Below are positions 1-61,722 of a stretch of 61,722 bases of DNA, one piece after another. Positions within the stretch are counted from its first letter, which is position 1, and each line of letters begins with the position of its first letter. Origin of the DNA: Bacteriovoracaceae bacterium (GTDB lineage: Bacteria; Bdellovibrionota; Bacteriovoracia; Bacteriovoracales; Bacteriovoracaceae); NCBI GenBank assembly GCA_020630335.1, contig JAHDBN010000014.1:1-61722 (forward strand), written 5' to 3'. The translations under genes and the position numbers were made by a program. The notes beneath the pieces were generated by a model that saw only the letters and a program-made list of their open reading frames with translations, was not told the DNA's origin and made no database searches.

Positions 1-126
1 CCTAAAGATATTGAAGAGCCTAAAGATATTGAAGAGCCTAAAGATATTGAAGAGCCTAAAGATGTTGAAGAACCGAAAGATGTTGAAGAACCGAAAGATG
101 TTGATGAACCGAAAGATCTTGATGAA
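1..126 (+). repeat. 18-bp tandem repeat encoding PKD(I/V)EE units
   Basis: Seven consecutive 18-bp units are visible, with a degenerate eighth at 127-144. The first three are identical (cctaaagatattgaagag). Later ones drift at the Pro, Ile/Val/Leu and Glu/Asp codons. The array probably extends beyond the left edge. Because the unit is a multiple of three, copy-number change would lengthen or shorten the protein without breaking the frame. Confidence 0.95.
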
Positions 127-597
127 TCCAAAGATTTTAAATGTGAAATGAAAACTAACAATGGCCAAAAAATCTTGATGGAGGGATATTTTTCTGAAAA
201 AGAAGAAAAAAATGAAACATTAGAATGTTTAGTGATGGACGGTACTATATTCAAAGAAGTCCAAGGTGAGCTTATTAAGCAAAGTAATAATCCTGGAATT
301 AGAATTAGATTTCAAAGAGAAGAGCAAAGAGTTGTGAGTCTTTATGGTAATTATACGAATGAAAATGAAAAGATCTCAGAGATTGATTTTAAAATCTTAG
401 AAAAAAACTTGCTCAGTACCAGATTTTTAAATGATATTAATCAAAATGATGTCGCGGCTAGTGGAGGAGTTGTGCTTTATAAGAAAAATTCTTCAGGAAT
501 TTATCAAGAAACACCAGGTATTGACTTAGATAATAATGCTACTTGCTATTTCTCAGAGTATTTTTATTACAATGTCTTGTTAGAACATCTTCAGTAA
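1..597 (+). CDS. 3' end of a gene with acidic hexapeptide repeats, function unknown
   Basis: The reading frame is open from the first base of the window, so the gene is cut at its 5' end. An ATG at 148 is in the same frame but is very probably internal. The visible part starts with about seven hexapeptides of the type Pro-Lys-Asp-(Ile/Val/Leu)-(Glu/Asp)-Glu, encoded by an 18-bp tandem repeat. A non-repetitive domain of about 150 residues follows; I do not recognise it. It has no visible membrane segment in this part. The acidic, proline-punctuated repeat looks like an extended linker or spacer. The 3' end overlaps convergent lipB by 18 bases. Confidence 0.75.
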   Translation, partial: PKDIEEPKDIEEPKDIEEPKDVEEPKDVEEPKDVDEPKDLDESKDFKCEMKTNNGQKILMEGYFSEKEEKNETLECLVMDGTIFKEVQGELIKQSNNPGIRIRFQREEQRVVSLYGNYTNENEKISEIDFKILEKNLLSTRFLNDINQNDVAASGGVVLYKKNSSGIYQETPGIDLDNNATCYFSEYFYYNVLLEHLQ

Positions 598-1299
598 AAA
601 ACTCTCTATGAATTCCTCACGCTTATTGAGTGAGATTTCAAAAATCTGATCAATTGAAGTGTATGAGCTGACTTGTAATCCACACGGAAATAAAGAGCTA
701 AGTGATGAGTAGAACTCAACATCATGATAAAAGTTAAAAGAAAATCCATGTTGGGTAATAAATCGATCAAGGCCCATGCCAATAGAGCCTACTTTGATCT
801 TGTCGTACCATAGTCCAAGAAATTCACCTTTGTAATGAAAGTTTTCTGTATCCAATTGCTCATTAAGTATAGTTGAACTTGTCTTAAGTAATCTCATCAT
901 GTATGTTTGCAAATTTCTTTTTTGACTTGCGAGATTAAAAATAGGGTAAAAATTTAATTGGCCAGGATAATGAAAAGTTAAGCCACCACCTCTTTTTATT
1001 TGAAATAGAGGTAGAGTAAGATCACTATTTTCTTTAAATGGTACAAGATTTTTCTTTGTACCATTTCTATCTTTTTCAAGGCCAAATCCATTTGTAAGGC
1101 ATGCTTGGTGTGAGCAAAAAAGATAAAGTTCTTCTTTGGGATTTTCTCTCATAAATTCGTTAACAGCTTTAAGAAAAATTACATACTCAGAATATGGCCA
1201 GTCCCAAATTTTTAAAATTGAGTGATTTTTATATATAGAGAGGTATTTAGTTAGTACTGGAAAGTTTTGATGAATGAATTCATTAATTTTCATTTTCAA
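580..1299 (-). CDS. lipB: Octanoyl-[acyl-carrier-protein]:protein N-octanoyltransferase LipB
   Basis: LipB moves the octanoyl group from acyl carrier protein to the lipoyl domains of 2-oxoacid dehydrogenases and GcvH, in the cytoplasm, before LipA inserts sulfur. The protein has 239 residues, close to the family norm. It shows the RGGGLTFHYPGQ block (residues 103-114), matching the family RGGxxTFHGPGQ, the conserved lysine in KVGSIG (Lys169), and the catalytic cysteine in PCG (Cys206). The gene overlaps lipA by 17 bases in the same direction, so the two are translated from one message. Its 3' end overlaps the convergent repeat gene. Confidence 0.9.
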   Translation of the reverse strand: MKMKINEFIHQNFPVLTKYLSIYKNHSILKIWDWPYSEYVIFLKAVNEFMRENPKEELYLFCSHQACLTNGFGLEKDRNGTKKNLVPFKENSDLTLPLFQIKRGGGLTFHYPGQLNFYPIFNLASQKRNLQTYMMRLLKTSSTILNEQLDTENFHYKGEFLGLWYDKIKVGSIGMGLDRFITQHGFSFNFYHDVEFYSSLSSLFPCGLQVSSYTSIDQIFEISLNKREEFIESFLLKMF

Positions 1300-2170
1300 T
1301 GAACTTTAGATAATCAGCGGCTTTGTATGAACTCCTTACCATGGGACCGGAAGCAACAAATCGAAACCCCATCCGGTAGCTTAATCTCTTGAGCTCTTCA
1401 AATTCTTCAGGAGTATAGAATTTTTCAACGCTTAAATGTCTTTTACTTGGTTGAAGATATTGACCAAAAGTTACAATATCAACATCAATGGCCCTAAGGT
1501 CTTCTAATGTTTGATGAATCTCTTTCATTGTTTCACCTAGACCAAGCATAAGTGAAGTTTTTGTTGAGATTTTTGGATAATTTTTTTTATAAAAATTTAA
1601 GCAATCCAAAGTTTTCTGATAACCAGCTCTAGGATCTCTCACTGGGTGAGTGAGTCTTTCAACTGTTTCAATGTTTTGAGCAATAACAAAGGGATTACTT
1701 CTAGCGAGAATATGCATAAACTCAGGTTTGGCATCAAAATCAGGGATAAGGACTTCAACTTTCGTATTCGGATGATTTCTATTTATTTCCTCAACGACCG
1801 CTGCAAAATGAGAGCTTCCGTGATCAGGAAGATCATCTCTATCAACACTTGTAATAACAACATAGTTCAGACTCATGATATCTACCATTTTTGAAGAATC
1901 TGTTATTTCATTATGATTGATAAAACCTTTAGGGTTTCCAGTCTTTACATGACAAAATTTACATGCTCTTGTGCACGTATCTCCTAAAATCATTATAGTT
2001 GCTGTCTTAGCATCCCAACACTCAGATAAGTTGGGACATTTGGCTTCCTCACAAACTGTAAATAATCCCTTTTCTCGAAGAGATTTTTTCACCTCTAAAT
2101 AGCTATCACCTTTAGGTATCTTAGCTTTTAGCCATTTAGGTTTATCTCGAGATATTTCATATGTTTTCAT
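1283..2170 (-). CDS. lipA: Lipoyl synthase LipA (radical SAM)
   Basis: LipA inserts two sulfur atoms into protein-bound octanoate, using one radical-SAM and one auxiliary iron-sulfur cluster. The 295-residue protein has both cysteine sets: the auxiliary-cluster C-x4-C-x5-C (Cys40, 45, 51) and the radical-SAM C-x3-C-x2-C (Cys66, 70, 73). It also has the C-terminal RSSY motif that ligates the auxiliary cluster. It lies directly upstream of and overlaps lipB. No Shine-Dalgarno is visible before the ATG. A weak -10-like TAAATT lies 7 bases ahead of the start. Confidence 0.96.
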   Translation of the reverse strand: MKTYEISRDKPKWLKAKIPKGDSYLEVKKSLREKGLFTVCEEAKCPNLSECWDAKTATIMILGDTCTRACKFCHVKTGNPKGFINHNEITDSSKMVDIMSLNYVVITSVDRDDLPDHGSSHFAAVVEEINRNHPNTKVEVLIPDFDAKPEFMHILARSNPFVIAQNIETVERLTHPVRDPRAGYQKTLDCLNFYKKNYPKISTKTSLMLGLGETMKEIHQTLEDLRAIDVDIVTFGQYLQPSKRHLSVEKFYTPEEFEELKRLSYRMGFRFVASGPMVRSSYKAADYLKFIENEN

Positions 2171-2224
2171 TGAAATTAATTTAACATTTTCTTAAGAGTC
2201 AGAAAACCTCTATGCACTGAGTTA

Positions 2225-3181
2225 CTAGATTTCTTTTAGTAAGCTGCCTTTAGATAGATCAACACTCAAAGTAACAAAACCTTCATCGATCTTATCCATG
2301 CTGTATGAGTAGATTTTTTGCTCATTATAAGTAAAAGTATTTAAATATCTAGAACCATCAAAGATAGAGCTAACAACTTTCGCTTTGATATCATCCCCAA
2401 TTTTTATATGTTCAGGCTTAAGAACTAAGACTCCGTCTTGTTGAATAGATAAAGGAAGTTCTCCAAAAGGACTTATCGTTTTTCCACCTTGATTCTTTAA
2501 TAAAAATGTATTTACGGGGCCAAAAAATCTAGCAGTGAATAAAGTTTTGGGATGAAAGAGTAAATCTAGTGGAGTTCCAGTTTGTTCTAATTGACCGAAT
2601 TGCAATAAGGAAGCAGAATCTGAAAATTTGAGAGCATCCTTTGCTAATTGAGTTGACCAAAGAACAATTTGTTGTCTTTCCTGAATGATCTCTTTGATAA
2701 TTGTTAAAACAATTTGCCTGTTATTATAATCAATACCTGAAAATGATTCATCAAATAGTAATATCTCTGAATCTTTCATAAAAAGTTTTGCAAGAAATAA
2801 TCTTTGCTTTTCTCCATTTGAAAGATACTTAGAATCTCTATGAACAATATTTGTGATTTCAAATTTAAATAAGAGTTCACGAGCGAGATCAATATCATCA
2901 TTAAACTCAGTAAGATATGCTAAAGGCTCAGTATGTCCTGTAAAATCTCCTTCTATAGAAGTTATAGAGTTTACTTTGAATTCCTTAATATTTGTTAATC
3001 CAGAATAGTCTTTAATTTCTTGATTTAAGAGTTTTAAAATAGTTGTTTTTCCTGAACCACTTGGGCCTAGTAGGGCATGAATACTTCCCGGCGGAAGTTC
3101 AAGATTTAAGTTTTTAATACCAGAAGGTTCCTTTGGGTTATAAAGAAAGCTGAGATTGTTAATACTTAGAGACTTCATCAA
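2225..3181 (-). CDS. ABC transporter ATP-binding protein, partner unknown
   Basis: A 318-residue ATPase subunit. Walker A is GPSGSGKT at residues 39-46. The signature is LSNGEKQ, followed by Walker B ILLFDES. The roughly 100-residue C-terminal extension resembles the TOBE-like regulatory region of importer ATPases of the iron, phosphonate or polyamine type. No permease or binding protein is encoded nearby, so the substrate cannot be deduced. The gene starts 6 bases downstream of the small 3187-3405 gene and is probably co-translated with it. ATG ATG gives two adjacent possible starts. Confidence 0.8.
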   Translation of the reverse strand: MMKSLSINNLSFLYNPKEPSGIKNLNLELPPGSIHALLGPSGSGKTTILKLLNQEIKDYSGLTNIKEFKVNSITSIEGDFTGHTEPLAYLTEFNDDIDLARELLFKFEITNIVHRDSKYLSNGEKQRLFLAKLFMKDSEILLFDESFSGIDYNNRQIVLTIIKEIIQERQQIVLWSTQLAKDALKFSDSASLLQFGQLEQTGTPLDLLFHPKTLFTARFFGPVNTFLLKNQGGKTISPFGELPLSIQQDGVLVLKPEHIKIGDDIKAKVVSSIFDGSRYLNTFTYNEQKIYSYSMDKIDEGFVTLSVDLSKGSLLKEI

Positions 3182-3186
3182 AGGTC

Positions 3187-3405
3187 TTATGAAAGGTGAG
3201 GTTTGAATACCTCTTGAGCTAAGTTGCCAACTTGAGATTTTAACTGATCCTTAGAAATTTCATTTGATTCATTAAAGTTTAAGTTGTTTTTTAATACTTC
3301 TTTTTTTAATCCTGTAAACTCAGCGAGTAAATCTAAAGAGATAGTATCTGCGTTTTCAACTTTATCTTTTAATTCATCAAATATCACTTCCACACCTTTA
3401 TTCAA
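3187..3405 (-). CDS. Small hypothetical protein upstream of ABC ATPase
   Basis: A 72-residue acidic, helix-prone protein that I do not recognise. The frame opens with TTG at 3405. In-frame GTG codons at 3393 and 3387 are alternatives, and an AAAGG stretch sits at a plausible distance from the latter. No signal peptide or membrane segment is visible. The tight spacing to the ABC ATPase suggests a shared transcript. It could be a spurious frame, but its position between two genes with no other coding solution favours a real gene. Confidence 0.5.
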   Translation of the reverse strand: MNKGVEVIFDELKDKVENADTISLDLLAEFTGLKKEVLKNNLNFNESNEISKDQLKSQVGNLAQEVFKPHLS

Positions 3406-3470
3406 ATTTTTAAGTATCCTCTTAAATCACAAAAAAAATTCTAGAGCAACGCTTTTCTCTCAAAAAATAA

Positions 3471-4961
3471 TTACTTTATTCCTGTAAGATTTCCTAATGT
3501 GGAGTTACATGCATATGTCTCAAGGCTTGAAACCTTATAGACGCATGAGTCAATCATACTTACTGCTGCAGGGTGATAGTTCCCTGAATTCTTAATGCCA
3601 CCGAAAGGAAGTTTAGAGCTTGCTCCTACGGTTGATCTGTTGAGGTTGAAAATACCCACCTGAACTTCATTCAAACATTTTTTATGTATCTCCGGAGAAT
3701 TTGTAAAAACTGATCCAGCAAGACCAAACTCAGTAAAATTTGAAGCTGAGATTGCCTCGTCAATATCATCATAAGCAATTATGGCGCAGTGCGGTCCAAA
3801 AACTTCTTCTCCGATTATTGGAAATTTTCGTGTATCAGAACTTTCGAGTAAATGTATAGAAGGAGTAGCGTAGGCGCCATTTAAATTTGAATTTAACTTA
3901 AAATCTGGAATTAAATTTTTCCCTCCCTGATCTTCGACTTTCTTAACGTATTGATCAAATGTTTCGAGAGCTCCTTGATCGATGAGCGAACTCATAAATG
4001 GAAGAGATTCAAATTCTATAGGGTGATCAACGTGCATTTTCATAGCAAGACTTGAAAACTTTTCAGAAAATTCATTGATAATATTTTTATGAACAAAAAT
4101 ATTCCCAGTCGAGGTGCATCTTTGACCAGTAGTGAGAAAAGCAGCTTTTAAAATTTCAATAATGCTATGATCTATAGAAGCATCATCATGAACAATAGAG
4201 CTATTCTTTCCTCCGAGTTCTAGAGCAACCATTTTAGATAAATCTTTATAAGTGTTTTCTAATATTTTTTGACCAACAGCTTTAGATCCAGTGAAGAAAA
4301 TTCCTTTTACTTTTGAATGCTTTACAAGCTCTGATGCTATTTTACCATCTCCTACAATAAAGTTCACACTGCCTTTAGGAAAACCCGCTGCATGAAAACA
4401 TTCAATGAGGATTTGAGCAGAGTAAATGGTTTTCTCGGAAGGCTTGAAAATAACACTATTTCCTGAAATTAAGAGACTGAGCATTTGTCCGTTTGCAAGG
4501 TGACAAGGGAAATTGAATGGACCAATTACTAAAGAGACTCCTAAGGGCTTATGAATTTCATGACCAGTTAAACCAGGTAAAACATTCTCAATTTTTTTAT
4601 CAACAATTCTTTTAAGAGAATCATTAATTGTTACATCCACTTTACCAGCGATTGCATTTGCCTCAGTTCTTGCTTCCCATAAAGGTTTTCCTACCTCGAG
4701 AGCAATGGCTATGGCGATATCATCAAGTCTTTTTAATACCTCTTGTTTGTAAGATTTTAATAAATTTACTCTTTCATCAAGGCTAAGTGAACTCATCACA
4801 TGAAAGCCATGAGATGCAGATGTTATAATATCTGCTATATGATTTTCACTGAAATTACTTTTCCAAAGAAGCTTATTATCAGCGGGAGAGTGTTTTTCAA
4901 AAGAAGAACTTCCGCTAATCTCATGAAATTCCCCATTAAAATAATTACCTTGTAAATTCAT
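3471..4961 (-). CDS. astD: Aldehyde dehydrogenase, AstD-like (succinylglutamate-semialdehyde dehydrogenase)
   Basis: The 496-residue NAD(P)-dependent aldehyde dehydrogenase has the FNFPCH segment, the catalytic glutamate in LELGGKNSS and the catalytic cysteine in GQRCTSTG. Both EVGKPLWEARTE near residue 90 and the C-terminal GASSKLPFGGIKNSGNYHP block resemble AstD, which oxidises N-succinylglutamate semialdehyde in the arginine succinyltransferase route. No other ast gene is nearby, so the substrate assignment is inference and another semialdehyde is possible. It overlaps coaE by 4 bases, which points to translational coupling. Confidence 0.75.
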   Translation of the reverse strand: MNLQGNYFNGEFHEISGSSSFEKHSPADNKLLWKSNFSENHIADIITSASHGFHVMSSLSLDERVNLLKSYKQEVLKRLDDIAIAIALEVGKPLWEARTEANAIAGKVDVTINDSLKRIVDKKIENVLPGLTGHEIHKPLGVSLVIGPFNFPCHLANGQMLSLLISGNSVIFKPSEKTIYSAQILIECFHAAGFPKGSVNFIVGDGKIASELVKHSKVKGIFFTGSKAVGQKILENTYKDLSKMVALELGGKNSSIVHDDASIDHSIIEILKAAFLTTGQRCTSTGNIFVHKNIINEFSEKFSSLAMKMHVDHPIEFESLPFMSSLIDQGALETFDQYVKKVEDQGGKNLIPDFKLNSNLNGAYATPSIHLLESSDTRKFPIIGEEVFGPHCAIIAYDDIDEAISASNFTEFGLAGSVFTNSPEIHKKCLNEVQVGIFNLNRSTVGASSKLPFGGIKNSGNYHPAAVSMIDSCVYKVSSLETYACNSTLGNLTGIK

Positions 4962-5575
4962 ATTAGATCCTCAGATAGTTTGTTTGTTATTTTTAAAACC
5001 TCGGTTTTCAAAGAACTCAAATCAGTAAGTTGGCGTGAGTTATTAATATAGTAATCTGCAAGCTCTTTTTTTTCTTCTAGAGACATTTGCTGAGAAATAA
5101 TTTTAAGTGCAAGCTCTTTATCTATCTTGTCTCTCTTACATACTCTTCTGATTTGTTCTTGTTGTTCGCAGTAAACCACAAGACTAGCATCAACGAGCAA
5201 GTTGATTCTTTTTTCAAAAAGTAAAGGCACATCATAGAAAATGATTTTTTCTTTACCTGATATTTTAGACAGAAACCTTTCTTTTAATTGTGGATGTAAG
5301 AAATTTTCAATATTCTTTTTTGTTTCCTCATCATTAAAGAACATCTCTCTTAAGATCTTAAAATTTATTTTATTATCATTACTAACACTCGGGTAATGCT
5401 TTTCAAACCAGTTTAGGGTAGTAGGAAGTTTATAAATTTCTTTTATAAGTTTATCAGCATCAAGAACTAAATGTCCTTGATCTCTAATGATTTGAGATAT
5501 TGTTGATTTACCACTTGCAATCCCGCCAGTAATACCCACAAGTGGGACTTGAATATTATAAAGTCGATTTTTCAT
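4958..5575 (-). CDS. coaE: Dephospho-CoA kinase
   Basis: CoaE phosphorylates the 3' hydroxyl of dephospho-CoA, the last step of coenzyme A synthesis. The 205-residue protein has an early P-loop (GITGGIASGKS, residues 14-24), the DADKLIKEIY segment after it, and the DVPLLFEK motif typical of the family. It overlaps mazG upstream by 20 bases and the AstD-like gene downstream by 4. mazG-coaE-aldehyde dehydrogenase thus form one compact minus-strand unit. Confidence 0.93.
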   Translation of the reverse strand: MKNRLYNIQVPLVGITGGIASGKSTISQIIRDQGHLVLDADKLIKEIYKLPTTLNWFEKHYPSVSNDNKINFKILREMFFNDEETKKNIENFLHPQLKERFLSKISGKEKIIFYDVPLLFEKRINLLVDASLVVYCEQQEQIRRVCKRDKIDKELALKIISQQMSLEEKKELADYYINNSRQLTDLSSLKTEVLKITNKLSEDLI

Positions 5576-6374
5576 TTCTTTTTACTTTTTGCCACAGTAG
5601 TTCTTTTTCTTCACTGGTAAGATTCATAAAATCTTTGTCTGAAATTTTCAGCATTTCTTGAAAGCGAGTATAGAATTTGTTGTTTGCTTTACTCAAAGTG
5701 ATTTCAGGATCAAAGTTTAGGTGTCTTGAAACTTGAGCGACGCTGAAAAGTAGATCTCCAAGTTCTTCTTCTATAGAATTTTCAAAGTTATAAGGAGAGT
5801 TTGTTTCTGGATTTAAAATTGCTTCTTTTAGCTCTTTTAACTCTTTTTCTAATTGTTCAATCGCTTCCTCAGGATTTGACCAATCAAAGTTCACTTTCTG
5901 AGTTCTTGCTCCAATTTTATGAGCCGATTTTAGCGCAGGTAAGTGGAGATCTTTTTCTTTGATAAATTCACTTTGCTTCTTTCCTTCTTTCGATTTTATT
6001 TCTTCCCATCGTTCATGAAGCTCTGGAATAGATATATTATTATCCTTATCAGAAAAAACATGCGGATGCCTTCTAATCATTTTCTCATTAAGAGACTTGC
6101 AAACTTCTTCTATGTCAAAATGATGAGTTTCGCTTGCTATTCTTGAGTGAAGTAAAATCTGTAAAAGAACATCTCCTAACTCTTCTTTCATATTCTTAAA
6201 GTCTTTATTTAAAAGAGTTTGGAGCAACTCATAACTTTCTTCAATGAGATAAGTAGATAGACTGTGGTGGTCTTGTTTTAAATCCCATGGGCATCCTGTT
6301 TCCGGATCTCGTAATTGAGCAATAGTGTTAACTAAAGCATCGAAGTAATGAGTTTTTAGAGTTTTATTATGCAT
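5556..6374 (-). CDS. mazG: Nucleoside triphosphate pyrophosphohydrolase MazG
   Basis: MazG hydrolyses NTPs and dNTPs to monophosphates and pyrophosphate, clearing non-canonical nucleotides. In E. coli it also affects ppGpp levels. The 272-residue protein holds both MazG repeats: an N-terminal GCPWDLKQDH with EESYE and EELGD metal-binding acidic residues, and a second EELGDLLF near residue 203. It is the first gene of the minus-strand unit and is divergent from ybeY, with a 44-bp gap that must hold both promoters. Confidence 0.92.
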   Translation of the reverse strand: MHNKTLKTHYFDALVNTIAQLRDPETGCPWDLKQDHHSLSTYLIEESYELLQTLLNKDFKNMKEELGDVLLQILLHSRIASETHHFDIEEVCKSLNEKMIRRHPHVFSDKDNNISIPELHERWEEIKSKEGKKQSEFIKEKDLHLPALKSAHKIGARTQKVNFDWSNPEEAIEQLEKELKELKEAILNPETNSPYNFENSIEEELGDLLFSVAQVSRHLNFDPEITLSKANNKFYTRFQEMLKISDKDFMNLTSEEKELLWQKVKRNEKSTL

Positions 6375-6418
6375 ATTTTGTCTTACTGTTCATTTAATAC
6401 TATGAATATTCAATAGAA

Positions 6419-6901
6419 ATGAAAATTGAAATTCACGATACATTTAATCACTTAAGAGATCTCGAGCATACAATAAAGAAGCTTGAACAAGTTTCAAGCG
6501 AAGCTTTGAGTATTTATCTTTCAAATTCTTTAGAACAAAAGGAATGTAGTGTCTCATTAGAGATTGTTAAGAACGAGCAAATCAGAGCTCTTAACTTAAA
6601 ACATAGGAATAAAGATAAAGAGACTGATGTTTTGAGTTTTCCTATATTCCAGGATTTAAGAACTGATAGTTCAGAGCTTATTGAACTGCCTTTAGTAGAG
6701 TTAGGAGATATTGTGATTTCTTGGGAAGTATTAGAAAAGCAGGCAAGTGATTTTTCCATTTCTGCACGTGAAGAGCTCATTCATCTCTATATTCATGGTT
6801 TTCTTCATTTATTGGGATTTGATCACGAAATTTCAGAATTTGAAGAAAAAGTGATGACTGACTGCGAAAAAAAACTATTAAATCTCTTTAAATCTTTATA
6901 A
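6419..6901 (+). CDS. ybeY: Endoribonuclease YbeY, rRNA maturation factor
   Basis: YbeY is a zinc-dependent single-strand endoribonuclease needed for 16S rRNA 3' maturation and ribosome quality control. The 160-residue protein has the diagnostic H-x3-H-x5-H zinc motif in HGFLHLLGFDH (His126, 130, 136) and the upstream TDVLSFP segment. It is transcribed divergently from mazG. There is no clear Shine-Dalgarno; the sequence before the ATG is AT-rich. Confidence 0.94.
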   Translation: MKIEIHDTFNHLRDLEHTIKKLEQVSSEALSIYLSNSLEQKECSVSLEIVKNEQIRALNLKHRNKDKETDVLSFPIFQDLRTDSSELIELPLVELGDIVISWEVLEKQASDFSISAREELIHLYIHGFLHLLGFDHEISEFEEKVMTDCEKKLLNLFKSL

Positions 6902-7015
6902 CCTGTTGATTTTATTAGAGTCTTAAGTGTCTTACTTTTTTTCAATCTGTAATATTTCTATGGTCAAAAAGAAGGCCTGTTTCTAAAGTGATAGCATAAG
7001 AGAGTATAAATTTTT

Positions 7016-8332
7016 ATGAAAAGATATATTCCATTCTTTATGGCCTTGTTTTTAGGTGTTCACTCAAAAGCTGTTGTTAAAAATATCTATGGTGGATTGG
7101 GAATTAGGCATAACGATCTGTCTTCTCAGATTGATGACATCGATGGAAATAATTATTGGGTTGATCTCGATATTGGATATGATTATAAAAAGCCTTTTGT
7201 TGATCGAGAAGGTAAGTTTGATCTCTCCTTTAGGTATAATGATGCTGGACATTTAATGTATTCATTAAAAGAAGCTCAATTAACTCATCTTTGGAAAAAT
7301 AGTGAACTTAGCTATGGACGTGTCTTACTTGATTGGGTGGAGATTGATAAGGTTTGGGGGCTTGGAAAAGTTAATAATCTTCAAAACTTTGATTTTTTTA
7401 GACCAGGTCAAGAAGGATTAACGGGAGTTCGTTATAGTTATAGATTTTCTCAAAAATTTGATATGGATATATTTGGTTCTTTTCTTTATGTCCCACAATT
7501 AAATCCAGCTCTTGGAATTGATAAAAAAAATGGAACAATTACTTCTAAAAGTCCTTGGGGACAAGCTCCACAAAGTACGGTGGAAAGTGGAGGGGTAACT
7601 TATAATGTTAAGTACGCTGTAAATGTCCCAAGTATTACTGACGTTGCATTTAAACCAAGTTATGGAGTACGATTTCGATATACTCCAGTTAAAGATATTC
7701 ATTTAACAGCTTATGCCATGAGAAAACCTGAAAACTCATTAGCAACAGTAGTAAAAGCAACTATTGACTCTGCTTCTGATGTTAGCGTTAAAGTAAACAC
7801 ACAGCTATTCCACCATACATTGTTTGGTGGGCAACTAAGCGGTGATTTTGCGAAATACTGGAAAGCTTATCTTAGTTACCTAACAACTATTCCAGAAGAA
7901 AAGCCTGAAGATCTGACATCTAATTCATTTAATTTTGGTTTTGGTATAACAACGGAAAAATATCAAGAAGATTACCTTGGAGCCGGAGTTAAGTTTAAGA
8001 AAAATTCTTTTGCTGCTCATTTAGGTTATCTAGCAAGAGTGAGTGAGTTTGAAAGAAAATCTTTGCTTGATAGTATACCGAAGTGGTCTCAAGCACTAAA
8101 TGTTAATATTGATTATAATCTTAAAGAAAAATATTATCTTGGATTTGATCTTAAATACGATACTTTAACACACGACAAGCTTTATACCTTAGCACTTGGA
8201 TGGCAGCCTCATCATAACTTTAGAGTAAATGTAGGTGCTGATATTATCGGTACTCCTAAAACAGGAGATGGGTATTGGGTAAATTATAGAAGAAATGACT
8301 CTTATTTCACGGAGGTGAGATATGTATTTTAA
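7016..8332 (+). CDS. Predicted outer-membrane beta-barrel protein
   Basis: A 438-residue exported protein. The N-terminal signal peptide is MKRYIPFFMALFLGVHSKA. Many short alternating hydrophobic/polar strands rich in Tyr, Phe and Gly follow. It ends with the aromatic C-terminal strand YFTEVRYVF, whose final Phe is the BamA recognition feature of outer-membrane barrels. I cannot name a family; its size fits a 16-18-strand channel or porin. It overlaps the next gene, a large lipoprotein, by 11 bases, and the ribosome-binding site of that gene (ggaggtgag) lies inside this coding region. The two products probably act together at the outer membrane. Confidence 0.8.
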   Translation: MKRYIPFFMALFLGVHSKAVVKNIYGGLGIRHNDLSSQIDDIDGNNYWVDLDIGYDYKKPFVDREGKFDLSFRYNDAGHLMYSLKEAQLTHLWKNSELSYGRVLLDWVEIDKVWGLGKVNNLQNFDFFRPGQEGLTGVRYSYRFSQKFDMDIFGSFLYVPQLNPALGIDKKNGTITSKSPWGQAPQSTVESGGVTYNVKYAVNVPSITDVAFKPSYGVRFRYTPVKDIHLTAYAMRKPENSLATVVKATIDSASDVSVKVNTQLFHHTLFGGQLSGDFAKYWKAYLSYLTTIPEEKPEDLTSNSFNFGFGITTEKYQEDYLGAGVKFKKNSFAAHLGYLARVSEFERKSLLDSIPKWSQALNVNIDYNLKEKYYLGFDLKYDTLTHDKLYTLALGWQPHHNFRVNVGADIIGTPKTGDGYWVNYRRNDSYFTEVRYVF

Positions 8333-10973
8333 GTTTTTAATAAAATTAATCTTATTATGTACTTTTTTTAGTTGTGGAGATAATGGAATCTTCGGCAATG
8401 TTAACGATGGAGAAGGTGAGAGGCGAGAATTCGTTGATAAAAGAATTGCAAACTGTACATTAGATACAACTCAGTTTGAGTATATTCTAGAAAAAGATTT
8501 ATCAGGGCCAATTAACTGTCTTCATAACCAATTAAGTTTTTATATGGACCTTGCTGAAAAAGCGGATACCAGCATTAGTGCCGATAATGTTTCTTATGCT
8601 CAGCTAAAACAGCTGATAAACAATAAGTATCCACAGTTTGTTGATTTATTGCCTGACTTTAAATTTTATATTGAATTAATAAATTATGGAGTTGGGAACA
8701 AGAGAAATGACTTACTTGTAAAGACAGACTTGAGTATTTTAAAAGACTTTCTTTTAATGTTTAACACACAAGCAATTAAGATCTTTAAGATTCTAGAAGA
8801 TTATCCCTCTGATTATAGAATCTCTGTTTCAAAACATGAAAAGAAAAAAGCAGAGTTGCTAAATGCATTGGAGTTAATTGCTCTAAAAGCTAAAAATTCA
8901 AAAGGAGAGAACATCTCTATTTCTAATGTCTTAAACAGAAATAGAAGTAATAATAGCTCTTTTTCTTTGAATAGAGTGCTAACGTATTTCTTATCTGAAG
9001 ATCATAGTGAAATGTTAGAAAACATTTTAAAGTTTAACTTTTTAAAAAGAATGTTTCTTGGAGGAGATGATGATGCTCTAACAAGAAGAGAATTTAGGAC
9101 TCTAGCTGAGAATAAAATCATTCCAGGGCTTAATATGTTTTATGATTTCTATCGTTTCAAAAACATAGATTTTAACGACAAGACTCTTAAAACTGCATAT
9201 CAAACCTTGTACAGACATTCAGAGCAGTTTAGAAATCAACTTCTTTATAGAGGTAGTGATGTAAAGTACTACTTTACCTTAGATCATGTTTATTCTTTTT
9301 TGAGAACATTTGGGAATAATCTTTTTGGACTTAATATGGATAGTATTAAGATCGAAAAGTATGATTGGGAAATTGCTCGCATTAAAGAAATTTACCTCGG
9401 AAATACATCTAGAAATTTCACTTACGGTGATATGTCTCAAATGATTAACTTTCTTCAAGATATTCTAAAAATTGGAATCACTTTTCCTGATTTATATAAA
9501 AAGAATGAAGATAGGTTAAGCAAGGGAACAAAACTTGTAGAAAGTGAAATAGTTAACAACTTAAGACGAAATGATTTCTCTTATTATCAAGATTTTAGAA
9601 GAATTTTGATGAAGTATCGTTATTTTAAAGGAGAGAAAGCTTTACCTGTATTTGGTGATAATTACGCTAGGAGTTTAGGTGGAATAATTAATATTGCTCA
9701 ACTAGAACGAGCAATTACTCCTCTTATTAATTTCTATGAGAAAAAATATCCTTGTACAGAATTTGCTCATAAAGATATTCATGGACATAGAAACTCTAAA
9801 AATGATGGTAATTACTATATAAGAGCTTCTTATAGATGTGCTTCGGAAGATTATCAAGGAACGATTGCGGTTTCTCAATTAGCAATTGTCTTAAAAGAAT
9901 TCATAGGAATCTTATCTGATGTTGGTGTTATGATGAAAGGAGATGAGGAAGGAGGAGCTAGTAACGTTGCTTTGATGTCTGATCTTTTTCATTATACTTC
10001 AAATGGTGATGGCATAATTCAAATAGAAGAGATCACAGAATTTTTAATGAATCTAATTTATGCTGTTGATATAAAATCTAATATCTCAAGAATTGTTGCT
10101 CACCCTAGCGTTGGCTGTAAAGTTGTCGATACAATTAAGGCCGGTGATACAAGATATCCGCTTGCTATTAGAGGAGCAGGGAAAAGATATGATGCTAAGT
10201 GTGTGCGGAAAAACTTTTTTGAATTATTTAAAAAGCCACTAGGTACGAAACAAGGTAAATACTTTGATTATTTTACAAAATTTAAAAGCTATTACGATGA
10301 CATTGTTCGAGACCAAGCTGCCTTGTCTCGGTTTCAAATGGTTTTAGAAAAATTTACGAGACCTTGCTCTCAAGATAATATGCCTTTCTCTGAAGCGGAT
10401 ATCTTAGCGGTAATGGCCGGAATGTTTGCGATTGAATCTACAATTGCAAAATTTGATCAGAATAAAAATAATATTATTGATGTCGCTGAAGCAGATAAAC
10501 AAACATATGCTCATTTTAAACCTTCGCTGAAAAAGTTAAATTCAATATTGGAAAAAAGTGATTATTATACGAAACAAACATTTTGGTATGTACTAAAACA
10601 TAGAAAAGTTCCTTCAACGAAAGCCATAACTGATCTTACTCGCTTGACTTGGCCTTGGGCGAAAAAGGTTCCTGCAGATAGAACTACATTTGCTGCAGTC
10701 TTAATTGCACTAAATGGACAAGGAGACCTTGCAAATATTGAAGATACAAATTGTATTAATTATTGTTATGGAATCAATAGAGCTTATGTACCAACGGCCA
10801 ATAAATGTAGAGGAAGATTACCGCTTAAAGAGAAAAAATTAAGCTGTAACGCTTGGGCTGATGATAAAGTCCTGGGCGATATTGGAAGAAATGATTGTGA
10901 TCTTCCTAGTAAGTATGCGTGGGATGTAGAGAAGATACCTGAAACAGATACAAGCAAATGTGTTTGTAATTAA
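8322..10973 (+). CDS. Large predicted lipoprotein with two EF-hand-like loops
   Basis: An 883-residue protein of unknown function. The N terminus is a lipoprotein signal with a lipobox ending FFSC (Cys at about 19). Two calcium-loop-like segments are visible: TSNGDGIIQIEE (about 559-570; first ligand replaced by Thr) and DQNKNNIIDVAE (about 712-723). The C-terminal 70 residues are cysteine-rich (at least seven Cys), which suggests disulfides outside the cytoplasm. The rest is mainly helical with many charged and aromatic residues. A strong Shine-Dalgarno (ggaggtgag) sets the ATG at 8322. It is translationally linked to the barrel protein upstream. Confidence 0.8.
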   Translation: MYFKFLIKLILLCTFFSCGDNGIFGNVNDGEGERREFVDKRIANCTLDTTQFEYILEKDLSGPINCLHNQLSFYMDLAEKADTSISADNVSYAQLKQLINNKYPQFVDLLPDFKFYIELINYGVGNKRNDLLVKTDLSILKDFLLMFNTQAIKIFKILEDYPSDYRISVSKHEKKKAELLNALELIALKAKNSKGENISISNVLNRNRSNNSSFSLNRVLTYFLSEDHSEMLENILKFNFLKRMFLGGDDDALTRREFRTLAENKIIPGLNMFYDFYRFKNIDFNDKTLKTAYQTLYRHSEQFRNQLLYRGSDVKYYFTLDHVYSFLRTFGNNLFGLNMDSIKIEKYDWEIARIKEIYLGNTSRNFTYGDMSQMINFLQDILKIGITFPDLYKKNEDRLSKGTKLVESEIVNNLRRNDFSYYQDFRRILMKYRYFKGEKALPVFGDNYARSLGGIINIAQLERAITPLINFYEKKYPCTEFAHKDIHGHRNSKNDGNYYIRASYRCASEDYQGTIAVSQLAIVLKEFIGILSDVGVMMKGDEEGGASNVALMSDLFHYTSNGDGIIQIEEITEFLMNLIYAVDIKSNISRIVAHPSVGCKVVDTIKAGDTRYPLAIRGAGKRYDAKCVRKNFFELFKKPLGTKQGKYFDYFTKFKSYYDDIVRDQAALSRFQMVLEKFTRPCSQDNMPFSEADILAVMAGMFAIESTIAKFDQNKNNIIDVAEADKQTYAHFKPSLKKLNSILEKSDYYTKQTFWYVLKHRKVPSTKAITDLTRLTWPWAKKVPADRTTFAAVLIALNGQGDLANIEDTNCINYCYGINRAYVPTANKCRGRLPLKEKKLSCNAWADDKVLGDIGRNDCDLPSKYAWDVEKIPETDTSKCVCN

Positions 10974-10980
10974 GTTACTT

Positions 10981-11008
10981 CTTACATATTTACATTTCTT
11001 TTGATAAT
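10981..11008 (+). promoter_or_regulatory. Candidate prfB promoter placing the transcript start next to the ATG
   Basis: CTTACA (10981-10986), a 16-bp spacer and GATAAT (11003-11008) lie in the 43-bp gap before prfB. The -10 hexamer ends 8 bases before the ATG at 11017, so the expected start of transcription is at or within two bases of the start codon. No Shine-Dalgarno precedes the ATG. If active, it would drive the envelope operon as well as prfB. Confidence 0.4.
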
Positions 11009-11016
11009 TTTCTTAT

Positions 11017-12145
11017 ATGGAAGAATTAAAAGACCTCTTTTCAGAAAAAATCACTAAGCTTAAAAATTTTAAGACAGGAGTGGAGAACGTTCGGAGGTCA
11101 CTTTGACGTTGATACTAAAGAAGGACGCCTAAAAGAAATTAATACTCTAGAAGAAGATGCCAGTTTTTGGAATGATAACCAAAAAGCGTCAAAAATCCAA
11201 AAAGAGAAATCACTTATCCAAGAAGTTTTAAATTCTTATTCATCAGTTTCAGACTTATATGAAGAAATAGAAATTTTAGTAGAGTATGGAAAAGAAGGGG
11301 ATATGGATTCTGTAAAAGAAGCCATTGATTTAATCGATAAGTTTGAAGAGGTTTTTTCAGATGTAGAACAAAAAGCTTATCTTTCTGAAGAAACTGATAC
11401 GAATAATGCCATTATCTCTATTAATGCAGGAGCAGGTGGAACAGAATCTTGTGATTGGGCAAGTATGTTACAAAGAATGTTGATGAGATGGGCTGAGAGG
11501 CAAAAATTTAAAACAAAAATTTATGATTTTCAATATGGTGATTCTGCTGGAATAAAATCTGTAACTTTTCTTGTAGAAGGGCCTTTTGCTTTTGGCTTTT
11601 TAAAATCAGAGATAGGAATTCATCGACTAGTAAGAATTTCTCCTTTTGATTCAAATGCTAGAAGACATACTTCTTTTGCTTCGGTATTTGTCACTCCTGA
11701 AGTTGATGATGATATCGAAATAGATGTTCCGGATAGCGAACTTAGAATTGATGTGTATAGGGCAGGTGGAGCTGGAGGGCAATCAGTTAATACGACAGAC
11801 TCAGCTGTTAGGATTACTCATCTTCCTTCCAATATCGTTGTTACCTGTCAAAATGAACGATCACAACATCAAAATAAAGCAACTGCTATGAAAATCTTGA
11901 AATCCAGGCTTTATGAAAAAGCAATGGAAGAAAAAAGAGCTTCACAAAAAGAGATTGAGGATTCTAAAAAAGAGATTGGTTGGGGATCTCAAATTAGATC
12001 TTATGTTCTTCACCCTTATAAAATGGTTAAGGATCATAGAACCAATGAAGAAACAGGTTCAGCGGAGAAAGTATTAGATGGAGAAATAAATTCTTTTATA
12101 AAAACTTATCTGCAATGGAATGCTACTAATAAGGCCAGCTCGTGA
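11017..12145 (+). CDS. prfB: Peptide chain release factor 2, expressed by programmed +1 frameshift
   Basis: RF2 recognises UGA and UAA stop codons and triggers peptide release. An initial frame of 29 sense codons from ATG 11017 ends in TGA at 11104-11106. Reading resumes in the +1 frame from GAC at 11105 to the stop at 12143-12145, giving about 375 residues. The shift site is the classic one: an internal Shine-Dalgarno-like ggagg (11093-11097), then tca, then CTT TGA C. Downstream come the stop-recognition SPF motif (208-210) and the catalytic GGQ (253-255). UGA at the shift makes RF2 regulate its own level. The stop overlaps the GTG of lolC. Confidence 0.95.
11093..11107 (+). promoter_or_regulatory. 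RF2 programmed frameshift site
   Basis: The sequence is ggagg-tca-CTT-TGA-C. The ggagg pairs with the 16S anti-Shine-Dalgarno three bases ahead of the slippery CTT codon. The peptidyl-tRNA slips from CTT to TTT, and GAC is read next. Arrangement and spacing match the frameshift element known from E. coli prfB. The frame upstream (29 codons) and downstream both match RF2. Confidence 0.95.
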
Positions 12146-13332
12146 AATTATCTTTTTGGAAAATACTTAAGATTGCCCTTCAGGGGAAAACAACTAAAAT
12201 GTTTTTTGTGCTGACTGTTTTAAGTCTTTCCTTCTCTATGGGAGTGATCCTTTGCAATCTTGGCTTAATGGATGGGTATGAAGTTTTAGTTAAGGAAGGA
12301 TTAAGAAAAAATACATCTGATCTTGAGATTTCTAGTTCTTCAGGTTTCTTTGAGATTAATAATGAGTTTACTGAATTAATAAATAAATCAGAGATAAAAG
12401 AGTATGCAGGAGTTATTAAAACTCAAGGGTTTATTGTTAATAATGAAAAAAGTAAAGGAGTACTTCTTTATGGTATTGTTCCAGAAGAATATTCTAAGGT
12501 AAGCCGATTAAGCATACCTCTGAAAGGAAAAGATACCATTGTCCTCGGTTCAGAATTAGCTAAAGAGTTAAAAGTGGGAATTGGTGAGAGTGTTACGATA
12601 ACCTTCACTAGAGGGAATAAAAGCTTTGAAGATCTTCCTTATGTTGCTGAAATCGAAGTAGCAGGAATAGTCACTCATGGAGTTTATAGAAAAGATTCAA
12701 GAGTAGCATATTTACCGAGAGGATATATCGAAGAATTTACAAACTCCAAAGGAATGCTAAATTCTGTTCTTGTTAAGCTAGATAACTTTTCAGATAAAGA
12801 AATCGAGAGTTATGTTTCAAGAGTGGAGGAGAGTTTTTGGGAGAAAGGTTTTGAGGTTAGGCCTTATTGGAGAGATTTTGCAACTCTTTTTGAAGCAGTT
12901 GAGGTTGAGAAGTTTTCAATTACTGTGATTTTACAATTAATTATCCTGATCGCTCTTTTTAATATTGTTGCCTTTATTAACTTTAATGCCATAAAAAAAT
13001 CTCAAGATTTCTTTTTATTAAGATCTTTAGGATTAAGCTTTAAGTCTTTGTATACTTTTTGGACTTTATTTATTTTATTAATCTGGTTTATATCTTGTAT
13101 TTTCAGTCTTGTTTTTGCTTTCTTCTTTGATAAAGTTGTTTTAAAGCTTCCGGCTTTTAGCGTTCCTGGAAAGGTTTATGAGCTAGATCATTTAAGTATC
13201 TCTTTAGATTTAAAAAGTGTTTTAATTGTTTTCGCACTGACTTTCTTTTGGTCATTAATATCTATTTTTTATATAATTTCGAGAGAGAAGAAAAAGACGA
13301 TACTTCAAGGAATCAAAGGACAATATACTTAA
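12142..13332 (+). CDS. lolC: Lipoprotein-releasing ABC transporter permease (LolC/LolE family)
   Basis: The 396-residue inner-membrane protein has one N-terminal transmembrane helix, a large periplasmic domain (about 45-250) and three C-terminal helices. This is the MacB/LolCE arrangement. With LolD it extracts lipoproteins from the inner membrane and hands them to LolA. The start is GTG at 12142, overlapping the prfB stop; the next gene begins inside its stop codon (taatg). Only one permease gene is present, so the complex may be a homodimer (LolF-like) or the partner lies elsewhere. Confidence 0.85.
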   Translation: MKLSFWKILKIALQGKTTKMFFVLTVLSLSFSMGVILCNLGLMDGYEVLVKEGLRKNTSDLEISSSSGFFEINNEFTELINKSEIKEYAGVIKTQGFIVNNEKSKGVLLYGIVPEEYSKVSRLSIPLKGKDTIVLGSELAKELKVGIGESVTITFTRGNKSFEDLPYVAEIEVAGIVTHGVYRKDSRVAYLPRGYIEEFTNSKGMLNSVLVKLDNFSDKEIESYVSRVEESFWEKGFEVRPYWRDFATLFEAVEVEKFSITVILQLIILIALFNIVAFINFNAIKKSQDFFLLRSLGLSFKSLYTFWTLFILLIWFISCIFSLVFAFFFDKVVLKLPAFSVPGKVYELDHLSISLDLKSVLIVFALTFFWSLISIFYIISREKKKTILQGIKGQYT

Positions 13333-13985
13333 TGATTACTACAAAAAATGTGATAAAAAAGTTTGGCGATATAGAAGTTTTAAAAGGAATTAATCTTTCT
13401 ATGAGAGAAGGTGAGCAGTGCGCCCTCTTAGGAGGTTCAGGCTCAGGGAAATCGACACTTTTATATTTACTTGGAGGGTTAGATAAACCTAGTTCTGGAA
13501 AAATTTTAGTAGCTAGAAAAGAATTAGATATTTTAAACGATGAAGAATTATCAGAGTTTAGAAACCAAAAAATTGGTTTTGTATTTCAGTTTCACTTTTT
13601 ACTGCCATCAATTACTTGTTTAGATAATATATATTTACCTGTTAAAATTTCCAATCGTCCTATTGAAGAATATAAAGAGTTAATCACAATGCTAGCGAAC
13701 TATTTAGGAGTAGAGCATTGTTTACACAAATACCCTTATCAAATATCAGGTGGAGAACAGCAGCGGATTAATATTATTAGAGCACTTATACTTAAACCTA
13801 AAATATTGTTATGCGATGAGCCTACGGGGAATTTAGATTCTAAAAATTCGGAGAAAGTCATAAGTTTGTTAAAAGAACTAGCAACTCAGTTTAGATCAAC
13901 CTTAATTGTGGTAACACATAGTAATAAGATTGCAGCAGAGTTCGAGCGAAAAATAACCATTGAAGATGGTCAGTTAATTAGCTAG
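13332..13985 (+). CDS. lolD: Lipoprotein-releasing ABC transporter ATP-binding protein LolD
   Basis: This ATPase powers lipoprotein release. Walker A is GGSGSGKST. The Q-loop is followed by the signature ISGGEQQR and Walker B ILLCDEP, with the H-loop in VVTHS. The start is set at ATG 13332, one base inside the lolC stop codon, giving 217 residues. The open frame extends upstream to 13248, but that part lies within lolC and has no family match. Length and position fit LolD. Confidence 0.9.
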   Translation: MITTKNVIKKFGDIEVLKGINLSMREGEQCALLGGSGSGKSTLLYLLGGLDKPSSGKILVARKELDILNDEELSEFRNQKIGFVFQFHFLLPSITCLDNIYLPVKISNRPIEEYKELITMLANYLGVEHCLHKYPYQISGGEQQRINIIRALILKPKILLCDEPTGNLDSKNSEKVISLLKELATQFRSTLIVVTHSNKIAAEFERKITIEDGQLIS

Positions 13986-14034
13986 AATTTGTTGTTTACG
14001 AATACTATTGTGATTTGCGTTAAGGTGAATGTAT

Positions 14035-16353
14035 ATGCGTCCAAATTTTAAGGTCAATTTTTTTGTGTTGTTTTCTTTTGTGCTTTGCTCAGTGGCCTTT
14101 TCTTATATAGGACCAGAAAGAAATTTATTTACCATTAACAAGATCAGAATTGATGGATTAAAAAAGATTGAGCCAGAGTCTATTCTCCAAAAAATTTCAT
14201 CTGCTCCTAAAAAAACAATCACAAATCACGATTTACAATCAGACATAAAACGCATTTATTCGATGAGATTTTTTGAAAATGTCGAAGCTCATAGAGAAGG
14301 CAATGATCTAGTTTTTAAAGTAACTGAAAAACCAGTTATTAGCTCACTAAGCTTTAAGGGGAATGATGAGTTTGATAAGGAAGACTTTGAAGAAAAAATT
14401 GAAACAAAATCATTTAGCATTTTAGATAGTTTTGCTCTTGATGAAGATACTGAGAAGATTAAGGAAATGTATGAAGATAAAGGGTATTATCTTTCTCAAG
14501 TAAACTATGACGTTAAAAAAAGAGACAAAGGTCAAGTAGACGTTGAATTCAAAATCAAAGAATACGATAAGGTAAAAGTAAAAAAAATTAGCTTTGTAGG
14601 AAATAAAAAAATATCAGACAAAGAGTTAAAGCAGTTTATGGTCACAAGAGAAGATTCTCTTTTGGGATTCATGTCTGATGCGGGAAATTTCAAAGAACTA
14701 AACTTCAAAACAGATATTGAAAGGCTTACTTATTACTATAGAACTAAAGGGTATATCCAAGCAGTCTTTGGACAACCATCAGTTACTGTTTCAGAAGATA
14801 AAAGATGGATCTTTATCACACTTTCGGTAATGGAAGGACCTCAATATAAAATTAATTCAATTTCTTATACAGGTGATCTTCTTTACTCCAAAGAAGAACT
14901 AGACGAGATGATTTCCTTGAAAAACAAAGAAGTTTACTCTGAGGAAAAACTTAGAAAAGATGTTGAGAAGTTAACTGAAGCTTATCAAGACAAAGGTTAT
15001 GCGTTTGTTAATGTTATTAGAGATTTAAAGCCTGTAGCTGATGAGAGTAGAAAAGAAGTAGATGTCTCTTTTAGTTTTGAAAGAGGAAAAAAAGCACGCT
15101 TTGGACGAATCACAATTAATGGAAACTCTAAAACTAGAGATAAAGTTATCAGAAGAGAGTTAAGAATTCATGAAGGAATGGAGTACTCAGGTTCTAAGTT
15201 AAGAATTTCTAAGGCTAACGTGGAAAGACTTGGCTTTTTTGAACCGGGAAGTGTTGTTTTTAATTCTTCACCTCAAAGAGGATCATCTGATTTATTAGAT
15301 GTTGATATTTCAGTGAAGGAAAGACAGACAGGACAAATATCGATTGGTGCTGGATACTCAACCCAATCAAAAGGTTTTTTACAAGCCTCAATCAAGCAAA
15401 GAAACTTTGCAGGGAAAGGGCAAAACCTTGGATTCAGTCTAAGTCTTTCTAAGCAACAACAAGATTACAGTCTTAGTCTAACTGAACCGTATTTTATGGA
15501 TACAAGATGGTCTTTAGGTGGATCATTATTTAGATCTGAAAGTAGCTTCATAAATTCTTTTGAATACAGAAAACAAGGTGGAAGTATAAGAGTTGGATAT
15601 CCACTAGCGGATTACACCAGAGCTTATCTTGCTTATAGCTTAGAAGATACAAAAATTAAAAAAGTAAAAAATCCAACAATTATACCTGCTGATGAGAATG
15701 GTTTTGCTTCAGGAATAGAAGCATCCATTATCCATGATAAAAGAAATAACGCTTTTGAGCCTACCAAAGGTTTATATGCAACGGCAGCAGCTGAGTTCGT
15801 TGGATTGGGGTTTGATCATAGATGGCTTAAACTTACTGGTGATGTTAGATATTATTACCCAATTTATAAAGAGTTCATTTTAAGATCTCGAATTAAGTCA
15901 CAAAAATTATTTGAAACCTCTGATAAAAAAGCTGTACCGCGGACTGAAAAATTTGCGATGGGTGGTTCAAGAAACATGAGAGGGTATGGTAATGAAAAAA
16001 TCGGAACGCAAAAATACCTACCAACCGTTGGTGGAAGCAGTTCTGATTATTTTAACATAGGTGGATTACATTCAGTTATAGGAACAGTAGAAATTGAGCA
16101 CCCATTACTAAAAGAAGCTGGACTCAAGTGGGCTGTTTTTTATGACATTGGTAACGTATACGATAAATACATGGGGTCAAATGGAGATTATAAATTAAAA
16201 CAAGACTTTGGTTTTGGATTGAGATGGTTCTCGCCAATAGGGTTGTTGAGATTTGAATTTGGATTCCCTATTAATAGAAAAAGACAAGCCGATTTAAATG
16301 GGCCTGCTGATAAATCTAATCAATTCTTTTTTGACATTGGTCAATTGTTTTAA
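14035..16353 (+). CDS. bamA: Outer membrane protein assembly factor BamA
   Basis: BamA is the essential Omp85 barrel that inserts other barrels into the outer membrane. A signal peptide is followed by five POTRA repeats (to about residue 400) and the C-terminal Omp85 barrel, which ends FFFDIGQLF with the expected terminal Phe. The protein has 772 residues, normal for the family. The second ATG (14035) is preferred over 14029 because AAGGTG lies 8-9 bases ahead of it and only 2-3 bases ahead of the first. It sits between lolD and skp, within the envelope operon. Confidence 0.95.
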   Translation: MRPNFKVNFFVLFSFVLCSVAFSYIGPERNLFTINKIRIDGLKKIEPESILQKISSAPKKTITNHDLQSDIKRIYSMRFFENVEAHREGNDLVFKVTEKPVISSLSFKGNDEFDKEDFEEKIETKSFSILDSFALDEDTEKIKEMYEDKGYYLSQVNYDVKKRDKGQVDVEFKIKEYDKVKVKKISFVGNKKISDKELKQFMVTREDSLLGFMSDAGNFKELNFKTDIERLTYYYRTKGYIQAVFGQPSVTVSEDKRWIFITLSVMEGPQYKINSISYTGDLLYSKEELDEMISLKNKEVYSEEKLRKDVEKLTEAYQDKGYAFVNVIRDLKPVADESRKEVDVSFSFERGKKARFGRITINGNSKTRDKVIRRELRIHEGMEYSGSKLRISKANVERLGFFEPGSVVFNSSPQRGSSDLLDVDISVKERQTGQISIGAGYSTQSKGFLQASIKQRNFAGKGQNLGFSLSLSKQQQDYSLSLTEPYFMDTRWSLGGSLFRSESSFINSFEYRKQGGSIRVGYPLADYTRAYLAYSLEDTKIKKVKNPTIIPADENGFASGIEASIIHDKRNNAFEPTKGLYATAAAEFVGLGFDHRWLKLTGDVRYYYPIYKEFILRSRIKSQKLFETSDKKAVPRTEKFAMGGSRNMRGYGNEKIGTQKYLPTVGGSSSDYFNIGGLHSVIGTVEIEHPLLKEAGLKWAVFYDIGNVYDKYMGSNGDYKLKQDFGFGLRWFSPIGLLRFEFGFPINRKRQADLNGPADKSNQFFFDIGQLF

Positions 16354-16367
16354 CTCAAGGAGAGTTT

Positions 16368-16871
16368 ATGAAAAAATTATTTGTATGTTTAATCTTATTA
16401 TCATTATCTTCACTTGCTTCTACGGTGAAAATTGCAACTGTAGATATTCAAAAAGTTTTAAATACAGTTAAAGAAGGCAAGAGAGCTACTGAAAAACTGA
16501 AGAAAAGCTTTGAATCTAAAAAGAAAGACCTAAAGAAAGCAGAGACGAGTCTTAAGAAAAAGCAGGAAGGATTACAGAAACAAGCAAACTTGTTAAGTAA
16601 GCCTGCTATTGCAAAAAAGCAACAAGAGCTACAGAAAGACTTCATGGAACTTCAAAATAAAAGCATGAGTTATCAAAAAGAAATTGCAAAATTAGAAGCA
16701 GATTATAAAAAGCCTATTTTTGATAAGATCAAAACTGTTATAGATGCAGTGTCTAAGAAAGAAAATGTTGATATGACTGTTGAAACAAGCGCTACTCCAG
16801 TTGTTTATGCTAAGTCTCAAGTAGATATTACTGATAAAGTTATTAAAGCGTACGATACTAAGCATAAGTAG
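16368..16871 (+). CDS. skp: Periplasmic chaperone Skp/OmpH
   Basis: Skp holds unfolded outer-membrane proteins in the periplasm on the way to BamA. The 167-residue protein has a signal peptide ending near SSLAS, the conserved KIATVDIQKVL strand, and then a long Lys-rich coiled coil (about 40-115) forming the tentacles. It returns to a short beta segment before a basic tail. A good Shine-Dalgarno (caaggag) precedes the ATG, 14 bases after bamA. Confidence 0.92.
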   Translation: MKKLFVCLILLSLSSLASTVKIATVDIQKVLNTVKEGKRATEKLKKSFESKKKDLKKAETSLKKKQEGLQKQANLLSKPAIAKKQQELQKDFMELQNKSMSYQKEIAKLEADYKKPIFDKIKTVIDAVSKKENVDMTVETSATPVVYAKSQVDITDKVIKAYDTKHK

Positions 16872-16877
16872 ACAGTA

Positions 16878-17891
16878 ATGAAGCTTTCAACACTAGTGAG
16901 CTCTGGTGAGTTAGAGATAGTTCACCAGTCAGACCATATCACTTTAGATCATGAAATAACTGGTGTTGACCTACCAGAGAAAGTATCTTCAAAAAATTCA
17001 GTGGTCTTTATTTCTACCGCTAGATTTTTAAATAAATACTTAGAAGCATCTCCAGCGCTCTCTCATGGAGTTATCTTATCTACTAAACTTTTAGAGGACG
17101 TTGAGAAACAAAAAAAAATATTCCAAAAAGCTGATTGGGTTGCTTGTGTTGAAAACATTGATTTGATTATTTGTAAGGTTTCTAAAGTTTTATATGATCA
17201 AAAGTATAAATCTTTCGATTATACACTTAAACAAAGTTTAGAGAAATTTTCTCATGCTAAAATAGCTGAAGATGTATTTATTGGATCTAATGTTGAGCTA
17301 GGGGAAAATGTTGTTCTCATGAGTGGGGTTCGAATTTTAGGGGATGTGAACATTGGAAATAATACAATTATTTATCCTAATGTAAGCATTTATCCAGGAG
17401 TGATCTTAGGAGATAATTGTCGAGTTCATTCTTCAGTAACCATTGGATCAGATGGGTTTGGGTATAAATTTATTAACGGTGCTCATCATAAAATCTGGCA
17501 TTATGGGGGAGTGATTATTGGTAGCGATGTAGAGATAGGATCAGGAACGTGTATTGATGGTGGAACTTTTACTCCTACAACAATTGGAAGTGGAACTAAA
17601 ATCGATAACCAAGTTCAAATTGCACATAATTCCAAAATCGGCGAACACGTAATTCTTTGTGGAAAAGCTGGTTTAGCTGGTAGTTCCTCTGTTGATGACT
17701 ACTGTGTACTTGGAGGTGGAGCTGGGATTGGACCGGATTGTCATCTTGGAAAAGGTTGTAAAGTCGGTGGCGGTGGTATGGTTAATAAAGATTGGCCAGC
17801 AGGATCAGTAGTTTCTGGCTACCCAGCTATTGAATTGAGAGATTGGAAAAGAGCTATTATTAAATTTCAACGTCTTAGCCAGAGAAGTTAA
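16878..17891 (+). CDS. lpxD: UDP-3-O-acylglucosamine N-acyltransferase LpxD
   Basis: LpxD adds the N-linked hydroxyacyl chain in the third step of lipid A synthesis. The 337-residue protein has an N-terminal uridine-binding domain followed by a left-handed beta-helix of hexapeptide repeats (about 105-310). The catalytic His is in QIAHNSKIGEH. It begins 6 bases after skp and ends directly before fabZ (next base), in the standard order. Confidence 0.95.
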   Translation: MKLSTLVSSGELEIVHQSDHITLDHEITGVDLPEKVSSKNSVVFISTARFLNKYLEASPALSHGVILSTKLLEDVEKQKKIFQKADWVACVENIDLIICKVSKVLYDQKYKSFDYTLKQSLEKFSHAKIAEDVFIGSNVELGENVVLMSGVRILGDVNIGNNTIIYPNVSIYPGVILGDNCRVHSSVTIGSDGFGYKFINGAHHKIWHYGGVIIGSDVEIGSGTCIDGGTFTPTTIGSGTKIDNQVQIAHNSKIGEHVILCGKAGLAGSSSVDDYCVLGGGAGIGPDCHLGKGCKVGGGGMVNKDWPAGSVVSGYPAIELRDWKRAIIKFQRLSQRS

Positions 17892-18407
17892 ATGTCATTA
17901 TATAATAAAGAAGAGATTAAAAAATTCTTACCACACAGAAAACCCTTTCTTTTTTTAGATTCAGTAAACACTATTGATTATCCAGAGAAACGAGTTCCTG
18001 AGATTGAAGATGAAAAGTTCAATGCTAAAGAATTTATTGGAACTAAAGTTACTGGTTCTTTTTTTGTAGATCCATCTCTTGAGATATTAAAAGGGCACTT
18101 CCCGGGAAATCCTATTTTACCTGGAGTTGTTCAAATAGAGATTATGGCACAAATGTGTCCTTTTCTTTTTCATTATTCTAATAAAAATTTAATGGATAAG
18201 TTAAAAATCAATGTTGCCTTACTTGGGATTGATAAAGCGAGGTTTAAAAAACCTATATATCCCAATATGACATTGGAGATGAAATCAGTACTAAAAAAAG
18301 TTAGAGGAATCTTTCAAACATATGAGTGTGAAATCTTTGGAAATGATCATTTAATGTCATCCGCAGAAATTTTTGCATCTCTAGAGTTTATTAAAAAGGA
18401 CAATTAG
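17892..18407 (+). CDS. fabZ: 3-hydroxyacyl-[acyl-carrier-protein] dehydratase FabZ, with an insertion
   Basis: FabZ dehydrates 3-hydroxyacyl-ACP in fatty acid elongation and competes with LpxA/LpxD for hydroxyacyl-ACP. The hot-dog fold motifs are clear: LPHRKPFL at 13-20 and GHFPGNPILPGV around the catalytic His69, with Glu83. At 171 residues it is longer than usual. About 20 extra residues lie between the PHR and GHFPG motifs compared with E. coli FabZ as I recall it. It is adjacent to lpxD and lpxA. Confidence 0.92.
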   Translation: MSLYNKEEIKKFLPHRKPFLFLDSVNTIDYPEKRVPEIEDEKFNAKEFIGTKVTGSFFVDPSLEILKGHFPGNPILPGVVQIEIMAQMCPFLFHYSNKNLMDKLKINVALLGIDKARFKKPIYPNMTLEMKSVLKKVRGIFQTYECEIFGNDHLMSSAEIFASLEFIKKDN

Positions 18408-19198
18408 TGAGTTTAATTCATGAGAGTGCGGTCATTCATAAAGGCGCAGAAATTGATACGAATGTTGAGATTGGGCCTTTTACTGTAATTGGTCCGGATG
18501 TAAAAATTGCTAAAAATACTAAAATTCAATCACATGTTGTTGTTGATGGAAAAACTACTATTGGTGAAGAGAATATTATCTTTCATCATACTTGCCTCGG
18601 TAGTGCACCTCAAGATCTTTCTTACAAGGATGAACCAACGGAGTTGATTATTGGAAATAAGAATACATTTAGAGAGTTTATTTCTATAAATAGAGGAAGC
18701 TTGAAGCAAGAAGGAAAAACTCAAATAGGCAATGGGAACCTTATTATGGCCTATTCTCATTTAGGTCATGACGTAACAATTCATAATAATGTGAGAATAG
18801 TAAATGCCTGCAATTTAGCAGGACATGTGACTATAGAAGATAATGCTATTATTTCAGGAGCAACTAATATTGGACAGTTTGTTCATATAGGTAAAGGTGC
18901 TTTCATCGGTGGTCATTCTGGAATAGATAAAGATATTCCTTGTTTTTGTACAGCACTTGGTAACCGAGTGAAATTAAAGGGAGTGAATATTATAGGGCTG
19001 AGACGAATGGGGTTTGATAAAAAAGATATCTCCGAAGCGGTTGATTATTACCGGATGATGGAGTCCTCATCTTTATCTCCTAGATCTTTTTGTGATGATC
19101 CTGAAGCCATGAAAGAGTATCAGGGGAACCCGATTGTTCAAAAAATTTCTGAATTTATAAAAAATAGTAAAGTCGGTATTCCGTCTTTTTGGTCTTAA
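18407..19198 (+). CDS. lpxA: UDP-N-acetylglucosamine O-acyltransferase LpxA
   Basis: LpxA starts lipid A synthesis by acylating the 3-position of UDP-GlcNAc, or of its 3-amino analogue. The 263-residue protein is a left-handed beta-helix of hexapeptide repeats. The catalytic His lies in YSHLGHDV, and the helical C-terminal domain contains LRRMGF. The GTG start at 18407 overlaps the fabZ TAG by one base. Whether it makes an ester or an amide bond matters here, because the next gene encodes a possible sugar oxidoreductase. Confidence 0.95.
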   Translation: MSLIHESAVIHKGAEIDTNVEIGPFTVIGPDVKIAKNTKIQSHVVVDGKTTIGEENIIFHHTCLGSAPQDLSYKDEPTELIIGNKNTFREFISINRGSLKQEGKTQIGNGNLIMAYSHLGHDVTIHNNVRIVNACNLAGHVTIEDNAIISGATNIGQFVHIGKGAFIGGHSGIDKDIPCFCTALGNRVKLKGVNIIGLRRMGFDKKDISEAVDYYRMMESSSLSPRSFCDDPEAMKEYQGNPIVQKISEFIKNSKVGIPSFWS

Positions 19199-19200
19199 AT

Positions 19201-20118
19201 ATGATGAAAAAATTAAATGTCTCTATCATTGGATTTGGTCACTTAGGGAAATGGCATGCTGAGAAAGTAGAGCTTACCAATATGGCCAAGTTACATGCCA
19301 TCGTAGATATGAGCGAAGAAAATAGGCTCAAGGCAAAGAAAAAATTCCCTAATGCTTTATGTGTGGAAACTTATGAAGAAGTATTAAAGGATTCAGATGT
19401 TTTTTTTATAATAACTCCTACTTCTACTCACTATTCTATTTTTAAAGAACTCCTGAATCATAATAAACATATTTTTTGTGAGAAACCTATGACTGCTTCT
19501 CTAGAAGAGGCTGATGAGTTGAGGAATATATGTAAAACAAAAAATGTAAGAGTTATGATAGGGCATAGTGAAAGATGTCATCAGGTCTGGGAAAACTTAG
19601 ATTTTTCAACTGTAAAAAAAGTTCGTTTTGAAAGAGTTACTTCTCCCAAAGCAAGGGCTCAAGATGTTTCTGTGATTGATGATCTCATGGTGCACGATGT
19701 TGACTTGCTTCACTATTTATTCAAGGATGAATTGCTCTCTCTTATTGCAAAAGGAGAGAAGATCTTTACTCCGTACTATGATTATGTATCTGTGAATGCG
19801 AAAACGAAGAAAGGATTAGAAGTTGAGTTTTTATGCGATAGAAATTCAACTTCTGAAAAACGAGGTATGAGTTATTGGATTGATAATGATGAGTACTTTG
19901 TAGATTTGATGAATTTAAAAGTATTAAAAAATGGCGTTGAACAAATGAGCTATGAGAAAAGAGATCATTTACTTGTAGAGCATGCAAATTTTTATGAATC
20001 TGTTTATGAGAATAAAGATGCGATGACGACAATCGAAGATGGCCACAAAAGTATAAAGGTCTTAGATGCAATTAAGAAAAGTCTAAGTATTGATTCTGAG
20101 GTATTGATAAATAAATGA
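19201..20118 (+). CDS. Gfo/Idh/MocA-family oxidoreductase inside the lipid A operon
   Basis: A 305-residue NAD(P)-dependent oxidoreductase with the nucleotide-binding GFGHLGKWHA motif and the family EKP motif in CEKPMTAS. The start is placed at ATG 19201, just after the lpxA stop; a TTG at 19189 in the same frame lies inside lpxA. Related enzymes (GnnA) oxidise C3 of UDP-GlcNAc, so that an aminotransferase (GnnB) can make the 2,3-diamino sugar of amide-linked lipid A. No aminotransferase gene is in this window, so a GnnA role is inference. Confidence 0.82.
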   Translation: MMKKLNVSIIGFGHLGKWHAEKVELTNMAKLHAIVDMSEENRLKAKKKFPNALCVETYEEVLKDSDVFFIITPTSTHYSIFKELLNHNKHIFCEKPMTASLEEADELRNICKTKNVRVMIGHSERCHQVWENLDFSTVKKVRFERVTSPKARAQDVSVIDDLMVHDVDLLHYLFKDELLSLIAKGEKIFTPYYDYVSVNAKTKKGLEVEFLCDRNSTSEKRGMSYWIDNDEYFVDLMNLKVLKNGVEQMSYEKRDHLLVEHANFYESVYENKDAMTTIEDGHKSIKVLDAIKKSLSIDSEVLINK

Positions 20119-21197
20119 GTACAGAGTCTTTTTTAGTAATTGCGGGTGAAAAATCAGGCGTAGAGCATGCGCGTACTTTTCTTCCGAAACTTATCGATAA
20201 ATATAATAATACAAGCTTCTTTGGTGTCGGTGATGAAGAGTTCAGAAACTTAGGTGTAGAAACTCTTTTTGACATAAAAGACTTTTCCTCGATGGGGTTT
20301 TCCGAGGTGATCTTAAAGCTTCCTTTTTATTTTAAGGCGAGAAAGAAAATTCTTAATGAAGTATCAAAACGAAATACTAAGTATGCTTTATTAATTGATT
20401 TTCAGACATTTAACTTGAGTCTAGTAAAAGATCTTAAAAAGAGAGGGGTTGAGAAAATATTTTATTTTGTTGCTCCTCAAGCGTGGGCTTGGAAAGAAGG
20501 CAGAGTCAAAAAAATAGCTAAATATGTTGATCATCTCTTTTGTATTCTTCCATTTGAGAAAAAATGGTTTAGAGATAGAGGAGTGAAGCAAACCCATTAT
20601 GTTTCTCATCCTGTTTTGAAGAAATCTGTCCCTAGATCAATTGCTTCACAGAAAAAAGTCTTAGTCTTGCCTGGTTCAAGAAATTCTGAAGTTAAATATC
20701 ATTTACCTATTTTTAGCAAAGTTTTAAAAAAGTTAAAGGGTTTTGAATTTGTATTGGTGAAATCACCTAATGTTAATGAAATGTATTATCAACCTTACAA
20801 TGAGTTATTTCATTCTATTTATGATGCCAAATTCTTAAATCAAGCAATCGAAGAATCGAGTCTTGGATTATGTTCAAGTGGTACTGTTACTTTAGAATGT
20901 GCTTTGGCAAGAATCCCAAGTGTTGTTTGTTATAAAGTTTCAGTTATAAATGAAATGATTGCTAGAAAGTTTTTGAATTACCAAGGATATGTTTCTTTAC
21001 CGAATATAATTTTAAATGAAGAAGTCTATCCCGAGATGCTACAAGAGAGGTGCACGGATTATTTAGTTTTAGAAAAAATGAAAATGATCATTTCTAAGGA
21101 AAAATCAATCAGAGAAAAACTATCAGGGATTGAAGCAAAGTTTTTAGAAAATATCGAAGATACCTTTGAAGTTATTAGTATGAGTATGTCAAAATGA
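20115..21197 (+). CDS. lpxB: Lipid-A-disaccharide synthase LpxB, with altered motifs
   Basis: LpxB (GT19) joins lipid X to UDP-2,3-diacylglucosamine. The 360-residue protein has family landmarks: SSMGFSEVILKLP, VAPQAWAWKEGRVKKI, the LPGSRNSEV loop and the SSGTVTLECAL acceptor region. Two usually conserved spots differ. The N-terminal GExSGD motif reads GEKSGV, and the IDxPDFN motif reads IDFQTFN. It may still be active, because the first Glu and the first Asp remain. It overlaps both neighbours by 4 bases. Confidence 0.88.
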   Translation: MSTESFLVIAGEKSGVEHARTFLPKLIDKYNNTSFFGVGDEEFRNLGVETLFDIKDFSSMGFSEVILKLPFYFKARKKILNEVSKRNTKYALLIDFQTFNLSLVKDLKKRGVEKIFYFVAPQAWAWKEGRVKKIAKYVDHLFCILPFEKKWFRDRGVKQTHYVSHPVLKKSVPRSIASQKKVLVLPGSRNSEVKYHLPIFSKVLKKLKGFEFVLVKSPNVNEMYYQPYNELFHSIYDAKFLNQAIEESSLGLCSSGTVTLECALARIPSVVCYKVSVINEMIARKFLNYQGYVSLPNIILNEEVYPEMLQERCTDYLVLEKMKMIISKEKSIREKLSGIEAKFLENIEDTFEVISMSMSK

Positions 21198-22186
21198 AAT
21201 ACTTCTTATTTCCTTTTAGCTCTATTATGGACTTGATTGCTATGAGCAGAAGATTTCTTTATGAAAAAAAAATCTTAAAATCTTTGAAAATCAATAAACC
21301 TGTCATCTCAGTTGGAAACCTTTCGATGGGAGGAAGTGGGAAAACTCCTTTTATTATAGCTCTAGTAAAATATTTAGAGAGCAAAGGGAAGAAAGGTGTA
21401 ATTCTTACTAGAGGGTATAAAAGCCCTTTGGAAAATGCGAATACTTGTTTATCAGACAAGATGAAAAGAGAGCAAATAGGAGATGAGGCAAAACTCATGT
21501 TGGATAGCTTTAACTCTACGATTCTTGTAGGGAAAGATCGTATTGAAAGTTATCAGAAATTTGCTGGAAATCTTGAGCATGATTTTGTTTTATTAGATGA
21601 TGGATTCCAGCATTTAAAAATACAAAGAGATTGGGATATCTTATTGATAGATACATCCTTAGAAAGAGAAAAATTCAAAGTTGTTCCAAGTGGTTATTTG
21701 CGTGAGCATCCACGATTAATTCATCAAGATAAAATTATTACATATTTATCTAAAATAGAGTTTTCTAATAATAAAAGTTTAGAGTTTTATCGTTCTCTAA
21801 AAAATTCAGGGGAATTAGAATTTTCAGATAAAAATTTTTATTTAGGCAATAAAAGTAGAGTAGAAGGCCAAGATGTTCAAAAAGAAATAATGGTATTTTC
21901 CAGTATTGCAAGACCTGAAAACTTTATAGCTTCTCTTGAGAGTAAAGGCTTTAGAATACAAAAACACTTTTGTTTTGAAGATCATAGCTTTATTGATGAA
22001 GAAAAATTTGCTGAAATAATAAATTTGGGTTCAGAGTATAATATGCCTATAATTTGTACTGAAAAAGACTTTGTAAAAATAGAGAGTTTTCCTGGAGCTA
22101 AGCGTATAATAGTTAATCGCTTGGAAGTGAGTTTTGAGAAAATACTATCTTCTATCGAGCAAAATTTAAAAAGGCTTCATTTATGA
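21194..22186 (+). CDS. lpxK: Tetraacyldisaccharide 4'-kinase LpxK
   Basis: LpxK phosphorylates the 4' position of the lipid A disaccharide at the inner face of the inner membrane. The 330-residue protein shows an N-terminal hydrophobic/amphipathic segment. The P-loop GGSGKTP follows SVGNLSMG. Further on are the LTRGYKS motif, DDGFQH and the C-terminal TEKDFVK. It overlaps lpxB by 4 bases and the DUF3108 gene by 4. Confidence 0.94.
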   Translation: MKYFLFPFSSIMDLIAMSRRFLYEKKILKSLKINKPVISVGNLSMGGSGKTPFIIALVKYLESKGKKGVILTRGYKSPLENANTCLSDKMKREQIGDEAKLMLDSFNSTILVGKDRIESYQKFAGNLEHDFVLLDDGFQHLKIQRDWDILLIDTSLEREKFKVVPSGYLREHPRLIHQDKIITYLSKIEFSNNKSLEFYRSLKNSGELEFSDKNFYLGNKSRVEGQDVQKEIMVFSSIARPENFIASLESKGFRIQKHFCFEDHSFIDEEKFAEIINLGSEYNMPIICTEKDFVKIESFPGAKRIIVNRLEVSFEKILSSIEQNLKRLHL

Positions 22187-23277
22187 AAATCTTATTAATA
22201 ATCTTATTATCATCTTGTTCTTTAATAAAATTAAAATTTAATAAAGATAAAACAGACGTTGCAAAAGTCGATAACCTTGATAAAGAGCTCGCGGATAAAT
22301 TTAAAGTAAAAGCTCCGGTTGAGACAAAAGTGATCAAGCAACAAGTTCAAGTTGAAGAAAAAAAACTAAATGAGACTTCTAAGAAAGCTATAAATCTAAA
22401 AAAAGCAAAGAAAACAAAAGTATCTGTCGTAAAAACAACGACTACAACTATTACGACAACCACTTCTAGTACAACAACGACTCTTCTTCTGCCTACTTCT
22501 AGCTTTCCTCATCAAACTAGCGAAGCGAATAGCTATAATATTTGGAAGCTATTTAACTCTGCTTATCTTTTCCCAACAGAAGAGCATAATATGAAAATTA
22601 CTTATATGGGAATTTCAGCGGCGAGCGTCTTGATAAAAATGAGAAAATCTCAAGTGAAAGTTGGAGGGAAAAATGCGTATGCTTTTTATGCAAGAGCAAA
22701 ATCAGCTCCTTTTTATAAATGGGTCTATGAATTAGATGACATTGTTGAATCCTTTGTCGATATAAATCATTTTGTTCCTTTAAAATATAGTCTTGTACAA
22801 AGAGAGAGCAAGAAAGATATCGATCACATAGAGCTCTTTGATAGAGATAAAAAAATGACTCATTTTCGTTATAAGAGGGTGAAAGAAGGGAAAACCACTC
22901 ATAAGAAAAAAGATGTAAAAATGCCTTATTATTCTCAAGATTTCTTATCAGTTTTTTATTTCTTTAGAGGCCTTCCTCTGAATATAGGTGACTCATATAT
23001 TATCCCTATTACAGTGAAGGCCAAGACCTATAAAATGTTGGTTAAAGTCATAGGGACAGAAAAGATTAGTGTTGGAAAGTTTCGGAATATGAATGCCTTA
23101 AAGCTTAGTGTACAGAATAAATACTCTGGAGAACTGTCTAAAAAGGGTGATATGACTTTTTGGCTATCTCATGACAAATATAGGCGACTCTTGCAGGCCA
23201 AAGCAGACACGAAAATCGGTAATGTTTATGGAAAATTAAATACTTACAAGGTTGACGGAGTAAGTATTAATAACTAG
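22183..23277 (+). CDS. DUF3108-like lipoprotein with threonine tract
   Basis: A 364-residue predicted lipoprotein. A short signal leads to a lipobox ending LSSC (Cys about 12), then a charged Lys/Glu-rich linker and a tract of about 20 residues made mostly of Thr (22432-22495). A C-terminal domain of about 250 residues resembles DUF3108, found in periplasmic or outer-membrane-attached proteins. As the last gene of the lipid A operon and overlapping lpxK, it may take part in envelope assembly, but its activity is unknown. The Thr tract resembles an extended, possibly glycosylated, spacer. Confidence 0.75.
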   Translation: MKILLIILLSSCSLIKLKFNKDKTDVAKVDNLDKELADKFKVKAPVETKVIKQQVQVEEKKLNETSKKAINLKKAKKTKVSVVKTTTTTITTTTSSTTTTLLLPTSSFPHQTSEANSYNIWKLFNSAYLFPTEEHNMKITYMGISAASVLIKMRKSQVKVGGKNAYAFYARAKSAPFYKWVYELDDIVESFVDINHFVPLKYSLVQRESKKDIDHIELFDRDKKMTHFRYKRVKEGKTTHKKKDVKMPYYSQDFLSVFYFFRGLPLNIGDSYIIPITVKAKTYKMLVKVIGTEKISVGKFRNMNALKLSVQNKYSGELSKKGDMTFWLSHDKYRRLLQAKADTKIGNVYGKLNTYKVDGVSINN

Positions 23278-23351
23278 TATATCAACTCCTTCCAGTAGGA
23301 AGTCTATCGTCTACATTCTAATAATAAAACAATAATAGCAAAGAGGTATTT

Positions 23352-25082
23352 ATGACTAAGCAAATCCCTAATTGGGTAAATGACTTTGATGTTGTGAAGT
23401 CTTTTGATGACACAGCAAATGAAAACACAAGTTTAGATGCATTACTAGATCAACACAGTTCAAATCAGAACTTTAAAGAAGGTGAGGTATTTAAAGGAAC
23501 AGTAATGACAGTTACAGACGAGTTCGTAACTGTAGACATTGGTTATAAGCAAGAGGGACTTGTTTATGCTAAAGAATTCAGAAATTATGATGGATCTTTA
23601 AAGGTTACTCAAGGTGATGAGATTGAAGTTTATGTAGAAAGACTTGAGTCACGTCACGGAAACTTAGTTTTATCTAAAGATAAAGCAGAGATCTTAAAAG
23701 CTTGGGATAGAATTTCAGAAGCTTGTGAAACAGGAACACCTGTTGAGGGTACAGTAATGGCCAAGGTTAAAGGCGGTCTTTCTGTTGATATTGGTGTCAA
23801 AGCATTTTTACCAGGTTCTCAAGTTGATCTTAGAGCTGTTAAAAATCTTGATAAGTACCTTGGTAAGACAATGGAATTCAAGGTTATTAAGTTTAATAAG
23901 AAAAGAGGAAATATTGTTCTTTCTAGAAGAGCAATCCTTAGTGATGAAAGAAGTAAGATGAGAGGGGAAACTCTTGGTCAACTTCAAGAAGGAATGATTG
24001 TTAAAGGTATTGTTAAAAACATTACTGATTATGGAGCATTCATTGACCTTGGTGGTGTTGATGGACTTCTTTATATTACAGATATGTCATGGGGAAGAGT
24101 AAAGCATCCTAGTAACATCCTAAGTATTGGTGATGAGATAGATGTTAAGATCCTAAAATATGATGATGTAAAAGAAAGAGTAAGTTTAGGATTAAAGCAA
24201 ATTCAAGAAAACCCTTGGGAAACAGCTCATGAAAAATATGCAATTGGATCTAAGGTCGCTGGTGAAGTTGTAAGTATTAAAGATTATGGAATCTTCGTTG
24301 AGCTAGAAGGTGGCTTAGAAGGATTAATCCATAACTCTGAATTGAGTTGGGTAAATAAGAAAAACCCAGGTAAGGATTATACTGTTGGGCAGAAAATAGA
24401 TGCTCAAGTTCTTGAAATTGATACAGAGAATGCAAGAATCTCTTTAGGAACTAAGCAATTAACTCCTAACCCTTGGGATCAATTATCAGATAAATACCAA
24501 GTTGGTATGACTATCGAAGGAACAGTAAAATCAGTAGTTGAATTTGGAGCTTTTGTTGAAGTGAATGAATCAGTTGATGCCTTAATCCATGTTTCAGATA
24601 TTTCTTGGACTAAGAAGAATGTTAAATCAACAGACTTTTTTACGGAAGGTGAAAAAGTAAAAGCAGTTGTTCTGACAGTAGACAAAGAGAATCAAAAGTT
24701 TTGCTTAGGTATTAAGCAACTAGACGAAGATCCTTGGAAAAAGATTGAAGAAAGACTTCCTATGGGATCAATTGTTGAAGGTGAAGTTGTAAGAACGACT
24801 GACTTTGGTGCTTTTGTTGAGCTTGAGACTGGTATTGAGGGAATGATTCATATTTCAGAGCTTTCTGAAGAGAGAGTTGAGAATGCTACAGATATCATCA
24901 AGAAAGGTGATAAGACGAAGGCAATGATTATTAGTATTGATAAAGATGCTAAGAAGATTGCTCTTTCATTGAAAGCTGTAGATAAAGAGAATATGTCTAA
25001 GTACAACAAATCAGAAACAGTTGAGTCTGCAACATTAGCTGACAAATTTAAGGGAATTGAGATTAAAACATCTGATTCTTAA
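23352..25082 (+). CDS. rpsA: 30S ribosomal protein S1
   Basis: S1 binds mRNA on the 30S subunit and helps start translation. The 576-residue protein has six S1 RNA-binding repeats from about residue 40 to 535. The later repeats are canonical, with the recurring G-x-V-x-x-I-x-x-(Y/F)-G-(A/I)-F pattern; the first two are divergent, as usual for the ribosome-binding end. A strong Shine-Dalgarno (aagagg) precedes the ATG. A perfect terminator follows the stop. Confidence 0.96.
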   Translation: MTKQIPNWVNDFDVVKSFDDTANENTSLDALLDQHSSNQNFKEGEVFKGTVMTVTDEFVTVDIGYKQEGLVYAKEFRNYDGSLKVTQGDEIEVYVERLESRHGNLVLSKDKAEILKAWDRISEACETGTPVEGTVMAKVKGGLSVDIGVKAFLPGSQVDLRAVKNLDKYLGKTMEFKVIKFNKKRGNIVLSRRAILSDERSKMRGETLGQLQEGMIVKGIVKNITDYGAFIDLGGVDGLLYITDMSWGRVKHPSNILSIGDEIDVKILKYDDVKERVSLGLKQIQENPWETAHEKYAIGSKVAGEVVSIKDYGIFVELEGGLEGLIHNSELSWVNKKNPGKDYTVGQKIDAQVLEIDTENARISLGTKQLTPNPWDQLSDKYQVGMTIEGTVKSVVEFGAFVEVNESVDALIHVSDISWTKKNVKSTDFFTEGEKVKAVVLTVDKENQKFCLGIKQLDEDPWKKIEERLPMGSIVEGEVVRTTDFGAFVELETGIEGMIHISELSEERVENATDIIKKGDKTKAMIISIDKDAKKIALSLKAVDKENMSKYNKSETVESATLADKFKGIEIKTSDS

Positions 25083-25107
25083 GAATTAAAAACATGTAAA
25101 AATTCTC

Positions 25108-25135
25108 AGAGCGATCTACGGATCGCTCTTTTTTT
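25108..25135 (+). terminator. Rho-independent terminator after rpsA
   Basis: A perfect 9-bp stem (agagcgatc / gatcgctct) with a tacg loop is followed by at least six T. UUCG-type tetraloop stems of this kind are efficient terminators. The T-run ends immediately before the ATG of murI. Confidence 0.93.
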
Positions 25136-25900
25136 ATGAAAAAGCTAGGAATAATTGATTCAGGAATAGGTGGCCTTACGTTGCTGCAAGAACTCATTTC
25201 AAGAAATCTTGATGTGGAGTATCTCTATATTTCAGATAATGAAAACGTTCCTTATGGAGAGAAGTCACAAAGCTTTATGCTAGAAAGAATTTCTCTTATG
25301 ATAACTAAACTAAAAGAAAAATCAGTGGATGCTATTCTTCTTGCTTGTAATACTTTGACTGCGCATGCAATTGATCAATTAAGATCCTCTCAAAATATTA
25401 AGATTTTTGGGATAGAACCTTATATTAATTTTGCAAATCAGAATCAAAATTCAGAAAATTCGTATGCTCTCATTGCAACAAAAGCGACTATCCAATCAGA
25501 GAGATTTAAAAAACTTCAAAAAAAATCAGATCCTTTGGGGAAGGTCGAAGTTATTATTATGCCTAAACTTGCTTTGATTATTGAGAGAATGAAAGAGTCT
25601 AATTTAGTTGATTTAAAAGATGAATTAGAAGTTGAGCTTACTCAATTGAAAAATAAAGAGTTAACTCATCTCATTTTAGGATGTACTCATTATCCCTTAA
25701 TAACAAGTTTTCTGAGTGAATACTTATCAGTAAAAATCGTAGATCCTACTAAAAAAGTAATAGATCATATCATTAAGGAAATGGGAGTTACTACCGATAA
25801 TAATAAAGTAGCGAGGCAAGACTTTTATTTGAGTGAAGACTGTGGACAAGTCTGGGAATATACCAATATTCCTAAGCTAAAATTTTTAAATTTAAAGTAG
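25136..25900 (+). CDS. murI: Glutamate racemase
   Basis: MurI makes D-glutamate for peptidoglycan. The 254-residue protein starts MKKLGIIDSGIGG, the expected N terminus. Both catalytic cysteines are present, in LACNT (Cys71) and LGCTHYP (Cys183). The start codon directly follows the T-run of the rpsA terminator, so there is no room for a normal Shine-Dalgarno. The protein cannot start later without losing the DSGIGG motif. The clpS gene follows after 5 bases. Confidence 0.93.
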   Translation: MKKLGIIDSGIGGLTLLQELISRNLDVEYLYISDNENVPYGEKSQSFMLERISLMITKLKEKSVDAILLACNTLTAHAIDQLRSSQNIKIFGIEPYINFANQNQNSENSYALIATKATIQSERFKKLQKKSDPLGKVEVIIMPKLALIIERMKESNLVDLKDELEVELTQLKNKELTHLILGCTHYPLITSFLSEYLSVKIVDPTKKVIDHIIKEMGVTTDNNKVARQDFYLSEDCGQVWEYTNIPKLKFLNLK

Positions 25901-25905
25901 GATAT

Positions 25906-26229
25906 ATGACTGAAGAAAATCCATATGATGATGATAAGACAGATATTTTAGTACGAGAAAAAGTTTTCACTAAAAAGCCTAAAATGTATAAAGTGCTAAT
26001 GCATAATGATGATTATACGACTATGGAGTTTGTGGTTCATGTCTTAAAAAAGTTCTTCTCAAAAAACCAAGAAGAATCCACAGCAATCATGCTAAAAGTT
26101 CATCACGATGGAGTAGGAGTTTGCGGAATATATACTTATGAAATTGCAGAGACAAAGTGTTTAAAAGTAAATAGATATTCTCGAGAGAAAGGACATCCAT
26201 TAAAATGTTCAACGGAAGCTTGCGATTAA
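25906..26229 (+). CDS. clpS: ClpS adaptor protein
   Basis: ClpS delivers N-degron substrates (Leu, Phe, Trp or Tyr at the N terminus) to ClpAP. The 107-residue protein has a disordered N-terminal tail and then the core with LMHNDDYTTMEFV, which forms the substrate pocket and carries the Asn-Asp pair. The GVCGIYTYEIAETK end is also typical. A tagga Shine-Dalgarno precedes the ATG. It lies directly upstream of clpA, the common arrangement. Confidence 0.95.
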   Translation: MTEENPYDDDKTDILVREKVFTKKPKMYKVLMHNDDYTTMEFVVHVLKKFFSKNQEESTAIMLKVHHDGVGVCGIYTYEIAETKCLKVNRYSREKGHPLKCSTEACD

Positions 26230-26266
26230 AGAAATCGTAACCATATTAAGTTAGGAAACTGAAATT

Positions 26267-28606
26267 ATGATGATAAATGGTGAATTAGAAGCAATTTTTA
26301 GAAAAGCTACTTCAAAAGCTAATGAGCTGCAGCATGAATTTTTAACTTTAGAAAATATTTTGTGTGCCATGCTAGACGATGAGCATATTAGTAAAACTTT
26401 GATTGAATGTGGAGCGAGCTTAGATGGCTTGAAAGATAGCCTTAATAAATTCTTAGCTGAAGAAAAAAACTTTAGCATATTAAGTGAAGAAGATATTCAA
26501 GAACTTAATCAAGCTCAATTTATAAATGACGAGGTTCGGAAAGAAGCAGAGAGTAATGGCATAAGATATCAACCTCAAATAAGTATGGCCTTAGAAAGAG
26601 TTCTTCAAAGATCAGCTCTTCATGTGCAATCTTCAGGTAAAAAAGCTATTAGAGCTATAAACTTACTAATTGCGATGTTTAGTGAGAAGGAAAGTCATGC
26701 TGTTTATTTTCTTGAACGAGAAGGTGTTAAAAGAATTCAAATTGTTGAAAGAATTGCTCATGGCTTAGACCAATCGATTAATTCTTCAGAAAATTCACAT
26801 GGCCCTCAGAATAAAAAGTTTGATCCTTTAAAAAAGATTGAACAACAAAAAAAGGCCTTGTCTGAGTTTACTCTCAATCTTACAAAGGAAGCGAAAGAAG
26901 GAAGAATAGATCCTCTAATAGGAAGAGATGAAGAAATTGAAAGAATGATTCAAATCCTAGTTAGAAGAAGAAAAAATAATCCAATTCTTGTAGGAGATTC
27001 AGGAGTGGGGAAGACAGCACTTGCTGAAGGCCTTGCTTTGAGAATTGCTGAAGAGAAGGTTCCAGAACAATTGATTAAAACTCAAGTATATTCTCTTGAT
27101 ATCGCTTCCTTGCTAGCAGGAACAAAATTCAGAGGTGACTTTGAAGCTAGATTGAAAGTTGTGGTACAAGCTCTTAAAGATAATAAAGATGAAAAGAAAG
27201 TTCTTTTTATAGATGAGATTCATTCTATTGTGGGGGCTGGATCTACTTCTGGTGGAAGTCTAGATGCTTCTAATTTATTAAAACCTTCTTTGTCTAAAGG
27301 AGAGTTGAGATGTATTGGTAGTACAACTTATGATGAATACAGAAAGATTTTTGAAAAAGATCAGGCCCTTTCTAGAAGATTTCAGAAAATAGATGTTCAC
27401 GAGCCTTCGAAAGAAGATACGATTCAAATTCTAGAAGGATTAAAATCCAAATATGAAGAACATCATGGGATTGATTTTAGTACTGAGATTTTAACTCATG
27501 TGGTGAATTTGTGTGAAAAGTATATTCATGATAAAAAATTTCCTGATAAAGCGATTGATATAATGGACGAAGTAGGTGCTAGATTGTCCTTATTACCTAA
27601 AGAGAATAAAAAAGCGAATGCTGACTTAATAGATGTAGAGAAAGTTATTTCTCAAATAGCTAGAATTCCTGAAAAAACAGTTTCATCACAAGAGAAAGAT
27701 AAGTTAAAAAATCTGCATAAAGATTTAAGATTACTTATCTATGGACAAAATGAAGCAGTAGATAAAGTTGCAGATGCAATTATACTTTCTCGATCTGGGT
27801 TAAGAGATGAAACTAAGCCTATTGCCTCTTTTCTTTTTGCAGGGCCAACAGGAGTTGGAAAAACAGAACTTTCAAAGCAATTAGCGCATATAATGGGACT
27901 TAACTTTGAAAGAATTGATATGTCTGAATTTATGGAAAAACATAGTGTTGCTAAATTAATTGGAGCTCCTCCTGGGTATGTGGGGTTTGATCAAGGTGGA
28001 GTTTTAACTGAGGCCATAAATAAAAATCCTTATTCTGTTTTATTATTAGATGAAATAGAAAAAGCTCATCCAGATGTTTTTAATATTCTTCTTCAGGTTA
28101 TGGACCATGGGAAATTAACTGATTCTAATGGACGAGTTTCTGATTTTAGAAATGTTATTCTCATAATGACCAGTAATGCAGGGGCGAAAGAATATGAGGC
28201 TGGTAGTATTGGGTTCTCAGGCCAAGAATTAAAGGTTAATTCAACTAAAAGAGATCAAGCAATTAGAAAATTTTTCTCTCCAGAGTTTAGAAATAGATTG
28301 GATGGAGTTATTTATTTTAATAAGCTATCTAGTGATCATATAGAGAATGTTGTTCGAAAGTTTTTAATGAATCTAGAAAACTCATTATTGGATAAAGGAG
28401 TTGAACTAGAATATTCACCTGAGGTAGTGACTTGGCTTGCCAAAGAAGGTTTTGATGAAAAGCTTGGAGCAAGGCCTATTCAAAGAATTATTGATGAAAA
28501 AATTAAAAAGAAAATTGCTTCTGAATTACTTTTTGGTTCTCTTGAGCATGGAAAAAATGTAAAAGTTAATATCAAAGATGATGAATTATCTTTTGAATAT
28601 AGTTAA
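26267..28606 (+). CDS. clpA: ATP-dependent Clp protease ATP-binding subunit ClpA
   Basis: ClpA unfolds proteins and feeds them to ClpP. The 779-residue protein has the N-domain that binds ClpS, a first AAA+ module (Walker A GDSGVGKT near residue 243) and a second (GPTGVGKT near 526). An IGF loop near residue 648 docks ClpP. There is no ClpB-type middle domain. Two adjacent ATG codons at the start are alternatives; aggaaa lies upstream. No clpP is in the window. Confidence 0.95.
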   Translation: MMINGELEAIFRKATSKANELQHEFLTLENILCAMLDDEHISKTLIECGASLDGLKDSLNKFLAEEKNFSILSEEDIQELNQAQFINDEVRKEAESNGIRYQPQISMALERVLQRSALHVQSSGKKAIRAINLLIAMFSEKESHAVYFLEREGVKRIQIVERIAHGLDQSINSSENSHGPQNKKFDPLKKIEQQKKALSEFTLNLTKEAKEGRIDPLIGRDEEIERMIQILVRRRKNNPILVGDSGVGKTALAEGLALRIAEEKVPEQLIKTQVYSLDIASLLAGTKFRGDFEARLKVVVQALKDNKDEKKVLFIDEIHSIVGAGSTSGGSLDASNLLKPSLSKGELRCIGSTTYDEYRKIFEKDQALSRRFQKIDVHEPSKEDTIQILEGLKSKYEEHHGIDFSTEILTHVVNLCEKYIHDKKFPDKAIDIMDEVGARLSLLPKENKKANADLIDVEKVISQIARIPEKTVSSQEKDKLKNLHKDLRLLIYGQNEAVDKVADAIILSRSGLRDETKPIASFLFAGPTGVGKTELSKQLAHIMGLNFERIDMSEFMEKHSVAKLIGAPPGYVGFDQGGVLTEAINKNPYSVLLLDEIEKAHPDVFNILLQVMDHGKLTDSNGRVSDFRNVILIMTSNAGAKEYEAGSIGFSGQELKVNSTKRDQAIRKFFSPEFRNRLDGVIYFNKLSSDHIENVVRKFLMNLENSLLDKGVELEYSPEVVTWLAKEGFDEKLGARPIQRIIDEKIKKKIASELLFGSLEHGKNVKVNIKDDELSFEYS

Positions 28607-28661
28607 TTTTTCTAAAAAAACGTCAAAAAATAATCACTTTTAGTGTTTTTCTAACTTCTAA

Positions 28662-28691
28662 GTGACAAAAATTTCATATTTTTGTTATAAA
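28662..28691 (+). promoter_or_regulatory. Possible upstream promoter with inverted repeat in the spacer
   Basis: GTGACA (28662-28667) and TATAAA (28686-28691) are separated by 18 bp. The spacer is almost wholly the inverted repeat acaaaaat/atttttgt. If used, the transcript would have a leader of about 280 bases before the lysine-rich gene. A closer promoter is also visible, so this one is uncertain. Confidence 0.3.
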
Positions 28692-28900
28692 ATGGAGTTT
28701 TTTTCTGGTCCTACAACTTTTTTTAACCCTGTTTTTATTTTTTTAGCTGAAAAATTGGCTTAAAACTTAAAAATTTAAAAAAAAACATTAAAAAAAACAA
28801 AATATTACCGATTCTTTTAAAGAAATTAGTAAAAAAGTTCATAAATTTATAACTTTTAGCTAAAAAGTAGTGTTTTGATGTTGATTTTGTTTTTTTACAT

Positions 28901-28929
28901 TTGCATCAAAAAAAAAAACTGTTTAAAAT
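28901..28929 (+). promoter_or_regulatory. Promoter of the lysine-rich protein gene
   Basis: TTGCAT (28901-28906) and TAAAAT (28924-28929) are separated by 17 bp. The spacer contains an uninterrupted A-run. The leader would be about 42 bases and ends with the strong ggaggg Shine-Dalgarno. The -35 overlaps one arm of the ttttgatg/catcaaaa dyad, a possible operator. Confidence 0.5.
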
Positions 28930-28977
28930 TTTATTAATAATAAGTTTTATTTTGTAAAAACAACAATGGAGGGTTTT

Positions 28978-29418
28978 ATGGCCGTTAGAAAAAAGAAAGC
29001 AACAAAAAGAAAAGTTGCTAAGAAAAAAACAAAGAGAAAAGTAACTAAAAAGAAAAAGAAGACTACAAAAAGAAAAGTAGCTAAAAAGAAAACTAAAAGA
29101 AAAGTAGCTAAGAAGAAAACAAAAAGAAAAGCTACTAAAAAGAAAAAGAAAACTACTAAGAGAAAAGTTGCTAAGAAAAAAAGAAAAGTAGCTAAGAAGA
29201 AAAAGAAAACTACTAAGAGAAAAGTAGCTAAGAAGAAAAAGAAAAAAGCTACTAAGAAGAAAAAGAAAACTACTAAAAGAAAAGCTACTAAAAAGAAAAA
29301 GAAAACTACTAAGAGAAAAGCTACTAAGAAGAAGAAAACTACAAAAAGAAAAGTAGCGAAGAGAAAGCCGGCAAAAAGAAAGCCAGCTAAAAGAAAAGCT
29401 GCTAAGAAAAGAAGATAA
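28978..29418 (+). CDS. Lysine-rich histone H1-like protein
   Basis: A 146-residue protein made, after Met1, of only Lys, Arg, Ala, Thr, Val and Pro, with about 60% lysine. It repeats units of the type TTKRKVAKKK, and its C-terminal end has KRKPAKRKPAKRKAAKK. The composition matches the tail of eukaryotic H1 and bacterial H1-like proteins (HctB of Chlamydia and others) that condense DNA. The start is ATG 28978: ggaggg lies 5 bases before it, whereas the upstream ATG 28966 overlaps that Shine-Dalgarno. It is flanked by its own promoter and a strong terminator, so it is a single-gene unit. Confidence 0.85.
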   Translation: MAVRKKKATKRKVAKKKTKRKVTKKKKKTTKRKVAKKKTKRKVAKKKTKRKATKKKKKTTKRKVAKKKRKVAKKKKKTTKRKVAKKKKKKATKKKKKTTKRKATKKKKKTTKRKATKKKKTTKRKVAKRKPAKRKPAKRKAAKKRR

Positions 29419-29445
29419 TTAATTATCTAAAATTTTAATAAAGAG

Positions 29446-29471
29446 GGGGAAGTTAATACTTCCCCTTTTTT
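29446..29471 (+). terminator. Rho-independent terminator after the lysine-rich gene
   Basis: A perfect 8-bp stem (ggggaagt / acttcccc) with a taat loop is followed by six T. The stem has four consecutive G-C pairs at its base, which is striking in this AT-rich setting. Confidence 0.93.
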
Positions 29472-29525
29472 GTTTACAAAATCTAAATTTTTCATGAATA
29501 TACCTAAAACAGAGAAGGTATAATT

Positions 29526-30986
29526 ATGAGTTTCACTATTCAACATGAAAATGCCCCAGGTAAATTATGGAATATATTCTATGACTTTACTCAAACTCCT
29601 AGGCCATCAAAATCTGAAGAAAAAATTAGAGAATATATTTTGAATTTGGCTAAAGATGCAGGGTTTGAAACAAGAACTGATAAGATTGGAAATATAGTTG
29701 TTTCTTTACCAGCTCAGAATTCAAAGAGTACCAAGAAAGTTGTTATTCAGAATCATATTGATATGGTGACGGATGCTATTCCTGGCAAGAAGATTGATTT
29801 CAAGAATGATCCAATTACTGCGTATGTTGACGGAGATTGGCTTAGAGCTGAAGGGACGACCTTGGGTGCAGATAATGGTATCGGTTGTGCTGCGGCTTTA
29901 GCGTTAATGTTTGATAAGGAGATGAGTCGACCAGAAATTGATCTTCTTTTTACTATTGATGAAGAGACTGGGCTAACAGGTGCCTTAGAGCTCGATCCAG
30001 AACTAACTAATGGAGACATGATTCTTAATTTAGATACTGAAGAGTGGGGAAGTCTTTACGTTGGATGCGCTGGAGGGGTTGATTATGACTTCGAAAAAGA
30101 GTTTTCTCAAGAAGAAGATACAAACGCAAAATGTTATAAGCTTTCAATTGAAGGACTTGCTGGAGGACATTCTGGAGTTGATATACATAGATATAGAGAG
30201 AACTCGGCTAAAGTTCTAATTAATCTGTTAAATGAACTCTCAGAGATAACTGATCTTAAAATTCATGAATTTCGATCGGGCAAGGCCCATAATATTATCC
30301 CTCGAGATGCTTACGCATTTATTAGCTTGAAAGATGAAGGGAAGGTAAGAGAGCTCATAGAAAAAAGAGTTAAGATTTGGAAGAGTTACTTCTCTGAAGA
30401 AGATCAAGGATTTAAGGTTTCATTAGATGAATGTGATAGTTTCACGAGCTTTCTTAAAGCAGAAGATCAGAAAAATTTTTTGGATTTCATGACGTATTTT
30501 CCTCATGGCGTTCATTCAATGATTAGAGAAACTGTTGATAGTGATAAAGATCCTTTAGTTTCTGTGAGTAATAATTGTGCTGTAACAATATTAAAGAATG
30601 GAAAGTTTTATCTAAGAAGCTCGCTTCGATTTTTTAATCGCTCAGAGGCTCAAGAAGTTGAAATGAAATTTTCAAAACTGGCCAAGACTTTTGAGATGAA
30701 AATAAATAAAAACTCTGAATATCCAAGTTGGAATCCTAACTTCCAATCGAACTTAATAGGCGTAGCAAAGAATTTGTATAAAGAAATGTACGGAGAAGTA
30801 GCACATGTAAAGGCCATCCATGCTGGACTTGAATGTGGTATTTTACTTGATAGGTTTAAGGGGAAAGCTGAAGCGATTAGTTTTGGGCCTACAATTGTTG
30901 ATGCTCACTCGCCTGATGAGAGAGTCCATATTCCTAGTGTGACAAGTTTTTGGCAGTTTTTTACTAAATTTTTAGAAATCCTTTAG
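29526..30986 (+). CDS. pepD: Cytosol non-specific dipeptidase (aminoacyl-histidine dipeptidase)
   Basis: PepD is an M20-family zinc dipeptidase that cleaves many unblocked dipeptides in the cytoplasm. The 486-residue protein has metal-ligand motifs NHIDMVTDA and GADNGIGCA, the acidic DEETGLTGA motif, and further ligands in LNLDTEEWG. A C-terminal H is in IVDAHSPDERVHIP. Length and motif order match the family. The start has GAGAAGG upstream. Amino-acid scavenging fits a predator or proteolytic organism, but the enzyme itself is widespread. Confidence 0.95.
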   Translation: MSFTIQHENAPGKLWNIFYDFTQTPRPSKSEEKIREYILNLAKDAGFETRTDKIGNIVVSLPAQNSKSTKKVVIQNHIDMVTDAIPGKKIDFKNDPITAYVDGDWLRAEGTTLGADNGIGCAAALALMFDKEMSRPEIDLLFTIDEETGLTGALELDPELTNGDMILNLDTEEWGSLYVGCAGGVDYDFEKEFSQEEDTNAKCYKLSIEGLAGGHSGVDIHRYRENSAKVLINLLNELSEITDLKIHEFRSGKAHNIIPRDAYAFISLKDEGKVRELIEKRVKIWKSYFSEEDQGFKVSLDECDSFTSFLKAEDQKNFLDFMTYFPHGVHSMIRETVDSDKDPLVSVSNNCAVTILKNGKFYLRSSLRFFNRSEAQEVEMKFSKLAKTFEMKINKNSEYPSWNPNFQSNLIGVAKNLYKEMYGEVAHVKAIHAGLECGILLDRFKGKAEAISFGPTIVDAHSPDERVHIPSVTSFWQFFTKFLEIL

Positions 30987-30994
30987 GAGGAGAA

Positions 30995-31351
30995 ATGATA
31001 AGTTACGAAAATTATAAAATGATTCACGTGTTAATGGTTGTTATTATGTTCAGCTTTTTTGCTGTTCAAATTTTTTCATCTGAAAAAGTGAAAAAAGCAG
31101 CGATGTGGAGTGGAATTGCTAGTGTATTGCTTTTAGTTTCAGGAATGGGACTTTTAGCGAGAATTGGAGTTTCTCATACTGAAGGTTGGCCTTCATGGGT
31201 AATTATTAAAATGATTGCTTGGGCACTTATAGTAATAGCAACTCCAATGATTATTAAAAGAGCTCCTAGTTTTAAAGGTAAGTGGTTTGGTGTCATGATT
31301 TTGATTCTTCTTACTATTCTTTACATGGTTCAATATAAACCAGAGTTATAA
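30995..31351 (+). CDS. Small four-helix membrane protein (SirB-like)
   Basis: A 118-residue integral membrane protein with four predicted helices (about 7-25, 35-54, 67-84, 94-111). The first helix begins near YKMIHVLMV and the third contains IIKMIAWAL. The pattern of His near the start of helix 1 and Lys in helix 3 recalls the SirB family. The assignment is weak. A strong Shine-Dalgarno (taggaggag) lies 8 bases after the pepD stop, so it shares the pepD message. Confidence 0.6.
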   Translation: MISYENYKMIHVLMVVIMFSFFAVQIFSSEKVKKAAMWSGIASVLLLVSGMGLLARIGVSHTEGWPSWVIIKMIAWALIVIATPMIIKRAPSFKGKWFGVMILILLTILYMVQYKPEL

Positions 31352-31394
31352 ATATTAGATAAAAACTGATAAGAAAAATTTTTAGCAATCAAGG

Positions 31395-31423
31395 TTGATT
31401 CAGATTCATTTAGTGAGTATCAT
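31395..31423 (+). promoter_or_regulatory. Candidate leaderless promoter of the YggT-like gene
   Basis: TTGATT (31395-31400), a 17-bp spacer and TATCAT (31418-31423) end exactly six bases before the ATG at 31430. The transcript would start at the A of the start codon. No Shine-Dalgarno is present. Confidence 0.5.
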
Positions 31424-31429
31424 TAAGTT

Positions 31430-31657
31430 ATGGGACTTATACGTTTTATTCTTATTGCTTACATTATTATTATTATTTTAGACGTTGTAATGGAGTTTCT
31501 TCCTCAGTTAAGAAAATATGAAGCCAGTAAATACGTTCAGCAGTTGTCTTCTTATTCAGTGAACTTTGTAAGAAAGTTCTTATCTTCAGATTTACCATTT
31601 TTTGCTGCTCATATAGTCGTCATTGTCTTGATTTATTTACTGAAGGCCATTTGGTAG
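31430..31657 (+). CDS. YggT/YlmG-like small membrane protein
   Basis: A 75-residue protein with two hydrophobic helices (about 4-25 and 57-74). They flank a polar loop with VRKFLSSDLPFFAAHIVVI, which resembles the RRFLPxxDxSPIIVI signature of the YggT family; that family is linked to cell division and membrane organisation. It is half the usual two-repeat length, so it is a single-unit version. Its TAG overlaps the GTG of the next gene by one base. Confidence 0.6.
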   Translation: MGLIRFILIAYIIIIILDVVMEFLPQLRKYEASKYVQQLSSYSVNFVRKFLSSDLPFFAAHIVVIVLIYLLKAIW

Positions 31658-32397
31658 TGAGCAATTTTGATTTAAACCAGTTGGTAAATGAAACATTTTC
31701 ACTTTACGAGTCAGAGAGCCAAAGTTCTTTATTAAATAAAGATCTAGTTCCAAGAGAAGCACCAGGAGTTGTCTACTCTGTAAGTAAATCTTTATTTTTT
31801 ACTAACCTTCAATGCTCAGAGTCTCCTAATCTTAAAGAAGATTTTAAAAACACACAAAATTGGGATGAGGACAGTGAAATTAGTTTTTATGAAACTAATT
31901 CTTTTCATGAAGCGAGAACACTTGCAAGAGAATTTAATCAGTTTAAAGTTTATAAAAATTTGGGCTCTCGGCCTATTAGAAATGAAAATAGATTGTGGTT
32001 TTTAAGATTTGTTGACGATGAGCAAGTTGAGTTAATCTTTGAACATCCTCCTGGGAGAGGAGTTGAACTTCCAAGAGGAATGATTAATTTAGGAGCCTTG
32101 GGAGATGCAGCCTTAGCGAAATATTATTTTGAACAATTAGGCCAAAGCTTGAATAACGAGATGAACTTTAAAGAGTTGAAAGTAGGAAAGAAATCTTTAA
32201 TTTTTTGTTTTGAATCACATACTAAGGCCAGAAAGTTTAAAGCATGGCTTGAATTTCTGGATGAATTAACTGAAATGGATATTTTCAAAACTTCAGCATC
32301 AAGTGATGAAATGAATATTTTAGCTGTTAAAACTTATTTCTTTGAAAGGGCGTTATGTCGTAAATTCTGGAAACATGTCCAATCTAGTCTGTTATAG
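31657..32397 (+). CDS. Hypothetical protein, about 246 residues
   Basis: I do not recognise this protein. It is cytoplasmic in appearance, with no signal peptide or membrane span. It is acidic at the N terminus and has a central LWFLRFVDDEQVELIF strand-like segment and the motif PPGRGVELPRGMI. In the frame, TTG at 31651 is possible, but GTG 31657 is preferred because it overlaps the preceding stop (tagtg), a common coupling arrangement. The gene is followed by a gap of about 55 bp before the FtsB-like gene. Confidence 0.65.
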   Translation: MSNFDLNQLVNETFSLYESESQSSLLNKDLVPREAPGVVYSVSKSLFFTNLQCSESPNLKEDFKNTQNWDEDSEISFYETNSFHEARTLAREFNQFKVYKNLGSRPIRNENRLWFLRFVDDEQVELIFEHPPGRGVELPRGMINLGALGDAALAKYYFEQLGQSLNNEMNFKELKVGKKSLIFCFESHTKARKFKAWLEFLDELTEMDIFKTSASSDEMNILAVKTYFFERALCRKFWKHVQSSLL

Positions 32398-32451
32398 GTC
32401 CTAGACGCCATTTACTTGAATTAACTCCTATATTTGCTACCCTTTAAGTAT

Positions 32452-32874
32452 ATGTTTAAAAGAAAAAGTATTGAATACAAGACCAGAAAGTCTCCGGCGA
32501 GACCAGATAATGTTGAATTTATTGAGCCTAACTTTTATCGTCAAACTTTAAAAAATGATTTAAAGACAAAAATTATTAAATATAGCTTATTACTTGTTAT
32601 TTTGGGACTTGGAATAAGAATGACTTTTATGGATGGTGGGATTTTAGAATTAAAAGAGAAAAAAAACTTAGTGACTAGTAAGTCCAAGTTATTAAAAAAA
32701 ATTTCCTTAGAGAATTCAGAACTTAAATCAGAAATACTAAAAATAAGAAAAGATAATAAGTATCAACGTAAACTAGCTAGAGATCATTTAGGAGTCATTG
32801 CTGAAGACGAATTTGTGATTCTATTCGAGGAAGATCTTGAGCATCCTTCCAAGAGAACTGATCCCCAACTTTAA
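32452..32874 (+). CDS. FtsB/DivIC-family septum protein
   Basis: A 140-residue bitopic protein. A basic cytoplasmic N terminus leads to one membrane helix (about 45-62), a coiled coil (about 70-105), and the family end motif LARDHLGVIAEDEFVILFEE. FtsB/DivIC join FtsL and FtsQ/DivIB in the divisome. The start is ATG 32452; the TTG at 32434 is an unlikely alternative. The final 80 bases overlap the convergent DUF192 gene, a long antisense overlap that covers the conserved C-terminal motif. Confidence 0.75.
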   Translation: MFKRKSIEYKTRKSPARPDNVEFIEPNFYRQTLKNDLKTKIIKYSLLLVILGLGIRMTFMDGGILELKEKKNLVTSKSKLLKKISLENSELKSEILKIRKDNKYQRKLARDHLGVIAEDEFVILFEEDLEHPSKRTDPQL

Positions 32875-33340
32875 TTGATTTTGAAAAATCAGAATGTTTG
32901 AGCTCAATGACATGTCTGCACTCATAATACCCAGTTCTGTAAATAGCAGGGGGTTCTTTTAAACCTGGGTGATGAGGGGCATTTCTATCAATTCCTTTAA
33001 CGATTAAATTTTCATCGACAAAGAAAATGTCTAAATTAAAGTGAGTATCTGGCATCCAAAAACTTCGAGGAGCAGTTGTTGGGTTAAAAAAAATCATAGC
33101 ATCTTTATTAGTGAAAAATTCTGGCTTAATCGAGCTTAACCCATGTGTTTGTTGTTGATCATTTAACGCAAGGTAAGTTTTTAACTCAACATTTTTGATT
33201 TTTAGAAAGACCGTCTCTAGCTTAGCAAGATATTGCTCCGAATAACTTGTTCTAGCTTTTTTTCTCTCTGATTGAGAAGAATTGCAGGAAATAAGAGAGA
33301 AGTTTAGAATTAAGACTAGAGATAAAAGTAATTTACGCAT
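32795..33340 (-). CDS. DUF192-family lipoprotein
   Basis: A 181-residue predicted lipoprotein. The signal MRKLLLSLVLILNFSLISC carries a clear lipobox. The DUF192 domain follows, with THGLSS, RSFWMPDTHFNLDIFFVD and the GYYECRHVIEL region. The fold is compact and found in many secreted proteins of unknown activity. The start at 33340 is chosen because the longer frame (to 33391) would add 17 residues ahead of a textbook signal and overlap aspS. A TATACT lies 8 bases before the ATG. It overlaps the convergent FtsB-like gene by 80 bases. Confidence 0.82.
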   Translation of the reverse strand: MRKLLLSLVLILNFSLISCNSSQSERKKARTSYSEQYLAKLETVFLKIKNVELKTYLALNDQQQTHGLSSIKPEFFTNKDAMIFFNPTTAPRSFWMPDTHFNLDIFFVDENLIVKGIDRNAPHHPGLKEPPAIYRTGYYECRHVIELKHSDFSKSIKVGDQFSWKDAQDLPRIESQIRLQQ

Positions 33341-33378
33341 ATATTGATAGTATAAGAAATAAGGACTGGTAACAAGGT

Positions 33379-35157
33379 ATGAGTAATCCATTTATTGCAG
33401 ATAATAATTTATTAAAAACGCATTCCTGCGGAGAATTAAGAGCTGAGCATGTTGGAAAAGAAGTAATTCTTTCAGGTTGGGTAAATAAGTATAGAAACTT
33501 AGGAGCACTGCACTTTGTTGCAATTCGAGATAAATCAGGAGTTACTCAACTTGGGTTTGAAAATTTCAAGCAAGATATTGAGTTTTTAAAAGAACTTAGT
33601 CTGGAAAGTGTTATCCAGGCTAAAGGAATTGTTCGAGCTAGACCTGATGGGGCATCTAATAAAGAGATGGATACAGGTGATATTGAAGTTCAGGTCGAAG
33701 AATTGAAAATCTTATCTAAGGCCCATGAAGTTCCTTTTTTACCTCATGGAAAAATTGAAGCAGGCGAGGATTTAAGATTAAAGTATAGGTATCTTGATTT
33801 AAGAACAGATAAACTCCAATCTATGCTTTCGCTTAGATCTGAAATGGCAAAGTTAGCAAGAATGTCTTTATATGAAGAAGGTTTTACAGAAGTAGAAACT
33901 CCAATTCTTTATAAAACAACACCTGAGGGTGCTAGAGATTATGTTGTTCCAAGCCGAGTACATCCAGGAAAAGTTTATGCTCTTCCTCAATCACCTCAGA
34001 CTCTTAAGCAGTTATTAATGATTGCTGGGACAGATAAATATTTTCAAATTTGTAAATGCTTTAGAGATGAAGATTTAAGAGCTGATAGGCAACCAGAATT
34101 TTCTCAAATAGATATTGAAGTAAGTTTTTCTACTGCTGAATATATGAGAGGTTTGGCCTCTAAAATGCTTCAAAAGTTTTTTAAATTAGATTCAGATTTT
34201 GAAATTCCAATTATGAGTTATGCTGATGCGATGAAGGATTATGGATCGGATAAACCTGATGTGAGATTTGATCTTAAGCACTTAGATATGACGGAAGCTT
34301 TCAAGGGGTGTGGGTTTAAAACTTTCGCTGATATAGAGTCGCAAGGTGGATTAATCAAAGCGATGTTTATTTCTAAAGACACGAAAGAGTTTGCTCGTAA
34401 ACAAATTGATGCATTTGCTGAAGTGGTGAAACCATATGGAGGTAAAGGTGTTGCATGGTTTAAGGTTAATGGAGATGAATTAGCTGGTGGGATTTCAAAG
34501 TTTATCACAGATGATCTTAAAACTCATTTTAATCAAGGTGACGGACTTTGGGTGTTCTGTGCTTCTCCTAAGCATTCGGTGACTCATGCGTGTGCTAATG
34601 CACTAAGGCTTTATCTTGGAAGAGAGTGTGAGCTTATTAAAGAAGGTGACTTTAAATTTTTATGGATTAATGATTGGCCTTTGTTTGAGTACGATGAAGA
34701 AGAAGGGAGATTGTTTGCGGCTCATCACCCATTTACGAGCCCTAAAATGGAAGATGTTGAAAAGTTTAAAAGTGGAGATATAGAAATCGCTAAAACAATT
34801 AAAGCTGAAGCTTATGATGTTGTTTGTAATGGATACGAATTAGCTGGTGGATCGGTAAGGATTTATGATACTGAATTGCAGGCTCAAATGTTTAAGTATT
34901 TAGACTTCTCAGAAGAAGAAGCTCAGAGATTATTTGGTTTTTTCATCGAGGCATTAAAGTATGGAACTCCTCCTCATGCTGGTATGGCTTTTGGGTTTGA
35001 TCGATTAATTATGCTGGCTGGTGGGACTAGTAATATTAGAGATGTGATTGCTTTCCCTAAAACTGCTTCTGCTACAGATTTGATGAGTAGCTCTCCTAGT
35101 ACTGCTCAGGCAGTTCAGTTAGAAGAGCTTCGGATGAAGTTTGATTTGAAGTCTTAA
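33379..35157 (+). CDS. aspS: Aspartate--tRNA ligase
   Basis: A class II synthetase that charges tRNA-Asp. The 592-residue bacterial-type enzyme has an N-terminal OB-fold (to about 110). Motif 2 is in CFRDEDLRADRQPEFSQID, a GAD insertion domain lies at about 290-410, and motif 3 is in GMAFGFDRLIML. The C-terminal catalytic half is complete. I cannot tell from sequence whether it is discriminating or also charges tRNA-Asn. The gene is divergent from the DUF192 gene, with a 38-bp gap. Confidence 0.97.
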   Translation: MSNPFIADNNLLKTHSCGELRAEHVGKEVILSGWVNKYRNLGALHFVAIRDKSGVTQLGFENFKQDIEFLKELSLESVIQAKGIVRARPDGASNKEMDTGDIEVQVEELKILSKAHEVPFLPHGKIEAGEDLRLKYRYLDLRTDKLQSMLSLRSEMAKLARMSLYEEGFTEVETPILYKTTPEGARDYVVPSRVHPGKVYALPQSPQTLKQLLMIAGTDKYFQICKCFRDEDLRADRQPEFSQIDIEVSFSTAEYMRGLASKMLQKFFKLDSDFEIPIMSYADAMKDYGSDKPDVRFDLKHLDMTEAFKGCGFKTFADIESQGGLIKAMFISKDTKEFARKQIDAFAEVVKPYGGKGVAWFKVNGDELAGGISKFITDDLKTHFNQGDGLWVFCASPKHSVTHACANALRLYLGRECELIKEGDFKFLWINDWPLFEYDEEEGRLFAAHHPFTSPKMEDVEKFKSGDIEIAKTIKAEAYDVVCNGYELAGGSVRIYDTELQAQMFKYLDFSEEEAQRLFGFFIEALKYGTPPHAGMAFGFDRLIMLAGGTSNIRDVIAFPKTASATDLMSSSPSTAQAVQLEELRMKFDLKS

Positions 35158-35161
35158 AACG

Positions 35162-35485
35162 ATGATCAAAAGAGAGAATATAGTATACTTAATTATTGGA
35201 ATTCTAGCTCTTATTGTCTGTTGGTTTTATAACATTCAACATATGAATGAGGGTGGTGATTTATACGCATTTATATCAAATAATGTGTTAAATCCTGCAT
35301 CAGCATCAATCTTTTATGACATTTCTTTTTTGTTTTTATCAATATCCATTTGGATGTATTTTGAGAGTAAAGAGTTGAAGATTAAATATTGGTGGGGATA
35401 TGTTATTGTGAGTCTATGTATAGGTATTAGTTTTAGTTTTCCTATCTTTTTAATTCATCGAAATAGAAAGCTTAAGATTAGGTAA
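35162..35485 (+). CDS. DUF2834-family membrane protein
   Basis: A 107-residue protein with three predicted membrane helices (about 8-24, 45-65, 76-96). It matches the DUF2834 pattern: FYNIQH, then NPASASIFYD, then a WWGYVIVS segment and a GISFSFPIFLI helix. The function is unknown; members are small inner-membrane proteins. It starts 4 bases after the aspS stop without a visible Shine-Dalgarno, so it probably depends on translation of aspS. Confidence 0.78.
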   Translation: MIKRENIVYLIIGILALIVCWFYNIQHMNEGGDLYAFISNNVLNPASASIFYDISFLFLSISIWMYFESKELKIKYWWGYVIVSLCIGISFSFPIFLIHRNRKLKIR

Positions 35486-35624
35486 AAGAAGGAAAGATAT
35501 ACTAAATGCGTGCGAGAAGTGTCTAAAGAGTTAACAATAGTGTAATTTTTCAATCTATAAATACATAAAACCAAAAATCAAACTATAATTTTGTTAATCA
35601 GTATATTAAATCAAGGGAAATACA

Positions 35625-36719
35625 ATGATTAACAAAACAATTACTATCTTACTCTTAACTTTTTCATTTATTACTTTTGCTCAAACAACTATTGTAGAGC
35701 AAGGATATGTGAAAAAGATAATTAATACTAATGCCGAGCAACTTACACTTAAAATTTTTCCAAAAGGAGCAGATACATCGATGACACTCTTTTTAGATAA
35801 TTACAGAAAATTGAATGAGCAAGAAAAAGAACAAGCTAAGAGTATTATTTTTCAAGCGAAAAAGTTGGAAAAAGTTGTCTCAATTCATTTTAATATAGCT
35901 GACGAGATACTTGAGTTAAAAGGAACAAGAGCTTCTAAGTTATATAATACTTTGATTTTAGAAGATTTTTGTCAAAGTTCTTTAAAATGTAATGTACAAA
36001 GCCTTATGTACACGACAGGAAACAATTCAATTACTAAGCAATATAGAGAAGATGTTTTAGGAAAGGATCAATATCAAGTTAGCTTGTCACCAAGAAATGC
36101 AAAGTTAAGTTCTAGTTATTCGTTGGTCAAAAGAAGTTTAGAAAAAAAAGAAGAGGGCACAACTGAAAAAATTTCAGTTAAGGAAGAAGCATCGATTACT
36201 ATTGTTACCGAAGATAAGGAAACAAAAGAAGAGATTACTCGAGAAAAAATTTCAGCTAGAAAAGTTTTTTTAGGATATGGTTTAAGGGCAGGGCTTGATT
36301 CATTTAGTAGTTCTTATGATGAAAATGCAGTTTATCTTTATTTAGAAGCAGGGGGAGTTCTTTGGCAAGGTGTTGCACCGATTGTAGGTGTAGATGTAAA
36401 TATTGGAGTAAATCCTCTTAAGGCGGGATCAAAAGCTCATGGGACACTTTCGGCGAGGCCTTTGGTGGGAGTGGCTTATAGTGACATTAATACACTTTGT
36501 GCTGTAGGTGTAAGACTAAACCCTGAAGCAAACGATGAAGGAAGTGTTGATTTTCTTGAGAATAATCATATTGCAGCGATAGGTGCATTTAAACTTAAAA
36601 GTGCCAAAGGTGGATTAGTTTCAGATGATCCAGATGTTTCACTTAAAGTGGAATTAAATTATTCAATTAACGAGCAAAAGCTTTCATCATGTAGTGTTGG
36701 CTTTATCAACAAATTTTAG
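35625..36719 (+). CDS. Secreted protein of unknown function
   Basis: A 364-residue exported protein. The signal peptide ends near FITFAQ. It is followed by a mixed region (20-160), a Lys/Glu-rich linker (about 165-205), and a Gly/Val-rich C-terminal domain (210-360). That domain, with YLYLEAGGVLWQGVAPIVGVD and alternating hydrophobic strands, looks like a small beta-barrel or beta-sandwich. I do not recognise the family. A good Shine-Dalgarno (aaggga) precedes the ATG. The gene stands alone, with about 140 bp before and 170 bp after. Confidence 0.7.
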   Translation: MINKTITILLLTFSFITFAQTTIVEQGYVKKIINTNAEQLTLKIFPKGADTSMTLFLDNYRKLNEQEKEQAKSIIFQAKKLEKVVSIHFNIADEILELKGTRASKLYNTLILEDFCQSSLKCNVQSLMYTTGNNSITKQYREDVLGKDQYQVSLSPRNAKLSSSYSLVKRSLEKKEEGTTEKISVKEEASITIVTEDKETKEEITREKISARKVFLGYGLRAGLDSFSSSYDENAVYLYLEAGGVLWQGVAPIVGVDVNIGVNPLKAGSKAHGTLSARPLVGVAYSDINTLCAVGVRLNPEANDEGSVDFLENNHIAAIGAFKLKSAKGGLVSDDPDVSLKVELNYSINEQKLSSCSVGFINKF

Positions 36720-36813
36720 TTTTAAAAATAATCTTTAACTGATGCCTTAGGTTGAATTATTTCTCAAGGAATTAACCTACCAAATCAGTGCAACTCTTTT
36801 AAACATTTGTGCT

Positions 36814-36828
36814 TTAAACTGAGTTTAA
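36814..36828. promoter_or_regulatory. Inverted repeat upstream of fadBA, possible operator
   Basis: A perfect 6-3-6 dyad, ttaaac-tga-gtttaa, lies 65 bases before the fadB start codon, in the 173-bp gap. Fatty-acid-degradation operons are usually repressed by a FadR/TetR-type regulator, so an operator is expected here. The match is to symmetry only, not to a known consensus. Confidence 0.3.
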
Positions 36829-36892
36829 CTCTCTTAACGATATCTTTAATTTCCTATAGAATTTATCCATCTTATTTAATTGAGGAGAACCT

Positions 36893-39046
36893 ATGAATTA
36901 TGATGGTGATATTTGGAGCGTAAATCTTGAAAGTGATGGGATTTGTGAACTTAAAATAGATACAAAAAATAGCGGTGCCAATGTTATGAATGCTGCTGCA
37001 ATTAAAGATTTAAAATCAGCAATAGAGTGCATTGAATCTTTATCAGGCGTTAAGGGACTTGTGTTAACAAGTGGTAAGGATCATTTTATCTTTGGTGCAG
37101 ATATCACTGAATTCATAGGACATTTTCAAAAATCAAAAGATGAACTTCAAGATTGGCTTTGGAGTATAAATGCTCAGTTTAATAAAATAGAAGACTTTCC
37201 TTTTCCTACAATAGCTGCCATTAATGGTTTTGCTCTTGGGGGAGGTTTAGAAGTTTGTTTACTTGCCGATATGAGAATAGCGAGTGAGAAGGCAAAGATA
37301 GGTGTTCCCGAATCTAAGCTTGGATTAATTCCTGGTTGGGGAGGAACAGTAAGACTTGCTCGGTTAGCAGGAGCTGACACTGCAATGGAATGGGTAGCAA
37401 CTGGTAAGCAGTGGAAAATGAATGATGCTTTCAAAGCAGGAATTGTTGATGCCGTAGTTACAGAAAAGGTAGACATGAATGCTGCTGCAAAAACAATGCT
37501 TAAAAGAATGATTAATGAAGAATTAGACTGGCAAGCAAAAAGAAAACTTAAAACAAGTCCTTTAAAATTTAATAAAACTGAAGCAGGAATGAGTTTTAAA
37601 GGTGGAGAAGCTTTTATTGCTGGGCAAGCGGGGCCTCATTATCCGGCACCAGTTAATGGAGTTAAATCTATCGCTGAAGGAGCTTATCTGACTCGTGATG
37701 AAGCGCTTAAGGTTGAAGCTAAGTATTTTGCAGATAGTGCCAAAACGAATACAGCATCTTCTTTAGTAAGGGTGTTTCTTGGAGATCAATTCTTAAAAAG
37801 AAAATCTAAGAAAATAAGTAAGTCATCAGAGCCTGTTCGAATGAGTGCTGTTTTGGGTGCTGGAATTATGGGTGGAGGTATTGCTTATCAAAGTGCGAGT
37901 ACGGGAACCCCGATTCTTATGAAAGATATTAATCAGAAAGGACTTCATGCAGGAATGAATGAAGCATCAAAGTTATTAGCAAAACTTCATAAGAGAGGTC
38001 GGATTGATTCGATGAAAATGAATATGGTTATGGGATCAATTATGCCGACATTATCTTATGGAGATTTTGGGCAAGCTGAGTTTATCACTGAAGCAGTCGT
38101 AGAAAATTTAAAAGTAAAAAGAAGTGTACTCGCTGAGGTAGAAGAAAACGTTAACGGAGCAGTGATAGCATCGAATACTTCTACTATTCCAATCAATGAT
38201 ATGGCGGATGCTTTAAAGGATCCTTCAAAGTTTTGTGGACTTCATTTTTTTAATCCTGTTCATAAGATGCCTTTAGTTGAAGTGATTAGAGGGAATAAGA
38301 CTAGTGATGAAACAATTGCAAAAGCAGTGAAATATGCTCTTCAAATGAAGAAGACACCAATAGTTGTAAATGATTGTTCAGGATTTTTGGTTAATAGAGT
38401 GCTTTTCCCTTATTTCCTAGGATTCGTAAAATTAATTGAAGACGGAGTTGATTTTAGAAGAATTGATAAAGTCATGGAGAAGTGGGGATGGCCTATGGGA
38501 CCAGCTTATCTATTAGATGTAGTAGGAGTAGATACGGCTGATCATTGTACGCATACAATTGGGAATGCGTATGGTGAGAGAATGAAATTTGATGAAATGA
38601 ATATAATTAATGAGCTTTATAAAGCTGAAAGATTTGGGCAAAAAAATGGTAAAGGGTTTTACACTTATGCTCCAGATAAGAAAGGAAGAATTAAGAAAAC
38701 ATACAATGATGATGTAGAAGAATTAATTCAAAAGTGTGTAAAGAAAAAAGTAGAAGTAAGTGATGATGATATTATTCATAGATTAATGTTTCCTATGATG
38801 TTTGAAGGAGTGAGATGTCTTGATGAAAAAATCGTTGAATCTCCAATTGAAGTTGATATGGGATTATTACTTGGACTTGGGTTTCCTCCATTCAGAGCGG
38901 GAGTTTGTAAGTTTATGGATGATGTTGGGTTAGAGAAGATTTTAAAACATGCCAAAGATCTAGAAAGTTTAGGGCCAGCTTATATAGCGCCAGAAAGATT
39001 AGTAACGATGGCCAAAGAAAATAAAAAGTTTTACGAGGGAGCATAA
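36893..39046 (+). CDS. fadB: Fatty acid oxidation multifunctional protein (enoyl-CoA hydratase / 3-hydroxyacyl-CoA dehydrogenase)
   Basis: The alpha subunit of the beta-oxidation complex. The 717-residue protein has an N-terminal crotonase domain with the oxyanion segment FGADITEF and the catalytic glutamate in [14 protein letters not shown]. After a linker, the NAD-binding [14 protein letters not shown] begins the dehydrogenase domain (about 320). That domain carries the [14 protein letters not shown] motif. A strong gaggag Shine-Dalgarno precedes the ATG. fadA follows after one base, as expected for the complex. FadB and FadJ cannot be separated from sequence alone. Confidence 0.93.
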
Positions 39047-39047
39047 T

Positions 39048-40208
39048 ATGAATACACCTGTAATAGTAGATGCAGTAAGAACACCTATGGCAAGAAGCAA
39101 AGGTGGTGCTTTTAGACATGTAAGAGCAGAGAGTTTAGTTGCTCAACTTATGACGGCATTACTGGAAAGAAATAAATCAATTGATCCTGGAAAAATTGAT
39201 GACATTATTATTGGTTGTGTTCAGCAAACTTTAGAACAAGCTTATAATATTGGAAGAAATGCTCAGTTATTAACTGATATTCCAGTACATGTTCCAGCTC
39301 AAACGGTGAATCGACTTTGTGGTTCATCAATGACGGCAATTCATTCAGCGGCTGCCAATATTATGGCAGGACTTGGTGATATTTATCTTTGTGGTGGAGT
39401 TGAGCATATGGGACATGTTCCAATGACTCATGGATTAGATATAAATATGGAGACAGGGCTAAGAGTGGCTAAAGGAGCAAACTCTATGGGTATTACTGCT
39501 GAGTATCTTGGCATGATTCATAAAGTGAATAGAGAAGATCAAGATAAGTTTGCTTGTGAATCACATAGAAAAGCACAAGCTGCTACTGAAGCGGGGAAAT
39601 TTAAAGATGAAATTATTCCAATAGTCGGTCATGACAAAGAAGGGATTTCTTTTAGATTAGATTATGATGAGGTGATTCGTCCTGATACAAATATGGAAGG
39701 GCTTGGGAAATTAAGGCCAGTTTTTAACCCAGCAAATGGAACAGTTACAGCTGGAAATGCTTCTGCAATTTCAGATGGAGCGAGTGCTGTGTGGGTAATG
39801 AGTGAGAAGATGGCTAATGATTTAGGACTTGAGCCTCTAGCAAGAATTGTATCGCAAGGAGCAGCTGGTTGTGATCCATCCATTATGGGTTATGGGCCTG
39901 TTCCTGCTACTGAAAGAGCACTTAAGCAAGCGAAGATGAAGTTAGCTGATATTGAATTGATTGAGCTTAATGAAGCATTTGCGGCTCAGTCATTAGCTGT
40001 TCTAAGAGGAATGGGAATAGAAGACAGAGCAGAGATTGTTAATGTTAATGGTGGAGCAATTGCTCTAGGCCATCCTTTGGGTTGTAGTGGTGCGAGGATT
40101 ACGACAACACTTATTCATGAAATGAAAAAGCGTGGGGTAAAGAAAGGGCTTTCTACAATGTGCATTGGTTATGGGCAGGGAGTTGCAACAATTTTAGAGA
40201 GATTTTGA
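39048..40208 (+). CDS. fadA: 3-ketoacyl-CoA thiolase (acetyl-CoA C-acyltransferase)
   Basis: The beta subunit, which cleaves 3-ketoacyl-CoA to acetyl-CoA and a shortened acyl-CoA. The 386-residue thiolase has the nucleophilic cysteine in NRLCGSSM (about residue 90), the histidine in [10 protein letters not shown], and the second cysteine in CIGYGQG near the C terminus. It starts one base after fadB. Its 3' end overlaps the convergent secreted-protein gene by 15 bases. Confidence 0.95.
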
Positions 40209-40568
40209 TCTTTTGATTTCTAAATTTTTTGCTATTGGATGATCAAAAATTTTATTCATTTGATGTTTCTTTTCAACATATTTATTAAGTGATTCTGCTC
40301 TACTAAAACTTAATTCATTAGGGCAGATTTCAGAATTTTCATCTAGAAAACTTATTTTAGCTTTCATTTTCTCTCCAGTTCGCAATACGGAGATAGTATT
40401 AGTTTTTTTACCTTCAATAGTTGTAAGCGTTTTCTTTAAATCTAGAGTCAGAGTATTACTTTTCTTATTATAGATATAGCTTTTAATTGCAGCACAATTA
40501 TCATTTGCCTCAAGATTTATCGAGAGCAAAGTCATCAAAGATAAGTAAAAGAGTGCAAATATTTTCAT
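40194..40568 (-). CDS. Small secreted protein, unknown
   Basis: A 124-residue protein with a signal peptide ([21 protein letters not shown]), two cysteines in the mature part (about 25 and 92) that could form a disulfide, and a basic C terminus. I do not recognise it. The start is ATG 40568; the open frame reaches TTG 40577 but a textbook promoter ends just before the ATG. No Shine-Dalgarno exists, and the message is probably leaderless. It overlaps fadA at the 3' end. Confidence 0.65.
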
Positions 40569-40603
40569 TGGGCGCAATATAGCAGGTTTTGACGCGGTGT
40601 CAA
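40569..40603 (-). promoter_or_regulatory. Strong leaderless promoter of the 124-residue secreted protein
   Basis: On the minus strand a perfect -35 TTGACA (40603-40598), a 16-bp spacer and TATATT (40581-40576) are followed by seven bases and the ATG at 40568. Transcription would start at the start codon. This is the clearest sigma-70-type promoter in the window. Confidence 0.7.
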
Positions 40604-40604
40604 A
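40588..40604. promoter_or_regulatory. 17-bp inverted repeat covering the -35 element, possible operator
   Basis: tttgac-gcggt-gtcaaa is a perfect 6-5-6 dyad that contains the whole TTGACA -35 box. A dimeric repressor bound there would block RNA polymerase. The regulator is unknown. Confidence 0.45.
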
Positions 40605-40662
40605 GAGGACTGTAACTTATTTATGCACTATGTAAAAAGTACCAATTATTATCAGAAATGGC

Positions 40663-41421
40663 CTATAAAGAGAGATTACAGTTGTCTAACACCATACTAG
40701 AGTTCGGATTTGAGAAGGTTAAACTAACTACACCTTCAGAGTTGATTAAAATCCCAGTTCTTTTAGAACTCTGATTCATTCCTACTTTAACTCTACTGGA
40801 GTGAAATAATTTATGACTTGAGGTGAACTTCATTTCAAGGTCTTGGTTTGGTACTAGGCTTGCTATATCTCTTACGATAGGAGGAGCTTTTTGAGTTTTA
40901 AGATTTTGAGTGAAAGAGAAGTAATCATTAAATGACTGAAGGTTTTTATAATTTTCCAGCCTTCCTTTCTTTACTCTAAAATTACATCTTAAGTTATGAA
41001 TATTTTTACTTACTATTTCACAATTGCTGTAGTTGTCTTTTTTTAAGAACTTAGATCCTAGGCCCTCAACAACTAAGGCTTGTTTTCCTTTTTTTAAAAT
41101 AATGAGTTCTGGAGTAAAATCTCTTTTTGCATGTTCAAGATCAGTAAGATTTAAGTTATCAGCCAAAATATAATCAGCAGACTCATCGTAAACATAATAC
41201 TTTCTTGCTTTAGAGAAATAAGGAGATTTAGTAATTAGATCAATAGTTCTAGTACTATCAGCATTATTTTCATTTATTCTAATCTCAATGCCATTTGAGT
41301 TACAACTTCTTGATTTAATTTTAGATGTTTTAGCTACATTTTCGATTTCTCTTAAAATATCTTCATTAAAATCTGAAGAAAAAGATAAGAAAGATAAGAT
41401 TAAAATACTAAATTTTTTCAT
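40663..41421 (-). CDS. Secreted or envelope protein, unknown
   Basis: A 252-residue protein. MKKFSILILSFLSFSS looks like a signal peptide, although no clean cleavage site follows. The mature part is basic and strand-rich with scattered cysteines. The start at ATG 41421 is preferred over the TTG at 41433; a gggg stretch lies upstream. I do not recognise the family. It lies upstream of, and in the same direction as, the 40194-40568 gene, but that gene has its own promoter. Confidence 0.6.
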   Translation of the reverse strand: MKKFSILILSFLSFSSDFNEDILREIENVAKTSKIKSRSCNSNGIEIRINENNADSTRTIDLITKSPYFSKARKYYVYDESADYILADNLNLTDLEHAKRDFTPELIILKKGKQALVVEGLGSKFLKKDNYSNCEIVSKNIHNLRCNFRVKKGRLENYKNLQSFNDYFSFTQNLKTQKAPPIVRDIASLVPNQDLEMKFTSSHKLFHSSRVKVGMNQSSKRTGILINSEGVVSLTFSNPNSSMVLDNCNLSL

Positions 41422-41506
41422 GATAAACCCCAAGTTGATCTTATTTTAAACCTAAAAGTAAAAATGCAAAATAGGGAAAATACTCCTTAGATTTTATCAG
41501 GCATTC

Positions 41507-41535
41507 TTTACAAGCATATAGTCGAATGAAATACT
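41507..41535 (+). promoter_or_regulatory. Candidate leaderless promoter of the MgtC-like gene
   Basis: TTTACA (41507-41512), a 17-bp spacer and AATACT (41530-41535) end six bases before the ATG at 41542. No Shine-Dalgarno precedes the ATG. Confidence 0.42.
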
Positions 41536-41541
41536 TAATTT

Positions 41542-42264
41542 ATGGATTTATATAATAAGCAGATAATACTGGAGTTTTTCGGGCCAGTAAGTTTTTATGT
41601 CGGGCTTGGAATAAAAGTTTTGGCTGCAATTTTTTTAGGTTTAATCATTGGCCTAGACAGAGAAAAGAAATTTAAATCAGCAGGAATCAAGACTCAGATT
41701 ATGATTTGTGTTGGCGCTACTATATATACGACTATTAGCTTATTAAATATTGATGTTTATAGAGTGGGTACTAATATTGATCCTAATAGATTAACTGCTC
41801 AAATTGTTAGTGGAATTGGTTTTTTAGGAGCTGGAGCTATTATTCAATCTAGAGGAACTGTTATTGGCTTAACAACTGCTGCTACGATTTGGGTTGTCGC
41901 TGCGATAGGAGTTGCGATTGGTTCAGGGTATGTTATTTCTGCTATATTTTTTACGATTACCATTTTGGTTATCTTAAATTTGATTGAACCAATTCTTAAG
42001 TTTATCGGAAAGGAAGAATTATTTCATGTCGATATTATGGGACATAAGAAGATGGTAAAATCAATTAAGCGTGAGGTTGAAGATATGTCTCTTGATCTTA
42101 TAGACCAAGAAGTTTTCTTAAGTGCTGGTGATGATGAGAGATGTAATTTTCATTTAGAAATCAAATCAGGCACAAAAGATATGAAAAAGTTTCTTAATTA
42201 TCTTAAAGGTTATGAGCGAGTAAAATCAGTGACTCATAAAGCAGTAAGAAAGAAAAAATCTTAA
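41542..42264 (+). CDS. MgtC/SapB-family membrane protein
   Basis: A 240-residue inner-membrane protein. It has about five N-terminal helices with the family motif GLDREKKFKSAGIKT, then SGIGFLGAGAII and the GLTTAATIWVVAAIG segment. A C-terminal soluble domain of about 85 residues resembles an ACT fold. Relatives act in low-magnesium survival and inhibit the F1Fo ATP synthase in intracellular pathogens; which role applies here is unknown. It overlaps the convergent abgT-like gene by 4 bases (ttaa holds both stops). Confidence 0.88.
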   Translation: MDLYNKQIILEFFGPVSFYVGLGIKVLAAIFLGLIIGLDREKKFKSAGIKTQIMICVGATIYTTISLLNIDVYRVGTNIDPNRLTAQIVSGIGFLGAGAIIQSRGTVIGLTTAATIWVVAAIGVAIGSGYVISAIFFTITILVILNLIEPILKFIGKEELFHVDIMGHKKMVKSIKREVEDMSLDLIDQEVFLSAGDDERCNFHLEIKSGTKDMKKFLNYLKGYERVKSVTHKAVRKKKS

Positions 42265-43832
42265 GGTACGAAAAATGTAGGCGCTCCTGGCCCAACTGGT
42301 AAACCTAAAAGAAAAACCCATAAGTAAAATAAAATACTCCAAGAGATCACAAAAAACATCGAATAGGGGAGCATGGTACTAATTAGTGTTCCAATTCCAA
42401 TTTTTTTATCAAACTTTTCAGCAAAGGTATAAATAAGTCCAAAGTAGCTCATCATTGGAGTAATAATATTAGTAGACGAGTCTCCAATTCTATAGGCAGC
42501 TTGAATAACTTCAGGAGAGTATCCAATAAGCATTAACATGGGAACAAAGATTGGAGCAGTAACGGCCCATTGAGCAGAAGCAGATCCAAGCATTAAGTTT
42601 ACAAAGCAGCACATTAAAATGAATGGAATAAAAATCAAAGGCCCAGTTAACCCCATTGATTGCATGAAACTAGCACCTGAAACTGCTGAAATCGCTCCAA
42701 GGTTGGTCCATTTAAAAAACGCAATAAATTGAGCGGCAAAGAAAACTAAAACCATATACATTCCTAGTCTCTCCATTGCATGAGTCATTCCTTGGATAAC
42801 ATCTTTATCATTTTTAATTGTGCCAACAATTTTTCCAAAAACAATTGAAGGAATAAAAAAGAATATAAAAATCCAAGTAATTATTCCTTTTAAGAAAGGA
42901 GATTTAAGAGCACTTTTAGTAACAGGATCTCTTAAAACACCACTTTCAGGAACAATGGTGATTGCGGCAATAATTCCTAGTATTATAATTGATACTAAGG
43001 CCCATTTAAGTCCTTTTTTCTCATCTTGGCTTAAAGGCTTAATAGCTTCTGTTGCATCTATATCTTCAGCTGCATTTTCATCATTAAATTTTCCAAGATT
43101 GGGTTCAACAATTTTTTCAGTAACAAGAGTACCAACTATTGAGATCATAAAAGTTGAGGCCATCATAAAATACCAGTTAATAGCTGCATGTACTGAGTAT
43201 TCAGGAGAAATTAGTCTTGCTGCTTCTTCAGTGATACCTGCTAATAAAGGATCAAGAGTCCCGATAAATAAATTCGCAGAATAACCTCCTGATACTCCTG
43301 CAAAAGCAGCGGCCATTCCTGCTATAGGGTGTCTATTTTTTGCTAAGAAAATATATCCACCTAAGGGAACTAAAACTACATATCCTAGCTCACTAGCTGT
43401 ATTAGAAATAATTCCTGCGAATACAACAGCGAATGTAATAAGTTTATCTGGAGCTTTTAAAACTAAACTTCTTATAAAAGCAGTTAAGAGGCCTGAATAC
43501 TCAGCAACTCCTACAGCAAGCATTGCAACTAAAACTGTACCTAGAGGAGCAAAACCAGTGAAATTGTTGACTAAGTTTAGGAATATCTTTCTTATTCCTT
43601 CACCATTTAATAAACCTATCGCTTTAATCATGCCGTCATCAGCTCTACCTTTCGCTCCAACTGGTCTTGGGTCTATAACTGATAGATCTATCCATTCACA
43701 AAATTGGCTTAAGATTAAAACCAAAACACAAAATATCGCAAATAGGGTGACAGGGTGAGGAAGTATATTTCCAAGTGTTTCTACTGATCTTAAAAATCGA
43801 CTTAACATTCCATTTTTTTTAGTTTTTTCCAT
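42261..43832 (-). CDS. AbgT-family transporter
   Basis: A 523-residue polytopic membrane protein with about 11-13 helices. Family landmarks include LPHPVTLFAIFCVLV, the DGMIKAIGLLNGEGIRKIF segment, SNTASELGYVVLVPLGG, and NLMLGSASAQWAVTAPIFVPM. The family includes E. coli AbgT (p-aminobenzoyl-glutamate uptake) and MtrF/YdaH-type exporters that confer sulfonamide resistance. The substrate is not certain from sequence. AAGG precedes the ATG. It is convergent with the MgtC-like gene and divergent from the lipase gene. Confidence 0.92.
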   Translation of the reverse strand: MEKTKKNGMLSRFLRSVETLGNILPHPVTLFAIFCVLVLILSQFCEWIDLSVIDPRPVGAKGRADDGMIKAIGLLNGEGIRKIFLNLVNNFTGFAPLGTVLVAMLAVGVAEYSGLLTAFIRSLVLKAPDKLITFAVVFAGIISNTASELGYVVLVPLGGYIFLAKNRHPIAGMAAAFAGVSGGYSANLFIGTLDPLLAGITEEAARLISPEYSVHAAINWYFMMASTFMISIVGTLVTEKIVEPNLGKFNDENAAEDIDATEAIKPLSQDEKKGLKWALVSIIILGIIAAITIVPESGVLRDPVTKSALKSPFLKGIITWIFIFFFIPSIVFGKIVGTIKNDKDVIQGMTHAMERLGMYMVLVFFAAQFIAFFKWTNLGAISAVSGASFMQSMGLTGPLIFIPFILMCCFVNLMLGSASAQWAVTAPIFVPMLMLIGYSPEVIQAAYRIGDSSTNIITPMMSYFGLIYTFAEKFDKKIGIGTLISTMLPYSMFFVISWSILFYLWVFLLGLPVGPGAPTFFVP

Positions 43833-43947
43833 AAATAGACCTTATCTAAAAGTTAGATCAACTCTAGCAGTAAAATTTTAATATGTTGAGGATTAGTATT
43901 TTCTATTGCTATGATTGTAAGACTTTATGTTTTAAGGAGTAAATTTT

Positions 43948-44994
43948 ATGCATCGCTTAATTTGGATATGTTTGTTATCACTTAACCTTCAAGCGAATTA
44001 CTCTATCCCTACAGATTGGATCAAGGCGAAGCACTCTCAAATTAAAATAAATGATTTCACTTATCCTCTGGTAAGGTTAAAAAACTCTGGAAGGCCAGTT
44101 TTATTAATTCATGGATTTTTAGGAAATGCTCATAATTATAAAGAAATAGGAACTTATTTATCTAGGGCAGGACTCGATGTTTGGTCTGTAACGTGGACTA
44201 AAAATCAAAAACTAGATTTAAATGAAGCCGGGATATTATTTCTCAAAACAATAATCGATAAAATACATAGAAAAACTAATAAAAAGGTAATTATTGTAGG
44301 GCACTCTTTAGGTGGAGTTATTTCTAAAATTTACTTGTCTGGAGCATATTTTAAAAAAGACTCTACTATAGGATTTAGTGAAACCAGAAAAAAAAGAATT
44401 GCAAAAAAAGTTCACTCTTTTTATTCTCTGAATTCTCCTAACGCTTTTCAATATTTTTTTAAAAACCTTGAGAGCTTTGTAAAGGCCTTTCCAAGTTTTA
44501 AATTACCATTTAGTAAAGATCTTTCAGATGTTATCAATTCAAATTTATTAAAAAAAGATCTAAGAAAAGTGAAACTCTGGCAGAAAAGCTTATGGCTTAC
44601 GAAGTCGAAGCATTTTTTGAGTTTGTTTCATAATTTTTTTCACCTAGATGTAAATAACGCAAGCTCTGTGATTGCTCATTTTTTAAGATATGATTATCAA
44701 AGAATTTCAAGAGTCATACTCAATCAAATAGAATGTTCAGTAAAATGGGATCAAATAACAGATTGTTATAAAAAGGTGAATTATTCTCGTGAGTTTCTAA
44801 ATCTAAATTCAATGATTCCAAAATATTACTTAGCTTCAAGCGAAGATATCATTGCTCCTTTTGAAAGTGTTGAGCTGGAAGCTGATGCGAACCAATCGAG
44901 GTTTATCTTGTTAAATGATTCTGGTCATGCTGATTTATTTGTAGGTAATGATGCTTTAAAAGTTAGTCGTTATATTATTAATACAATTAAGTAA
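43948..44994 (+). CDS. Secreted lipase-like alpha/beta hydrolase
   Basis: A 348-residue exported hydrolase. A signal peptide ends near LNLQA. The oxyanion loop is in LLIHGFLGN (52-60), and the nucleophile elbow GHSLGG places the serine at 120. The C-terminal Asp and His probably lie in SSEDIIAPFE and DSGHADLF. The central region is basic and lacks a recognised lid family. It resembles triacylglycerol lipases of the LipA (Bacillus/Pseudomonas) type. A strong taaggag Shine-Dalgarno precedes the ATG. Secreted lipases fit a predatory or polymer-degrading life. Confidence 0.85.
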   Translation: MHRLIWICLLSLNLQANYSIPTDWIKAKHSQIKINDFTYPLVRLKNSGRPVLLIHGFLGNAHNYKEIGTYLSRAGLDVWSVTWTKNQKLDLNEAGILFLKTIIDKIHRKTNKKVIIVGHSLGGVISKIYLSGAYFKKDSTIGFSETRKKRIAKKVHSFYSLNSPNAFQYFFKNLESFVKAFPSFKLPFSKDLSDVINSNLLKKDLRKVKLWQKSLWLTKSKHFLSLFHNFFHLDVNNASSVIAHFLRYDYQRISRVILNQIECSVKWDQITDCYKKVNYSREFLNLNSMIPKYYLASSEDIIAPFESVELEADANQSRFILLNDSGHADLFVGNDALKVSRYIINTIK

Positions 44995-45085
44995 CTATTG
45001 ATCATAGTCATGTTGCCTTAGTGTTAAAAAAATAGACATTGTTGTATTTTTTATATTATGGAGCTTTCCTGAAGCAGTTCTAGTT

Positions 45086-45091
45086 TATAAT
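45086..45091 (+). promoter_or_regulatory. Perfect -10 box six bases before the start codon
   Basis: TATAAT is followed by gcgcgc and the ATG at 45098. The expected start of transcription coincides with the start codon. There is no Shine-Dalgarno. The -35 region is weak (near gctttc), so activation or an extended discriminator may matter. Confidence 0.5.
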
Positions 45092-45097
45092 GCGCGC

Positions 45098-46486
45098 ATG
45101 AAACTATTAACATTATTGGCATCTTTATTAGTATTAAATTCCTTTGGGCAGGTTTGGTACCCTGCAAATTCATGGTTTAGCAAAGATCAGGATGGGAAAT
45201 TTCTTTATGAAGAAAAGTTCGCTGAATTTGTTCGAAATAAAGAGGTTGTGAATGTAGAGACTCTTGCTTTGAATGGTATCGAAATCGACTGTGCTGATTT
45301 ATATATTACCAATTATTTGATTTTTGCTGCCATTCATAAACTACCTGTTTATATAGAAGGGAGTGGAAACCACATTACAAATTTAACTAAAAAATTTAAT
45401 AGATATTCATTGCTTGGGAATGCTAAGCATGTCTTGATAAAAGAAGGAGGAAGTATACTTTCTTCCAGACTTATTGAATTTATTAAAGATGTTACACATC
45501 ATTATATTGATACTAATTCGTTACAAAAAAACTCCTTTATCATCTCTTTAGAAGCAGAGTACTTAAAAGAAGGAGTGATTTATGTCAAAAAGAAAAAAGC
45601 AGGAGCTTCGGGACATACACAGATTGTATCAAAGTTATCAAGGGAGAATGATGAATTTCCTATACATATGATTAATGTGAGTGTTCCTAGAGAGATCAAA
45701 GATGCTATTTTTGAGAGTCCATATTTCACTTCTGAATTACCATCATTAGATTTTTATACATTTAGAAAGTTTTATCCGGCCATAAACCAAAATGGAGAAA
45801 TCAGAAGAGCTCCGCTTAGTGCTTTAAGAGAAATGGGTTATGATTCGAGACGATCTCAGTTGAATTATCAGTTTGAAAAATTCAACTTTTTTTCTCTTGA
45901 TCTTTCTTGGAAAGTAAATCCAGAGATGTCAGTTGATATTCTTTTAAAATCACTTTTTTCCTTAATGAGAGAAAAGATTTATCAAAGAGATGGTGTTGTG
46001 ATGGATGCCTATAGAGTTTGTGTTACGGGTCATCTTGATTGTAACAAGGAAACGAATTATAGAAATTGGGATAACTACAGTACACCATCTAGGGATAAGG
46101 ATCTTAGAGATTTAATTACAGCGAATTATGATTTATTAAAAGAAGCAGCTATTACTTATAATGATGATAGTATTTGGGCCAAGTATAATAATGATTCTGA
46201 TAATGAGTGGATATTAATTACTTATGAGTTTGATGATTTAAAGAATGTAGAGCATTTAGACCTTGATCTAATGAAAGAAGAAGGGTTTGAACTTTATAAG
46301 TATGAAGATAAAAATACATTTAGAATCCGCCAATCCTTAACAATTACTAATGTTTTACGAAAAATTTCAAATCAAGAGTTAAGTTCTGAGCCAGAAGAAA
46401 ATATGTTAACAAGATGGGGATTTAGAAATTTCTTAAAGAAAAATATTCCTTTAGCTAAAATAAATGGAGAAAATAATGAAAACTAA
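45098..46486 (+). CDS. Secreted papain/NlpC-like protein, putative
   Basis: A 462-residue exported protein with a signal peptide (cleavage near SFGQ). It has an arrangement like cysteine peptidases of the NlpC/P60 type: Cys65 in EIDCADLYI at the start of a helix, and His173 in SGHTQIVSKL on a strand. The C-terminal half (about 200-460) is not recognised. NlpC enzymes cut peptidoglycan peptides, but the match is by motif placement only. It overlaps the next small exported gene by 11 bases. Confidence 0.6.
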   Translation: MKLLTLLASLLVLNSFGQVWYPANSWFSKDQDGKFLYEEKFAEFVRNKEVVNVETLALNGIEIDCADLYITNYLIFAAIHKLPVYIEGSGNHITNLTKKFNRYSLLGNAKHVLIKEGGSILSSRLIEFIKDVTHHYIDTNSLQKNSFIISLEAEYLKEGVIYVKKKKAGASGHTQIVSKLSRENDEFPIHMINVSVPREIKDAIFESPYFTSELPSLDFYTFRKFYPAINQNGEIRRAPLSALREMGYDSRRSQLNYQFEKFNFFSLDLSWKVNPEMSVDILLKSLFSLMREKIYQRDGVVMDAYRVCVTGHLDCNKETNYRNWDNYSTPSRDKDLRDLITANYDLLKEAAITYNDDSIWAKYNNDSDNEWILITYEFDDLKNVEHLDLDLMKEEGFELYKYEDKNTFRIRQSLTITNVLRKISNQELSSEPEENMLTRWGFRNFLKKNIPLAKINGENNEN

Positions 46487-46907
46487 AATGCTAGTAGTAA
46501 TAAGTGTTCTGTTTTGCTTTTCTGGGTATTCAATTAACCCTGATGCTTTAATGAAAGATGTGAGATCATTTAAATATTTAAAGTCTACATTTGGAGCGAA
46601 AGTTTTAAGAACTAACCTTCTTAGGATAAACAAAGATATTAAAGTAGAAAAAAAAGGTGTTGTTCATTATGGGCCATATTGTAGGATTTCAGTGGATGAG
46701 ATAAATGGAAAGCCTCGAGTTTTAAATAAGTCACATCGCTATGCTATTACTAGAATCGATTTCAAATATTATGAAACAATAATTGAAGCAACTAATATTT
46801 ATCATCTACCACAAAAATTAACGATTCAATGCTCTACTCGTATCTGGGAGAAAACTCCGGTGAGAGAATTTGAAGAAGCTCTTGATCACTATGTTTCTAT
46901 TGAATAG
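46476..46907 (+). CDS. Small exported protein, unknown
   Basis: A 143-residue protein with a signal peptide ending near FSGYS and a basic mature part. Two cysteines (about 69 and 119) may pair. I do not recognise it. ATG 46476 is chosen over ATG 46464 because the ggag lies eight bases ahead of it inside the previous gene. Translational overlap with the papain-like gene suggests the two work together, for example as enzyme and inhibitor or enzyme and partner. That is inference. Confidence 0.6.
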   Translation: MKTKMLVVISVLFCFSGYSINPDALMKDVRSFKYLKSTFGAKVLRTNLLRINKDIKVEKKGVVHYGPYCRISVDEINGKPRVLNKSHRYAITRIDFKYYETIIEATNIYHLPQKLTIQCSTRIWEKTPVREFEEALDHYVSIE

Positions 46908-47001
46908 CAATGCTATCAATAATGACATCTTTAATAACTGGTTACGTAGACTTTGCCTCGAGAATTATGTATAAGGTTTGAAAATAAGGAGAAACGATCA
47001 G

Positions 47002-47592
47002 ATGAAAAAAATTTTTATATTAACCTTTATACTTAGCTTTGCAGCGATATCCCAAACACTCGATGCAGATAACTGTCTTGAAGCTCAGAGTCTAGATGCT
47101 TTAGACATTAATATTAATAAATGTCCTGATTTACCTTCAATTCCAGAAAGTGTTAGTACTGATGCTTTTTCTGGGCAGATAGGACTTGGTGCTTGGGAGT
47201 TAGGTACAACAGCAGAAGGTGAGACATATAAATATGGAGAACTCGTTGATAGTGGAGCAAGTAACATTTTAGAGTTTTATGGTGGAGGTTCTACAGAAGT
47301 AAATTCATTAAATATTTCGTGCTGGGCCAAGGGATACTTTAGGTTAAGGGCCATTCTTCAGAATCCACCAGTTGAATATATTAAGCTAAGAAATGCTGGC
47401 TTCCAAGGAAGATTTTTTCAATTTCAAACTGATTTGAGAAATGGAAGGACTGGATTTAAAAGAATTTCTTCCTATCAAGATCATCTTGTGAAGTGGGTTA
47501 CAGTGATCACTGAAGATGGTGAGTGCATTCAACCAACTTTTTCGAAATTTCAAGACTACGCGAGATCTGAGTTGAAGAGACGTGGTTTATAA
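47002..47592 (+). CDS. Exported protein, unknown
   Basis: A 196-residue protein with a signal peptide (MKKIFILTFILSFAAISQT) and four cysteines in the mature part. The N-terminal part is acidic, and the C-terminal half is basic and strand-rich (YFRLRAIL, RFFQFQTD). I do not recognise the family. The start at 47002 fits the signal; a TTG at 46978 in the same frame would put charged residues ahead of it. An aaggag lies about 11 bases upstream. It is the third exported product in a row. Confidence 0.6.
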   Translation: MKKIFILTFILSFAAISQTLDADNCLEAQSLDALDININKCPDLPSIPESVSTDAFSGQIGLGAWELGTTAEGETYKYGELVDSGASNILEFYGGGSTEVNSLNISCWAKGYFRLRAILQNPPVEYIKLRNAGFQGRFFQFQTDLRNGRTGFKRISSYQDHLVKWVTVITEDGECIQPTFSKFQDYARSELKRRGL

Positions 47593-47873
47593 AAAAAGAC
47601 AAATGTCTTACCACTATCTTGAATTTTGTATTTTCAAAATTTAAATAGTAACTGATAATCCTTATTCTAAAGAGTGATTTTTTTAGCTCAGATGACGTTT
47701 AAAGCTATTTGAACGAGAAAAATTAGTCAGAAAAGCACTAAGTTTTATGAAATTAAGCTAACTTTTCTCTTAAGAGTTAAACTTCAACTGGTAAATTCAT
47801 TAAAGTCATCTTTCGTACTTAGTTTTTCTTTAGATCTCTTTGAATTAAATTCGACTTATGATATTTATTTTCA
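47593..47873. other. Gene-free stretch with a hairpin
   Basis: No credible reading frame is visible in these 281 bp. Early on there is a short hairpin (aagac-aaat-gtctt at 47587-47600 region) and a perfect 7-bp inverted repeat aattttg/caaaatt at 47622-47641, without a clear T-run. The 3' part presumably holds the promoter for the DUF3050 gene, but no strong -35/-10 pair stands out. Confidence 0.5.
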
Positions 47874-48653
47874 ATGATCTTACAATTACTTGATTCAATA
47901 GAAGCTAAAACTGATCAATTAAGAAACCATTCTATTTATTCTAAATTAGAAACGATTTCTGAACTGAGATTCTTTATGGAGAGGCATGTTTTTGCCGTTT
48001 TTGATTTTATGTGTTTAGCAAAATCACTCCAGCACAAGTTTGCTCCAGCTAAAGGGTATTGGACTCCTCCTAGTAATCCTCAAATGGCTCGATTTATAAA
48101 TGAAATCATACTGGCAGAGGAGTCTGATTTCTTATTTGGTGACCCTGAAAAACCCATGAGCCACTTTGAAATTTATATTGAAGCAATGAAAGAGGTTGGT
48201 GCGAACACGGCTCCCATTCTATCGTTTTTAGCAAAAATGAAAGATAACAAATACGATTTATCTTCGTCTTTAATTCCATTGAGCTGTAAGAGATTTATCG
48301 CAGAAACCTTCTCTGTTATCCAGAGAAACCAAATAAATGAAATAGCAGCATATTTTTGTTTTGGTAGGGAAAGAATCATACCAGATCTATTTCAAGCAAT
48401 TCTTGAAAAATCTAATATTAGAAAATCGACTGCACCAATTTTTGAATTCTACCTTAAGAGGCATATTGAAATTGATGGTGACGAGCATGGTCCAATAGCT
48501 TTGAAAATGATAGAAGATGTTTGTCAAGATGATCCTACTGTCTGGTTCGCTACAACAGAAGCAGCAAATAGAGCTATTTTACATAGAATCAATTTCTGGA
48601 ATGACATTTCAGAAGAATTGAATGCTGCTCGACATAAAGAATTAAGTCTGTAA
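47874..48653 (+). CDS. DUF3050-family protein (heme-oxygenase-like fold)
   Basis: A 259-residue soluble protein. It matches the DUF3050 pattern: LRFFMERHVFAVFDFM near the N terminus, LAEESD, HFEIYIEAMKEVGA, CFGRERIIPDLF, and YLKRHIEIDGDEHGP. The set of Glu and His residues is that of helical di-iron or heme-oxygenase-like enzymes. The function is unknown. No Shine-Dalgarno lies ahead of the ATG. The flanks are unusually long non-coding stretches for this compact region. Confidence 0.85.
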   Translation: MILQLLDSIEAKTDQLRNHSIYSKLETISELRFFMERHVFAVFDFMCLAKSLQHKFAPAKGYWTPPSNPQMARFINEIILAEESDFLFGDPEKPMSHFEIYIEAMKEVGANTAPILSFLAKMKDNKYDLSSSLIPLSCKRFIAETFSVIQRNQINEIAAYFCFGRERIIPDLFQAILEKSNIRKSTAPIFEFYLKRHIEIDGDEHGPIALKMIEDVCQDDPTVWFATTEAANRAILHRINFWNDISEELNAARHKELSL

Positions 48654-48888
48654 CGAGATAAACACCTGAACTTTATAATTATGAACTCAATTCCTTGTCC
48701 CTAGGGATTTTTAAACACTAAAAATCAACTAAGCCAGAGTTAAGCCAAACTAAGCAATTTGCAGAAACTCCCTGAAATTTTTAGAAATAATAAAAACGAG
48801 ATACGCTCTAATCTCAAAACAACGTTAGTTAATAAAATTAAATAGTTAGTAAATGTTTAGCTCGAAATAAAAATGAATTGAAATCAAA
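48654..48888. other. Non-coding stretch between the DUF3050 gene and tRNA-Leu
   Basis: There is no credible reading frame. A 10-bp palindrome, tccctaggga (48698-48707), is followed by five T and could form only a short-stem hairpin. No clear tRNA 3' processing terminator is visible on the minus strand. Confidence 0.5.
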
Positions 48889-48972
48889 TGGTGCCTCGGG
48901 GGGGACTTGAACCCCCACACCCGAAGGCAACGGATTTTGAATCCGTCGTGTCTACCATTCCACCACCAAGGC
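48889..48972 (-). tRNA. tRNA-Leu (anticodon CAA)
   Basis: The 84-base gene has a 7-bp acceptor stem (GCCTTGG/CCGAGGC with one G-T pair). The anticodon stem is ACGGA/TCCGT with a TTCAAAA loop (anticodon CAA). It has a long variable arm typical of class II tRNAs, a T-arm with GTTCAAG, and an encoded CCA. It decodes UUG. It lies just downstream of, and on the same strand as, the SDR gene, about 41 bp after its stop. Confidence 0.97.
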
Positions 48973-49013
48973 CCATATGATTAGATAAAGATCTCAAAAA
49001 ATTGAGGTGGTGT

Positions 49014-49991
49014 CTAATCTTTTTGTTTCTTTTTTCTTAAATTTTTTCCTAGATTCTCGATTGCTTCTTTTACTGAATATTTGATTTTTACTTTAGCAAA
49101 GCCTTTTTGAAACTTATCTTCAGATAACAAGCAAGGGAACTTTAAGTAATCTAAAAGATAACCAGGAACTCCAAACTTTTTGTTTGCTAAAGTATTGATT
49201 TTTGATAAAGCAAAGACTGGTAATGAATAAGCATCAGGATTAATTGTTTTAACTGCGTTCTTAATTGAAACATAGCCAGGAGCTGTAACATTATAAAGTC
49301 CTGGTTCTACTTTAATTGACTCTACTAAAACAGATGCCATATCATCTTCATGAATAAATTGAACTGTAGGATTATAATCCATTGGATAAAAAGATAAAGG
49401 ATGAGTGAGATAATTAGTAATTCCATTTCTTAAACTAGGCCCAATTATATTAGTAGGCCTTAAAATTAAAGTATCAATGACATTTCTATTCTCATGCATC
49501 CAAGCTTCACATCTTTGATCCATCTCCACCACGTCTCTTAATTCAGGAAACTTCAAGCTTCCTCTAAGAGGGTATCTCTCATCTAGAAATATTGGATTAT
49601 CATTCATCGCACCGTAAACATGAAATGAGCTGAGTATAACAATTTTTTGAACTCTTGTTCTTAAAGATAAATCAAGAATCGTTTGAGTTCCTTGTAAACT
49701 TAAATTTAATCGTTTTTTTAAAAGTTTATTAGAGATTTTAGAATGAGTTACTCTAGATAAATAAAGAACATAATCAAAATTATTTTCTCTGAATAAATCT
49801 TCAAAATCGCCTCGTCTGTACTCTAATCTTTTGAAAGTATAACGAGGGTGCTTCATTGGTTTATCTAGAAGTCTGGTATCTACACCTGTAATTTTAAGTT
49901 TAGGATATTTTTTTAAAAACTTTTGAATTGTTTTATAAGCAAGGCCACCTTTAGCGCCAATGATTAATAAATGTTTTTCCGCTTTATTCAT
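49014..49991 (-). CDS. NAD-dependent epimerase/dehydratase-like (SDR) protein lacking the YxxxK pair
   Basis: A 325-residue extended SDR. The N-terminal nucleotide-binding loop IIGAKGGLA, the D-x-D region and the SSFHVYG serine segment are present. Where the catalytic Tyr-x3-Lys normally follows, the sequence is ELRDVVEMDQR, with neither residue. LRPTNIIGP and the C-terminal substrate-loop pattern are kept. It may bind rather than convert a nucleotide sugar or lipid substrate, or use another base. It starts 3 bases after the acyltransferase gene, so the two are coupled. Confidence 0.8.
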   Translation of the reverse strand: MNKAEKHLLIIGAKGGLAYKTIQKFLKKYPKLKITGVDTRLLDKPMKHPRYTFKRLEYRRGDFEDLFRENNFDYVLYLSRVTHSKISNKLLKKRLNLSLQGTQTILDLSLRTRVQKIVILSSFHVYGAMNDNPIFLDERYPLRGSLKFPELRDVVEMDQRCEAWMHENRNVIDTLILRPTNIIGPSLRNGITNYLTHPLSFYPMDYNPTVQFIHEDDMASVLVESIKVEPGLYNVTAPGYVSIKNAVKTINPDAYSLPVFALSKINTLANKKFGVPGYLLDYLKFPCLLSEDKFQKGFAKVKIKYSVKEAIENLGKNLRKKKQKD

Positions 49992-49994
49992 TTT

Positions 49995-50855
49995 TTACTC
50001 AAACATCTTTCTTTTTTTAGGTAACTCTTTATCAATCTTTTCTTGAATGACTTCTTTAATCTTTTGAACCTCTTTCTTGATTTCACTTGTAGGCGAGTCT
50101 TTGTTTAATTTTTTATTTGGTTTAATAGTTTTCCCAATATGTATATCAACTGGTGAAGGCATAGGTAAGGCACCTAATAAACCAAACCATGGAAAGAAAG
50201 GAGTAATTGGAAAACTTGGAACGTTTAATAACTCAGCCATCTTAGGACTTTGATGTACATAAGGATAAAATTCTTCTGCTCCAATAACGGTGATAGGAAC
50301 AATAGGAATATCTTGTTCTAAGGCAAGTCTGTAAAATCCATTTGTGAATTTTTGGAGTTTATAAAAATCCTCTGTTGATTTCGTGATTCCTTTTACACCT
50401 TCTGGGAAAACTAAAATTGAGTGGCCTCTTTCTAAAAGATATCGACAATTTTTTCTATCTCCAAGAATAGTACCTGCCTCACTCACAATTTTTGCTAAGA
50501 AAGGAAGTTGAAACATAAACCTTTCACCCATCCCTCTTAGAAGAATTGGATTCTTTTTTTCCATAATTAAACTAGTGATAATCAAAGCACCATCAATTGG
50601 AATCTGTCCTGAATGATTAGCAATAACGATAAAGTTTTTTTTCTTTGGAAGGTTTTCTAACCCATGAAGTTTTACACGGAAATATTTGTCATATAAGGGA
50701 TAGATATAAGTTAGAGCAGTTTGAAGTGTATCAATATTTAATCCCCAAGGATCACGCTCTTGTCCATACCTCTTTCTTAGAAGTTCTGATTTTTTAGCAA
50801 TTTTTTTTCTATTTTCATTTAAATAGAATTCAATTAGTTCAGAGACAGAAGCCAT
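49995..50855 (-). CDS. 1-acyl-sn-glycerol-3-phosphate acyltransferase-like (LPLAT family)
   Basis: A 286-residue acyltransferase of the PlsC/LPLAT superfamily. The NHSGQIPIDGAL block (His-x6-Asp spacing, as in the longer lysophospholipid-acyltransferase branch) and FPEGVKG are the catalytic and binding motifs. Proline-rich hydrophobic segments near PITPFFPWFG suggest membrane association. The start is at ATG 50855. The open frame reaches 51011, but the extra part overlaps the divergent 50923 gene and is not family-like. It probably works with the adjacent SDR protein on a lipid or wax-ester-like substrate; that is inference. Confidence 0.85.
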   Translation of the reverse strand: MASVSELIEFYLNENRKKIAKKSELLRKRYGQERDPWGLNIDTLQTALTYIYPLYDKYFRVKLHGLENLPKKKNFIVIANHSGQIPIDGALIITSLIMEKKNPILLRGMGERFMFQLPFLAKIVSEAGTILGDRKNCRYLLERGHSILVFPEGVKGITKSTEDFYKLQKFTNGFYRLALEQDIPIVPITVIGAEEFYPYVHQSPKMAELLNVPSFPITPFFPWFGLLGALPMPSPVDIHIGKTIKPNKKLNKDSPTSEIKKEVQKIKEVIQEKIDKELPKKRKMFE

Positions 50856-50861
50856 TGCTTT

Positions 50862-50867
50862 ATTATA
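50862..50867 (-). promoter_or_regulatory. Perfect -10 box six bases before the acyltransferase start
   Basis: On the minus strand TATAAT is followed by aaagca and the ATG at 50855. No Shine-Dalgarno is present. The spacing equals that at 45086 and predicts a leaderless transcript. Confidence 0.5.
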
Positions 50868-50922
50868 TAATGTTTGATGAACATCGAAAGACGGTAAAAG
50901 CTTCAAGACTTCAAGGAAAGAA

Positions 50923-51201
50923 ATGAAAGACAAGTTTAATGATTTAGTGAAAAAGGCCTCTAAAAATATGAACTCCATTGTAGGCATAGGAAAAGACCTT
51001 TTGGAGACCACTAAGCTTGAGCAAAGCTTGAATCAAAATTATAAAGAGTTAGGGAAAATGTTGTACGAAAAGCATCAGTCTTCTGAGCTTTATTCAGGAG
51101 ATCATGACTTAAGAGATGAGTGTGAAAAAATAACTCAGATAATTAAGTTGATCGATGAATGCAAGCAAGATGTAAAAAAGAAAAGAGAATCAATTTTCTA
51201 G
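50923..51201 (+). CDS. Small coiled-coil protein, unknown
   Basis: A 92-residue, highly charged helical protein (heptad-like pattern from about 25 to 90) with two cysteines near the C-terminal half. No signal or membrane segment is visible. I do not recognise it. The aagga Shine-Dalgarno is good. It is divergent from the acyltransferase gene, with a 67-bp gap, and its 3' end overlaps convergent engB by 12 bases. Confidence 0.65.
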   Translation: MKDKFNDLVKKASKNMNSIVGIGKDLLETTKLEQSLNQNYKELGKMLYEKHQSSELYSGDHDLRDECEKITQIIKLIDECKQDVKKKRESIF

Positions 51202-51807
51202 TAAATAATCTACAAGATCAGCTTCTATACTCTCAAGATTTAATTTTTTATGTGCAGAAATAGAGTAGGTATTATTGAGCTGAGATTTTAGTAAATTCTT
51301 TAGTTTTGCTCTGGCACTTTGAGTTTTTAATTTGTCTATTTTATTAAAAATCATCCAATACTTTGATTTAAACCTTTTAAAATATTCAATGAAATTTTCA
51401 TCATTTTTTTGAAATGGATGTTGGCTATCCATAAGATGAATAAACAAGCATTTTTTATGATAAAGTTTAAAGAAATCATCGATCAAGACATCCCATCGAC
51501 TTCTTTCAGCTTTTGAAACTCTAGCATGTCCAAAACCTGGGAGATCAAATGCTTTAAAAGTATGGACCTCACCATTCTCATCTTCTACATCAAAAGAAAA
51601 AACTTGTACGTCACTTGTTTTTCCAGGAGTGTTCGAAACTCTTGCTATTTTATTTTTAAAAAAAGCATTAATAAAAGTGGACTTTCCAACGTTAGATCGA
51701 CCACAAAGAGCAATACCTTTATCAAAGGTATCTAAATATTCTTCTAACTGGGCCCTCGTGGCCATTGTTGTTATATGTTTTGAATTTGCTCTAATTATTT
51801 TTTTCAT
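51190..51807 (-). CDS. engB: Ribosome biogenesis GTP-binding protein EngB (YsxC/YihA)
   Basis: A small essential GTPase needed for 50S assembly. The 205-residue protein has the G1 loop GRSNVGKST (about 36-44), G3 in DLPGFGHA, G4 in NKIDK, and the conserved TPGKT G2 region. The family normally has the N-terminal LAGRSNVGKS arrangement seen here. The 3' end overlaps the convergent coiled-coil gene. Confidence 0.94.
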   Translation of the reverse strand: MKKIIRANSKHITTMATRAQLEEYLDTFDKGIALCGRSNVGKSTFINAFFKNKIARVSNTPGKTSDVQVFSFDVEDENGEVHTFKAFDLPGFGHARVSKAERSRWDVLIDDFFKLYHKKCLFIHLMDSQHPFQKNDENFIEYFKRFKSKYWMIFNKIDKLKTQSARAKLKNLLKSQLNNTYSISAHKKLNLESIEADLVDYLLEN

Positions 51808-51886
51808 TTTTAAAAAACCTTATAAAATAAATGATTTTTTCTTGAGTTTTATAGCAAGATATTTCAAGTAACAAAAGAGGTGTTTT

Positions 51887-52930
51887 ATGGATTTAGAAAA
51901 CAATACTATCCAGCATTTAGACTTTTTCACAATTTTGCCGCTTTATGGCCAGAAAAAAACGAAAAAGCTTCAATTTAGTGAATATTCCTTTAATTATAGA
52001 GATAAAAGTAAAATACCTCATGATGTGTTATTAGAAGGGCTTGAAGCTGATTCTACTGAGCTTAAGCTAAAACTTGGAAGTAAAGGTTATGTTCTAAGAA
52101 GTGCTTCTAGAGAGTATTTTGAATGTAATGGAACTTTAGTAAAACATGTACTGCTTCAAGATGGTGATAGAGTAAAAAGTGATGAAAATATATTAATCTT
52201 TCATAAAAAACACTCTGAAAAATTAAGTGATACTCGTTTAGAAAAAATTGCTCAGACCAAGTCGAGAGTTTTATTTCAAGGAGAGACAGGGATAGGGAAA
52301 TCTTATCACGCCAGAAAACTTCATGATCTTTCAGGAAGAAGAGGGAAGTTTGTTCAATTAAATCTTTCTACTTTCTCAGAGTCTCTTTTAGAGTCTGAAA
52401 TCTTTGGCCATGAAAAAGGGGCCTTTACGGGTGCTTATAAAGAAAAACTTGGTGGTATTGAATTAGCTAAAGATGGAACATTGTTTTTAGATGAGATAGA
52501 TTCACTATCAAAAAATATACAACTAAAGCTATTATTATTTCTTGATAATCATAAATTTCGAAGAGTGGGAGCAGAGAGAGAGAAAAGTTCAAACGCTCGA
52601 TTAGTATTTGCTAGCTCTAGAAAAATAGATCGACTTCATAAAGAAAACATTTTCAGAAGTGATTTTTATTATAGATTAGATAGCAGCTTTATAATAAATT
52701 TAGATCCTTTAAGAGAGAAAAAAGAGAAAATTCAAGAGATTTGTTTTGCTTTTGAAAAAAAGCATCAACTCTCTATTGATAGGAAACTGATTTCATTTTA
52801 TCAAACTCTTTCTTGGCCAGGTAATATTAGACAGTTATTAAATCATTTAGAAAAAAAGTATTTGTTCTCAAAAAGAAGATTTAGTTACGATGAGTTAGAT
52901 CAAAAACTATCTAAAAAACTTAGAGATTAA
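51887..52930 (+). CDS. FHA-like plus sigma54-type AAA+ ATPase without DNA-binding domain
   Basis: A 347-residue protein. An N-terminal region (about 50-110) looks like a degenerate FHA domain. The sigma54-interaction module follows: Walker A GETGIGKS (132-139), GAFTGA (178-183), Walker B LFLDEID (about 199-205) and the WPGNIRQL sensor segment. It ends about 30 residues later at KKLRD, with no helix-turn-helix. It should contact sigma54 but cannot bind an enhancer by itself. The Shine-Dalgarno (agagg) is good. The 3' end overlaps the convergent gene by 24 bases. Confidence 0.88.
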   Translation: MDLENNTIQHLDFFTILPLYGQKKTKKLQFSEYSFNYRDKSKIPHDVLLEGLEADSTELKLKLGSKGYVLRSASREYFECNGTLVKHVLLQDGDRVKSDENILIFHKKHSEKLSDTRLEKIAQTKSRVLFQGETGIGKSYHARKLHDLSGRRGKFVQLNLSTFSESLLESEIFGHEKGAFTGAYKEKLGGIELAKDGTLFLDEIDSLSKNIQLKLLLFLDNHKFRRVGAEREKSSNARLVFASSRKIDRLHKENIFRSDFYYRLDSSFIINLDPLREKKEKIQEICFAFEKKHQLSIDRKLISFYQTLSWPGNIRQLLNHLEKKYLFSKRRFSYDELDQKLSKKLRD

Positions 52931-53650
52931 TAAACGATCAATCTTAGAATCTTTTGGTAGCTTTTTATTAATTAGTTTAACTAATTCTTTCTCAACTTTA
53001 CTTTTCTCTGATTGAGATAGAAAACTACTATTCACTTCTATGACTTTCCCATCAAGGATTTGCGAGGGAAGAGAAGGTAGTTTACTTTTAAACGCATTGA
53101 TAGAACTTTGTGTGCTTGCAAGAATTCTGTATTCAATAGGAAGAACTAAATCTTGACCTGTTTTTTTATTATGAACTTTAATCTTGATACCAGAATCTCT
53201 ATGTGAAAAAGATTGAATTTTCTTTGAAACCTTTGCTATTTTTTTAGATTTTACTTTCTTTGAAACTTTGGTTTTAGTTTTTGAAACAACTACTTTTTTT
53301 ATTTTCTTTTTCTCAGGAGTTACAATTTTTTTTGTTAAGGGTTTTTGTAGCAAAGCTATTTTTTCATTTATAGACTTTTCTGGAGTTTTAATAGATGCAA
53401 TACTTCGTTGATGTTGAGGTTCTTTTAGTTTTACTTGTTTTTGTGGAACCTCTTTAAGAACTGGAAGTTTCTTAAGAATTGGTTTTTCAGCTTGCGTGTG
53501 ATCAGAAGCTTGATAAGGAGTTTGAGTCCTATCACTGTAAATAATATTTCTAGAAGATTGGAAGATATTAAACATACAAAATCCAAAAATTACTAGTGAA
53601 AGGCTTCCAATTCTAAATGAGTTCAATATTGAGTTTTTGTTTTTATTCAT
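52907..53650 (-). CDS. TonB-shaped inner-membrane protein, unknown
   Basis: A 247-residue protein. A short N terminus leads to one membrane helix (about 14-32), a long Lys/Pro-rich linker (about 50-150), and a C-terminal folded region of about 85 residues. The layout is that of TonB, TolA or other envelope-spanning proteins, but the C-terminal sequence is not one I recognise. The start is ATG 53650; the open frame extends to 53707 into the accA promoter region. No Shine-Dalgarno is seen; TAAAAT lies seven bases before the ATG. Confidence 0.65.
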   Translation of the reverse strand: MNKNKNSILNSFRIGSLSLVIFGFCMFNIFQSSRNIIYSDRTQTPYQASDHTQAEKPILKKLPVLKEVPQKQVKLKEPQHQRSIASIKTPEKSINEKIALLQKPLTKKIVTPEKKKIKKVVVSKTKTKVSKKVKSKKIAKVSKKIQSFSHRDSGIKIKVHNKKTGQDLVLPIEYRILASTQSSINAFKSKLPSLPSQILDGKVIEVNSSFLSQSEKSKVEKELVKLINKKLPKDSKIDRLLISKFFR

Positions 53651-53693
53651 AGCATTTATTTTATCTTTATAAGTAATTTCAAGAAAGTAGGGA

Positions 53694-53722
53694 GTGATTT
53701 TCCTCATACAAGTTGTTAGAAT
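53694..53722 (+). promoter_or_regulatory. Candidate leaderless promoter of accA
   Basis: GTGATT (53694-53699), a 17-bp spacer and TAGAAT (53717-53722) end seven bases before the ATG at 53730. There is no Shine-Dalgarno. The promoter would drive accA-yicC-gmk-rsh. Confidence 0.42.
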
Positions 53723-53729
53723 TACTCCA

Positions 53730-54683
53730 ATGGATTATTTAGACTTTGAAAAACCAATTCACGACTTAGAAGCTCAAGTTTTAGAGCTTGAAGGAAAGAC
53801 TAAAAACTCAGATCTTGATTTAAGTCAGCAAATTTCAGAGCTTAAAGATAAGATCAATGGGCTCATAAAAAAAACTTATGCTGATCTATCATCTTGGGAA
53901 AGAGTGCAGTTATCTAGGCATCCCAAGAGGCCTCATTCTAAAGATTATGTTGAATTAATTTTTGATGAGTTTGAAGAAGTATCTGGTGATAGATCTTTTT
54001 GTGATGATCAATCTATTATTGCAGGCTTTGGTTTTATTGATGGAAAAAAAATAGCTGTGGTTGCTATAGAGAAAGGGCGGAAGACTCAAGAGAAAATTAA
54101 AAGAAACTTCGGAATGCCTCATCCGGAAGGTTATAGAAAAGCACTTAGAGTCGCTAAGATTGCATCTCAATTTTCCATCCCTTTATTAACTCTAGTAGAT
54201 ACTCCAGGTGCTTATCCAGGAATAGGAGCAGAAGAAAGAGGCCAATCTTATGCTATCGCTCATAATATTGAAGAATTTTTTAATTTAAAGATTCCCGTTG
54301 TTTCAGTAGTTATTGGAGAAGGTGGTTCTGGGGGAGCTTTAGGGATTGCAGTTGCAGATGAAGTTTTAATGCAGGAATACTCTATTTATTCTGTTATCTC
54401 GCCAGAATCTTGTGCTTCTATATTATGGTCAGATACAAAAATGACTGAGCAAGCAGCGAATGCTTTAAAACTACATCCTCAAATGGCCAAGAAACTTGGA
54501 GTTATTGATGGTATCATCCCTGAGCCAGCTGGCGGAGCTCATAGAAATTTTAAAGAAGCAGCAAAAATGCTGAAAAAAGCAGTTCTTGAATCATTTTCTA
54601 AATTAGAAAAGAAATCTGTCGATAAGATTCAAGAAGATAGACATGAGAAATTTCGAAAAATTGGAAATCAATTTATAAGTTAA
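53730..54683 (+). CDS. accA: Acetyl-CoA carboxylase carboxyltransferase subunit alpha
   Basis: AccA with AccD forms the carboxyltransferase that makes malonyl-CoA. The protein is 317 residues from ATG 53730, which gives the family N terminus MDYLDFEKPIHDLE. Motifs GFIDGKKIAVVAIEKGR, GMPHPEGYRKALR, TLVDTPGAYPG and GEGGSGGALG are all present. The frame opens at 53694, but that would add 12 residues with no family match. It is first in the accA-yicC-gmk-rsh unit. Confidence 0.95.
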   Translation: MDYLDFEKPIHDLEAQVLELEGKTKNSDLDLSQQISELKDKINGLIKKTYADLSSWERVQLSRHPKRPHSKDYVELIFDEFEEVSGDRSFCDDQSIIAGFGFIDGKKIAVVAIEKGRKTQEKIKRNFGMPHPEGYRKALRVAKIASQFSIPLLTLVDTPGAYPGIGAEERGQSYAIAHNIEEFFNLKIPVVSVVIGEGGSGGALGIAVADEVLMQEYSIYSVISPESCASILWSDTKMTEQAANALKLHPQMAKKLGVIDGIIPEPAGGAHRNFKEAAKMLKKAVLESFSKLEKKSVDKIQEDRHEKFRKIGNQFIS

Positions 54684-54695
54684 GGAAATACAAAA

Positions 54696-55562
54696 ATGAA
54701 CGTTTCTTCTATGACAGGTTTTAGTCGAACTGAAACCGAAAAAGATAATTATGAAATTGTATGTGAACTTAAATCTGTAAATAATAGATTTAAAGATTAT
54801 AGATTTCGAATGCCTAATTTCATGAATTCAATTGAATTAGAGCTAAAAAAAATAGCTGAGAAACATATAAAAAGGGGTAGTCTTGATATTTATCTTCAAG
54901 CTAAGAAAAAATCTAAAGAAGAGGTTTTTAATATTGATTTTGATAAAGTAAATACTTATTTAAAGCAATTCAAAGAAAATATATCAACGGATGTTTCTAT
55001 TCAGCCTGCTCATTTCTTAAGAACTGAATTTTCTAAAGAAGTAGATAAATCATCTCAAGAGAGTTTACTTGTATTTTTAAAAGAAACCTTTACTGAAACG
55101 ATAAAATCATTACAAACTTCTAGGTTATCAGAGGGGAAGGAATTAAAAGTTGTTCTTGAAAAAAATCTAGAATCTTTGAAGAAAACACTTCTTAAAGTTC
55201 ATTCGATTAGAAATGAGAATAAAGAAAATGTAGAAAAAAAGTTATTAGAAAAGTTTAAAGAAAAGAATGTAGAGCTTGAATTAGATGATTCAAGATTATA
55301 CAAAGAAGTAATTTTTTATCTTGAAAAATTAGATATTGATGAAGAGATAGATAGAGCAAATATTCATCTAGAAAAACTATCTAAGCTTTTAAATGATGAA
55401 AGTGTAGTGAAAGGAAGAGAGATAGAATTTACCTTACAAGAGCTCAATAGAGAAGTTAATACCATTGGTTCGAAGGCTAATCATGAAGAGATTTCTCAAG
55501 CAGTTGTTAAGTGTAAAATGTATTTAGAAAAAATGAGAGAGCAAGCGCTGAATATTCAATGA
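54696..55562 (+). CDS. yicC: YicC-family endoribonuclease
   Basis: YicC proteins are endoribonucleases implicated in RNA turnover and stress responses. The 288-residue protein begins MNVSSMTGFSRTE, the family start, with CELKSVNNRFKDY following. The C-terminal half is a long helical region ending KMYLEKMREQALNIQ. The gene precedes gmk with an ATGA overlap. The yicC-gmk neighbourhood is common across bacteria, which supports the call. Confidence 0.92.
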   Translation: MNVSSMTGFSRTETEKDNYEIVCELKSVNNRFKDYRFRMPNFMNSIELELKKIAEKHIKRGSLDIYLQAKKKSKEEVFNIDFDKVNTYLKQFKENISTDVSIQPAHFLRTEFSKEVDKSSQESLLVFLKETFTETIKSLQTSRLSEGKELKVVLEKNLESLKKTLLKVHSIRNENKENVEKKLLEKFKEKNVELELDDSRLYKEVIFYLEKLDIDEEIDRANIHLEKLSKLLNDESVVKGREIEFTLQELNREVNTIGSKANHEEISQAVVKCKMYLEKMREQALNIQ

Positions 55563-56131
55563 ATGAAAAAAAAGGAAAAGTTATTATAATTGTTGCACCG
55601 TCTGGAACGGGTAAGTCGACTTTACTAAAAATGATCTTTGAAGATTTTCCAGATCTTTTATGGTCAGTTTCAACTACAACTCGTCCTAAGCGTCCTGGTG
55701 AGATTGAAGGTAAAGATTATTTCTATGTTTCTAAAGATCATTTTGAGAAAATGATCAAGCATAATGAATTTGTAGAATGGGCGAAAGTTCATGGTAATTA
55801 TTATGGAACTTCTAGGTCTTATTTAAGTAAAGCTATAAATGATGGGAAATTAATTGTTTGTGATTTAGATGTGCAAGGAACAGATGCGATGATTCAAAAC
55901 TTTCCTGATCATACAAAAGCGATTTTCATTGAACCTCCTTCTATCGATACGTTACGTGAGAGATTGAGAAAAAGAGCGACTGATAATACAGGAGTTATTA
56001 ATACACGACTTAATAACGCGAAATCAGAACTATTACGAAAACATGATTTTCACTATCTCGTTCGAAATGATGACCTAGATTCTGCCTATAAGATATTAAA
56101 GAGTATTTTTTGTGAGATAATGGAAAAATGA
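55559..56131 (+). CDS. gmk: Guanylate kinase
   Basis: Gmk phosphorylates GMP to GDP. The 190-residue protein has the P-loop APSGTGKST (about 13-21), the STTTRPKRPGEIEGKDY GMP-binding region, and the ERLRKR lid segment. It overlaps yicC by 4 bases and rsh by 4 bases. In many proteobacteria rpoZ lies between gmk and spoT; here there is no room for it. Confidence 0.96.
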   Translation: MNEKKGKVIIIVAPSGTGKSTLLKMIFEDFPDLLWSVSTTTRPKRPGEIEGKDYFYVSKDHFEKMIKHNEFVEWAKVHGNYYGTSRSYLSKAINDGKLIVCDLDVQGTDAMIQNFPDHTKAIFIEPPSIDTLRERLRKRATDNTGVINTRLNNAKSELLRKHDFHYLVRNDDLDSAYKILKSIFCEIMEK

Positions 56132-58320
56132 TAGAAGAACGTCTTGATTTTAGCCATGAGCCTGATCTCACTATTGATGAGCTGATTAAAAGAGTAAAAA
56201 CCTATCACGAAGATGTTGATGGTGATTTTATTAAAAAAGCTTATGAGTTCGCAGCTCATGCTCACCGCGAACAGAAAAGAAGTTCTGGGGAAGCTTATAT
56301 CATTCATCCTTTAAATGTAAGTGCGACACTTGTTAAATTAAAAATGGATGTTGAGACCATTATAGCAGGTTTACTTCATGATACAGTAGAAGACTGTGAC
56401 GTGACCCCTGAAGATATAGAAAAAGAGTTTTCAACTAATATCTCTCAAATTGTTGTAGGGCTTACTAAAATTTCAAAAATGAAATTTCGCTCTAAAGAAG
56501 AATCTCAAGCAGAAAACTTTAGAAAAATGGTAGTTGCCATGGCCAAAGATTTAAGGGTGATCATGGTTAAGCTTGCCGATAGAATGCATAACATGAGGAC
56601 TCTGCAATACGTTTCTCCAGAGAAACAAATGAAAGTTGCGAGTGAAACTTTAGATATTTATGTTCCTCTTGCAAGCAGGCTTGGTATTAACTCTGTTAAA
56701 GGTGAACTTGAAGATTTATGTCTAAGATTTATGCATCCTGAGTTTTATTATAAGTTATCTGATAAAGTCGCCATGAAGAAAAGTGAGCGAGAAGAATATA
56801 TCAGAGAAACAATTCAATTAATTACAAAAAAACTTGAAGAATATAATGTGAAATCAGAAGTCTCTGGAAGGCCTAAAACATTTTTTTCTATTTATAAAAA
56901 AATGAGCAATCAAGGTGTAGGGTTCGAACAAATCCAAGACTTATTAGCGTTTAGAATTATTGTGAACAATATTAGTGAATGTTATAAAGGCCTTGGAATT
57001 ATTCACTCTTCTTTTAAGCCTGTTCCTGGAAGATTTAAAGACTATATTGCGATTCCAAAAACTAATAACTATCAAAGTTTACATACCACGGTTCTTGGTC
57101 CCAAAGCGGAAAGAGTTGAGATTCAAATTAGAACTGAAGAGATGCACGAGGTTGCCGAGAAAGGAATTGCTGCACATTGGAAGTATAAAGAATCTGGAGG
57201 ATCATCTCTAGTAAAGAGTAAGACACTAGATTGGGTTCAAGAACTTGTAGAGCTTAATAAAGATGTAGGTGATAATACTGATTTCATGGATGTGGTGAAA
57301 AATGACATCGATATTGGAGGAGTTTTTGTTTTTACTCCTAATGGTGATGTTATTGAATTAAGACATGGAGCAACGCCATTAGATTTTGCTTATGCCGTTC
57401 ATACACAAGTAGGACATAAATGTGTTGGTGCAAAGGTAAATGGAAAAATTGTTCCTCTTAAATTTAAGTTACGATCTGGCGATAGCATTGAGGTTTTAAC
57501 AAACAAAACTCAAGAACCAACAAAAGACTGGCTTAAAATCGTAAAATCCTCAAGAGCAAAAACTAAAATCAGACAATATCTTTCTCAACTTGAAAGAGAG
57601 AAGAGTAAGAAAATTGGTGAAGAAATGCTTGGAGAGGCATTAAAGGTTTATCAATCTAATATTAAAACATTAGAGAAGAAAGGTGAGTTTAAAAAAGCTT
57701 ATGATGAACTTCATGCAAGAAATCTAGAAGAGCTTTATATTCATATTGCTACTGGTAGAAGTAGTATTAAAGAAGTTTTAAAACTCATTCCTTCTATTGA
57801 TTTCAAAGAAGATGAAGAAAAAAGTAAGAAGGTTGAATCCTTTGTTCAAAAAATTACAAAAACAGCAAAAAGATCAGCAGGGAAATCAAATGCAGTTATT
57901 GTTGATGGCCTAGAAGATATTGAAGTGAGAATGGGAAGGTGTTGTAATCCAATTCCAGGAGATCAAATTACTGGTTTTATTACCAAAGGTAGAGGAATTA
58001 CTATTCATTCTAAAACCTGTGAGAAAATTTTAGAGCAAGGCGAGATAAGACAGATATTTGTTGAATGGAATGGAGAGTATAATTTCAAGCACCCTGTAAA
58101 TATCAAAGTTATAACTGAAGACAAACCTGGTATTCTTGCATCTATTTCCAATGCTATTAATAATATAGGAATAAATATCAGATCTGCTCATGCAAAATCT
58201 CTTCCTGATCAAAAAGGAAGTTTTATTTTTGAAGTTGAAGTTAAAGATTATAGTGAGTTTTTAAAAACTATTAGCGTGATAGAAGCAAGACAAGAAGTAA
58301 TCAGCGTCTCTAGGGCCTAA
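56128..58320 (+). CDS. spoT: Bifunctional (p)ppGpp synthetase/hydrolase (Rsh/SpoT)
   Basis: This enzyme makes and degrades (p)ppGpp, the stringent-response alarmone. The 730-residue protein has an N-terminal HD hydrolase domain with HPLNVSATLVKL and LLHDTVEDC (about 84). The synthetase domain includes NNYQSLHTT near residue 314, followed by TGS and then ACT domains at the C terminus. The hydrolase motif is intact, so it should work both ways. The 4-base overlap (ctaa) with the convergent DUF3943 gene contains both stops. Confidence 0.96.
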   Translation: MIEERLDFSHEPDLTIDELIKRVKTYHEDVDGDFIKKAYEFAAHAHREQKRSSGEAYIIHPLNVSATLVKLKMDVETIIAGLLHDTVEDCDVTPEDIEKEFSTNISQIVVGLTKISKMKFRSKEESQAENFRKMVVAMAKDLRVIMVKLADRMHNMRTLQYVSPEKQMKVASETLDIYVPLASRLGINSVKGELEDLCLRFMHPEFYYKLSDKVAMKKSEREEYIRETIQLITKKLEEYNVKSEVSGRPKTFFSIYKKMSNQGVGFEQIQDLLAFRIIVNNISECYKGLGIIHSSFKPVPGRFKDYIAIPKTNNYQSLHTTVLGPKAERVEIQIRTEEMHEVAEKGIAAHWKYKESGGSSLVKSKTLDWVQELVELNKDVGDNTDFMDVVKNDIDIGGVFVFTPNGDVIELRHGATPLDFAYAVHTQVGHKCVGAKVNGKIVPLKFKLRSGDSIEVLTNKTQEPTKDWLKIVKSSRAKTKIRQYLSQLEREKSKKIGEEMLGEALKVYQSNIKTLEKKGEFKKAYDELHARNLEELYIHIATGRSSIKEVLKLIPSIDFKEDEEKSKKVESFVQKITKTAKRSAGKSNAVIVDGLEDIEVRMGRCCNPIPGDQITGFITKGRGITIHSKTCEKILEQGEIRQIFVEWNGEYNFKHPVNIKVITEDKPGILASISNAINNIGINIRSAHAKSLPDQKGSFIFEVEVKDYSEFLKTISVIEARQEVISVSRA

Positions 58321-58943
58321 CGATATCCGTGATAAATAACATGAAGAGGATTAATAATCGTGACTAATACTTTTTCAAAAGTATTAAATCCCCCACGCTT
58401 TAATTTTTTTGTGATCTTATAGGTCGCTTCACCCCATAGAGCTCCAACTAAAGGAGTGACTATAATATCTTGTATACTTGGTCTTTCAATTGTTCCTTCA
58501 ATTAAATATTCCCAAGCAAGTGATTTGTAGTTTGCATAAGCCAGAGATTTTCCTGGAGTATATCCTTTTTCTCTAACTGATAAATAATAAAGAGCTCCAT
58601 TAAATGGATGAGCTATATAATTATTGGCCCAAGGATCTTTATCCCATACTGGTGGTTTCGTAAAAGCTTCTTTTAAATGCTTTCCTATATTTTTAAAATA
58701 AGGTTCATCAGGCCAGAGAGTTGAACTTCTTGGCTCGTGTAGAAGTTTTATAAAATTAGCTATAGATAGAGAGTAAGCTATCAAATCTCTTTTTATAAAC
58801 TCTTTATAGGTTTCTCCTGTAGAAGTTCGTCTTTCTAGAAATGAAACAGACTCTGATTTTGGAATACCTAAGTCTTTGAGATTTAATTTTTTATTAGCGA
58901 ATACACTAAAAGAGATACAAAATATTAAAATAAAACGAATCAT
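58317..58943 (-). CDS. DUF3943-family exported protein
   Basis: A 208-residue protein with a signal peptide (MIRFILIFCISFSVFA). It matches DUF3943: WDKDPWANNYIAHPFNG followed by SLAWEYLIEG and PSIQDIIVTPLVGALWGE. The family is found in outer-membrane or periplasmic proteins of unknown function, often in predators and Bacteroidetes. A GAAGG Shine-Dalgarno precedes the ATG. Confidence 0.85.
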   Translation of the reverse strand: MIRFILIFCISFSVFANKKLNLKDLGIPKSESVSFLERRTSTGETYKEFIKRDLIAYSLSIANFIKLLHEPRSSTLWPDEPYFKNIGKHLKEAFTKPPVWDKDPWANNYIAHPFNGALYYLSVREKGYTPGKSLAYANYKSLAWEYLIEGTIERPSIQDIIVTPLVGALWGEATYKITKKLKRGGFNTFEKVLVTIINPLHVIYHGYR

Positions 58944-58979
58944 AAAGCCTTCTACAAAATTAAAAACTAAAGAACAAAT

Positions 58980-59732
58980 TTAGAGTGTAAGAATTTCATG
59001 CCCTAAACCATCTTGCGTAACTAAGATAGTATGTTCAAATTGAGCTGAGGGAGATTTGTCTTGAGTGATAACGGTCCACCCATCATCCAGGACTTTTGAA
59101 TGCCTTTTTCCTAGATTAATCATAGGCTCGATTGTAAAAGTCATACCGGCCCTTAACTCAACTCCAGTTCCTTTTTTACCATAATGAAGAACTTGAGGAT
59201 CTTCATGAAATTCTCTTCCGATTCCATGTCCACAATATTCTCGAACAACGCTATATCCGTGGTCATGAGCGATTTCTTGAATACAAGCGCCTATATCTCC
59301 AAGTCTTGCTCCGGGTTTAACGAGTTTAATAGATTCATCTAAAGAAAGTTTGGTAATTTCAACTAACTTTTTAATCTCTGAAGAAACCTCACCAATCATA
59401 AAGGTCCTATTGGTATCTCCATGATAATGATTAAGAATCGTAGTAACATCAATATTTAAAATATCACCATTTTTAAGTTTATCTGCCTCAGAAGGTATTC
59501 CATGACAAATAACTTCATTTAAAGAAGTACAAACTGATTTTGGAAAGCCATGGTAATTTAGTGGAGCAGGAATCGCATTGTGTTCTATAATATAGTTATG
59601 ACACAGTGTGTTTACTTCTTCGGTGCTCATGCCGATTTCTAGTTTCTTTTCTATGAAGCGAAGTGTATCTGCAGCTAATTTGCAGGTTTCCCTCATTAAT
59701 TCAATTTCTCTATTCGATTTTATTGTTATCAT
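58980..59732 (-). CDS. map: Methionine aminopeptidase, type I
   Basis: Map removes the initiator Met from nascent proteins. The protein is 250 residues from ATG 59732, which gives MITIKSNREIELMRETC as expected. The metal ligands are in LNIDVTTI, HGDTNRTF, HGIGREFHEDP, FTIEPM and FEHTILV. The frame extends to 59780, but the extra residues are not family-like. It is divergent from the arginase-family gene. The two -10 boxes share almost the same bases (minus TATACT and plus TATAAC near 59763-59772). Confidence 0.94.
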   Translation of the reverse strand: MITIKSNREIELMRETCKLAADTLRFIEKKLEIGMSTEEVNTLCHNYIIEHNAIPAPLNYHGFPKSVCTSLNEVICHGIPSEADKLKNGDILNIDVTTILNHYHGDTNRTFMIGEVSSEIKKLVEITKLSLDESIKLVKPGARLGDIGACIQEIAHDHGYSVVREYCGHGIGREFHEDPQVLHYGKKGTGVELRAGMTFTIEPMINLGKRHSKVLDDGWTVITQDKSPSAQFEHTILVTQDGLGHEILTL

Positions 59733-59800
59733 AAGCTTGCGTTTTTTTATGGTTTTAGCAAAAGTATAACTACATGTCACATGAGTTTATGAGGTAAATT

Positions 59801-60853
59801 TTGAGCTTAGAAAAAGAATATTTAACTTATCCTGGAAATGGAGTTTATACAGTTAAAACGGCAGAAGAGAAGAAGCTTAAAGTTTTAAAAAAGCTCTATA
59901 ATACAGATGATTTTGAAAATGCTGAGAAGGCATGGAAAGAAAGCTTTAATAGATTTGAGGAGAGTTCAGTTTGTATTTTAGGTGCTCCTAGTGATGTCGG
60001 TGCGGGGATAGTGAGAGGTTCAAATTGGGGGCCTTTGGCCATTAGAGAAAAAATTCAAAATAAATATTTTGATCTTGGTGATATTAAGGTTATTCCACAT
60101 TTAATTCATGATGATTATCTTAGTGAAAAAAGCATGCATCATTTTCAAAAGGTGAATTATGACGGAAAAAATCATCCAGTTTCAGCTCTTTCAATTTTAG
60201 AAAAAGTGTCATCTGATTTTTTTAAAAATCATCAAGATAAATTTCTTCTCACTCTGGGAGGAGATCATTCAATCTCTAGGCCTTTAAGTGAGAGTTTTCT
60301 TGATAACTTTTCAGATATTGGTGTTTTACATTTTGATGCTCATACAGATTTAATGGATGAGAGGTTAGGGGTTGAGCATTGCTTTGCTACCTGGGCCTAT
60401 CATTGTGCTAAAAAATTAGATAATCCTAAAAAAATGATTCAAGTTGGAATTAGATCAAGTGGTAAAGAGAAAGCATATTGGGAGGATTTAGTTGGTTTAA
60501 CTCAATTTTGGAGTGAGGATGTAAAAAAATTAGGGCCTCATGAGATTTCTTCAAGGATTGTTAAGCAATATAAATCTTTAGGTGTAAAAAAATTATACCT
60601 GAGTTTTGATATTGATGCTTTTGATAAAAGTATTGCGAGTGCAACAGGGACTCCTGAAGAAAATGGTTTGCTTATAGAAGAAACATTAGAAATACTAAGA
60701 CTTGTTACTAAAGAAATTCCTATTAAAGCAGCTGACTTAGTAGAAGTCGCACCTTTCATTTCATATGATGAGAATCAAACAGACAGCATTTCTAAAACTC
60801 TAAAATCTGCAATGAGTATAGTAAATTTCTTGTTTAATCATTGGAATAAATGA
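59801..60853 (+). CDS. Arginase/agmatinase/formimidoylglutamase-family hydrolase
   Basis: A 350-residue manganese ureohydrolase. The ligand motifs are GGDHS (about 153-157), DAHTDLMD (about 179-186) and SFDIDAFD (about 264-271). The substrate (arginine, agmatine, formimidoylglutamate or guanidinobutyrate) cannot be fixed from sequence. The start is TTG 59801, seven bases after a gagg Shine-Dalgarno. The ATG at 59781 leads to an immediate stop. aat follows with a 4-base overlap. Confidence 0.88.
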   Translation: MSLEKEYLTYPGNGVYTVKTAEEKKLKVLKKLYNTDDFENAEKAWKESFNRFEESSVCILGAPSDVGAGIVRGSNWGPLAIREKIQNKYFDLGDIKVIPHLIHDDYLSEKSMHHFQKVNYDGKNHPVSALSILEKVSSDFFKNHQDKFLLTLGGDHSISRPLSESFLDNFSDIGVLHFDAHTDLMDERLGVEHCFATWAYHCAKKLDNPKKMIQVGIRSSGKEKAYWEDLVGLTQFWSEDVKKLGPHEISSRIVKQYKSLGVKKLYLSFDIDAFDKSIASATGTPEENGLLIEETLEILRLVTKEIPIKAADLVEVAPFISYDENQTDSISKTLKSAMSIVNFLFNHWNK

Positions 60854-61488
60854 AATCAGAAATTATAGAATTTAGAGACCCTCAACTTTCTAATAAAGAT
60901 GGCATTGTTCATGTTGGAGGAGAGTTAATACCTGAAAATATAATTAGTGCTTATAAAAAAGGAATTTTTCCTTGGCCTCATTCTGAAGACTTCCCAATGC
61001 TATGGTATTCACCTGATCCAAGAGGTGTGCTGTACGTAGAAAAGTTTAGGATCAATAAAAGTTTTGAAAAGTTTATAAAGAAAACAAATTTTAAAGTGAC
61101 GTTTAATCATTGTTTCAGAGATATAGTTGAGCATTGTCAGCATAACTTAATCAGACAAGAACCTACCTGGATTACTGAAGATTTACTTAATGCCTATTGT
61201 ACTCTTTATGAGCAAGGATTTGCTTATAGTATTGAGATTTGGAATGAAGAGGAATTAGTAGGAGGACTTTATGGCATAAAAATAAATAATTTCTATTCAG
61301 CAGAGTCAATGTTTTATTTAAGTTCTAATGCATCTAAATTAGCCATTTATCACCTTGTAGATACCTTAAAAGCAAATAATATAGCATGGCTAGATATTCA
61401 AATGGTAACTCCTATCACGGCACAATTAGGAGGGGAAGAAATTTCACGAAAAAAATTTTTAAACCTTCTGCAAGGATCTATTGACTGA
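60850..61488 (+). CDS. aat: Leucyl/phenylalanyl-tRNA--protein transferase Aat
   Basis: Aat adds Leu or Phe to proteins with N-terminal Lys or Arg, making primary N-degrons for ClpS-ClpAP. The 212-residue protein has the IFPWPHSEDFPMLWYSPDPRGV region, FNHCFRDIV, EPTWITEDL and GGLYGIKI, all family landmarks. It overlaps the arginase-family gene by 4 bases. ClpS and ClpA are encoded about 35 kb upstream in the same window. Confidence 0.96.
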   Translation: MKSEIIEFRDPQLSNKDGIVHVGGELIPENIISAYKKGIFPWPHSEDFPMLWYSPDPRGVLYVEKFRINKSFEKFIKKTNFKVTFNHCFRDIVEHCQHNLIRQEPTWITEDLLNAYCTLYEQGFAYSIEIWNEEELVGGLYGIKINNFYSAESMFYLSSNASKLAIYHLVDTLKANNIAWLDIQMVTPITAQLGGEEISRKKFLNLLQGSID

Positions 61489-61541
61489 GGGAGTTCTCAA
61501 AGGCAATATCTAGAAACGCTCTACTTATTAATTTCAAAATT

Positions 61542-61628
61542 GCCCGGGTGGTGGAATTGGTAGACACAAGGGATTTAAAATCCCTCGGCCTTTTGGCTGT
61601 GCGGGTTCAAGTCCCGCCTTGGGCACCA
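61542..61628 (+). tRNA. tRNA-Leu (anticodon TAA)
   Basis: The 87-base gene has acceptor stem GCCCGGG/CTTGGGC (two G-T pairs). The anticodon stem is AGGGA/TCCCT with loop TTTAAAA (anticodon TAA), with a class II long variable arm and a T-loop with TTCAAGT, plus an encoded CCA. It decodes UUA and, with wobble, UUG. It lies 53 bp after aat. About 94 bp remain to the right edge, in which I see nothing. Confidence 0.97.
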
Positions 61629-61722
61629 TTTAACATGACTTACTTTTCACATAAGACAAAACAAATTCGAATATCCTCGCTTAGTAGTGGAACTTCACTC
61701 TAACATTTCGTAATCATTGATC

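Follow-up and report, generated by a model that had tools for sequence, protein, structure and literature searches.

The analyzed window comprises 61,722 nucleotides of a Bacteriovoracaceae contig (JAHDBN010000014.1) and harbors two overlapping genes encoding an outer-membrane beta-barrel protein and a large lipoprotein. The features described below, from gene overlap and lipobox to the conserved EF loop and the predicted protein folds, were established computationally. The locus features the following elements:

7016..8332, + strand: coding sequence of a 438 aa outer-membrane beta-barrel protein without Pfam/NCBIfam family
7016..7069, + strand: signal-peptide-like N-terminus of the barrel protein (residues 1-18), recognized from the sequence, with a putative cleavage site
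8311..8318, + strand: Shine-Dalgarno-like stretch GGAGGTGA for the lipoprotein gene, within the part of the barrel gene that encodes the C-terminal strand
8322..8332, + strand: gene overlap of 11 bases, with the lipoprotein ATG inside the Tyr-x-Phe-stop codons of the barrel gene
8322..10973, + strand: coding sequence of an 883 aa outer-membrane lipoprotein, predicted to be all-helical with EF-hand-like lobes
8373..8375, + strand: codon of the lipobox Cys18, near-invariant in 51 homologs
9996..10031, + strand: EF-like loop TSNGDGIIQIEE (residues 559-570), with ligand positions 3, 5 and 12 conserved and position 1 not acidic
10455..10490, + strand: canonical EF-hand loop DQNKNNIIDVAE (residues 712-723), with D1 in 49/51 and E12 in 50/51 homologs
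10719..10970, + strand: Cys-rich tail (residues 800-883), predicted to be disordered (pLDDT under 50)

Coordinates and product lengths are in agreement with those of a first-pass annotation made from the sequence alone. The 11-base overlap reported there is correct and also conserved among tandem pairs, being exactly retained in 31 of 56, whereas a further 12 of the 56 feature an in-frame ATG or TTG at position -11. Likewise, the ribosome-binding site proposed within the first gene was recovered as the stretch GGAGGTGA, which ends three bases 5' of the ATG at 8322, and homologous junctions (n = 31) are G-rich at positions -13 to -7.

The barrel protein and its structural relatives

The AlphaFold2 model of the barrel protein is porin-like (pLDDT 84.6, pTM 0.80), with the first predicted strand starting at residue 22. 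The C-terminus of the protein reads ...RYVF, and the terminal Phe, previously noted as typical of barrels, is the last residue in 63 of 72 paired homologs (Tyr in 3 of 72). With both the predicted fold and the C-terminal aromatic residue present, the protein is a member of the outer-membrane beta-barrels, and it presumably functions as a channel. Searches against Pfam and NCBIfam did not return a family match for the barrel. Weak matches to the Wzi family PF14052 were obtained for 4 of 47 barrels at E <= 0.1 (best 4.7e-5) and for the window barrel none. A single PSD13_N match (E 0.011) and viral-capsid matches in the PDB sequence search were taken as chance.

Nearest solved folds to the barrel model are those of OprD/Occ and AlgE proteins (Z 18-21, 290-335 residues aligned), which are of similar size (about 400-450 aa) and share the same overall fold, but show about 10% identity to the barrel family described here, which lacks Pfam matches to theirs. 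OprD/Occ and AlgE-type barrels have 18 strands, whereas the strand string of the barrel model suggests about 20-22, a provisional count. Membership in OprD/Occ was rejected, as an OprD Pfam match is absent despite the similar fold. Furthermore, the family differs from these proteins by its lipoprotein partner and by conserved long loops. The long extracellular-type loops at residues 104-134, 156-187 and 413-428 are among the best-conserved parts of the barrel, with conservation values of 0.67 for long connectors and 0.37 for tight turns. Another outer-membrane barrel of the same phylum, PopA (Bd0427) of the PopA superfamily of Bdellovibrio, is described as 16-stranded and pentameric with a helical plug, and the available part of its description mentions no lipoprotein partner (PMC12228718). 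PopA was absent among the PDB-sequence profile and fold matches listed for the barrel.

The lipoprotein and its calcium-type loops

The lipobox recognized in the first-pass annotation was confirmed by a lipobox-like N-terminus in 67 of 72 paired homologs and by the conservation of Cys18. AlphaFold2 predicted an all-helical protein with strand bridges resembling EF-hand pairs (pTM 0.79). Structural matches to this model were weak (all Z < 8), with EF-hand proteins on top, and Foldseek searches with the whole lipoprotein returned weak matches only, mostly to long helical-repeat proteins (E > 0.04). The designed helical repeat 7ue2, obtained by searching PDB sequences with the lipoprotein profile (E 0.023), was dismissed as a helical-repeat artefact. 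Within Pfam and NCBIfam, no family was found for the window lipoprotein, its best Pfam EF-hand score of 15.1 bits being under the curated cut-off of 25.4; EF-hand_6 matches at E <= 0.1 were observed for 10 of 49 lipoprotein homologs (best 3e-4).

Two calcium-loop-like motifs had been reported earlier, and both are present and kept phylum-wide, although only the loop at residues 712-723 is fully canonical. Across 51 phylum-wide homologs, this loop features D1 in 49, N/D3 in 44, N/D/S5 in 46, I/L/M/V8 in 51 and E12 in 50 sequences, in keeping with the EF-hand superfamily pattern of oxygen ligands at positions 1, 3, 5 and 12 and a hydrophobic residue at position 8. Moreover, 3 of the 12 lipoprotein residues that are near-invariant phylum-wide occupy EF ligand positions 1 or 12 (p about 1e-5). 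Judged from its loop residues, the lipoprotein may bind calcium and respond to it. With EF-hand proteins such as sorcin, hippocalcin, PR70 and citrin, it shares the canonical 12-residue loop and predicted helix-bridge-helix lobes, but it differs from these by its low structural similarity, by having one fully canonical loop only, and by being a lipid-anchored envelope protein of about 800 residues.

In the internal-repeat test, segments 166-285 and 286-400 were related (E 5e-7), and segment 46-165 was faintly related to them (E 0.003-0.005). Relatedness of the two C-terminal EF regions was not supported in this test, and five homologous lobes are therefore not claimed. The Cys-rich tail of the first-pass annotation is present, with 7 Cys within the last 84 residues. 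Because it is predicted to be disordered and a tail of this sort is limited to near relatives, it is placed outside the conserved machine.

Pairing and gene context across Bdellovibrionota

Co-localization, co-occurrence and tree similarity were computed for genomes of Bdellovibrionota. In the retrieved genome regions, the lipoprotein gene is adjacent to 75 of 78 barrel genes; one of the three unpaired barrels is located at a contig end, and two (L078 and L190) lie away from contig ends. Among 48 named barrel loci, the lipoprotein gene is the next gene in 45 cases, the remaining 3 loci ending at or just past the barrel gene. Likewise, 36 of 37 strong barrel matches (E < 1e-30) in 24 chosen genomes adjoin a lipoprotein gene, and a lipoprotein fragment was detected in one of 24 genomes with no or a weak barrel match. 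Within one family represented by 37 genomes, both genes occur in 29, neither in 7 and the lipoprotein gene only in 1 (Fisher p = 8e-7). Adjacency outlasts wholesale change of the neighboring genes, and 15 of 72 pairs are arranged divergently, head-to-head, the orientation being inverted in one clade.

Barrel and lipoprotein trees mirror each other (r = 0.92 for 72 pairs, as compared to at most 0.09 in 500 permutations) and have 41 of 69 splits in common; part of this correlation represents ordinary descent, because permutation also removes shared species history. The tie is not absolute, since lipoprotein paralogs without a neighboring barrel exist in some genomes and the barrels of L078 and L190 are unpaired. 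An ordinary porin joined to an unrelated lipoprotein by operon inertia would fit the porin-type fold and the lipoproteins occurring alone, but is highly improbable given that the pair outlasts inversion and complete neighbor change and that co-occurrence is near-perfect. The first-pass annotation had named loss of co-localization among homologs and a common porin unrelated to the lipoprotein as observations that would speak against coupling. Instead, the pair is co-localized across the phylum, and the barrel, albeit of porin-type fold, co-evolves with the lipoprotein, which does not match the picture of an unrelated porin.

At some loci, one barrel gene is followed by two lipoprotein genes (L066, L074, L123, L132, L135, L139, L141 and L152; with cut copies in L142 and L143). 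Such loci, with several potential cargos, and the adjacency of both genes would suit a barrel exporting or flipping the lipoprotein as surface cargo in the manner of Slam (type XI) systems. This alternative is considered quite unlikely: in the model the barrel starts at residue 22 and lacks the N-terminal helical repeat domain of Slam proteins, which excludes membership in that family, the lipoprotein is predicted to lack a C-terminal barrel domain, and tight co-evolution of the whole families is less expected of cargo.

Neighboring genes differ between clades and provided no consistent functional hint; functional inference from gene context was therefore dropped. Heptosyltransferase and Kdo-transferase genes are found in the vicinity of some pairs, and adjacent to the window pair are genes which we take to be lolC, lolD, bamA, lpxD and lpxA. 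These genes, the weak Wzi (capsule assembly) matches and the presence of AlgE among the nearest solved folds (Z 18-20) could indicate a polymer or glycolipid export module, with the barrel as exit pore and with its periplasmic scaffold provided by the helical lipoprotein. AlgE is paired with AlgK in alginate export, a combination resembling the pair described here in barrel fold and helical lipoprotein partner. Nevertheless, this explanation is regarded as unlikely: the pair has no recurrent neighbor coding for a polymer synthase or an export protein, its context differs between clades, and EF-hand-like lobes replace the TPR of AlgK, for which a convincing family score is absent. Membership in AlgE/AlgK was rejected, an alginate-export Pfam match being absent as well.

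The first-pass annotation suggested a possible secretion, adhesion or prey-contact complex. Presence of the pair in a phylum of known predators is compatible with prey contact or adhesion, but a predation-specific neighbor gene was not found near the pairs and conservation, not variability, characterizes the loops of the barrel, which makes this proposal very unlikely. In one genome with two pairs, one is located a few kb from a presumed gliding cluster, an observation of proximity only.

A proposed two-subunit outer-membrane complex

Since barrel and lipoprotein occur together in most sampled genomes, they very probably constitute one surface machine. The two-part complex itself is well supported, with physical contact of the subunits being inferred. 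An obligate complex is proposed, in which the lipoprotein would serve a selective channel as its calcium-bound lid or scaffold, with chances that we consider about even. The barrel would be of the monomer type, its conserved long loops probably folding into or over the pore. The lipoprotein would represent a lipid-anchored helical scaffold of EF-hand-like lobes with at least one calcium-type site, most likely positioned on the barrel, where it would act as lid, gate or docking arm to control the passage, in whichever direction, of one particular solute, either small or polymeric, as putative substrate. Overlapping frames would couple translation, so that both subunits may be made together.

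In their operation, such complexes may be compared to SusC-SusD, which likewise combines an adjacent barrel with a large helical lipoprotein and at times extra lipoproteins in the operon. The analogy is one of working, not of descent: the barrel lacks a plug or TonB-dependent receptor domain, the lipoprotein lacks a SusD domain, and no such Pfam match was obtained for 47 barrels and 49 lipoproteins at E <= 0.1. The earlier reading of a coupled barrel and EF-hand-type lipoprotein stands, whereas its specific functional role is not supported, nothing found favoring predation over general outer-membrane work. The statement that no named system of this layout is known is likewise supported, there being no curated family for either protein and no description of the pair in the literature searched; a lead combining EF-hand and Bdellovibrio was unrelated, and the locus tag Bd2361, given in one paper, could not be linked to the pair.

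A large part of the envelope proteome in predatory bacteria lacks annotation. The pair, present in most sampled genomes of the phylum and often in two ancient copies, likely matters for uptake, export or sensing. If the lipoprotein binds calcium, its EF-hand lobes would be employed as part of an outer-membrane channel, which is unusual for bacteria. In a further-reaching and rather unlikely reading, the pair would constitute a core machine of the outer membrane that is confined to Bdellovibrionota and whose lipid-anchored EF-lobe arm would open the pore on calcium outside or inside prey; if true, it would be as characteristic of Bdellovibrionota as SusCD is of Bacteroidota.

Arrangement, distribution and co-evolution of the pair

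In the window, the gene pair is composed as follows:

7016-8332, + strand, outer-membrane barrel gene (438 aa)
8322-10973, + strand, EF-hand-type lipoprotein gene (883 aa)

The 11-base overlap of both genes claimed in the first-pass annotation was borne out on the window sequence, and GGAGGTGA is located at 8311-8318, upstream of the lipoprotein ATG. The barrel product features a signal-like N-terminal stretch and ends with Phe, and the lipoprotein possesses a lipobox with Cys18. Neither window protein was assigned to a Pfam or NCBIfam family.

Both window proteins were used as queries against 59 related genomes, with the barrel being present in 36 and the lipoprotein in 34 of these. Within the window's own family (37 genomes, tallied by hand), both were found in 29 genomes, neither in seven and only the lipoprotein in one (Fisher p = 8e-7). 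A barrel profile search across the phylum recovered matches in 241/289 genomes (E <= 0.001, weak matches counted in). Among 24 genomes picked to span families, all encode the barrel (one weakly) and 23 the lipoprotein; for 24 genomes featuring no or only a weak barrel match, a single lipoprotein match was obtained, representing a fragment with a stop. The adjacency described for the window also held across Bdellovibrionota: a lipoprotein gene adjoins 75 of the 78 barrels in fetched genome regions (exceptions: a contig end at locus L103 and truly unpaired barrels at L078 and L190) and lies directly downstream in 45/48 barrel loci of the named-record set (L164 and L166 stop inside the barrel, L146 stops 179 bases past it), these counts not being independent since some genomes are common to both sets.

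Considering 72 pairs in which both genes were long enough, 56 are arranged in tandem with the barrel first, 15 are divergent with a short common intergenic region (106 to 373 bases) and one is a reversed tandem. The overlap amounts to exactly 11 bases in 31 of the 56 tandem pairs, and 12 more feature an in-frame ATG or TTG at this point. It is kept because the barrel's C-terminal Tyr-x-Phe-stop contains ATG and is preceded by G-rich codons. At loci L066, L074, L123, L132, L135, L139, L141 and L152, a single barrel precedes two lipoproteins in tandem, both from the same family.

The barrel and lipoprotein trees (72 sequences each) correlate with r = 0.92 (500 label permutations: <= 0.09), partly because both share the species history, and have 41 of 69 splits in common. 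In Bdellovibrio-type genomes and the window's genus, each genome's two copies keep their own partners in both trees.

Genomic neighbourhoods

In near relatives, namely Bacteriovoracaceae according to the named loci, the pair is located between ybeY and prfB-lolC-lolD-bamA (gene names assigned by the authors); in clades beyond these, its neighbours are entirely different. The gene labelled prfB (11017-12145, + strand) carries an apparent classical programmed +1 frameshift site (candidate CTTTGAC at 11101, AGG upstream), which is the only reason for the mechanical ORF start at 11303.

The window genome harbours a second, divergent pair on contig C6 (L062:7632-11397, - strand; lipoprotein identity 32%), and a third, weaker barrel match was counted. 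Beside the L062 pair, as beside one Bdellovibrio-type pair, are genes for a dCTP-deaminase-like protein and for an alpha/beta hydrolase. The neighbourhood of one Bdellovibrio-type pair (L201:13064-17995, - strand) includes an envelope-gene run that resembles, by eye, a gliding-motility cluster and contains a TonB-C-like protein. Lipoprotein paralogs without an adjoining barrel (L089-L092) immediately precede a PLP-dependent decarboxylase gene, with a ceramidase-family gene nearby, which suggests a sphingolipid-type cluster.

Predicted structures and conservation of calcium-loop-like motifs

The AlphaFold2 model of the barrel (47 sequences; pLDDT 84.6, pTM 0.80) aligned best with OprD/Occ porins, AlgE and C. 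jejuni MOMP, 290-335 residues being matched at Z about 20 and about 10% identity. Its strand string comprises 22 elements, one being doubtful (188-191); the nearest solved folds have 18 strands. In the model, long connectors, averaging 14.3 residues, alternate strictly with tight ones, averaging 3.0, and with the C-terminus placed in the periplasm, the long ones would be extracellular. Although extracellular loops are usually the variable part of porins, conservation among 47 relatives was highest in the long connectors (0.67), followed by strands (0.57) and tight turns (0.37); the probable role of these loops is therefore to line the pore or to bind a partner that stays constant.

The lipoprotein model (49 sequences; pTM 0.79; residues 50-795 mostly above 80, tail under 50) is helical with short strand bridges (89-91/131-133, 213-215/252-254, 319-320/365-366, plus 566, 689 and 719), which appear to fall where EF-hand loops carry theirs. 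Segment 166-285 is a repeat related to segment 286-400. The highest VIA-align matches were EF-hand proteins (sorcin, Z 6.6; hippocalcin, 6.5; alpha-actinin, 5.6; likewise PR70, citrin and CDPK1), each of these model-based Z values lying below a level convincing alone.

Among 51 phylum-wide homologs (mean column identity 12%), 12 columns are near-invariant. Cysteines account for five of them (18, 45, 66, 599, 627), and EF ligand positions 1 or 12 for another three (E570, D712, E723; p about 1e-5). These ligands fall in two calcium-loop-like motifs such as were first noticed in one sequence. Loop 712-723 retains D1 in 49, N/D3 in 44, N/D/S5 in 46 and E12 in 50 of the 51 homologs, and residue 8 is hydrophobic in all of them; in the closer set, all ligands are present in 27/49, the lower count being caused by insertions within the loop.

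Proposed function

No published description of the pair was found in the open-licence literature, which was the scope of the search. Its mode of working may be most like that of SusC-SusD or AlgE-AlgK; defining sequence features of both systems were tested on the pair and were found for neither. A role in prey contact, as considered previously, is possible, albeit without specific support.

Based on the genomic evidence, a stable complex of barrel and lipoprotein, the translation of which would be coupled, is well supported. Lipoprotein copies without an adjoining barrel also exist, which shows that the protein can work on its own or together with a barrel encoded elsewhere. In the best reading, the lipoprotein of the complex would be the lid or gate of a selective channel, or a scaffold for docking on it; gating, a calcium role and the substrate are inferred.
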